This document shows, one piece after another, positions 1 through 32,958 of a stretch of 32,958 nucleotides of DNA; within the stretch, counting starts at the first letter, position 1; the number at the start of each line of letters is the position of its first letter. The stretch is from assembly GCA_017528425.1 (NCBI GenBank), contig JAFXOV010000017.1, forward strand, positions 1-32,958. The letters are read 5' to 3'. The stretch comes from Elusimicrobiota bacterium. GTDB lineage: Bacteria > Elusimicrobiota > Endomicrobiia > Endomicrobiales > Endomicrobiaceae. The position numbers and the translations under genes were made by a program. Below the pieces are notes generated by a model, which did no database searches, was not told the DNA's origin, and saw nothing but the letters and a program-made list of their open reading frames with translations.

Positions 1-177
1 AAAATACATTATTATGGATGCTATTATAAGTGCTGTCCATAATGTATCTACCCAAGAATAAACATCAGTAAAAACTTTATTTGCTTTTTCTGTTTTAATA
101 AATTTTTTCTTTACAAGTTGCATTATAACAGCCAAAACTAAAAAAATACAACCTGCTATAAACAATTTGATTTCCAT
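1..177 (-). CDS. lepB: Membrane protein N-terminus, probable signal peptidase I (partial)
   Basis: The frame opens with ATG at 177 and runs without a stop to the window edge, giving the first 59 residues only. A Shine-Dalgarno-like GGAT lies just upstream. Residues 5-22 form a hydrophobic membrane segment, followed by a lysine-rich stretch (KKKFIKTEKANK, 24-35). A second segment begins SWVDTLWTALIIASIIMYF (41-59). In signal peptidase I a tryptophan/acidic start (W-V-D/E-T) leads into the membrane anchor that precedes the catalytic IPSGSM box. That resemblance is the basis of the call. The catalytic serine and lysine would lie outside the window, so the assignment is not proved; another small membrane protein is possible. 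If correct, the enzyme removes signal peptides at the outer face of the inner membrane. Confidence 0.5.
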   Translation of the reverse strand, partial: MEIKLFIAGCIFLVLAVIMQLVKKKFIKTEKANKVFTDVYSWVDTLWTALIIASIIMYF

Positions 178-256
178 ATTGTTATCCGAATTATAATATT
201 ATTAAATTATACAAAAATTTTTTTCAGTTGAATAGTAAAATTTTGCTAAACAATTT

Positions 257-2413
257 TTATATTTTCTCTAAGCTTATTCTTGAAAGCTCAGTATCTACTT
301 TCAATACTCTGACTTTTATTGTCTGTCCTACGGAAACAACTTCATATGGGTTAGACACAAACCTATCGCTAAGTTTTGATATGTGAACCAAACCGTCTTG
401 ATGAACTCCGATATCTACAAATGCTCCGAAATTTGTAACATTTGTTACAGTTCCGTCAAGAACCATATTTTCTTTTAAGTCTTCTATAGAATTTATTTCG
501 TCACTAAATTCCGTTGAAACAAAAGTTTTTCTGGGGTCTACTCCCGGTTTTTTTAGCTCTGCAATGATATCGTTTAACGTAAGCATTCCAACGGTATCCG
601 TAACATAATTTTTTAAATTTATTCTTGAAATGGCTGATGTGTTTCCTATTAACTGTTCCGGAGTCATAGACAAATCTTGTGCCATTTTTTCTACTATCGG
701 ATAACTTTCAGGATGTATCGCAGAATTGTCTAACGGGTTTTCCCCATCTGCAATTCTTAAAAATCCGGCACATTGAGTAAATGTTTTTTCACCGAACATA
801 CTAACATTTAACAACTGCTTTTTATTTGTAAAAGAACCGTTTTTAGCTCTGTATTGAACTATGTTTTTTGCTGCAAGTCTTCCGATACCTGCAACATAAC
901 TTAAAAGTTCTGTTGATGCTGAATTAAGATTTACACCAACATAATTCACACAAGATTCTACCGTTTCATCAAGATTCTTTTTCAATTGTGTTTGATTAAC
1001 ATCGTGCTGATATTGACCTACACCGATAGATTTAGGATCTATTTTTACAAGCTCGGCTAACGGATCTTGCAATCTTCTTGCTATACTTATTGCACCTCTA
1101 ACGGTAACATCCAAATCCGGAAATTCGTTTACTGCCAAAGGTGATGCGGAATATACGGAAGCTCCTGCTTCGCTTACTACTACGGCTTTAGCTTTCAACT
1201 GATTTTTCTTTAATACCGCATTTATAAAATTTACCGTTTCTTTTGATGCTGTTCCATTACCTATAGCTATAAGTTCAACATTATATTTTTTAATAAAATC
1301 TACAACTATATCTTGTGCTTCCATTACTCTGCACATCGGTTCATGAGGGAATATAGGTTTATATTCTTTATAGTTACCGTTTCTATCTATTATTGCAACT
1401 TTACAACCTGTTCTAAAACCGGGATCTACACCCATAATAACTTTCGGTCCGGCAGGTGATGCTAACAAAAGATTTTTTGCATTTGTAGCAAATACTTTTA
1501 TTGCTTCTTTATCTGCCTCTTCCATTTTTGCAATAAAAATTTCTACCTGTAACGAAGGGTAAAGATGTCTATCAAAAGCAGTTTTCATTGCAGTCCAAAG
1601 CTCAGGATAAAATAATGCCATGTTCGTTTTAACTATTTTTGCTGCTATAGTTTCTATTGCCTGTTCACTATCAACATCTATTTTCCAAGTTAATATACCT
1701 TCTTTTGCTCCCCTTCTTATAGCAAGAATTCTGTGCGATACTATACTTTTTATAGGTTCCGAATAATCGTAATACATTTCAAATTTTGTTTTTTGATCTT
1801 CGAGACCTTTTTTAACTTTAGATTTTAAAACACCGGTAGTAAGAATAAAGTTTCTTATAAGACCTCTATACAATGCATTATCGGATATTTGTTCTGCAAT
1901 AATATCTATTGCGCCGGTTAACGCATCTTTTACCGTTAACACACCTTTTTCTTTATTTAAGAACTTTGATACTATTTCATCTTTATTTACAGTTTTACTT
2001 ACCATTATATCTTGAGCAAGTATCATTTGTGCTAACGGTTCAAGTCCTTTTTGTTTTGCAATTGTAGCTTTTGTTGTTCTTTTCGGTTTATAAGGTAAAT
2101 ATATATCTTCCAACTTTGTTTTTTCTCTGCAAAGTTCTATTTGTTTTTTCAATTCCGGAGTTAACTTTTTTTGTTCATCAATACTTTTTAATATTGTTTC
2201 TTTTCTTGTTTCAAGTTCTATATAGTATTGAAGTTTATCTGCAACTCCTCTGACTTCGGTTTCAGATAAATTTCCTGTTCTTTCTTTTCTATATCTTGAA
2301 ATAAAAGGAACTGTATCACCTTGACCTAACATACTTACTGTAGCGGATACAGACCCTTCATTTAAACTTAATTCTTCACTTATCCAACCGATAATATTTT
2401 GTTGAGTGCTCAT
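257..2413 (-). CDS. tex: Tex-family S1 RNA-binding protein
   Basis: This is a 718-residue Tex protein, slightly short for a family of about 720-780. The order is: helical N-terminal region; YqgF/RNase H-like fold with GVDPGFRTGCK near residue 330; helix-hairpin-helix region with AGIGRLAAKNIVQYR near 510; and a C-terminal S1 domain (about 650-718, VTNFGAFVDIGVHQDGLVHIS). Tex is a conserved cytoplasmic nucleic-acid-binding factor linked to transcription and RNA metabolism. The ATG at 2413 follows a GAGGAT Shine-Dalgarno at good spacing. The gene is preceded by a 190-base gap with short repeats and a hairpin, so it is probably transcribed separately from the zinc-ribbon gene upstream. The stop lies 79 bases before the start of the probable signal peptidase on the same strand. 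The call is firm; the precise cellular role of the family is less so. Confidence 0.95.
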   Translation of the reverse strand: MSTQQNIIGWISEELSLNEGSVSATVSMLGQGDTVPFISRYRKERTGNLSETEVRGVADKLQYYIELETRKETILKSIDEQKKLTPELKKQIELCREKTKLEDIYLPYKPKRTTKATIAKQKGLEPLAQMILAQDIMVSKTVNKDEIVSKFLNKEKGVLTVKDALTGAIDIIAEQISDNALYRGLIRNFILTTGVLKSKVKKGLEDQKTKFEMYYDYSEPIKSIVSHRILAIRRGAKEGILTWKIDVDSEQAIETIAAKIVKTNMALFYPELWTAMKTAFDRHLYPSLQVEIFIAKMEEADKEAIKVFATNAKNLLLASPAGPKVIMGVDPGFRTGCKVAIIDRNGNYKEYKPIFPHEPMCRVMEAQDIVVDFIKKYNVELIAIGNGTASKETVNFINAVLKKNQLKAKAVVVSEAGASVYSASPLAVNEFPDLDVTVRGAISIARRLQDPLAELVKIDPKSIGVGQYQHDVNQTQLKKNLDETVESCVNYVGVNLNSASTELLSYVAGIGRLAAKNIVQYRAKNGSFTNKKQLLNVSMFGEKTFTQCAGFLRIADGENPLDNSAIHPESYPIVEKMAQDLSMTPEQLIGNTSAISRINLKNYVTDTVGMLTLNDIIAELKKPGVDPRKTFVSTEFSDEINSIEDLKENMVLDGTVTNVTNFGAFVDIGVHQDGLVHISKLSDRFVSNPYEVVSVGQTIKVRVLKVDTELSRISLEKI

Positions 2414-2540
2414 AATTTAATCCTCATAGTTTATAGGGTTATAAGGTTATAGGATTATAGGTTCAAATGACAAAACAACTAAAAAACAACTCTTAAACCA
2501 ATAACCTTATAATCTCACAACCTTTCTTTTGTTCATAAAA
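2414..2540. repeat. tex leader with TTATAGG-type short repeats
   Basis: On the plus strand 2430-2462 carries several imperfect copies of the heptamer TTATAGG. A 12-base stretch, TTATAAGGTTAT (2439-2450), recurs inverted at 2501-2512, so the tex leader could fold into a loop closed by a 12-bp stem. I see no gene here and no convincing -35/-10 pair. Confidence 0.5.
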
Positions 2541-2588
2541 TAGGAGCTAATATACGGTATAAAAATACTTATGTATAGTTAGCTCCTA
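2541..2588 (-). terminator. Long hairpin after the zinc-ribbon gene, possible terminator
   Basis: TAGGAGCTAA (2541-2550) pairs with TTAGCTCCTA (2579-2588). The pairing continues inward through TATAC/GTATA and GGTAT/ATACT to an AAAA loop, about 20 bp with two small bulges. On the minus strand it starts 16 bases after the stop of the 48-residue gene and is followed by TTTTA. The uridine tract is weak, so it may be a 3'-end stabiliser or an RNase III substrate rather than an efficient terminator. Confidence 0.5.
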
Positions 2589-2604
2589 AAAATTGTTTTC
2601 GAAA

Positions 2605-2751
2605 TTATTTTTTGCCAAGAATTTTGAAAACTTTTGTTCCACAGTCTGGGCATACACCTTTAACTGCTTTCATTCCGTTTTGCATGATTGTTTCTTCCGG
2701 ATTTTTAACTTCTACTTGCTTTTTGCATTTCATACATCTTGCTTGTGGCAT
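2605..2751 (-). CDS. 48-residue zinc-ribbon protein (DUF5679-like)
   Basis: A short complete frame begins at ATG 2751 behind a strong AAGGAG Shine-Dalgarno at about 9 bases and ends with TAA at 2605. The protein has CMKC (residues 6-9) and CPDCGTK (34-40), which together would bind one zinc ion. It is basic, ending KILGKK. The pattern C-x2-C, about 24 residues, then CPxCGTKxF matches the small DUF5679-type zinc ribbons, whose function is not known; nucleic-acid binding would be a guess. It lies 37 bases downstream of the acyl-CoA dehydrogenase stop on the opposite side of reading, that is, upstream of it in coordinates: transcription from the dehydrogenase runs into it, so the two are probably one transcript. 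A long hairpin follows. Confidence 0.8.
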   Translation of the reverse strand: MPQARCMKCKKQVEVKNPEETIMQNGMKAVKGVCPDCGTKVFKILGKK

Positions 2752-2788
2752 GATACTTTCTCCTTTTATATAAACTTAATGACTACGA

Positions 2789-3976
2789 CTATTTTGCTAA
2801 TTTTGCATGTTCTTTTATAAGATTTAATGCAATTTCATTTTTCTGTATTTGGCTTGTACCTTCATACAATGTTGTAATTTTTGCATCTCTCATCATTTTT
2901 TCTACAGGATATTCTTTGCAATATCCGTATCCGCCGAATATTTGAACTGCGTCTGTTGTAACTTGCATTGCCGTTTCAGAAGCAAACAATTTTGCCATAG
3001 CTGATTCTTTACTTGTTCTAACTCTATCTTTAGGATCTTTCTTATTATTGTCATCTATCATTCTTGCAACAGAATATAAAAGTGCTCTTGCAGCTTCAAC
3101 TTTTGTTGCCATTTCTGCAAGCATATGTTGTATTGCTTGGAAAGAAGATATAGGTTGACCGAATTGTACTCTTGTTCTTGAATATGCAATCGCTTCTTCC
3201 AATGCACCTGCTGCTATACCTAAAGCTTGTGCTGCTACTCCAGGTCTTGAAGCATCAAGTGTTGCTTGAGCTATCATTAAACCGTGACCTTCTTTACCTA
3301 ATAAGTTTTCTTTAGGAACTTTGCAATTATTGAATATCAATTCTCTTGTTGAAGAAGCTCTGATACCCATTTTGTTTTCTTTTTTACCAAAAGTAAAACC
3401 TTCCATACCTTTTTCAAGTATGAAAGCAGATATTCCTCTTGCACCTCTTGAAGGATTGGTTTTTGCAAATACTGTATAAACTTCTGCATCACCTGCATTT
3501 GTTATGAAACATTTTGTTCCGTTAAGAATATAGTCACCATTAGCATCTTTTGTTGCAACTGTTTTCATACCGGTTGCATCTGAACCTGCTGAAGGTTCCG
3601 TTAAACCGAAAGCAGCTACTGTACCTGCGGCAATTCTAGGAAGATATTTTTGTTTTTGTTCTTCGTTTCCACCAACAAGAATAGGTAAAGTTCCAAGTGC
3701 TGTTGCTGCTAAGCATAATGCTACACCACCATCAACTTTACAAAGTTCTTCGGTAGCAAGAACCAAATTCATTATGTTTCCATCACCGAAACCGCCGTAT
3801 TTTTCAGGAATATATGCACCACAAAGACCGGCATCTGCCAATTCTTTTACGATATCCCAAGGAAAAGTACCTTCTTCATCATATTTTTCTCTAACCGGTT
3901 TCATTTTTTCTTGAGCAATTTGTCTTGCCGTATCAACAATCATTTGCTCTTCTTCACTTAAAAAATAATTCATCAT
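2789..3976 (-). CDS. Acyl-CoA dehydrogenase (short-chain type)
   Basis: This 395-residue flavoenzyme has full family length. It carries the FAD/substrate signature FGLTEPSAGSD (about 123-133), a second family block near FGGYGYCKEYPVEKMMRDAK (about 345-364), and the catalytic glutamate in LYEGTSQIQ (Glu372), placed as in short/medium-chain and butyryl-CoA dehydrogenases. It would oxidise acyl-CoA to trans-2-enoyl-CoA, or run in reverse in anaerobes as part of a butyryl-CoA dehydrogenase/electron-transfer flavoprotein system. No etfA/etfB or beta-oxidation partner is present in the window, so the direction and chain length are open. Two ATGs stand in tandem at the start; a GAGGT Shine-Dalgarno sits at suitable spacing. 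It follows rnc on the same strand after an 84-base gap with short repeats and precedes the zinc-ribbon gene. Confidence 0.93.
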   Translation of the reverse strand: MMNYFLSEEEQMIVDTARQIAQEKMKPVREKYDEEGTFPWDIVKELADAGLCGAYIPEKYGGFGDGNIMNLVLATEELCKVDGGVALCLAATALGTLPILVGGNEEQKQKYLPRIAAGTVAAFGLTEPSAGSDATGMKTVATKDANGDYILNGTKCFITNAGDAEVYTVFAKTNPSRGARGISAFILEKGMEGFTFGKKENKMGIRASSTRELIFNNCKVPKENLLGKEGHGLMIAQATLDASRPGVAAQALGIAAGALEEAIAYSRTRVQFGQPISSFQAIQHMLAEMATKVEAARALLYSVARMIDDNNKKDPKDRVRTSKESAMAKLFASETAMQVTTDAVQIFGGYGYCKEYPVEKMMRDAKITTLYEGTSQIQKNEIALNLIKEHAKLAK

Positions 3977-4060
3977 TTTGTTTTACCTCATATATTAGTT
4001 TATAACTTATAGCTCACAGCTGATAGTTTACTTTTTTAACTTTAAGCTTTCAGCTTTAAG
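3977..4060. other. Short intergenic region between rnc and the acyl-CoA dehydrogenase
   Basis: An 84-base gap containing near-repeats such as AGCTTTCAGCTTTAAGCT and TATAGCTCACAGCTGATAG. It includes a Shine-Dalgarno for the dehydrogenase but no clear promoter or terminator. Confidence 0.4.
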
Positions 4061-4729
4061 CTATTTGTTAAGTTTTCTATAAGCCTGTTTTGCAGAATTT
4101 TGTTCTGCTTCTTTTTTAGAGCTGCCTCTACCAAAACCAAACTGTTTTCCTTCTATAAAAACAGCTATTTCGAATTTTTTATCGTGGTCCGGTCCATACT
4201 CTTTAACAACTTTATATTCCGGCAAAGTTTGAAACTGTGCCTGAACCAATTCTTGTAAAGATGTCTTATAATCCATCAATTCTACTGTTTGTTGTAAATT
4301 CAAAAATTTATTTATGTAACTCTTTACATTTTCAAAATTTGAATCTAAATATATCGCACCGATAACTGCTTCAAACGAATCACAAAGCAAAGAATCTCTA
4401 TGTCTTGCAAGGTTTAATTCCTCACTTTTGCTAATAAAAATAAATTTATGTAGCTTTATTTTTTTTGCCCAAGAACTTAAACTCTTTGCAGAAACAATTT
4501 GAGCTTTTATTTGAGAAAGTTTTCCTTCATCATCAGAATACTTATTATATAAATATTCACTCACAACGGCGGATAGAATACTATCTCCAAGAAATTCCAT
4601 CCGCTCGTTACAATATTTTAACCCGTATTCCGAAGAATAAGATCTGTGAGTTAATGCTATTTTTAAAAAATTTAGGTTATGAAATTCATAACCTAAATTT
4701 TTTTGAACTTCCTCTAATTTATCCGACAT
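4061..4729 (-). CDS. rnc: Ribonuclease III
   Basis: A 222-residue RNase III that cuts double-stranded RNA during rRNA and mRNA processing. The signature NERMEFLGDS supplies Glu42, Glu45 and Asp49. The second metal-binding pair is Asp117 and Glu120 in CDSFEAVIGAIYLD. A double-stranded-RNA-binding domain occupies about 153-222 (SLQELVQAQ... GSSKKEAEQNSAKQA). All catalytic acids are present. Its ATG lies inside the end of fabF; the two genes overlap by 11 bases (ATGTCGGATAA), which suggests translational coupling. The fabF-rnc junction is also common in other bacteria. A substrate worth considering is the long rpsO-pnp hairpin at 11242-11327. Confidence 0.96.
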   Translation of the reverse strand: MSDKLEEVQKNLGYEFHNLNFLKIALTHRSYSSEYGLKYCNERMEFLGDSILSAVVSEYLYNKYSDDEGKLSQIKAQIVSAKSLSSWAKKIKLHKFIFISKSEELNLARHRDSLLCDSFEAVIGAIYLDSNFENVKSYINKFLNLQQTVELMDYKTSLQELVQAQFQTLPEYKVVKEYGPDHDKKFEIAVFIEGKQFGFGRGSSKKEAEQNSAKQAYRKLNK

Positions 4730-5963
4730 ATTTTCTAAGTATAATTACACCGTTATGACCGCCAAATCCTAAAGAATTTGACAATCCGCATGTAATTTGT
4801 TGTTGTCTTGCTTTATTAGGAACATAGTCAAGGTCGCATTCGGGATCCGGTGTTTCATAATTTATTGTAGGATGAATAAAACCTTCTTTCATACACAATA
4901 CCATTGCTATTGCTTCAACCGCACCTGCCGCACCTAACAAATGTCCCGTCATAGACTTTGTAGAATTTACGGGAATTTTATATGCTCTTTCTCCAAACAC
5001 TTTTTTTATAGCCATAGTTTCTATAGCATCGTTCATATGTGTGGATGTTCCATGTGCATTGATGTAATCTATATCATCTTTTGAAATACCTGCATCTTTA
5101 ATAGCTCTTTCCATTGCTACAACCGCACCTTTTGCTTCTGCGTGCGGAGCAGTCATATGATAAGCATCATCGGATGCACCATATCCCAAAACTTCAGCAT
5201 AAATTTTTGCACCTCTAGCTAAGGCATGTTCCAAAGTTTCAAACACAAGAATACCTGCACCTTCTCCAATCATAAAACCATCTCTATTTTTATCGAAAGG
5301 TCTTGATGCCGTCTTTATGTCATCATTTCTTGTGGAAAGTGCTTTCATGTTACAAAAACCTGCCACTGATAAAGGAGTAACTGTCCCCTCAGACCCACCG
5401 GTAATCATAACATCTGCATCACCGTATCTTAAAAGTCTTAAGGAATCTCCCATAGCATGATTTGAAGATGAACATGCACTTGTTACTGCATAGTTAGGTC
5501 CCATAAAGCCATATTCTATTGCAACTTCTCCGGGAAATATATTGCTAATCATAGTAGGAATCAAGAAAGGACTTACTCTTCTTGGTCCTTTTTGAACTAA
5601 AATCGTTTGCTCTTCTTCAAGAATATCCAAACCACCAATACCAGTTCCCGTAATACAACCTATTCTAGTCTTATCTTCTTTTTCAAGATCAAGACCGGAA
5701 TCTTGTATTGCCATTTTTGCTGCAACTAAACCAAGTTGAACAAACCTTGCAGACCTTCTTAGTTTCTTCTTATCTATATATTCTTCAGGATGAAAGTCTT
5801 TTACAAGACCAGCAAACTTTGAATTATAGTTTGTTGTATCAAAAGAATCTATATAAGATGCCCCGGATTTGCCTTCTCTTAAAGCTTCAACAAATTTTTG
5901 ACAACCAATACCTATGGGAGATACAACCCCCATACCAGTAATAACTATTCTTGTTTTTTCCAT
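4719..5963 (-). CDS. fabF: 3-oxoacyl-ACP synthase II (KAS II)
   Basis: A 414-residue elongating ketoacyl synthase that condenses malonyl-ACP with acyl-ACP. The Cys-His-His triad is visible: Cys164 in TSACSSSNHA, His304 in NAHGTSTHMND and His341 in KSMTGHLLGAAGAVEA. The length is typical. It starts 30 bases after acpP, with no strong Shine-Dalgarno, so reinitiation from acpP translation may matter. Its last bases contain the rnc start. It stands at the end of the fab cluster, and the only synthase for elongation in view is this one (FabH initiates). Confidence 0.97.
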   Translation of the reverse strand: MEKTRIVITGMGVVSPIGIGCQKFVEALREGKSGASYIDSFDTTNYNSKFAGLVKDFHPEEYIDKKKLRRSARFVQLGLVAAKMAIQDSGLDLEKEDKTRIGCITGTGIGGLDILEEEQTILVQKGPRRVSPFLIPTMISNIFPGEVAIEYGFMGPNYAVTSACSSSNHAMGDSLRLLRYGDADVMITGGSEGTVTPLSVAGFCNMKALSTRNDDIKTASRPFDKNRDGFMIGEGAGILVFETLEHALARGAKIYAEVLGYGASDDAYHMTAPHAEAKGAVVAMERAIKDAGISKDDIDYINAHGTSTHMNDAIETMAIKKVFGERAYKIPVNSTKSMTGHLLGAAGAVEAIAMVLCMKEGFIHPTINYETPDPECDLDYVPNKARQQQITCGLSNSLGFGGHNGVIILRKYVG

Positions 5964-5993
5964 ACAAAACCAACTTTCTTTTCTTACTTAATA

Positions 5994-6233
5994 TTACTTT
6001 GCTTGATGAGCTGTAATATATTCTATTGCTTGACCTACAGATTGAATTTTTTCTGCTTCTTCATCAGGAATTTCAATACCAAATTCTTCTTCAAATGCCA
6101 TAACTAATTCTACTGTATCCAATGAATCTGCACCTAAATCATTTATAAAAGATGCACCTGGAACAACTTCTGCTGGATCTACACCTAATTGCTCAACAAT
6201 AATTTCTTTTACTCTTGTTTCTATGTCTGCCAT
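5994..6233 (-). CDS. acpP: Acyl carrier protein
   Basis: A 79-residue acidic carrier protein. The phosphopantetheine attachment serine is Ser37 in [19 protein letters not shown]. It carries growing acyl chains between FabD, FabH, FabG and FabF, all encoded next to it. A very strong AGGAGG ribosome-binding site about 8 bases before the ATG fits the high expression usual for AcpP and contrasts with the weak sites of its neighbours. A 75-base A/T-rich spacer separates it from fabG. Confidence 0.98.
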
Positions 6234-6308
6234 GATACGGCCTCCTCTTTGTTTTTGAGTTTTTTAAAACCCTTTTTTTATTTTTTACTACTATTTTTTG
6301 CTGCTTTA

Positions 6309-7052
6309 TTACATGTACATTCCGCCGTTAACGTTTATAACGTTTCCGGTTATGTATGAAGAATCTTCGCTTGCCAAAAATAATGCGGAATTTGCAATAT
6401 CTTGAGCTTCACCCAATCTTTTCAAAGGTATAACTTCAGCATATTTTGCTTTAACTTCATCCGACAAAGCATCGGTCATTGCTGTTTTGATGAATCCCGG
6501 TGCTATTGCGTTAACCAAAATGTTTCTTGATGAAAATTCTTTTGCACAGGTTTTTGTTAAAGCGATAACTCCGCCTTTAGATGCGGAATAATTTGCCTGA
6601 CCTGCATTTCCCATTATACCTACAACGGAAGCTATATTTATGATTCTACCGTGTCTCTGTTTGAACATTGTTCTTGTAACGGCTTTGATAGAATTAAATA
6701 CACCTTTTAAGTTTACGGATATTACAGCATCCCATTCCTGTTCACTCATTCTTAAAACCAAATTGTCTTTTGTTATACCCGCATTATTTACTAATATATC
6801 TATTTTTTGAAATTTGTCAAGAGCTTGAGAAATTAAATTTTCGCAATCCGACAATTTTGTAACGTTGCTTGCTATAGCAATCGTTTCAACATTATACTTA
6901 TTTTTTATTTCATCTGCTGTAGCTTGTGCTTTTTCTATATTTATATCTGTAATAACAATTTTTGCACCTTCTTTTGCAAATGTTTCTGCTATTGTTTTAC
7001 CTATACCTTGAGCACTTCCCGTTATAACGGCAACCTGATCTTTTAACTTCAT
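6309..7052 (-). CDS. fabG: 3-oxoacyl-ACP reductase
   Basis: A 247-residue short-chain dehydrogenase/reductase that reduces 3-oxoacyl-ACP with NADPH. It has the nucleotide-binding TGSAQGIGKT (11-20), the NNAG motif (89-92), and the catalytic set Asn114, Ser142, Tyr155 and Lys159 (YSASKGG). The C-terminus (SSYITGNVINVNGGMYM) is typical of FabG. The start overlaps the fabD stop in an ATGA (7049-7052), and a GGAG site precedes it within fabD. The position between fabD and acpP supports FabG over other members of this broad family. Confidence 0.96.
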   Translation of the reverse strand: MKLKDQVAVITGSAQGIGKTIAETFAKEGAKIVITDINIEKAQATADEIKNKYNVETIAIASNVTKLSDCENLISQALDKFQKIDILVNNAGITKDNLVLRMSEQEWDAVISVNLKGVFNSIKAVTRTMFKQRHGRIINIASVVGIMGNAGQANYSASKGGVIALTKTCAKEFSSRNILVNAIAPGFIKTAMTDALSDEVKAKYAEVIPLKRLGEAQDIANSALFLASEDSSYITGNVINVNGGMYM

Positions 7053-7981
7053 TTACTTAACTCCTCTATTACAGTTTCTAAATTTGCAACTGTTTCTATA
7101 TTCATTGCTTTTTTAGTTTTATCTATTCTTCTCATAAGTCCGGTCAATACTCTTCCGGGACCTATTTCTATAAATGTATCGAATCCGTTAGCAATCGCAC
7201 TACTTATTGATGTATCCCACAAAACAGGATTACAAATTTGTTTTACGGATTTTTCTTTAATTAAATTTGCATCGTTTGTAAATTGTGCATCGCAGTTTGT
7301 AATTATCGGATATTTAGGTTGTACAAAATTATATTTTTCCAACTCAACTTTCATTTTTTCGGAAGCCGATTTCATTAAACTTGAATGGAACGGACCTGAA
7401 ACATTTAACATAACGGCTTTTAATGCTCCGTTAGCTTTTGCAAGTTCCACCGCTTTTGTTAAAGCTTCGGTTGTTCCCGAAATAACTATTTGTCCCGGTG
7501 AATTAAAGTTTACAGGTTCACAAACACCAACTGCGGATGCTTGTTTGCAAACATCTGCAACTGCATCTTTTTGCATACCGATAATCGCTGCCATAGCTCC
7601 GGGATTTTCGGCTGATGCTTCGCCTATAAATCGGCCTCTTGCTTTAACCATTTTTAATCCGTCTTCAAAATTAAAGAAACCGGAAACGGCCAAAGCGGAA
7701 TATTCTCCCAACGAATGACCTGCAGTTGCTATTTCAAACTTTGATAAATCCATTGAACTTTTTAATGCTTCAAATATTGCAACAGATACCGCGAATATTG
7801 CAGGTTGTGCATATTTGGTATCTTTTAAACTTTCTTCCGGACCGTTAAATATAACATTCTTTAATTCATCGTCCAACTTATCTATTATATTTTTAGATGC
7901 GGGAAACTTATCATAAAATTCTTTTCCCATACCGACAGATTGAGATCCCTGACCGGGAAACGTTAAAAGTATCTTTTTCAT
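7049..7981 (-). CDS. fabD: Malonyl-CoA:ACP transacylase
   Basis: A 310-residue transacylase that loads malonyl groups onto AcpP. It begins with the family sequence FPGQGSQSVGMG (8-19). The nucleophile is Ser90 in GHSLGEYSAL, and the partner histidine is His199 in SGPFHSSLM. The length is normal. It starts 6 bases after the fabH stop and overlaps fabG by 4 bases. Together with AccB it sits on the malonyl supply route. Confidence 0.97.
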   Translation of the reverse strand: MKKILLTFPGQGSQSVGMGKEFYDKFPASKNIIDKLDDELKNVIFNGPEESLKDTKYAQPAIFAVSVAIFEALKSSMDLSKFEIATAGHSLGEYSALAVSGFFNFEDGLKMVKARGRFIGEASAENPGAMAAIIGMQKDAVADVCKQASAVGVCEPVNFNSPGQIVISGTTEALTKAVELAKANGALKAVMLNVSGPFHSSLMKSASEKMKVELEKYNFVQPKYPIITNCDAQFTNDANLIKEKSVKQICNPVLWDTSISSAIANGFDTFIEIGPGRVLTGLMRRIDKTKKAMNIETVANLETVIEELSK

Positions 7982-7987
7982 ATTACC

Positions 7988-8983
7988 TCAAAAATTAATT
8001 TTTAATATACATGCGCCCCAAGTAAGACCTGCTCCGAAAGCAACAAGTTCCACCAAATCGCCTTTCTTTACTCTGCCTTCCCGGATAGCTTCATCCAAAG
8101 CAACAATAGTTGTTGCCGCAGACATATTTCCGTATTTATGAACATTTACATAAACATTTTCTTTTGTAACACCGGCTTTTTTTGCTACCGCTTCTATAAT
8201 TCTTAAGTTTGCCTGGTGCGGTATATATAAGTTAATATCTTTATCCGTTAAACCTGCAAGTTCCTGTGCTTTGTTAACCGCTAAAGCCATTTTGGAAACG
8301 GCAACTTTGAAAACTTCTTTTCCCAACATTTTAACAAAGTTAAGTCTTTGTTCAACCGTCTCTTTTGTTGTGGGAAGAGTTGCTCCGCCCGCTGGAATAT
8401 TTAAAATTTCCGTGTGTGTACCGTCTGTTCCGAGATATGTTGAAACTATATCGTTTTCGGTTTCGGATGCTTCAAATATCATTGCACCTGCACCGTCACC
8501 GAACAAAACACAAGTGTTTCTGTCTGTCCAGTCGGTTATTCTTGACAGTGCTTCTACTCCGACAACAAGAACTTTTTTATATAAACCCGAAGCAATGAAA
8601 GCTTTTGCTAACGTTACTCCGTATATAAAACCGGAACAAGCTGCCGCAATATCAAAAGCAACCGCATTAAATGCTTTCAACTTTTTCTGTAAATAACAAG
8701 CCGTTGAAGGCATCGGTGCATCCGGACTTATTGTTGCAACTACTATTAAATCTATATCGTCAACGGATATTTTAGCTTTTTCTATTGCTTTCGTTGCAGC
8801 ATTATATGCTAAATCCGATGTGGTTTCACTTTTATCCGCAATTCTTCTTTCTTTTATTCCGGTTCTTGTGGAAATCCATTCATCGGAAGTTTCCACCATT
8901 TTTTCCAAATCGAAGTTCGTCAAAACTTTTTTGGGAACATAAGAACCCGTAGATAAAATTTTTACACCTGTTTTATTTTCCAT
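7988..8983 (-). CDS. fabH: 3-oxoacyl-ACP synthase III (KAS III)
   Basis: A 331-residue initiating synthase that condenses acetyl-CoA (or another short acyl-CoA) with malonyl-ACP. The Cys-His-Asn triad is Cys116 (AAACSGFIYG), His256 (IPHQANLRI) and Asn286 (YGNMSAATT). It overlaps the end of plsX by 11 bases and is followed after 6 bases by fabD, so it is translationally tied to both. The choice of primer (straight or branched) cannot be read from the sequence by eye. Confidence 0.97.
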   Translation of the reverse strand: MENKTGVKILSTGSYVPKKVLTNFDLEKMVETSDEWISTRTGIKERRIADKSETTSDLAYNAATKAIEKAKISVDDIDLIVVATISPDAPMPSTACYLQKKLKAFNAVAFDIAAACSGFIYGVTLAKAFIASGLYKKVLVVGVEALSRITDWTDRNTCVLFGDGAGAMIFEASETENDIVSTYLGTDGTHTEILNIPAGGATLPTTKETVEQRLNFVKMLGKEVFKVAVSKMALAVNKAQELAGLTDKDINLYIPHQANLRIIEAVAKKAGVTKENVYVNVHKYGNMSAATTIVALDEAIREGRVKKGDLVELVAFGAGLTWGACILKINF

Positions 8984-9998
8984 CGTTTAAACCTAAATTA
9001 AAACTGTTTATTTCTTCTTCTATCTTTTTATTTATATTGCTTTTTGCAAACTTTGCAGCTGCAATTAAAGCATTTTTTACGGCTCTTGAATTTGATTTGC
9101 CGTGCCCTATTATGCAGGGAGCATTTACACCAAGCAACGGCGCTCCGCCGACATCGTCATAATCAATTCTCTTTTTAACTTTTTTCATGGCAAGTTTTAA
9201 GAACGGTGCGGCACCCCAATATAAAGGATTGCTTTTTATACTGTTCTTTATAAACTTTGTTACCATTTCGGCAATACCTTCACTCGTTTTTAAGAAGACA
9301 TTACCTACAAAACCGTCACAAACTATAACGTCGGCTTTGGCTTTGGGAACATCTCCGCCTTCTATATTACCTATGAAGTTCAAGTTTGCTTTCTTTAAAA
9401 GTTCACTTGCCTGCAAAGTTAATTCGTTACCTTTTGTTTCTTCTTCACCTATAGACAAAACTGCAACTCTGGGGTTTCTGATACCCATAGCTGTTTTAGC
9501 ATAAATGTTGCCCATTATTCCGAATTGCAAAAGGTGTTCCGGTTTACAATCAACATTTGCGCCCGTATCAACAATAATACATCTTCCGTTGATATTCGGG
9601 AACGGAACAGATATTACAGGTCTTGAAACTCCCGGTATTCTTTTAAAATATAAAAGAGAAGCCGCCATGGCAGCTCCGGAATTTCCCATAGATACAAATG
9701 CATCCGCTTTTCCTTCAGAAACCAACTTGCAGCAAACAACCATTGAAGAATCTTTTTTGTGTCTGGCTGCATTTGCGGGATGTTCTCCCATTTCAATAAC
9801 TTCGGTTGCATTTACAACAGATAACCTTTCTCTGGGAAATTTATATTTTCTTGACCACTTTTCCAATTGAGCGGCAATAATATCCTCTTTGCCGACAAGT
9901 ATAACATCGTTGTCGGTTTGTTTAACCGCAAGTATTGCACCTTCTATATTTATATCAGGTGCTTTGTCTCCGCCCATTACATCAAGAGCAAGAATCAT
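8973..9998 (-). CDS. plsX: Phosphate acyltransferase PlsX
   Basis: A 341-residue soluble enzyme that makes acyl-phosphate from acyl-ACP for phospholipid synthesis with PlsY. It opens with LALDVMGGDKAP (3-14), a hallmark of PlsX, and contains the expected GNSGAAMA and CDGFVGNVFLKTSEG blocks. It starts one base after the rpmF stop, with a GAGGAAG site inside rpmF, and overlaps fabH by 11 bases. PlsX next to rpmF and fabH is a widespread arrangement that couples membrane and ribosome synthesis. Confidence 0.96.
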   Translation of the reverse strand: MILALDVMGGDKAPDINIEGAILAVKQTDNDVILVGKEDIIAAQLEKWSRKYKFPRERLSVVNATEVIEMGEHPANAARHKKDSSMVVCCKLVSEGKADAFVSMGNSGAAMAASLLYFKRIPGVSRPVISVPFPNINGRCIIVDTGANVDCKPEHLLQFGIMGNIYAKTAMGIRNPRVAVLSIGEEETKGNELTLQASELLKKANLNFIGNIEGGDVPKAKADVIVCDGFVGNVFLKTSEGIAEMVTKFIKNSIKSNPLYWGAAPFLKLAMKKVKKRIDYDDVGGAPLLGVNAPCIIGHGKSNSRAVKNALIAAAKFAKSNINKKIEEEINSFNLGLNDGK

Positions 9999-9999
9999 T

Positions 10000-10233
10000 T
10001 TACTTTGCTTCCTCTTGTTCTTGAGCTTGTTGTTCTTTTGCTTTAGATTTTTTTACTTTTCTCGGAACAACTAATTTTCCGTTATAAAATCCGCATTCGG
10101 GACAAACTTTGTGAGGCATCTTAGGTGCTCCGCAGTTTGAACATTTGCTGGAATTTTCAGCTTCTATTTTTGAATTTGCAGATCTTCTGCTGTCCCTACG
10201 ATGAGGAGTGTGTTTTCTTTTTGGATTTGGCAT
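10000..10233 (-). CDS. rpmF: 50S ribosomal protein L32
   Basis: A 77-residue L32. The N-terminus MPNPKRKHTPHRRDSRR is the usual L32 start, and a zinc ribbon follows with CSNC (31-34) and CPEC (44-47). It is somewhat longer than common L32 (about 57-62) because of a charged tail rich in Lys, Glu and Gln. A GGAGGG site lies 5-6 bases before the ATG. It stands between DUF177 and plsX, the classical order. Confidence 0.95.
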   Translation of the reverse strand: MPNPKRKHTPHRRDSRRSANSKIEAENSSKCSNCGAPKMPHKVCPECGFYNGKLVVPRKVKKSKAKEQQAQEQEEAK

Positions 10234-10245
10234 TTTTCCCTCCGA

Positions 10246-10710
10246 TTATATTTTTAATTTTTTTATTTTTGACCACTTTTCGGCAACAAATTCATCTTTC
10301 ATTTTTTGTTCACAAAAGCAATCTTTTTCATTTTTATTATTACCGCAAACAGGGCATAACCCTTTGCAATCTTTTTTGCATAACGGTTGCATCGGGATGT
10401 TAAGCAACACCGATTCCCTGACTTCTTCCGTTATGTCACATTCGTATTCTTCTTTGGTAAAAGAACATTCAAAAGGTATCTTTATTTCCTGTTCGAACAA
10501 CTTCAAACATCTCGAACATTCGAACGACATTGTTCCGGTTATGGTGCCGACAACGTCAATAACATCGTCGTATTTGTTTGCTTCAAAAGAAAAAACAAGA
10601 TTAGCCGACTTTATAATTTCCTTATCAAATTCGAAAGGAAAATTTTTGTTTTCTACGACTAATTTTTTGCTCTTCTTAAAATCATCAAATTTTACTAACA
10701 ATTTTTCCAT
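10246..10710 (-). CDS. DUF177/YceD-family protein
   Basis: A 154-residue member of the YceD/DUF177 family, usually encoded just upstream of rpmF and linked in other organisms to 23S rRNA or ribosome maturation. The family core FECSRCLKLFE (about 88-98) is followed by an acidic region and a cysteine-rich tail (LCKKDCKGLCPVCGNNKNEKDCFC) that probably binds zinc. It is the first gene of the fab cluster. The promoter puts the likely transcript start only about 11-12 bases before the ATG, leaving a short leader with only a weak AGG. Confidence 0.88.
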   Translation of the reverse strand: MEKLLVKFDDFKKSKKLVVENKNFPFEFDKEIIKSANLVFSFEANKYDDVIDVVGTITGTMSFECSRCLKLFEQEIKIPFECSFTKEEYECDITEEVRESVLLNIPMQPLCKKDCKGLCPVCGNNKNEKDCFCEQKMKDEFVAEKWSKIKKLKI

Positions 10711-10972
10711 AACCTAAATTAAGTTTAGATTATATTTGTTAGTTTGCTTTTTGTCAATACCTTTTAAAAAAATATACATATATAATAATATGTATGTTTT
10801 TCAATACTACCTAAATTTTATAAATTTTGCAAGTAAAAAAATTACTAATTGCTGGTTACTAATTGTAGTTTCTGTGTTTACTTTTAAAAATCAATTTTGT
10901 AAAATATTCACTCAGTTTAAATAGTTTGTAAATTAAAAATTATTTAGCAATTTATATTTGGGGGAGAAGTAA
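10711..10972. other. Divergent intergenic region, DUF177 / rpsO
   Basis: A 262-base A/T-rich gap between divergent operons. It holds the minus-strand promoter, an AT-only inverted repeat ATACATAT/ATATGTAT (10774-10795) flanked by an A-run and a T-run, and a direct repeat TTACTAATTG (10842-10851 and 10856-10865). A weak plus-strand promoter candidate is TTTACT at about 10877 with TAAAAT 17 bases later. No gene is visible. Confidence 0.6.
10729..10757 (-). promoter_or_regulatory. Consensus sigma-70-type promoter for the DUF177-rpmF-fab cluster
   Basis: On the minus strand TTGACA (10757-10752) and TATAAT (10734-10729) are both perfect matches, with a 17-base spacer. Transcription should begin near 10722, giving a leader of about 11-12 bases before the DUF177 ATG at 10710. 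Confidence 0.85.
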
Positions 10973-11233
10973 ATGGCTTTTCAAAAGAAAGAAGTAGTAG
11001 AAAAATTTAAAACACATGCGACAGACACAGGTTCACCTGAAGTTCAAGTTGCATTGTTGACAACAAGAATCAATTATTTGGCAAATCATTTTAAGAAGTT
11101 TCCTAAAGATTATGCTTCAAGAGTAGGTTTCTTAAAGATGATCGGTCAAAGAAGAAGACTTCTTGATTATTTAAAAAGAACAGACAAAGAGTCTTACACA
11201 GCTATTTTGAAAAAATTAGATTTAAGAAAGTAA
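10973..11233 (+). CDS. rpsO: 30S ribosomal protein S15
   Basis: An 86-residue S15 of near-standard length (usually 88-89). Family blocks are [19 protein letters not shown] (15-33), then [27 protein letters not shown]15 binds 16S rRNA in the platform of the small subunit. GGGGGAGAAG forms a strong ribosome-binding site before the ATG. It heads the rpsO-pnp-accB operon; the rpsO-pnp pairing is very widely conserved. No U-rich terminator follows it, so readthrough into pnp is expected. Confidence 0.98.
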
Positions 11234-11241
11234 AAAATTTA

Positions 11242-11327
11242 AGTCCGTCGTAAACACAAAGGATGCACTCAATTCCATATATATATGTAGTTGTGTGGAT
11301 CTTTTGTGTGATGTTTATAGGCGGACT
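11242..11327 (+). promoter_or_regulatory. Long rpsO-pnp intergenic RNA hairpin, likely RNase III / PNPase control site
   Basis: AGTCCG (11242-11247) pairs with CGGACT (11322-11327). Inside that, ACACAAAGGAT (11254-11264) pairs with ATCTTTTGTGT (11299-11309) with one G-U. The stem goes on through CAC/GTG, CAATT/AGTTG and CATA/TATG to a tip near 11280-11283. In all about 35 base pairs with a few mismatches and a 3' bulge fill almost the whole gap and end just before the pnp GGAG site (11331-11334). In E. coli a hairpin at this position is cut by RNase III and then used by PNPase to repress its own mRNA. The structure is seen; the mechanism here is inferred. Confidence 0.75.
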
Positions 11328-11339
11328 GATGGAGTAAAA

Positions 11340-13403
11340 ATGGAACAAATTAAAACATCGGTGATTGTTGCAGGCAAAGAAATTTCCATTGAATCAGGCA
11401 AACTCGCAAAACAAGCCAACGGAGCTTGCGTTGTAAGAGTAGGCGATACTATGGTTTTGGTTACTGCCGTTGCATCATCAACACCAAAAGAGGGAACGGA
11501 TTTTATGCCGTTAACCGTAGATTATAAAGAAAGAGCTTACTCTACGGGAAGATTTCCGGGAGGTTTCTTTAAAAGAGAAGCCAAGCCGAAAGAAAGCGAA
11601 ATTCTTGTAAGCAGACTTATAGACAGAAGTATAAGACCGTTATTTTCGGAATTCTGGAGAAACGATACACAGATAGTAGCAATGGTAATATCTCACGACG
11701 GAGAAAACCCGTCTGATATTATAAGTATAATAGGTGCTTCCGTTGCATTACATCTTTCAAACATTCCTTTTGAAAAAGATATCGCTTCCGTAAGAATAGG
11801 TAGAATCAACGGAGAATTCGTTGTAAATCCTACTATTCAACAAAGAGAACAATCGGATTTGGATTTGGTTGTCAGCGGAACGGAAGAAGCTTTAACAATG
11901 GTTGAAGCAGGTGCAGGCGAACTTTCCGAACAGGAAATGTTGGATGCATTGAATCTTGCAAAAGAAGAAATCAGCAAAATTTGTAAGTTTATAAAAGCTC
12001 TTCCTACAAAGGAAAAACTTCCCATAACAGAACCGGTTATAGATGCAAACTTAAAAGCTGAAGTTGAAGCCGAGACTTTGCCTAAAGCTCAAGAGTGTGT
12101 AACTATAAAAGATAAAACAGAAAGAGAAGTTACCTGGGCAACATTCAAAAAAGAAATGCAAGACAAACTTGCCGAAAAATATCCTGAACAAGCTAATTTA
12201 ATAGATTTTGTTATGGAAGATATTTTTTATAAAGAAGCAAGAAAACTTGTTTTAACAAAAAATATAAGAACAGACGGCAGAGCATTAACCGAAATAAGAC
12301 CTATAACCTGCGAAGTAGGTTATTTGCCGAGAGCTCACGGAAGTGCAATATTTACAAGAGGTCAGACACAATCTCTTGCAACCGTTACTTTAGGCAGTCC
12401 TGAAGATAAACAGGTTATGGACGAATTAACAGGTGAATATAAAGAAAGATTCTTATTACATTATAATTTCCCGGGATATGCAACAGGTGAACCTAAACCT
12501 GAAAGATCACCCGGAAGAAGAGAAATCGGTCACGGTAATTTGGCAAGAAGAGGTTTAAAACCTGTTCTTCCCGAAGAAAAAGATTTCCCTTATGCAATAA
12601 GAATAGTTTCCGATATTACCGAATCCAACGGTTCATCTTCTATGGCATCAGTTTGCGGCGGTTGCTTGGCATTATTAGATGCCGGAGTTCCTATTAAGGC
12701 AACTTGTGCAGGTATAGCAATGGGACTTATGAAAGAAGGTGACAACTATGTTATCTTAACCGATATCATGGGAATGGAAGACCATTTAGGTGATATGGAT
12801 TTTAAAGTTGTGGGTACAAGAAAAGGTATTACAGCTTTACAAATGGATATAAAAATTGACGGTTTAACAACCGAAATTATGGCAAAAGCTCTTGAACAAG
12901 CAAGAGTAGGAAGAATGGAAATTATCGGTAAGATAGAAGCTACTCTCCCGCAACCGAGACCGGAACTTTCAAAGTATGCTCCGAGAATGGTATCTTTTGT
13001 AATTCCGCAAAGTAAAATAGGAACCGTAATCGGCCCCGGCGGAAAAACAATAAAAGGTATTCAGGAAAATACCGGAGTTGAAATATCTATTGAAGAAGAC
13101 GGAACAGTGTTTATTTCAAGTCCTAATGCTTTAGCTGTTGAAACGGCAAAGAGCATGGTTGAAGGTTTAACGGCGGAAGTTGAAGTAGGAAAAGAATACA
13201 AAGGTAAAGTTACAAGAATTATGAATTTCGGTGCCTTTGTGGAAATTCTTCCCGGAAAAGAAGGTCTTGTTCATATTTCAAAACTTTCCAAGAAACATGT
13301 TAAAAAAGTGGAAGATGTTGTTTCCATTGGAGAAGAGATAGTAGTTAAAGTTGATGAAATAGATAAGCAGGGAAGAATTAATTTAAGTAAAACTATGTAG
13401 TTA
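11340..13403 (+). CDS. pnp: Polyribonucleotide nucleotidyltransferase (PNPase)
   Basis: A 686-residue PNPase, a phosphorolytic 3'-to-5' exoribonuclease. It has two RNase PH domains (about 1-215 and 310-535) around a helical linker, a KH domain (about 555-610, IGPGGKTIKGIQ) and an S1 domain (about 615-684, GKVTRIMNFGAFVEILPG). The conserved acidic motif GMEDHLGDMDF gives Asp485 and Asp487 in the second PH domain. I start it at ATG 11340 (MEQIKTS), behind GGAG. An in-frame GTG at 11295 would add 15 unrelated residues and lies in the hairpin. The final codon is at 13398-13400 and the stop is TAG; the end is given to include it approximately. Confidence 0.96.
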
Positions 13404-13417
13404 TAAAAGGTATAATT

Positions 13418-13882
13418 ATGTCCGCTAAAGAAAATAATTTAGAAGAAAAAGTAAAATCTTTATATGAAGTGATGCAACAGGAAAAGGTTGAAGAAATAAG
13501 AATAGATTCTTCCGATATGAAGTTGCATATTAGAAGAAAAAATTATTCAAGACCTGTTCAAAGAGTTGCACAAACAACAGTAAATGCACCTGTAAAACAG
13601 GAATCAAGTTCTGCTGCACCTCAACAAGAAGTTGTTGTCGGTGAAAGTACAATAAAGTCCCCCATCACGGGCGTATTTTACAGATCTCCTTCACCGACTT
13701 CTCCGATGTTCGTAAAAGAAGGTGATGTTGTTGAAACCGGTAAAACTTTATGTATCGTTGAAGCTATGAAAGTTATGAATGAAATAAAAGCTACCGAAAG
13801 AGCCAAAATAGTAAAAGTTTTGGTGGAAAACGGTGAATCTATTACCAGTCAGCAAGATTTGTTTGTTATAGAAAAAATGTAA
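13418..13882 (+). CDS. accB: Biotin carboxyl carrier protein of acetyl-CoA carboxylase
   Basis: A 154-residue AccB. The biotin-accepting lysine is Lys118 in EAMKVMNE. The usual layout is present: a helical N-terminus, an Ala/Pro/Gln-rich linker (about 50-75) and the biotinyl domain (about 78-154) with the thumb-like SPSPTSPMFVKEGD. It carries CO2 between biotin carboxylase and carboxyltransferase to give malonyl-CoA, the substrate of FabD across the divergent promoter region. AAAGG precedes the ATG, 17 bases after pnp. accC, which commonly follows accB, is not here; a winged-helix gene takes its place. Confidence 0.95.
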   Translation: MSAKENNLEEKVKSLYEVMQQEKVEEIRIDSSDMKLHIRRKNYSRPVQRVAQTTVNAPVKQESSSAAPQQEVVVGESTIKSPITGVFYRSPSPTSPMFVKEGDVVETGKTLCIVEAMKVMNEIKATERAKIVKVLVENGESITSQQDLFVIEKM

Positions 13883-13897
13883 TACAAGGAAAAAATT

Positions 13898-14101
13898 ATG
13901 CAAGACAGAATCGGTATGGCAGCAGGACAAATTTGGCACTTCTTAGATGAAAACGGTGAAGAATCTACACCTATAAAGATTAAAGCACATTTAGGACTTT
14001 CAAACACAATGCTTTATTTGGCATTGGGTTGGCTTTCAAGAGAAGGAAAAGTTAATATTATACCTTTCGAATATACTTACAAAATTTCGTTGATAAGATA
14101 A
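13898..14101 (+). CDS. Small winged-helix protein (DUF2582-like)
   Basis: A 67-residue protein beginning 15 bases after accB with an AAGGAA ribosome-binding site. It reads as a single winged helix: an N-terminal helix (IGMAAGQIWHFLDENG), then a helix-turn-helix-like part (TPIKIKAHLGLSNTMLYLALGWLSREGK, 26-53) and a beta wing (NIIPFEYTYKIS). The GWLSREGK block is characteristic of the small DUF2582-type winged-helix family, whose function is not established. It is the last gene of the operon and is followed by a strong terminator. DNA or RNA binding is possible but not shown. Confidence 0.75.
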   Translation: MQDRIGMAAGQIWHFLDENGEESTPIKIKAHLGLSNTMLYLALGWLSREGKVNIIPFEYTYKISLIR

Positions 14102-14126
14102 TATTTGTATTTGATTATATTTAAAT

Positions 14127-14153
14127 AAAAGCTCCCGGTTATCGGGAGCTTTT
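14127..14153. terminator. Bidirectional rho-independent terminator
   Basis: GCTCCCG (14131-14137) pairs with CGGGAGC (14143-14149) over a 5-base loop. AAAA precedes and TTTTATTTTTT follows, so it can end the plus-strand rpsO-pnp-accB operon and also the convergent minus-strand lnt-glycosyltransferase transcript. Confidence 0.92.
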
Positions 14154-15516
14154 ATTTTTTATGTTCTTTACTATTTGTTTTATATGCAGATTTTAATATA
14201 AAAAATTTATTCCTTATAATATTCGCTTGTTTGGAATATCCGTAAATGCTATAGTAGTCCGCCAAGAAAAATGCAACTTTTAATATCTTATCTCTGTTTT
14301 TAAAATCTTCCATATATTCGTTACTTATTGTATTTATTGCAGAATCGTCATCATATGCAAATTTCATAGCATTATTCACACATATTGAATTAATAATTAT
14401 GAAGATTATTAAAAACATTGTACAAACTTTTGTTTTTATTTTTTTTAAATCATTTTTACAAAACTCATCAATCATATATAAAAGAGATATTATGATGCAT
14501 GCCATAGGAAAATACATCCTGTTACCTTGAAAAGCAATCCTTTTGGCTAAAAGTGTCGGCAAAAAAAACAATATTGCAAACAAAATATAAAACAACATCA
14601 ATTTCTTTTCTTTAGACTTCATTATCACTACAAAGAAAAATATCATTACACTAAGACCTTTTAAAATTGTTAAAAAATTGTAGGCGGGAACTATTTTAGG
14701 TTTTGACAAATAAAAAGGTGCCGATAAATAATCACAAATCATGTAAAGGGTATCTTTATTAAACAAACCCATAAATTGTTTTATAAAATTAACATCGTTA
14801 CTGTACATCAAAAAATATGCAAAATATATTATGACATAAAACAAATAACTAAATTTTATTTTGTACCCTTTAATATATGCAAAAATCAAACAAACAAAAG
14901 GTAAAACAACTGCCGTTTCCTTTGATAAAACAGCAGCAAAGAATAATATAAAATGGATAAGAAGAAAAAATATTTTTCTTGAGTTGTTATCAGTTTCATT
15001 TGCTTTTATAAAAAATATAAACGAAGAAAAAGCAAACAAAAAAAGTAACAAATCACATCTTCCGCAAAGCCATACCGCACTCCAAACGGAAAATATATTT
15101 ATGGAAAAGAAAAGTGCGCCAAGTAAAGCTAAATATATTTTAAAGTTACAATGATTTACCAAAAAACAAAAAAATATAAGTACACACAACAGATGAAGTA
15201 ACAGGCTTGTGATATGATTAATTTTTACATTAACTTTTCCTAAAGATATTTTACTATCGACATAAAAAGATAAAATAAAAACAGGTCTGTATAAATATTT
15301 TATTTTGTCAAAATATACGGATGTAGTAAAAATTTTTTTTACTATGCCTTCATTTTGGAATTGCTCGTAATATTGCGAAGAGAACAAAAGGTCTTCCACC
15401 ATAACGGTTTTATAATTAACGGCTTTATAAAAAATTATTGCGGAAATTGATATTAAAATAAGTATCGAGATAAAAATTGATAATTTGGTTTTTGATATAA
15501 AAAGTTTTTTAAACAT
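14152..15516 (-). CDS. Multi-spanning GT-C superfamily glycosyltransferase-like protein
   Basis: A 454-residue membrane protein with about ten hydrophobic segments. It shows the pattern of PMT/TMTC-type (GT-C) enzymes: an acidic pair after the first membrane helix (Glu41-Asp42), YLYRPVFILSFYVD (75-87), NHITSLLLHLL (100-110), SVWSAVWLCGRCDLL (143-157), and LSKETAVVLP (197-206). Family members transfer sugars from polyprenyl-phosphate donors on the outer face of the membrane; donor and acceptor here are unknown. The start overlaps the lnt stop by 8 bases (ATGTTTAA), so the two are co-translated. The last residues fall in the terminator stem region. Tetratricopeptide repeats, common in TMTC proteins, are absent or not recognisable. 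Confidence 0.75.
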   Translation of the reverse strand: MFKKLFISKTKLSIFISILILISISAIIFYKAVNYKTVMVEDLLFSSQYYEQFQNEGIVKKIFTTSVYFDKIKYLYRPVFILSFYVDSKISLGKVNVKINHITSLLLHLLCVLIFFCFLVNHCNFKIYLALLGALFFSINIFSVWSAVWLCGRCDLLLFLFAFSSFIFFIKANETDNNSRKIFFLLIHFILFFAAVLSKETAVVLPFVCLIFAYIKGYKIKFSYLFYVIIYFAYFLMYSNDVNFIKQFMGLFNKDTLYMICDYLSAPFYLSKPKIVPAYNFLTILKGLSVMIFFFVVIMKSKEKKLMLFYILFAILFFLPTLLAKRIAFQGNRMYFPMACIIISLLYMIDEFCKNDLKKIKTKVCTMFLIIFIIINSICVNNAMKFAYDDDSAINTISNEYMEDFKNRDKILKVAFFLADYYSIYGYSKQANIIRNKFFILKSAYKTNSKEHKK

Positions 15517-17041
15517 TTTTTCTTTTTCTAAATATTCCGTAAATCAGCAATATTATCACAGCATATGCCATACACAAATACACAAACAAATCTCCGATTT
15601 TATCATATATTGTTATGTAATTATTTGTATAAACCGTTTCTTCTAAAACTATTTGTTCTTGGTTTTTTGTTTGTCTTACAATTTTACCCGTTGGCGCAAT
15701 CACTCCAGATATTCCGGTATTTGAAGCAACAATAAGATACTTTCTGTTTTCTATTGCTCTAAAAATATTTAGAACAAAATGTTGATACGGATACGAAAGG
15801 CCGTCACACCAAGCATCATTTGAATGTGTGGTTAATAAATTTGCTCCTTTCAAAACTAATTCTCTCGATAAGTAAGGATAATAATTTTCCGAACAGATAT
15901 TTATACCCAAACTACATTTATCCAATGTAAAAGCTTTTAGTTCTATTTCTTTTGTTAAATTGTTATCCGTAATAAATTTAGAGAACATTTTCGCTAACAG
16001 TCCTTCAAAAGGAACATATTCTCCAAACAATATCAGATGTTTTTTTCTGTAACTATCTATCACTTCTCCAACGTTAGATACAACAAAGATTGAATTATAT
16101 ACTTTATAATTTTCCACATCAAAACCGCCAATCAATGTATAATTCGACCAAGGAGAGATATTATTTACAAAATTTTTAACATCTTGATTTTCTTTTATAT
16201 TCTTCGGCAAAACCGTTTCCGGATACAATACGATATCTAAATTTTTATTTTCGAGGCTTATTCCTGCTTGTTTTAAATCATATAAAATCTTTTTCACATA
16301 ACGTTTTTTAAACTTATATTTTTGTTCAATGTTAGGTTGAACAATGCCGATTTTAATCTCTTTTTCATTGTTTATTTGAGATATTTGATTTATTCTTATA
16401 TAACCGTAAACAAACATAGAACAAACAACGAATATTACAATTAACAAATATTTTTTTTCTCTGTTACATATCCAACAAAACAATAACACATTTATCAACA
16501 TTATTATAAATGAAATTCCGAATACTCCGAAGATGTCGGCAAATTGTATTACTTGTGTAACGGAACTCTGTGAATATCCTAAAAGATTTATAGGAAAGCT
16601 ACCGAAATAGTAATTTCTTATATATTCTAATGACACCCAAAGAGCCGGTGCAAAAAGAATCAATGTAATTTTATTTTTTTTCTTTATAAAATTTATGCCT
16701 ATCCCCCAAACGACAAAATATAACGATAAACATATCCACACAATCATTGAAATAGTACAAGAATCGGAAAATGAACTCGTATTTTTTAACAAAAACAAAT
16801 ACATCCAATTAAATGCTATTATCGAATACATTATTCCCGTAATGAAGCTATATAAAGCTGAAAACTTTAAATCGTTTTTATATATACAATATATCAACGG
16901 AACAAATGCTATCCAGGCCAGAAAAAAGAAATTGAATTTTTGAAATGACAATGCAAGCAATATTCCCGATATTATCGAGAATATTAAATATTTCAATTTG
17001 TATTCTTCAATTATGAATTTATTTACTATATTTTTTATCAT
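15509..17041 (-). CDS. lnt: Apolipoprotein N-acyltransferase
   Basis: A 510-residue Lnt with about six N-terminal membrane helices, a carbon-nitrogen hydrolase domain (about 228-480) and a C-terminal helix. The catalytic triad is Glu275 (LYPETVLP), Lys333 (YRKKHLILFGEYVPFE) and Cys383 (NICSENYYP). Also typical are SNDAWCDGLSYPYQH and RAIENRKYLIVASNTGISG. It N-acylates the lipid-modified cysteine of lipoproteins on the outer face of the inner membrane, which indicates a diderm cell. It begins 28 bases past the giant-gene terminator with no clear Shine-Dalgarno; its promoter is not obvious. Confidence 0.95.
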   Translation of the reverse strand: MIKNIVNKFIIEEYKLKYLIFSIISGILLALSFQKFNFFFLAWIAFVPLIYCIYKNDLKFSALYSFITGIMYSIIAFNWMYLFLLKNTSSFSDSCTISMIVWICLSLYFVVWGIGINFIKKKNKITLILFAPALWVSLEYIRNYYFGSFPINLLGYSQSSVTQVIQFADIFGVFGISFIIMLINVLLFCWICNREKKYLLIVIFVVCSMFVYGYIRINQISQINNEKEIKIGIVQPNIEQKYKFKKRYVKKILYDLKQAGISLENKNLDIVLYPETVLPKNIKENQDVKNFVNNISPWSNYTLIGGFDVENYKVYNSIFVVSNVGEVIDSYRKKHLILFGEYVPFEGLLAKMFSKFITDNNLTKEIELKAFTLDKCSLGINICSENYYPYLSRELVLKGANLLTTHSNDAWCDGLSYPYQHFVLNIFRAIENRKYLIVASNTGISGVIAPTGKIVRQTKNQEQIVLEETVYTNNYITIYDKIGDLFVYLCMAYAVIILLIYGIFRKRKNV

Positions 17042-17067
17042 ACCATTATTATATTATTTTACAATTA

Positions 17068-17100
17068 AAAAAGGCAGATGATTTTTTCATCTGCCTTTTT
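17068..17100 (-). terminator. Rho-independent terminator after the giant gene
   Basis: AAAAAGGCAGATGA (17068-17081) pairs with TCATCTGCCTTTTT (17087-17100) over a 5-base loop, 14 bp. On the minus strand the stem ends in a run of six T. It lies 20 bases after the giant-gene stop and separates that gene from lnt. Confidence 0.92.
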
Positions 17101-17120
17101 CGTTATTGCCGTTTTTTCGA

Positions 17121-20100
17121 TTATGCCGCCGCAGCTACCGCATGGATATTTCTCAAGTTGAAGTTCATCATCGGTGTCATATATTTCTTATCTGCTCCGG
17201 CCAACAATTCCATTACATCTTCTATCTTTGCATCTTTTGCAAATTTCAAGTTCTTATCTACTATCGTACTCTGTAACTTCTTAACATCTATTACAAAATC
17301 TCCGTCCTTTGCATCTGATACCGATGTCTTTACACCCTGTTCAAACATATTAACTATCACATTTTGATTTACTGCTTTACTTACTATCAATTTTGCCATT
17401 ATTTCTTCATCACTTGCTGTCTTCAACCAATCAGCATCTTGTCTACCTGTTGTTATCAACAAGTCTCTCAATGTAGTTACTAATTCTATTTCCACTTTCA
17501 CTTCAGCTTCACTTAACTTACCTTCTTTTCCTAATGCTATTGCCTCTGTTATCTTTCTCGTTGCATTTTGTATTATCTTTTCTTTGTTGCCTAAATCTCC
17601 TTCATCCAATTCTATATATTTTAACATCGCTGTTGCATCTTTATTCCATATTGATAATACATACTTCAATGCTTTATTCAATTCTCCCGGTGCAGTTACT
17701 CCGTCTATTATATTCGCTAACATCTCTTTACCGGCTCCATATCTGTTCATTTTCTTTCCTTTGAACATATCTTCTATTACTTCTTTTACTCCGCTGTCCA
17801 AATATCTTACACCCTTTTGTCCTTTCTGTGTCAACATCAAGCCGGTGAATCCTTTTTCTTTAAAGAATTCATCTATCGATATTGTTTCTTCTATTTTCTT
17901 ACCGTTTGCATCAGTACCTGTGTAGGTTAAATATCCTCCGGCTATTTCTGTTATGGTTATAACATGGCCCGTATCTTTTCCGGCATTTTCTTTATATGCT
18001 ATGAATGCTGACGGTACAACTACTCCGGACAAACCTTCTTCTTCAAATGTTCCTATCTTCTTCTCTCCGGATATTTCTTCTCCTTCCGGTGTTGTTATTG
18101 TGTATGTTACCACTCTATCTTTCATGTCTTTTCCCTTAACAGCTTTAATACCTGTTATTGTTAATACTTCTCCGGTTTCCGGTATATAAACTGTAACAGG
18201 CGCTTTCTTAACTTCTCTCGGATTAAGTTTTCTTAAATCAATATCTTGTTCGGATAATGTAGCATATCTTAATCCTGTTCTCTGTCTTAACTCGCCTAAT
18301 TCTGTTCCTTCCAATGTATCTTCTACTCCTGCTGCTTTCAATTTATCCTGTGCATACGGCGTTGCTCTTAATGCTGATTCCGTTAATGCTCTCAACGGTA
18401 TTATCTTGCCCATTGTCTCTACCGCTACATCTACACAATCTTCTACATCTGCTTTTTCCTCTGCTTGTGATACTACCGGTGTTTCTGTTACTTTTTGTTC
18501 CGGTGTTTTTGCTTCAGCAACTGTAGCCTTCTGCTCTGCTTTAGGTTCTTCTTTTACTATCTCTACTTTCGCAGCATCTTCTATGTTTAATTTACCTGTA
18601 CCGGCTACTTTTTCTATTGCTCTATATACATCCGCACTGCTTGCTTCCAATACTTCTACGCTTACTCCTTTTATTCCTTCTTTAAATCTTGCCTTTCTGC
18701 TTAAGGTATTGTAATTTGTTATAAATGATTTATATCCTTCGTCTCTTAATATTCCTCTTCTCTTTGCAGTCGTCTGTGTTACATTTACTTTACCGCCTTT
18801 TCCTAATACTTGTGTTGCTTTCATAAATTCTTCCGCAGTCATATTCTCATAATATCTTCTCGTCTTATCGTAATATTTATGCATATCAGTTTTATCCAAT
18901 ATATCAGCGATTTTCTTCTCAGCTACACCTTCTCCGAGTATATCTTTCAAACTCATTTCTCCAACTATGTATCCTCTTAATACTTGTTCTTCGCCTTCAC
19001 TTGTAAGTTCTCTTATTCTTCTATCTATTCTTCCTTTGTCTTTCCCGTATTTTGCTCTATCTTCTTCGCTTAATCCTAAGTATTTTTCTACAGTAACGTC
19101 CTGATAACCCTTTCTTTCCACTTTTATATCTACTCTGTTTGCTAATACTTTAACATCTTTTGCTCTGTCTATTTCACCGATTGTCACAGCATCTTTTGCT
19201 AATTCTTCCGGTGTATTAACCTTTGATCTTAATACACTTATTTTCTTTTCTATTGCCTTTCTGTTCATTCCGAGATATTCGTACAATTTATCTTTGTTCT
19301 CTTGACTCATTCCTTCAGTTAAGGATTCGAATTCATTCAATGTCATTCCTTTTATTGCATCCGTTATGGTCTTTACTCCTTTTGCATTTCTTATTATTTC
19401 CGTTATTTTTGCGGAATCCATATTAAGATTATTTTTCAGGAATTTTACCTCTTCTACTATATTAGAATTATCTATTATTGTCTTTATTGCTATATCCTTG
19501 GTATCAATTCCTTGTTTTGCTAATTCTTTAGAGATATCATCATATATTTTATATCCATATAAATGATCTCCTTTAAATAATTCGTTAACTATTCCGACTA
19601 CATTTCTTCTTATCGCATCTTTATCTTCCCCTTCTTTTGCTTCTCTTTCTGCTATTCTCTCTACATCAGCCATTGTCGCTGTTTTTGCAAAATTTGTTAA
19701 TCTTGTTCTCATTACATTCTCATCTTTTAATAACGAATTTATGTTAATTAATTCAGATATCTTCATTTCGCTTATTATTGCTCTTTCAGCATCACTTGTA
19801 TATTTTTCTTCCAACGTGGTAACATTATCAAACACATTTTCCAAACCAAATGCTCTCATAGCTGAATAATATTGAGTTCCTAATATGTTTCTTACATCAC
19901 CTATCGATTTTTCTTTTATCGTTGATACTAAGTCTTTACCTCTTATAACATCATCAACAGTAATTAAATCGCTACCTATCAAAGCTTCCATACCTGCAAC
20001 ATATTTAGGATCTGACAATTGTGCTAATGTCGCACTTCCTGCAAAATTATTCAATGCAGCAGCAAGTTGTTTTAATACTTCCTCATTAAATTCTTTTATT

Positions 20101-23100
20101 CCCATTGCTCTGTCTGCCATATTTTCGGCAATTGCAGCTTCAATATCGCTTAATCTTCCCGATTTAGTTTGTTCTCTTAACTTATCATAAGCCTCTACAA
20201 CATTGTCGTAATCCAATCCTATAAATTTGAAAAATTCTCTTGTCTCTTTCAAATTCAATTTCGCGGCAACATCTGTTTCCGTATAATCCGTATATGTCAT
20301 TCCCTCAAATTGTTTCTTTAATGTCACTGTGTAATCTTCTCCCATAATATCTTTTTGGAAGTAAACACTTGATAAATCAACCATACTGGCTTCGTATTTA
20401 AATTCTATCTTATCTCCAAATTCTCTTACAACTTCCGATCTTGACATCCAGAATGCTATAGCACCATCGTTCATTTGTATTTGGCCCGCATCTAATCCTG
20501 CCCATGTTAATAACGGACTTATATCCGAAATTTCAACACCTGCATTTCTCAACTGTTCATTTGTCAATTTTCTTATAGCTTTTATCAAATCTTCTCTTGT
20601 TGTATTTGTATCAGCATCTATCTTTATCAAGCCTTTTTGTACTACCATTAAATCCAATGCTGTTCCAAGCGAGGTGCTATTTAATTCTTCCAATGTAAAC
20701 GATCCGGCCAATTGTTCTGCTTGTTCATCTGTTAATCCTTGTCTCTTTAAGAATCTTACCACATAGGCATAATTCGAAGCTACATTATCGGCTTTATTCT
20801 CTTTTCTGCTGTAGTTTATACCTGCATTAGCCAAAGCTTTTCTTTCCGGACTGTTAAGATTCTTTCTCAATTCTTTCAATTCATCATATGTAAGTTTTCC
20901 TAATAATTTTCCATATTCTTCTTCGAAGTTTCCGTTTGCTATGTTACCATCAAAAAGAGTATCATTTGCCAACATATCTACCGTAATAGAATCAAGCACT
21001 CCAAATTCACTGTTATCTCTAACATATTGATATCTTGCCAACAATGTGTCAGCGGAAACATCCGGTCTGATAATAGCAAACAAGCTTCTTAATCTTTCTT
21101 CGGATGCTCTATCTATTTCTTCTTGTGTAGGTATTGTCGTAGCGGAATAATTAGGTATATCCGTATTTGCCAATTTAACAACATCATTGACGGTTACATT
21201 CTTTTTACCTCTTAAGCCTTCCAATAATGTTTTCTGATCATCAGATAAACTCAATGCCGGAGATTTAAATAAAGTAACTATCGATTCCAAAATCGTTACC
21301 GGTAAGAAAAGCATATTCGTTGCCATTGTTACTATCGGATTCACTTGTTCTCCTTTGATTATTTGAGCCATCTGTTGTTTGTCTTTCATCGAACTTAATA
21401 CAGGTATCTTGGCTCTTTGAGTTGTAGACAAATACTCGGTTAATCCAACCATATCACCATTGCCTAAATACTGTAAAACTCTGCTTCTATCCGTTTTTGC
21501 CCAATCAACATTAAAGTTTTCATTTGAACGTAAATTTTCCAATGTTTGTGCAACAGAATTATTACCAAATACCAACTTTCCGGAAGATATTTGAGAATTC
21601 AATATATCCAATACAATAGGTATGTCCTGTTCCGCAATATTTCCGTTCATATAATCTTCAAATAATTTTTGTTTCATTTCATTTAAAGTTTTTTCCGCTT
21701 CCGTTACTTTAGAGTTAGCTCTATTAGCTTCAATTCTCATTGTAAATTTCTCAAATGCTCTTATTATCGGGTTAGTGGATAAACTTTCCATTCTATCTTG
21801 CTGTTGTTGTTGAATATCCGTTCTGTTCTGTATCGCATTTTGCAAAGCTGCAGTTTGGTCATTAAACATAGCCAATACGACAGGAACATTCTGTCCATCA
21901 AGATTTCCGTTCATATAATCATTAAACAATTTTTGTTTAATACCTGCCAAATCTTTCTCCGCTCTTGCTACTTGAGAATCTGCTCTTCTGCTTTCAACAC
22001 CCATTGCCCAATTTTCAAAAGCTCTTACTATCGGGTTAGCAGATAAATTTTCAGCCCTTTCCTGATGTTGTTGTTGAACATTATCTCTATGTTGTACCGC
22101 CTGGTGTAAAGCAGTTGTTTTCGCACTAATTTCAGGAACTGTAAATTGCGGCATTACACCCGTAACACCGGTGTGGCTATATGTTGATAATGCATTTCTT
22201 ACACTTGCAATATCAACTCCAGCATCCGTTGCCGCTCCTCTTTGTACCACTGGCATTACTGAAATAATATCGTTTAACGTATTTCCGTTTGATTGGTTAG
22301 TTGTTAATAAATTTACATCTCTGCTTTGTAATCTGACAACATTATTTATTGCAGAAATAACAGCATCTTTATTTACAACCGTAGGAACATCTTTAACATC
22401 GTTACCCAAAATAGCATTTATGGTTGCAACAGAAGATTTCCCTGCAGGATATCCGGTTTGTGTATATCCCAACATTTGCAAAGCATAACCTACAGAAACA
22501 GAACCTCTTTCTGTCAATTCATAACCATTATGCAAACCTTGAGTCTGCAATGCTCTTACCACTTCAGATCTTTCCGAAGAATTTAATCCCATTCTCGACA
22601 ATGATGCCTCTAAATCCGCTGTCGAGCGAACATAAGGTCTGTCTGCTTGAGAAGCCGCACCTTTTGCATTGTAATTAAGTGCTCCGCTTTGTGCAACAAC
22701 TCTATCTTCGGCTTCCCTACCGCTATAATCACTGCCATAAACTCTGGCATTAATCAAATCTAAATATTGATTATTTGTAACTTGAGAAGGAATACTCTCT
22801 TTCAAAACAGCTTTTTCTTTATCGGCATAATATGTATTGATTGTTGAAATATCGGATTCGAAATATACATTAATATTCTTTATAATTCTACCATCAGTTG
22901 TAACTTGTGCTTGATCACTGAAACGAGTACCCAATACTCTACCTACCAATTGCTCAACCGCTGATTTATAACTGAGATGAGCATCAACAGCATATAAATT
23001 AACATGTGTATTTTTATCTACACCTTCAACGTTTTCAATGTGTATATCAACACCTCTACCTAATTGCTCATATGTTCCAATAAAGCATTTGTATTGTCCG

Positions 23101-26100
23101 GCTTTGTTATCTGCATATATTAAACCCATTTCTTTTGACATTCCGGCATCGAACCATGCAACCTTACCCATAGCCTGACCTGTTTCATCTACTGAACAAT
23201 CTCTGTCACTAAGAACACCCAATAACTTTGTATAATCTTTAAATAAGTCTATTTTAGCTTGATTATTCAAAGCCATTATTGTGATATCACCATTTAGAAT
23301 TGATACTATAGCTTTTTCAAATGCGCCGAATGATGTTTGTGCCGGTTGAGAAATATGTAATGCAACAACCTTATCACCTTTATCAACATAACTCGTTACA
23401 TCGGTAAGTTTTACAGATGTTGCAGGAGTATAATAATTTGCATCAAATCCCATTGCTTGTTGTGCCGAAGCAGAATATGTACCTGTTAAACCTATAAAAC
23501 CACTGGCTTCTCTTATTGCTTGTATTATTGCAATGGAACTGTGTTCTCTGTCTCCTATACCGGTCATACCGCCAATGCTTTCCGGCGTTACTCCCTTTAC
23601 CATTCCGTTTAATATTTCCGCTTCAACAATCTGTTTATAACCTACACCCGGAACCAAATCTATAAGGGCACCGTTACATATAAGCATAACTTTATAAGAA
23701 CCATCCTCCGCTTTGCCTATACCATAATCTACACCATATGTCCAAGTTAATTTAGACATAAGAACATTATTTAAAACTTCTTGTAATGAATAACCTGAAC
23801 CAAACAAATCATTCTTATTTCCTACTCCGCTTATCTCTTTAACAAATTCTTCTAAGATTTGTTCATATTGAGATTTATAAACTTCACTGTAACTATCATT
23901 TGATAATAAAACTTTCGTTCTCTCATTAATACTCATTTCCAAAGCAACTTTAACCAAGCCCAACATTTCTGCGGAAGCAGAGCCTTCAGCAACAACAACT
24001 CTGCCATCTACAATAGTAAAGCCTTCCAAGATTGACTTTATCTTTATTCCCGTAGAGCTATCTGCACCTACTTTAGCCAATAAGCTTTCCAAATCTGTTC
24101 TTATATCCGTAATATCTTTTTCTGTTAGAGTGTTGTTTTTAAATCTATCTAATTTCTCCAACATTGATTTGTAAACTGCATCGCCTTTTAATACTCCTTG
24201 CATTTGTTCAACAGCTTTTTGCAGATATTGACCACTACCGTCTTTATCTGTTAATGCAGTGAAGAATTTATACATATCGGAATCTTTAGATTCAAATCCC
24301 GAAGAAGAACTGGACATAACCTTAGATAAATATACCGCCATATCCGCTTCATCACCCAAAATCAATCCGACTTTACCTTTTAATGGAGAATTTGCATCAA
24401 GCATAGCAAATCCAAAGTCCGTATATGTCATAAATAAAGCGGTCTTTGTAGTCAAATTGGATGTAATGTTATCTTTATCTGCTTTTAACATCTCATACTT
24501 ATTACCATACAATCCGCCTACTCTCTTTAACAAATTATTAACGTTGGTATCTATATCGGCACAAATAATAGTGAATTCCCCTTGAATGTCGTTAACAAGT
24601 TTCAATGAAGGGAATAAAACAGCAACAACAGATGTTTTTCCGGCTCCGGTTCCAAAGACATTAATTTCTTGTATTTTTGTCAAAACTTCTTTCATGTCTT
24701 CACTGGATATTGCAGCATTGTTTCTAAATGCTCTCAGAATAGTATTGTTGAATATACCATTTATACCTTCATACAATTCCTTTGAGAAGCCATAGCCGCC
24801 ACTAAGACAATTTCCTATTTGCATTTCCAAACAGGAATTAAATAATGCTACCATTTGTTCTTCCGTTGCAGACACTTTTCCATCTTTGGCAGCACTTATA
24901 CCTTTTGCAGGATCGTATACTTTTTGGTCTTCACCGAAGAAATTTTGATATACTTTTGTCAAATCTGCAGTGGCAGATATTCCGCTTTCTCCATATCCGT
25001 ATATACTTGCATGAGCCAAATCGAATTTCATGGTAGCCAAAGTTTGAATATCAAACGATATTTTAACTCCCGTACCTAAATCCAGTTTAGTTTCCAAAAC
25101 ATCCTTACCTTTAAATTGTTTTGCAGCTTCGCCGTCTTTCATCAAATTATCTTGAATATTCTGAGTAAATTCGGCCATCTTTGTATTATATTCCTGCATA
25201 ACATTTTTAAATGAATCCGATGCTAAAGTTTTTAACAATGCAACATCTGTCCAATCTAAGAAATGAGTTAAACCTATTCTTAAACTTCCTTTAGCTTCAC
25301 TTATTTTCGAAAGCAAATATAAACTTTCACTATCATGATAAGCCTTCTTTTGTTCTGCACTAAGATTATTCCAACTATCACGTATTTGATCATGTGTTGT
25401 TTCTATAGCACTCTTTGCTTTTTCTAATGCTTCTTGCTGTTGCTTACATTCAAGAGTTTCAACAAAGTCTTTTACATTTTCATGATTCTTGGATATTTCC
25501 GTCAAAGCATCTATAAATACACCGGCATAAAGAGCATCTTCCGCATATAATTTATCCAATGCACTTAATATCTTCATTCCTGTTTCTAAACCTGCATCGG
25601 TCTTAGCAAACTCATCAAATAATCCGGAATAAGTTAATTCTCTTCCATTAATATTGAAAGTTCCGGTTTTAGCTTGTTCTATCATAGCTTTTGTTGCTGA
25701 AGCAAAATTAGAAATAACAGCATCTTTAACACTAACTTGTTCACCGTTTTCAATAACAAATCCATAGTTACTGTTACTATCACTTAAAATATCGTATAAC
25801 AACGATGGATTGGATCCTATAACTTTCAGTGCTGTGAGTTGATAATGTGCTAATACTTCTCCTTCAAGTTTGGTACCTTTTTCTCTTTCTCCGGCTCCAT
25901 AGTTGTATACTATTTCTTTAAATAAATTTTTCAAGAGTTCGGGCTGGCCACATGCAGCACTTGCTCTAATTGCTGCACCCAACAACATATCTACTTCCAA
26001 AGCATTTTTATTTCTGAAATAATCTTGATTTTCAAGTATCTTTTTGGCTGTTTCGGAATAAGTACCGCCTTTTGTTTCTTTTTTGAGTTTAGACATATCT

Positions 26101-29100
26101 CTTTCAGTCGACCAACTTGTAGCTCTCATAGCCGAAGGAACGAACAACATAGCGGCAGATCCAAATACATATTCAAAGAGACCTTGTTCTTCTTCTCCTT
26201 TTTGGAACGAACTCAATCCTAAGTTTTCTAACATGCCATAGAAGGCAGAATCAGCCAACATATCATCCAAGTTTTTACCTAATCCGCCAAACAATTTTTC
26301 TGCTACTGAATATTGCAACATATTTATAGGTTTGGTTATCATTGACATAATAGCACCACCTGTAAAGCTCATCCATTTACCGCCAAGAACCAAACTTGGT
26401 AATGCCGTTATACCACCCTCACCCCAAACTGTAAATACTTTAGATAAAAGGCTTGCTTCTTCATATGTGGCTGCTTTAAATATTGCTGCTCCCGGAATTG
26501 CCATACCGAAGAAGTGGCTTTGGAAGAAACCTGTTCCAAATGAACTCTTAACAGCTGCCCATCCGTTTTGATCATCCAAATCACCGAATAACATTAAATT
26601 ATATTTGTCACCTATACTGCTAAATTGTTTTCCCCAACTATTCCAGAAATCACCGTAATCAAATGCTTCATAACCTTCATTACCTGCATTCAACCAATTG
26701 TTAATTTTTCCTGTAATAGGAGCAACTATAGCATTTAATATAGGTGACAATACATTAAATCTCATCAAATCTATACCGGATGTTATACCTTTTTGTAAAA
26801 CACTCGCAGGATTGTATACCACTTCTCCTATTGTTCCCCAAATATTTCTTGTTGACCAATTATATCCGAGTTGAGGATTTATCACTCCTATAGTAAATCC
26901 TGCAACAAATCCTATACCAAACTCAACAGCTAATCCCTTTAAGTCAATACCTTCAAATATTTCTCTGCCATTCATAAAGTTCTGAGCTATTGTTCCCATT
27001 AAATTCATTAACGGTATAGCAACACCAACCGATAAACCTGTAAACAAAGCATTTGTTACACGATTTCCGCCAACAAGACCGGCAGTAACATTTGCTTTAC
27101 CTCTTTCAAATAAAGTTTTTGCATCTACTTTAGAAGGCGGCGCTGCATTTCTTGCTTTTAATGCACCATTATATTGAGATATAGGATTTATAATACCTAC
27201 AGAAACAAGTATTAATAAATCTGATGCTGCAGCTCTTAAATCACCTTCAACAAAAAGATTATGTACAAAAGATTGTGAAGTTTTTACTAATATTACCGAA
27301 TCCAATACGGTATTCATTGCAAATCTTGTAACAAGGCCTGCTTTTCCGAGGAATCCGCTTGCAGTGTTGAAACCCACACCTAAAGTTTTAGCCCCGAAAT
27401 ATGTAGAGAAGCCTATAAGAGCTCCCGATAAAGCACCTACACCTATTCCTTCCAAAACATTACCACCGTTGACTCCGGCTATAATTCCACCGGCAGTAGC
27501 TCCTACGACAGCTCCTCCAAAGGTATATTTCATTGCAGTTTTAAAAGTTGCTTTCAGCGTCTCTTTCAGTGCACCATCAAGTAATAAGCTGGCACCCATT
27601 TTACCTACGGAAGTGCCAATCATATATGCGGAGAATAAATCTATACCTAAACCTAATAAGTTCGAACCGAAATCATCATAGTTGCCTGTTTCAAAACATC
27701 TTGCAATACCGGCACCGTGTTCAAATGCCGCCGGAGCTACAAATATCGCAGCAGCAACACCCGCAGCGGTACCTACTGCTACCATAGCCAATAAAGAAGC
27801 TTCTACCGCCAAACTTGCACCTAATGTACATATTGCAGCTACAACACTAACCGCAATCACCGCAGCTACGGCAAGAGCACCGCCTACTATTTCCCAAGCT
27901 GTTTTCTGATAATATTTACTATCTATATTACCGGTTGCATCTACTTTTGCATCTTCTGTTACTCTTCTGCCACCAACTATAGAATCTTTTTTCCAAGTAC
28001 TTCCTTCTCTTGTAAATGTATCTTTTGAAAAATCCTGAGCCATTGTGGAAGTACTCCAACCGGTTATGGTTCCTTCGAATGTCGTAGATTTTCCATCTTC
28101 AGCTTCCGTCAATTTACCATCAAACAATGCTGAAGATTTTCCTGCAAGGAAATTCTTATCGGCATTAGGATCCTTTTCATCTAAAACACTACCCTTCATT
28201 GTACCATCTACATCTGATTTTCCTGATAGTACGTTCAAGCCATATCCGCCGCCATTTTTATCCTGATTCAATTGGATAACGCTTCCTGCACCAATATTAT
28301 CTATATTAAATACATCATCACCGTTTTGATAAGTAATAGGCTTACCATCTGCACCTCTCAATGACACAGTGTCTGCCAGCACAAAATGTCCGGCCTCATC
28401 ACCGCCAAAAGTTGCACCGTCCAATTCAATAATTTCGCCGTTAGGACCTGTAGTATATACTTTTTCATTTGTAGAAAGAGTTACACCGTTTCTATGCAAT
28501 ATTGTTCCCAATGATATTCTGTCACCGACAACAACATCTGTTGCCAACTCTACATCTTTGCTTGGCTTAAAGTTAGGATCGAGATTCGTTGCTTCTATTC
28601 TTCCTGCATCTGCATTACCGACTAAACCGGAAACTTTGAAGTTCTCTATATACTGTCCGCTTTCAAGTTTTTCCGAGAATAAGTCTATTGTATCAATATC
28701 ACTTGTTGTTATTTTTGCTATACCGGAAGCATCATTGAGGTTTGCAATACCATTATCTGTTTTAAATCTAATACCGAAACCAACCTCGTCATTATTTGCA
28801 TCATGAATATTATTCATAACAGCAAGATAATCCAGAGGATTTACATTAAATTTCATACCGGCAAGATATTCACCGGCATTAGGTAAAATCTTACCGCCGG
28901 AATCAATTATACTGTCAAAACGTAAACCTGTACCATCAGTATAATTAGGAGCAATATAATTTCTTACATAATTCGTAGCGGATTGTTCATCTGCGAAAGA
29001 AGCTTCAAAATTATTGGTTACTTCGAGCTGACCATTGTGAACAGTCATATATCCGGAATCAAAATTTATTGTCGAGGCTCCGGAAGAGTCCGAGAGGTTA

Positions 29101-32100
29101 GAGCCGTTTGCATATATTGTCATGCTGCCCCAATATTTTGCTCCTTCTGCATATATCTCTGCTCCACCTGTTTCCATATCTATAGTTACTTTGGTTCCTT
29201 TTCCTCTGGCTACATAAGTTGTAACATCCTCATCCATCACAATACCAAAATTATATACTTTGGTTTGAACAGTATTATCTGACTTATCGCCGCCGCTACT
29301 ACCTTCGGATTTATTAGGTATTTGTTGAGTAATATAAGAGGTATCATCTGTTAAATATATATTTTGAGCGACAGATCTATCTATTGCGAAGACATTTTTC
29401 CCGCCGCCTGAAAAATCAGTAAGGCCAAGTTCGTAAATAACTTCCATAGCGGGATCATCTGTTTGATTGAAATCTTTATCAACATTTCTATATGTTCCTT
29501 TTATACCAAAAACATTATCAGGACCTATTACCGTATAAACGCCATCATTTCTAATTCCTAATGTATATATTCCGGAAGGAACATCGGCATCGTCACTTAA
29601 TAACAAAGTATACTTATCTGTTATTACGGTACATTCCGAATTCATCTTCCAATTATCACCGAGACCGGCATCCAAAGCATTGTTAACCGCATTTTCCAAT
29701 TTAGTTCTTGCATCGGACAAGCCTGCCCTATCTATACCGTTTACCGCCCATCTTGTACCATCATATGCCTCACAATAGTAGTCAACTGCACTTATGAGTG
29801 ACGAGAAAATTTCCGATTCATACGAAGTCATAGTCTCGCCGTACAAGTTATTGATAAGTGCTGTTATTTCTATTTTCTTATCACCTTCATCACCAATTCC
29901 ATATTTATATTGTAAAAATTCAACATAGTTAATTTTTATGGAAGGATTCCCTGCATGGTAAACCATGTATGCCATATTGGAAGCGCCATATCTGTCCATA
30001 TACATTTCAGTAATTTGAACTTGACCCATATATGCATCATGATCTTTATCATCGGGATCGAGTGCTTTTTGAATATTTAAGTTAGCTAATGTTTGTAAAG
30101 GTCCATATCCGGAATTCAACATATTTGCACAATTCGAAGCATAGAAGTTTTTCATATCTTCTGTTTCTTGAGAGTAATCTATACCGATTTCATCTTCGCA
30201 ATATATTTTGAATATAGCACTTATATAATATGCATCGATATCAGACATTTCAACATCACTACCGTTATACATGTAATACCATACTTTTTCCGCCATTGCT
30301 CTGTCTTCCGCGGAAACTTCAGGAACTTCATACGAAGGATTGTTTTGTTGAGGCATCAAGTCAACCATAGCTTCTAAGAATGTTCCGTCTTTTATATCTT
30401 CCATTGTAAAGACTCTTGTTGTTCCATCCGCTTTTGTTAATACTAAAGATTCGCCATCTTTACCTACAGAAAGGCTATTATCTCCAATCTGACCATTTAC
30501 AGAGTTAGCTAAATCTCCTAGTTGTCCTCTACAATATGTATTTTCCCAATTTGCTATATTACCGGTTTCGGACAATTCAACGATAGTCTTACCGTCAGGG
30601 CCCAATACCTTTGCACCGGATACATTATGCATTTCGTTTCCAACTACGTTTACACCTTGTATCCATACTCCGGTTCCTTCATCATATGCAGCATATGCAT
30701 TAGGATCTGAATTTATAGCACTCGCACTGAAATCTGCTCCACCAAATGTCTTAGTTTCTTTGTCAAACGTTAATCCTTTAGTTGTTCTTACAATCGCACC
30801 TGTCTCAGAATTTTCTCCATATGCAGTTACATCTTTTAAGTATCCGTCAGAATCATATTTTAAACCATCTGTCCAATCATCAAGAGCAAATCCGCCTTTC
30901 AATGTACCTGTGTATCTTATATCATCTTCTGTTGTTATATCAAAGCTTGAACCGTCGATAGTAAAGATTTCTCCACTATCATTCATTGTTATTCCTGTTA
31001 TCCATGCACCATTCGAAGCTAAAGCTGCATAATCTTTACCATTATTTTTGATTGCATCCGCACTGAAATCTGCTCCGCCAAATGTTTTAGTATCTTTATC
31101 AAAAGTCAACCCTACGCTTGTTCTGATTTTTCCGGTCTTATCGTATGCCGTCACATTTATTAGATTATCATTTTCGTCACGATATAATCCGTTCCATCCG
31201 TTTATATCATAACCGGCTTTCAAACTTCCAGTATATGTTGTTCCATCATCGGCACGCATAGTAAATGTACTACCTTCGGCAGTTTCAACGTATCTTGTTC
31301 TTCCTCCATCTATAGTTCTTATTCTTACATTTTTTATCCAAGCTCCGTTTTCTGCCTGAGCTTCGTATTTCCCAATATTTCTGTTAATAGCACCATCACT
31401 GAAATCCGCTCCGCTGAATTCTCCGTCTTTAAAGTATAAGCCATCACTTGTTCTAAACATTGCTCCCGTAGTTGTATTTTCACCGTATGCAGTTACTCCC
31501 TTCAATAATCCGGTTGTTCTGTCTTCGTATTGTAAGCCATATGTCCAATTATTAAGAGAATAATGTCCTTTCAATTCTCCCGTATATCTTATTCCATCTA
31601 CAGTTATATCAAATGTTGCTTTACCATTGAGAGATACATAACCGCTATCACTTACATTGATTCCGTTTATCCATGCTCCATTGCTTGCCAATCCGTAATA
31701 TTTGTCATTGTTTGTATCTATAGCGTCTGTACTAAAATCAGCTTTACCAAATTCCAAACTCTCTCCTTCTCCGGCAACAAGTGCTACTCTGTTTTTGTAT
31801 CTATCAGTCTCAGCTCTTGTAAATGTCGCACCCTCACCCTTTAATACGGATGGTATCGCTGTATCAGCATCTAATGTTCCTAAGTATGTATCTCCTGCAC
31901 TATCTTTTACTCTTACCGCTGCCCCTTTGGCTCCGTTTACTGTATATTCGTGACCTCTTGTCCCGTCTCCTGTTATTCTTACTCCGCCTACATAATTACC
32001 TTGGTTATCAGTATAGAAATATTTAGGTGTATACGGTTCCGCATCTTTTGCTAATGATGCTTCTAATGCATCTGCATCAGCATTGATTGTATCTATATCA

Positions 32101-32958
32101 AAATAATCCGTTCCGAATGTTAAAGATTCTCCTTCTTCTGCATTTGTATATACCGGCGTTCCGAATCTTGTTGTATATGCCGTTGTGAATACAGTATTTG
32201 TTCTATTGTTCAATATATCACTTATTAATGTATCTTCACTTACAGATCCCATGAATACATCATCGGCTCCGCTCTTTAATTGTACCGAGGCTCCTTTTGC
32301 TCCGTATACTTTGTAAGGATTATCGTTCGAGCCGTCTCCTTCTATCTTTATTCCGCCAACGTAGTTTCCATCTTTATCACTATAGAAGTATTTAGCCGTA
32401 TATGGCTTTTCTTCCGTTGCCGCACTTACTTTTGCTGCATCATCATTGATTTTATCTACACCAAAATAATCCGTTCCGAATGTTAAACTTTCTCCTTCTT
32501 CCGCACTCGTATATACAGGTGTTCCGTATCTTGTTGTATATGCTGTTGTTAATACCGTATTTGTTCTATTGTTCAATATATCACTTATTAATGTATCTTC
32601 GCTTACCGATCCCATAAATACATCATAATCTCCGCTCTTTAATTGTACCGAGGCTCCTTTTGCTCCGTATACTTTGTAAGGATTATCGTTCGAGCCGTCT
32701 CCTTCTATCTTTACTCCGCCTACATAATTTCCTTTACTGTCATTGTAGAAGTATTTTGCCGTGTACGGAGTTTCTTCCGTTGCCGCACTTACTTTTGCCG
32801 CATCTGCATTGATTGCATCTACATCAAAATAATCCTTTCCGAACGTTAAGCTTTCTCCTTCTTCCGCACTCGTATATACAGGTGTTCCGAATCTCGTTGT
32901 ATATACCGTAGTAAATACCGAGTTGGTTTGTTTGCTCAATATATCACTTATTAAAGTA
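17121..32958 (-). CDS. Giant (>5,270 aa) repeat protein with an internal SecA-like ATPase, 5' partial
   Basis: One stop-free frame covers 15.8 kb and stays open at the window edge. The first possible start, a TTG at 32939, is really the leucine of a repeat (TLISDI-L), so the true N-terminus lies beyond the window. Numbering from that leucine: 121-residue repeats (1-365); related 112-residue repeats (366-about 810); uncharacterised mixed region (about 810-1676); hydrophobic glycine-rich region (about 1677-2270); helical region; SecA-like motor (about 2740-3385); 88-residue duplication (3608-3783); helical array (about 3980-4780); Pro/Glu/Lys linker (about 4789-4837); C-terminal domain ending NIHAVAAAA. 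The gene stands alone before a terminator. Any signal peptide is out of view. No known family covers the whole protein that I can name. Function unknown; roles in export, at the cell surface or in cell contact are only hypotheses. Confidence 0.93.
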   Translation of the reverse strand, partial: TLISDILSKQTNSVFTTVYTTRFGTPVYTSAEEGESLTFGKDYFDVDAINADAAKVSAATEETPYTAKYFYNDSKGNYVGGVKIEGDGSNDNPYKVYGAKGASVQLKSGDYDVFMGSVSEDTLISDILNNRTNTVLTTAYTTRYGTPVYTSAEEGESLTFGTDYFGVDKINDDAAKVSAATEEKPYTAKYFYSDKDGNYVGGIKIEGDGSNDNPYKVYGAKGASVQLKSGADDVFMGSVSEDTLISDILNNRTNTVFTTAYTTRFGTPVYTNAEEGESLTFGTDYFDIDTINADADALEASLAKDAEPYTPKYFYTDNQGNYVGGVRITGDGTRGHEYTVNGAKGAAVRVKDSAGDTYLGTLDADTAIPSVLKGEGATFTRAETDRYKNRVALVAGEGESLEFGKADFSTDAIDTNNDKYYGLASNGAWINGINVSDSGYVSLNGKATFDITVDGIRYTGELKGHYSLNNWTYGLQYEDRTTGLLKGVTAYGENTTTGAMFRTSDGLYFKDGEFSGADFSDGAINRNIGKYEAQAENGAWIKNVRIRTIDGGRTRYVETAEGSTFTMRADDGTTYTGSLKAGYDINGWNGLYRDENDNLINVTAYDKTGKIRTSVGLTFDKDTKTFGGADFSADAIKNNGKDYAALASNGAWITGITMNDSGEIFTIDGSSFDITTEDDIRYTGTLKGGFALDDWTDGLKYDSDGYLKDVTAYGENSETGAIVRTTKGLTFDKETKTFGGADFSASAINSDPNAYAAYDEGTGVWIQGVNVVGNEMHNVSGAKVLGPDGKTIVELSETGNIANWENTYCRGQLGDLANSVNGQIGDNSLSVGKDGESLVLTKADGTTRVFTMEDIKDGTFLEAMVDLMPQQNNPSYEVPEVSAEDRAMAEKVWYYMYNGSDVEMSDIDAYYISAIFKIYCEDEIGIDYSQETEDMKNFYASNCANMLNSGYGPLQTLANLNIQKALDPDDKDHDAYMGQVQITEMYMDRYGASNMAYMVYHAGNPSIKINYVEFLQYKYGIGDEGDKKIEITALINNLYGETMTSYESEIFSSLISAVDYYCEAYDGTRWAVNGIDRAGLSDARTKLENAVNNALDAGLGDNWKMNSECTVITDKYTLLLSDDADVPSGIYTLGIRNDGVYTVIGPDNVFGIKGTYRNVDKDFNQTDDPAMEVIYELGLTDFSGGGKNVFAIDRSVAQNIYLTDDTSYITQQIPNKSEGSSGGDKSDNTVQTKVYNFGIVMDEDVTTYVARGKGTKVTIDMETGGAEIYAEGAKYWGSMTIYANGSNLSDSSGASTINFDSGYMTVHNGQLEVTNNFEASFADEQSATNYVRNYIAPNYTDGTGLRFDSIIDSGGKILPNAGEYLAGMKFNVNPLDYLAVMNNIHDANNDEVGFGIRFKTDNGIANLNDASGIAKITTSDIDTIDLFSEKLESGQYIENFKVSGLVGNADAGRIEATNLDPNFKPSKDVELATDVVVGDRISLGTILHRNGVTLSTNEKVYTTGPNGEIIELDGATFGGDEAGHFVLADTVSLRGADGKPITYQNGDDVFNIDNIGAGSVIQLNQDKNGGGYGLNVLSGKSDVDGTMKGSVLDEKDPNADKNFLAGKSSALFDGKLTEAEDGKSTTFEGTITGWSTSTMAQDFSKDTFTREGSTWKKDSIVGGRRVTEDAKVDATGNIDSKYYQKTAWEIVGGALAVAAVIAVSVVAAICTLGASLAVEASLLAMVAVGTAAGVAAAIFVAPAAFEHGAGIARCFETGNYDDFGSNLLGLGIDLFSAYMIGTSVGKMGASLLLDGALKETLKATFKTAMKYTFGGAVVGATAGGIIAGVNGGNVLEGIGVGALSGALIGFSTYFGAKTLGVGFNTASGFLGKAGLVTRFAMNTVLDSVILVKTSQSFVHNLFVEGDLRAAASDLLILVSVGIINPISQYNGALKARNAAPPSKVDAKTLFERGKANVTAGLVGGNRVTNALFTGLSVGVAIPLMNLMGTIAQNFMNGREIFEGIDLKGLAVEFGIGFVAGFTIGVINPQLGYNWSTRNIWGTIGEVVYNPASVLQKGITSGIDLMRFNVLSPILNAIVAPITGKINNWLNAGNEGYEAFDYGDFWNSWGKQFSSIGDKYNLMLFGDLDDQNGWAAVKSSFGTGFFQSHFFGMAIPGAAIFKAATYEEASLLSKVFTVWGEGGITALPSLVLGGKWMSFTGGAIMSMITKPINMLQYSVAEKLFGGLGKNLDDMLADSAFYGMLENLGLSSFQKGEEEQGLFEYVFGSAAMLFVPSAMRATSWSTERDMSKLKKETKGGTYSETAKKILENQDYFRNKNALEVDMLLGAAIRASAACGQPELLKNLFKEIVYNYGAGEREKGTKLEGEVLAHYQLTALKVIGSNPSLLYDILSDSNSNYGFVIENGEQVSVKDAVISNFASATKAMIEQAKTGTFNINGRELTYSGLFDEFAKTDAGLETGMKILSALDKLYAEDALYAGVFIDALTEISKNHENVKDFVETLECKQQQEALEKAKSAIETTHDQIRDSWNNLSAEQKKAYHDSESLYLLSKISEAKGSLRIGLTHFLDWTDVALLKTLASDSFKNVMQEYNTKMAEFTQNIQDNLMKDGEAAKQFKGKDVLETKLDLGTGVKISFDIQTLATMKFDLAHASIYGYGESGISATADLTKVYQNFFGEDQKVYDPAKGISAAKDGKVSATEEQMVALFNSCLEMQIGNCLSGGYGFSKELYEGINGIFNNTILRAFRNNAAISSEDMKEVLTKIQEINVFGTGAGKTSVVAVLFPSLKLVNDIQGEFTIICADIDTNVNNLLKRVGGLYGNKYEMLKADKDNITSNLTTKTALFMTYTDFGFAMLDANSPLKGKVGLILGDEADMAVYLSKVMSSSSSGFESKDSDMYKFFTALTDKDGSGQYLQKAVEQMQGVLKGDAVYKSMLEKLDRFKNNTLTEKDITDIRTDLESLLAKVGADSSTGIKIKSILEGFTIVDGRVVVAEGSASAEMLGLVKVALEMSINERTKVLLSNDSYSEVYKSQYEQILEEFVKEISGVGNKNDLFGSGYSLQEVLNNVLMSKLTWTYGVDYGIGKAEDGSYKVMLICNGALIDLVPGVGYKQIVEAEILNGMVKGVTPESIGGMTGIGDREHSSIAIIQAIREASGFIGLTGTYSASAQQAMGFDANYYTPATSVKLTDVTSYVDKGDKVVALHISQPAQTSFGAFEKAIVSILNGDITIMALNNQAKIDLFKDYTKLLGVLSDRDCSVDETGQAMGKVAWFDAGMSKEMGLIYADNKAGQYKCFIGTYEQLGRGVDIHIENVEGVDKNTHVNLYAVDAHLSYKSAVEQLVGRVLGTRFSDQAQVTTDGRIIKNINVYFESDISTINTYYADKEKAVLKESIPSQVTNNQYLDLINARVYGSDYSGREAEDRVVAQSGALNYNAKGAASQADRPYVRSTADLEASLSRMGLNSSERSEVVRALQTQGLHNGYELTERGSVSVGYALQMLGYTQTGYPAGKSSVATINAILGNDVKDVPTVVNKDAVISAINNVVRLQSRDVNLLTTNQSNGNTLNDIISVMPVVQRGAATDAGVDIASVRNALSTYSHTGVTGVMPQFTVPEISAKTTALHQAVQHRDNVQQQHQERAENLSANPIVRAFENWAMGVESRRADSQVARAEKDLAGIKQKLFNDYMNGNLDGQNVPVVLAMFNDQTAALQNAIQNRTDIQQQQQDRMESLSTNPIIRAFEKFTMRIEANRANSKVTEAEKTLNEMKQKLFEDYMNGNIAEQDIPIVLDILNSQISSGKLVFGNNSVAQTLENLRSNENFNVDWAKTDRSRVLQYLGNGDMVGLTEYLSTTQRAKIPVLSSMKDKQQMAQIIKGEQVNPIVTMATNMLFLPVTILESIVTLFKSPALSLSDDQKTLLEGLRGKKNVTVNDVVKLANTDIPNYSATTIPTQEEIDRASEERLRSLFAIIRPDVSADTLLARYQYVRDNSEFGVLDSITVDMLANDTLFDGNIANGNFEEEYGKLLGKLTYDELKELRKNLNSPERKALANAGINYSRKENKADNVASNYAYVVRFLKRQGLTDEQAEQLAGSFTLEELNSTSLGTALDLMVVQKGLIKIDADTNTTREDLIKAIRKLTNEQLRNAGVEISDISPLLTWAGLDAGQIQMNDGAIAFWMSRSEVVREFGDKIEFKYEASMVDLSSVYFQKDIMGEDYTVTLKKQFEGMTYTDYTETDVAAKLNLKETREFFKFIGLDYDNVVEAYDKLREQTKSGRLSDIEAAIAENMADRAMGIKEFNEEVLKQLAAALNNFAGSATLAQLSDPKYVAGMEALIGSDLITVDDVIRGKDLVSTIKEKSIGDVRNILGTQYYSAMRAFGLENVFDNVTTLEEKYTSDAERAIISEMKISELININSLLKDENVMRTRLTNFAKTATMADVERIAEREAKEGEDKDAIRRNVVGIVNELFKGDHLYGYKIYDDISKELAKQGIDTKDIAIKTIIDNSNIVEEVKFLKNNLNMDSAKITEIIRNAKGVKTITDAIKGMTLNEFESLTEGMSQENKDKLYEYLGMNRKAIEKKISVLRSKVNTPEELAKDAVTIGEIDRAKDVKVLANRVDIKVERKGYQDVTVEKYLGLSEEDRAKYGKDKGRIDRRIRELTSEGEEQVLRGYIVGEMSLKDILGEGVAEKKIADILDKTDMHKYYDKTRRYYENMTAEEFMKATQVLGKGGKVNVTQTTAKRRGILRDEGYKSFITNYNTLSRKARFKEGIKGVSVEVLEASSADVYRAIEKVAGTGKLNIEDAAKVEIVKEEPKAEQKATVAEAKTPEQKVTETPVVSQAEEKADVEDCVDVAVETMGKIIPLRALTESALRATPYAQDKLKAAGVEDTLEGTELGELRQRTGLRYATLSEQDIDLRKLNPREVKKAPVTVYIPETGEVLTITGIKAVKGKDMKDRVVTYTITTPEGEEISGEKKIGTFEEEGLSGVVVPSAFIAYKENAGKDTGHVITITEIAGGYLTYTGTDANGKKIEETISIDEFFKEKGFTGLMLTQKGQKGVRYLDSGVKEVIEDMFKGKKMNRYGAGKEMLANIIDGVTAPGELNKALKYVLSIWNKDATAMLKYIELDEGDLGNKEKIIQNATRKITEAIALGKEGKLSEAEVKVEIELVTTLRDLLITTGRQDADWLKTASDEEIMAKLIVSKAVNQNVIVNMFEQGVKTSVSDAKDGDFVIDVKKLQSTIVDKNLKFAKDAKIEDVMELLAGADKKYMTPMMNFNLRNIHAVAAAA
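18430..18575 (-). other. Pro/Glu/Lys-rich linker in the giant protein
   Basis: Residues about 4789-4837 are Ala, Pro, Glu and Lys rich (EEPKAEQKATVAEAKTPEQK and on), a likely flexible hinge. It separates the helical array from a C-terminal domain of about 435 residues that begins with a beta-rich part (PVTVYIPETGEVLTITGI) and ends helical. Confidence 0.7.
18600..21002 (-). other. Long helical array of the giant protein with degenerate repeats
   Basis: Residues about 3980-4780 are highly charged and helical, with no hydrophobic segments. A loose unit recurs: hydrophobic, Thr/Ser, x, Asp/Glu, Leu/Phe/Val (LTYDEL, FTLEEL, TREDLI, SIGDV, TMADV, MTLNEF, MTAEEF), usually followed within 20-30 residues by a glycine. 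Units are too divergent for a fixed period by eye. Confidence 0.5.
21591..22118 (-). repeat. Tandem 88-residue Gln-rich duplication in the giant protein
   Basis: Residues 3608-3695 and 3696-3783 are adjacent copies exactly 264 bp long. Both have a Gln-rich start (DNVQQQHQER / TDIQQQQQDR), NPIVRAFE / NPIIRAFE, KQKLFxDYMNGN and a hydrophobic end. They look alpha-helical, possibly coiled coil. Confidence 0.92.
22785..24722 (-). other. SecA-like DEAD ATPase domain inside the giant protein
   Basis: Residues about 2740-3385 follow the SecA motor motif order. Walker A is GTGAGKT (2763-2769, Lys2768). MTYTDFGFAMLDAN matches the SecA block ending in GFDYLRDNM. Walker B is DEAD (2863-2866), where SecA has DEVD. 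A segment like the preprotein-crosslinking domain exit follows (GVGYKQIVEAEILNG). GLTGTY (3150-3155) stands for SecA GMTGTA, GRGVDI (3294-3299) for GRGTDI, and QLVGRVLGTRF (3330-3340) for QLRGRSGRQGD. All ATP-contacting residues appear kept, so activity is plausible. SecA's own C-terminal scaffold and zinc tail are not recognisable. Confidence 0.85.
26130..27911 (-). other. Hydrophobic, glycine-zipper-rich region of the giant protein
   Basis: Residues about 1677-2270 contain repeated long hydrophobic stretches, first near 1681-1737 (IVGGALAVAAVIAVSVVAAI, then GTAAGVAAAIFVAPAA) and then Gly-x-x-x-Gly runs such as GGAVVGATAGGIIAGVNGG and GVGALSGALIGF. Some are long enough to cross a membrane. 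The region separates the beta-type repeats from the ATPase, so it could be a membrane-inserting or membrane-anchoring part. Confidence 0.7.
30510..31844 (-). repeat. Second tandem repeat family, about 112 residues per unit
   Basis: Units are marked by A-D-F-S-x-x-A-I at residues 400, 511, 623 and 735, a period of 111-112. Each goes on with NGAWIxGI, IRYTGxLKG, a Trp-containing block, VTAYGEN and GLxFDKxTKTF. The fourth is degenerate and fades near residue 810. The lead-in GESLEFGKADF resembles GESLTFGKDYF of the 121-residue family, which suggests a common ancestral module. Confidence 0.9.
31845..32958 (-). repeat. Tandem 121-residue (363-bp) repeats in the giant gene
   Basis: Copies start at leucine codons 32939, 32576 and 32213, exactly 363 bp apart for the first two; the third is 123 codons. 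A fourth copy is entering at the window edge (TLISDI). Each has TVxTTxYTTRxGTPVYT, GESLTFGxDYF, NYVGGVKIxGDG and a Gly/Ala-Lys-Gly-Ala segment, beta-rich by appearance. The first two copies share an 84-base exact match (32267-32350 and 32630-32713), so the duplication or gene conversion is recent. Confidence 0.95.

Follow-up and report, generated by a model that had tools for sequence, protein, structure and literature searches.

SecA is normally a stand-alone preprotein translocase of about 800-1,000 amino acids, and many SecA proteins carry a C-terminal zinc-binding tail. In a 2023 preprint by West-Roberts et al., most giant genes are said to encode divergent secA DEAD helicase domains, mainly in Omnitrophota. 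Giant secreted toxins of actinobacteria contain SecA-like ATPases 'predicted to facilitate their secretion' (PMC8195603). Elusimicrobiota are, according to two reports, enriched in giant proteins of more than 5,000 amino acids of unknown function (PMC11573180, PMC12057145), and these giants have no COG assignment in the first of them (PMC11573180).

The window analysed here is a stretch of 32,958 nucleotides that makes up a contig (G000:C26, 1-32958) of a rumen bacterium of the family Endomicrobiaceae (Elusimicrobiota), whose nearest named relative is Ca. Ruminimicrobiellum ovillum (UBA7019). Rumen members of Ruminimicrobiellum are suspected partners of ciliates (PMC11257099). Its minus strand carries a single stop-free frame of 5,278 codons. 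Because the contig stops inside tandem repeats, the 5' end of the frame is open and the N-terminus of the giant protein is missing. The features of the window are the following:

15509..17041, minus strand: neighbouring gene lnt, apolipoprotein N-acyltransferase (Pfam LNT_N 3e-33, CN_hydrolase 9e-26)
17073..17095, no strand assigned: terminator-like inverted repeat GGCAGATGA/TCATCTGCC with a T run, between the giant gene and lnt (read from the sequence; absent from the scanner's list)
17121..32957, minus strand: giant reading frame, of which 5,278 codons are visible and the 5' part is lost where the contig stops (frame retained in G003, see below)
30468..32957, minus strand: aa 1-830, adhesin-like tandem array of presumed beta structure (seven Thr/Gly-rich units, each of ~112-122 residues)
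27888..30467, minus strand: aa 831-1690, middle region common to other giants (BLASTP to G006C35, G036C8 and the genome's own complete paralogue C58)
25968..27887, minus strand: aa 1691-2330, hydrophobic region rich in Gly and Ala (the other giants have a segment of this kind)
27735..27878, minus strand: aa 1694-1741, strongest hydrophobic helical hairpin
22518..25277, minus strand: aa 2561-3480, SecA-related SF2 motor, type A (very probable assignment)
24633..24656, minus strand: aa 2768-2775, Walker A, FGTGAGKT (Gly-Lys invariant in 8 aligned homologues)
24342..24353, minus strand: aa 2869-2872, Walker B / motif II, DEAD
22923..22952, minus strand: aa 3336-3345, motif VI, QLVGRVLGTR
18588..22517, minus strand: aa 3481-4790, post-motor region, largely helical as judged from composition
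17124..18587, minus strand: aa 4791-5278, conserved C-terminal module with a tentative papain/C39-style Cys...His pair
17124..17141, minus strand: C-terminal tail AVAAAA (an end of the A-[VI]-A-x-A-A type, common to the family)

The initial annotation had described tandem beta-type repeats. Seven units, spaced by 121, 121, 122, 112, 112 and 112 residues (DNA period 363 bp), were indeed seen, and their beta nature is presumed; no adhesin or CAZy-type Pfam match was obtained for them. The strongest hydrophobic segments lie at aa 1694-1712 and 1723-1741, with weaker ones as far as aa 2026. Single-protein searches gave no confident Pfam or NCBIfam family for any region of the giant.

A frame of this length might be the product of misassembly or of a chance joining of separate genes, and the contig ends do lie in repeats, with the N-terminus out of sight. 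This explanation is extremely improbable. In another assembly, that of Ca. Ruminimicrobiellum ovillum UBA7019 (G003 = DJWX01000005.1), the frame is preserved over 5,209 codons with a dN/dS of 0.276 (5,154 codon pairs), none of the type-A copies has a stop in the motor region, and in 9 genomes the parts follow one another in the same order. The G003 copy is likewise cut within the repeats, and N-termini are absent from both assemblies. By region, dN/dS relative to G003 was 0.257 in the repeats and 0.216 in aa 831-1690; the motor tract is nearly identical in the two assemblies, so that dN/dS within the motor carries little information. Preservation in a second assembly at this dN/dS shows that the frame is real, far beyond chance, and, to judge from these sequence comparisons, it is under purifying selection and not an artefact. 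The earlier description of one frame of at least 5,278 codons with distinct regions was thus borne out. The same description had put the motor motifs in the middle of the frame, which is true of the visible part; the missing N-terminus would shift the motor towards the C-terminal half.

Identity to G003 varies along the window. From ~28,080 down to ~15,541, a tract that includes the motor, the C-terminus and lnt, it is at least 99% over most of the length; the housekeeping genes of the window are 85-95% identical. For the N-terminal part of the giant the identity is 72-99% down to ~aa 580; at lower residue numbers the ungapped alignment falls out of register. The identity breakpoint is at ~aa 1630, just ahead of the membrane region, and its position at the membrane boundary is, in this one case, compatible with recombination that exchanges modules there.

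The motor has all SF2 motifs. In addition to those listed above, TGT is found at aa 3158 and GRGVDI at aa 3300, and the conserved forms are G[TA]G[AE]GK[TS] or ATGEGKT, DE[AV]D, [TS][GA]T, GRG.[DN] and Q..GR..G.R. In profile-profile comparison the type-A motor profile, built from an eight-member alignment, matched the genomes' own SecA with E=4e-4, and once divergent SecA domains from further giants of the phylum were included the values were 2e-9 (four domains, which themselves had hmmsearch E values of 1e-15 to 4e-6 against the SecA profile) and 1.7e-10 (seven domains). Control alignments of DEAD-box, RecG/Mfd and UvrB proteins from the same genomes gave 0.005-0.012 and aligned little beyond the P-loop region, whereas the alignment with SecA takes in a SecA-specific stretch and motifs III-VI. 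When an AlphaFold2 model of the motor (pLDDT 60) was compared with the PDB by Foldseek, ranks 1-19 were all SecA (best 1.5e-8) and the first non-SecA structure followed at 1.2e-4; since the TM-scores were below 0.25, with no global superposition, this result supports the family of the fold and not a detailed superposition. The SecA-type motor recognised in the initial annotation was thus upheld both by the profiles with their SF2 controls and by the fold search, which did not place the central domain outside the SecA/DEAD group. Taken together, the motif, profile and model data suggest that the domain is very probably a SecA-derived SF2 motor.

Nevertheless, this motor differs from SecA (PF07517) in several respects. 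As in SecA, the SF2 motor bears SecA-type motifs, its motifs II and III are held apart by an insertion at the place of the preprotein cross-linking domain, PPXD (~285 residues separate DEAD, 2869, and TGT, 3158, in a model of pLDDT 60), and beyond the insertion a SecA junction stretch can be aligned. Past motif VI, where SecA has its scaffold and wing domains (HSD/HWD), no clear profile match was found. The window motor gave no Pfam SecA_DEAD match above the curated cut-off, the homologue G006C35 reached 15.2 bits (E=0.008; cut-off 24.6), and Pfam searches with single type-A homologues yielded at most the SF2 family ResIII (1.2e-7 in the best of the four that matched). The motor profile had no match among PDB sequences. 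The CxC...[CH]C motif of the SecA zinc tail does not occur anywhere in the 5,278-codon frame. Because the domain lies inside a giant chain instead of standing alone, stays below the family cut-off and has no zinc tail, we conclude from its sequence that it is not a member of SecA proper. An ordinary stand-alone SecA frame of 897 codons is present on another contig of the same genome (G000:C34), so that the motor of the giant must have another job.

Of 248 Elusimicrobiota genomes, 9 have type-A motors (10 copies in total), and all 9 belong to the Endomicrobiaceae. The C-terminal module is more widespread: it was detected in 30 of the 248 sampled genomes, 29 of them Endomicrobiaceae. On the larger contigs the frames that contain it reach 9,550 codons, and some of its matches in short frames lie at the end of a contig. 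Each of the 19 Endomicrobiaceae giants examined has exactly one P-loop motor. For 18 of them the upstream part is available as well, and there the motor follows the hydrophobic hairpin at a distance of 1,057-1,509 residues. There are at least three groups of motors, giants without type A carrying type B or C at the same place. Types B and C are related to each other (E 4.5e-19). Type B matched the extended SecA profile at 3.5e-8, compared with 0.009 or worse for the controls; type C was not clearly nearer to SecA than to UvrB or DEAD-box proteins, and one type-C giant had a sub-threshold Helicase_C match. The P-loop and motif VI are retained in every type. The genome of the window has one giant for each type, on C26 (A), C58 (B) and C25 (C). 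These observations show that one motor at a fixed place is a constant part of the whole giant family, a feature that is new here. Elsewhere in the order, SecA_DEAD matches above the Pfam cut-off occur in giant frames of 1,505-11,262 codons, and the giant frames L056 (G037:C149), L057, L059 and L065, one of them of 11,262 codons, have SecA-like domains nearer to SecA than the motor of the window.

The start that the window protein lacks is seen in some of its relatives. In four of four giants whose N-terminus is intact, the chain opens with a long signal peptide, and a C39-like domain comes next. The type-B giant (L128/L129, G000:C58:18158-46807) is complete, with 9,550 codons, a signal peptide, a C39 domain that is above the Pfam cut-off and the motor; a tmRNA gene lies just past its 3' end. 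At the other terminus, the C-terminal module of the window protein has a conserved Cys and His and ends in HAVAAAA. In one homologue this module matched Peptidase_C39 at 0.0024, and Foldseek returned no hit for it at or below 0.001; its identification as a C39 peptidase is tentative. A short Ala-rich tail, usually A-[VI]-A-x-A-A, ends all 15 fetched giants with an intact C-terminus, and in the window's genome its exact form is confined to two sites, each at the end of a giant gene. The tail could be a protease, sorting or degradation signal. That it is a copy of the tmRNA tag was considered and set aside, the predicted tag ending in MPIAA, which is only loosely similar.

Downstream of the giant gene lies lnt. 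It was considered as a member of the same system and rejected, because the terminator-like repeat parts the two genes; lnt probably stands outside the system of the giant. Its place beside the giants of G003 and G006 and next to the paralogue on C25 seems to reflect common ancestry in the genus. On G000:C25 (L027:1-16571) the second giant gene is followed by a second copy of lnt, as in the window, and this looks like a duplicated giant-lnt segment, yet the motor is of a different type. Next to the giant gene, none were seen that could serve as partners in a special export pathway. A 454-aa protein with many hydrophobic segments and without a Pfam match is encoded at 14152-15516, and the gene is missing at this place in G003.

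The closest comparison is with the giant genes of West-Roberts et al. As far as their reported content allows a comparison, the window protein shares with them the very long frame, the transmembrane segments and the divergent secA domain by which such genes are recognised, as well as the scarcity of recognisable domains and the host-associated or predatory lineage; the phylum is a different one, and the Endomicrobiaceae family would be set apart by its single motor at a fixed place, its three or more motor groups, the C39-like N-terminal domain and the Ala-rich tail. Domains for attachment or for the breakdown of carbohydrates are a further feature reported for such genes; the window giant has its repeats, for which Pfam returned no adhesin or CAZy-type family. 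The kind of protein was therefore already known, from these divergent-SecA giant genes, from the giants of Elusimicrobiota and from the SecA-like ATPases of actinobacterial toxins. The latter (PMC8195603) resemble the window protein in having a SecA-like ATPase within a giant secreted protein, with a proposed role as a secretion aid, but they carry recognisable toxin and MFS transporter domains, and none were found in the window giant. For the published Elusimicrobiota giants, the passages on them give no motor or fixed architecture, unlike what was seen in the Endomicrobiaceae family (PMC11573180, PMC12057145). The initial annotation could name no described family of this architecture. This held only in part: both giants and SecA-like motors within giants have been published (PMC11573180, PMC12057145, PMC8195603), whereas a literature search, with preprints and most subscription papers outside its scope, found no description of the Endomicrobiaceae family with its one constant motor and Ala-rich tail.

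Taking the signal peptide and the C39-like domain from the paralogues with an intact start, the order of parts in the family is a long Sec signal peptide, a C39-like peptidase domain, adhesin-like repeats, a hydrophobic membrane-inserting region, a SecA-derived ATPase, a helical region and the C-terminal module. We infer the topology, the action in cis and the adhesin role. The N-terminal part would be exported via Sec and displayed beyond the inner membrane, and the hydrophobic region would anchor the chain in the inner membrane. On the side where ATP is available, the motor would be a cis-acting polypeptide pump helping to drive its own long chain, or a bound partner, across. The window giant is probably surface-exposed; the whole reading, a Sec-exported, membrane-anchored and adhesin-like giant surface protein with a motor that carries either this chain or a partner through the membrane, is put forward tentatively, as quite possible though short of probable. 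Its stricter form, a surface protein with self-powered export in which the SecA-derived translocation motor is an obligatory part and one polypeptide is both cargo and pump, is rather doubtful. To our knowledge, the principle of such cargo-plus-pump secretion has not yet been shown in any organism.

The charges before the hairpin speak against a simple stop-transfer. Lys residues precede it, and the positive-inside rule would put its N-terminal side inside, which suggests either that both ends of the hairpin are inside or that it inserts into a foreign membrane. Delivery into a protist host therefore remains a serious rival, even if we consider it a rather unlikely one: the repeats would bind a host or prey (e.g. 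rumen ciliates), the hairpin would enter the target membrane like the translocation domain of a toxin, and the motor and the C-terminal part would reach the target cytosol, where ATP is available. The succession of adhesin, hydrophobic hairpin and enzyme does resemble that of large secreted toxins, the hairpin is Gly/Ala-rich with an uncharged loop, SecA-like helicase-related domains occur among Amoebophilus effectors (PMC3482391), and picked rumen ciliates (Isotricha) yield 16S rRNA genes that fall within Ruminimicrobiellum (PMC11257099). However, the motor and the C-terminus are constant in all giants examined, unlike the swapped payloads of toxins, and the adjoining lnt gene is not immunity-like. 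The constancy of the motor, while repeats and middle region vary, argues for a part of the machine and against a payload or cargo. A polymorphic toxin system was considered separately and rejected, since there is no swapped end (the C-terminal module is conserved) and no immunity gene, lnt lying behind the terminator-like repeat.

The same constancy favours transport of the own chain or of a partner over a descendant of SecA/SF2 that has no part in transport and acts on the anchored giant from the cytosol, as a helicase or unfoldase, for example to control the folding or length of the protein. Such a nucleic-acid or remodelling ATPase is unlikely. It would agree with ResIII being the top Pfam match in some type-A homologues and with the Helicase_C match and ambiguous kinship of type C, but profile and fold both place type A closer to SecA than to each of the SF2 controls, and type B matches the extended SecA profile well ahead of the controls. 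It is very unlikely that the domain is a decayed motor retained as an inactive structural spacer. Divergence among the motor types is indeed very strong, and the domains stay below Pfam cut-offs, but none of the 8 aligned homologues, at 22-48% identity to the window protein, departs from the Walker A Lys, DExD or the Arg of motif VI, and P-loop and motif VI persist in each type.

These results bear on the export of bacterial proteins of 5,000-40,000 residues and on the question why many giant genes contain SecA-like motors. The fixed place of the motor across the family makes the puzzle of its role testable, and a compact family with a constant motor after the membrane region defines a domain of ~900 residues that is open to expression and assay. 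A motor that pumps its own chain would amount to a new way of secreting proteins, and a delivered one to an unusual effector from bacteria that live with protists.
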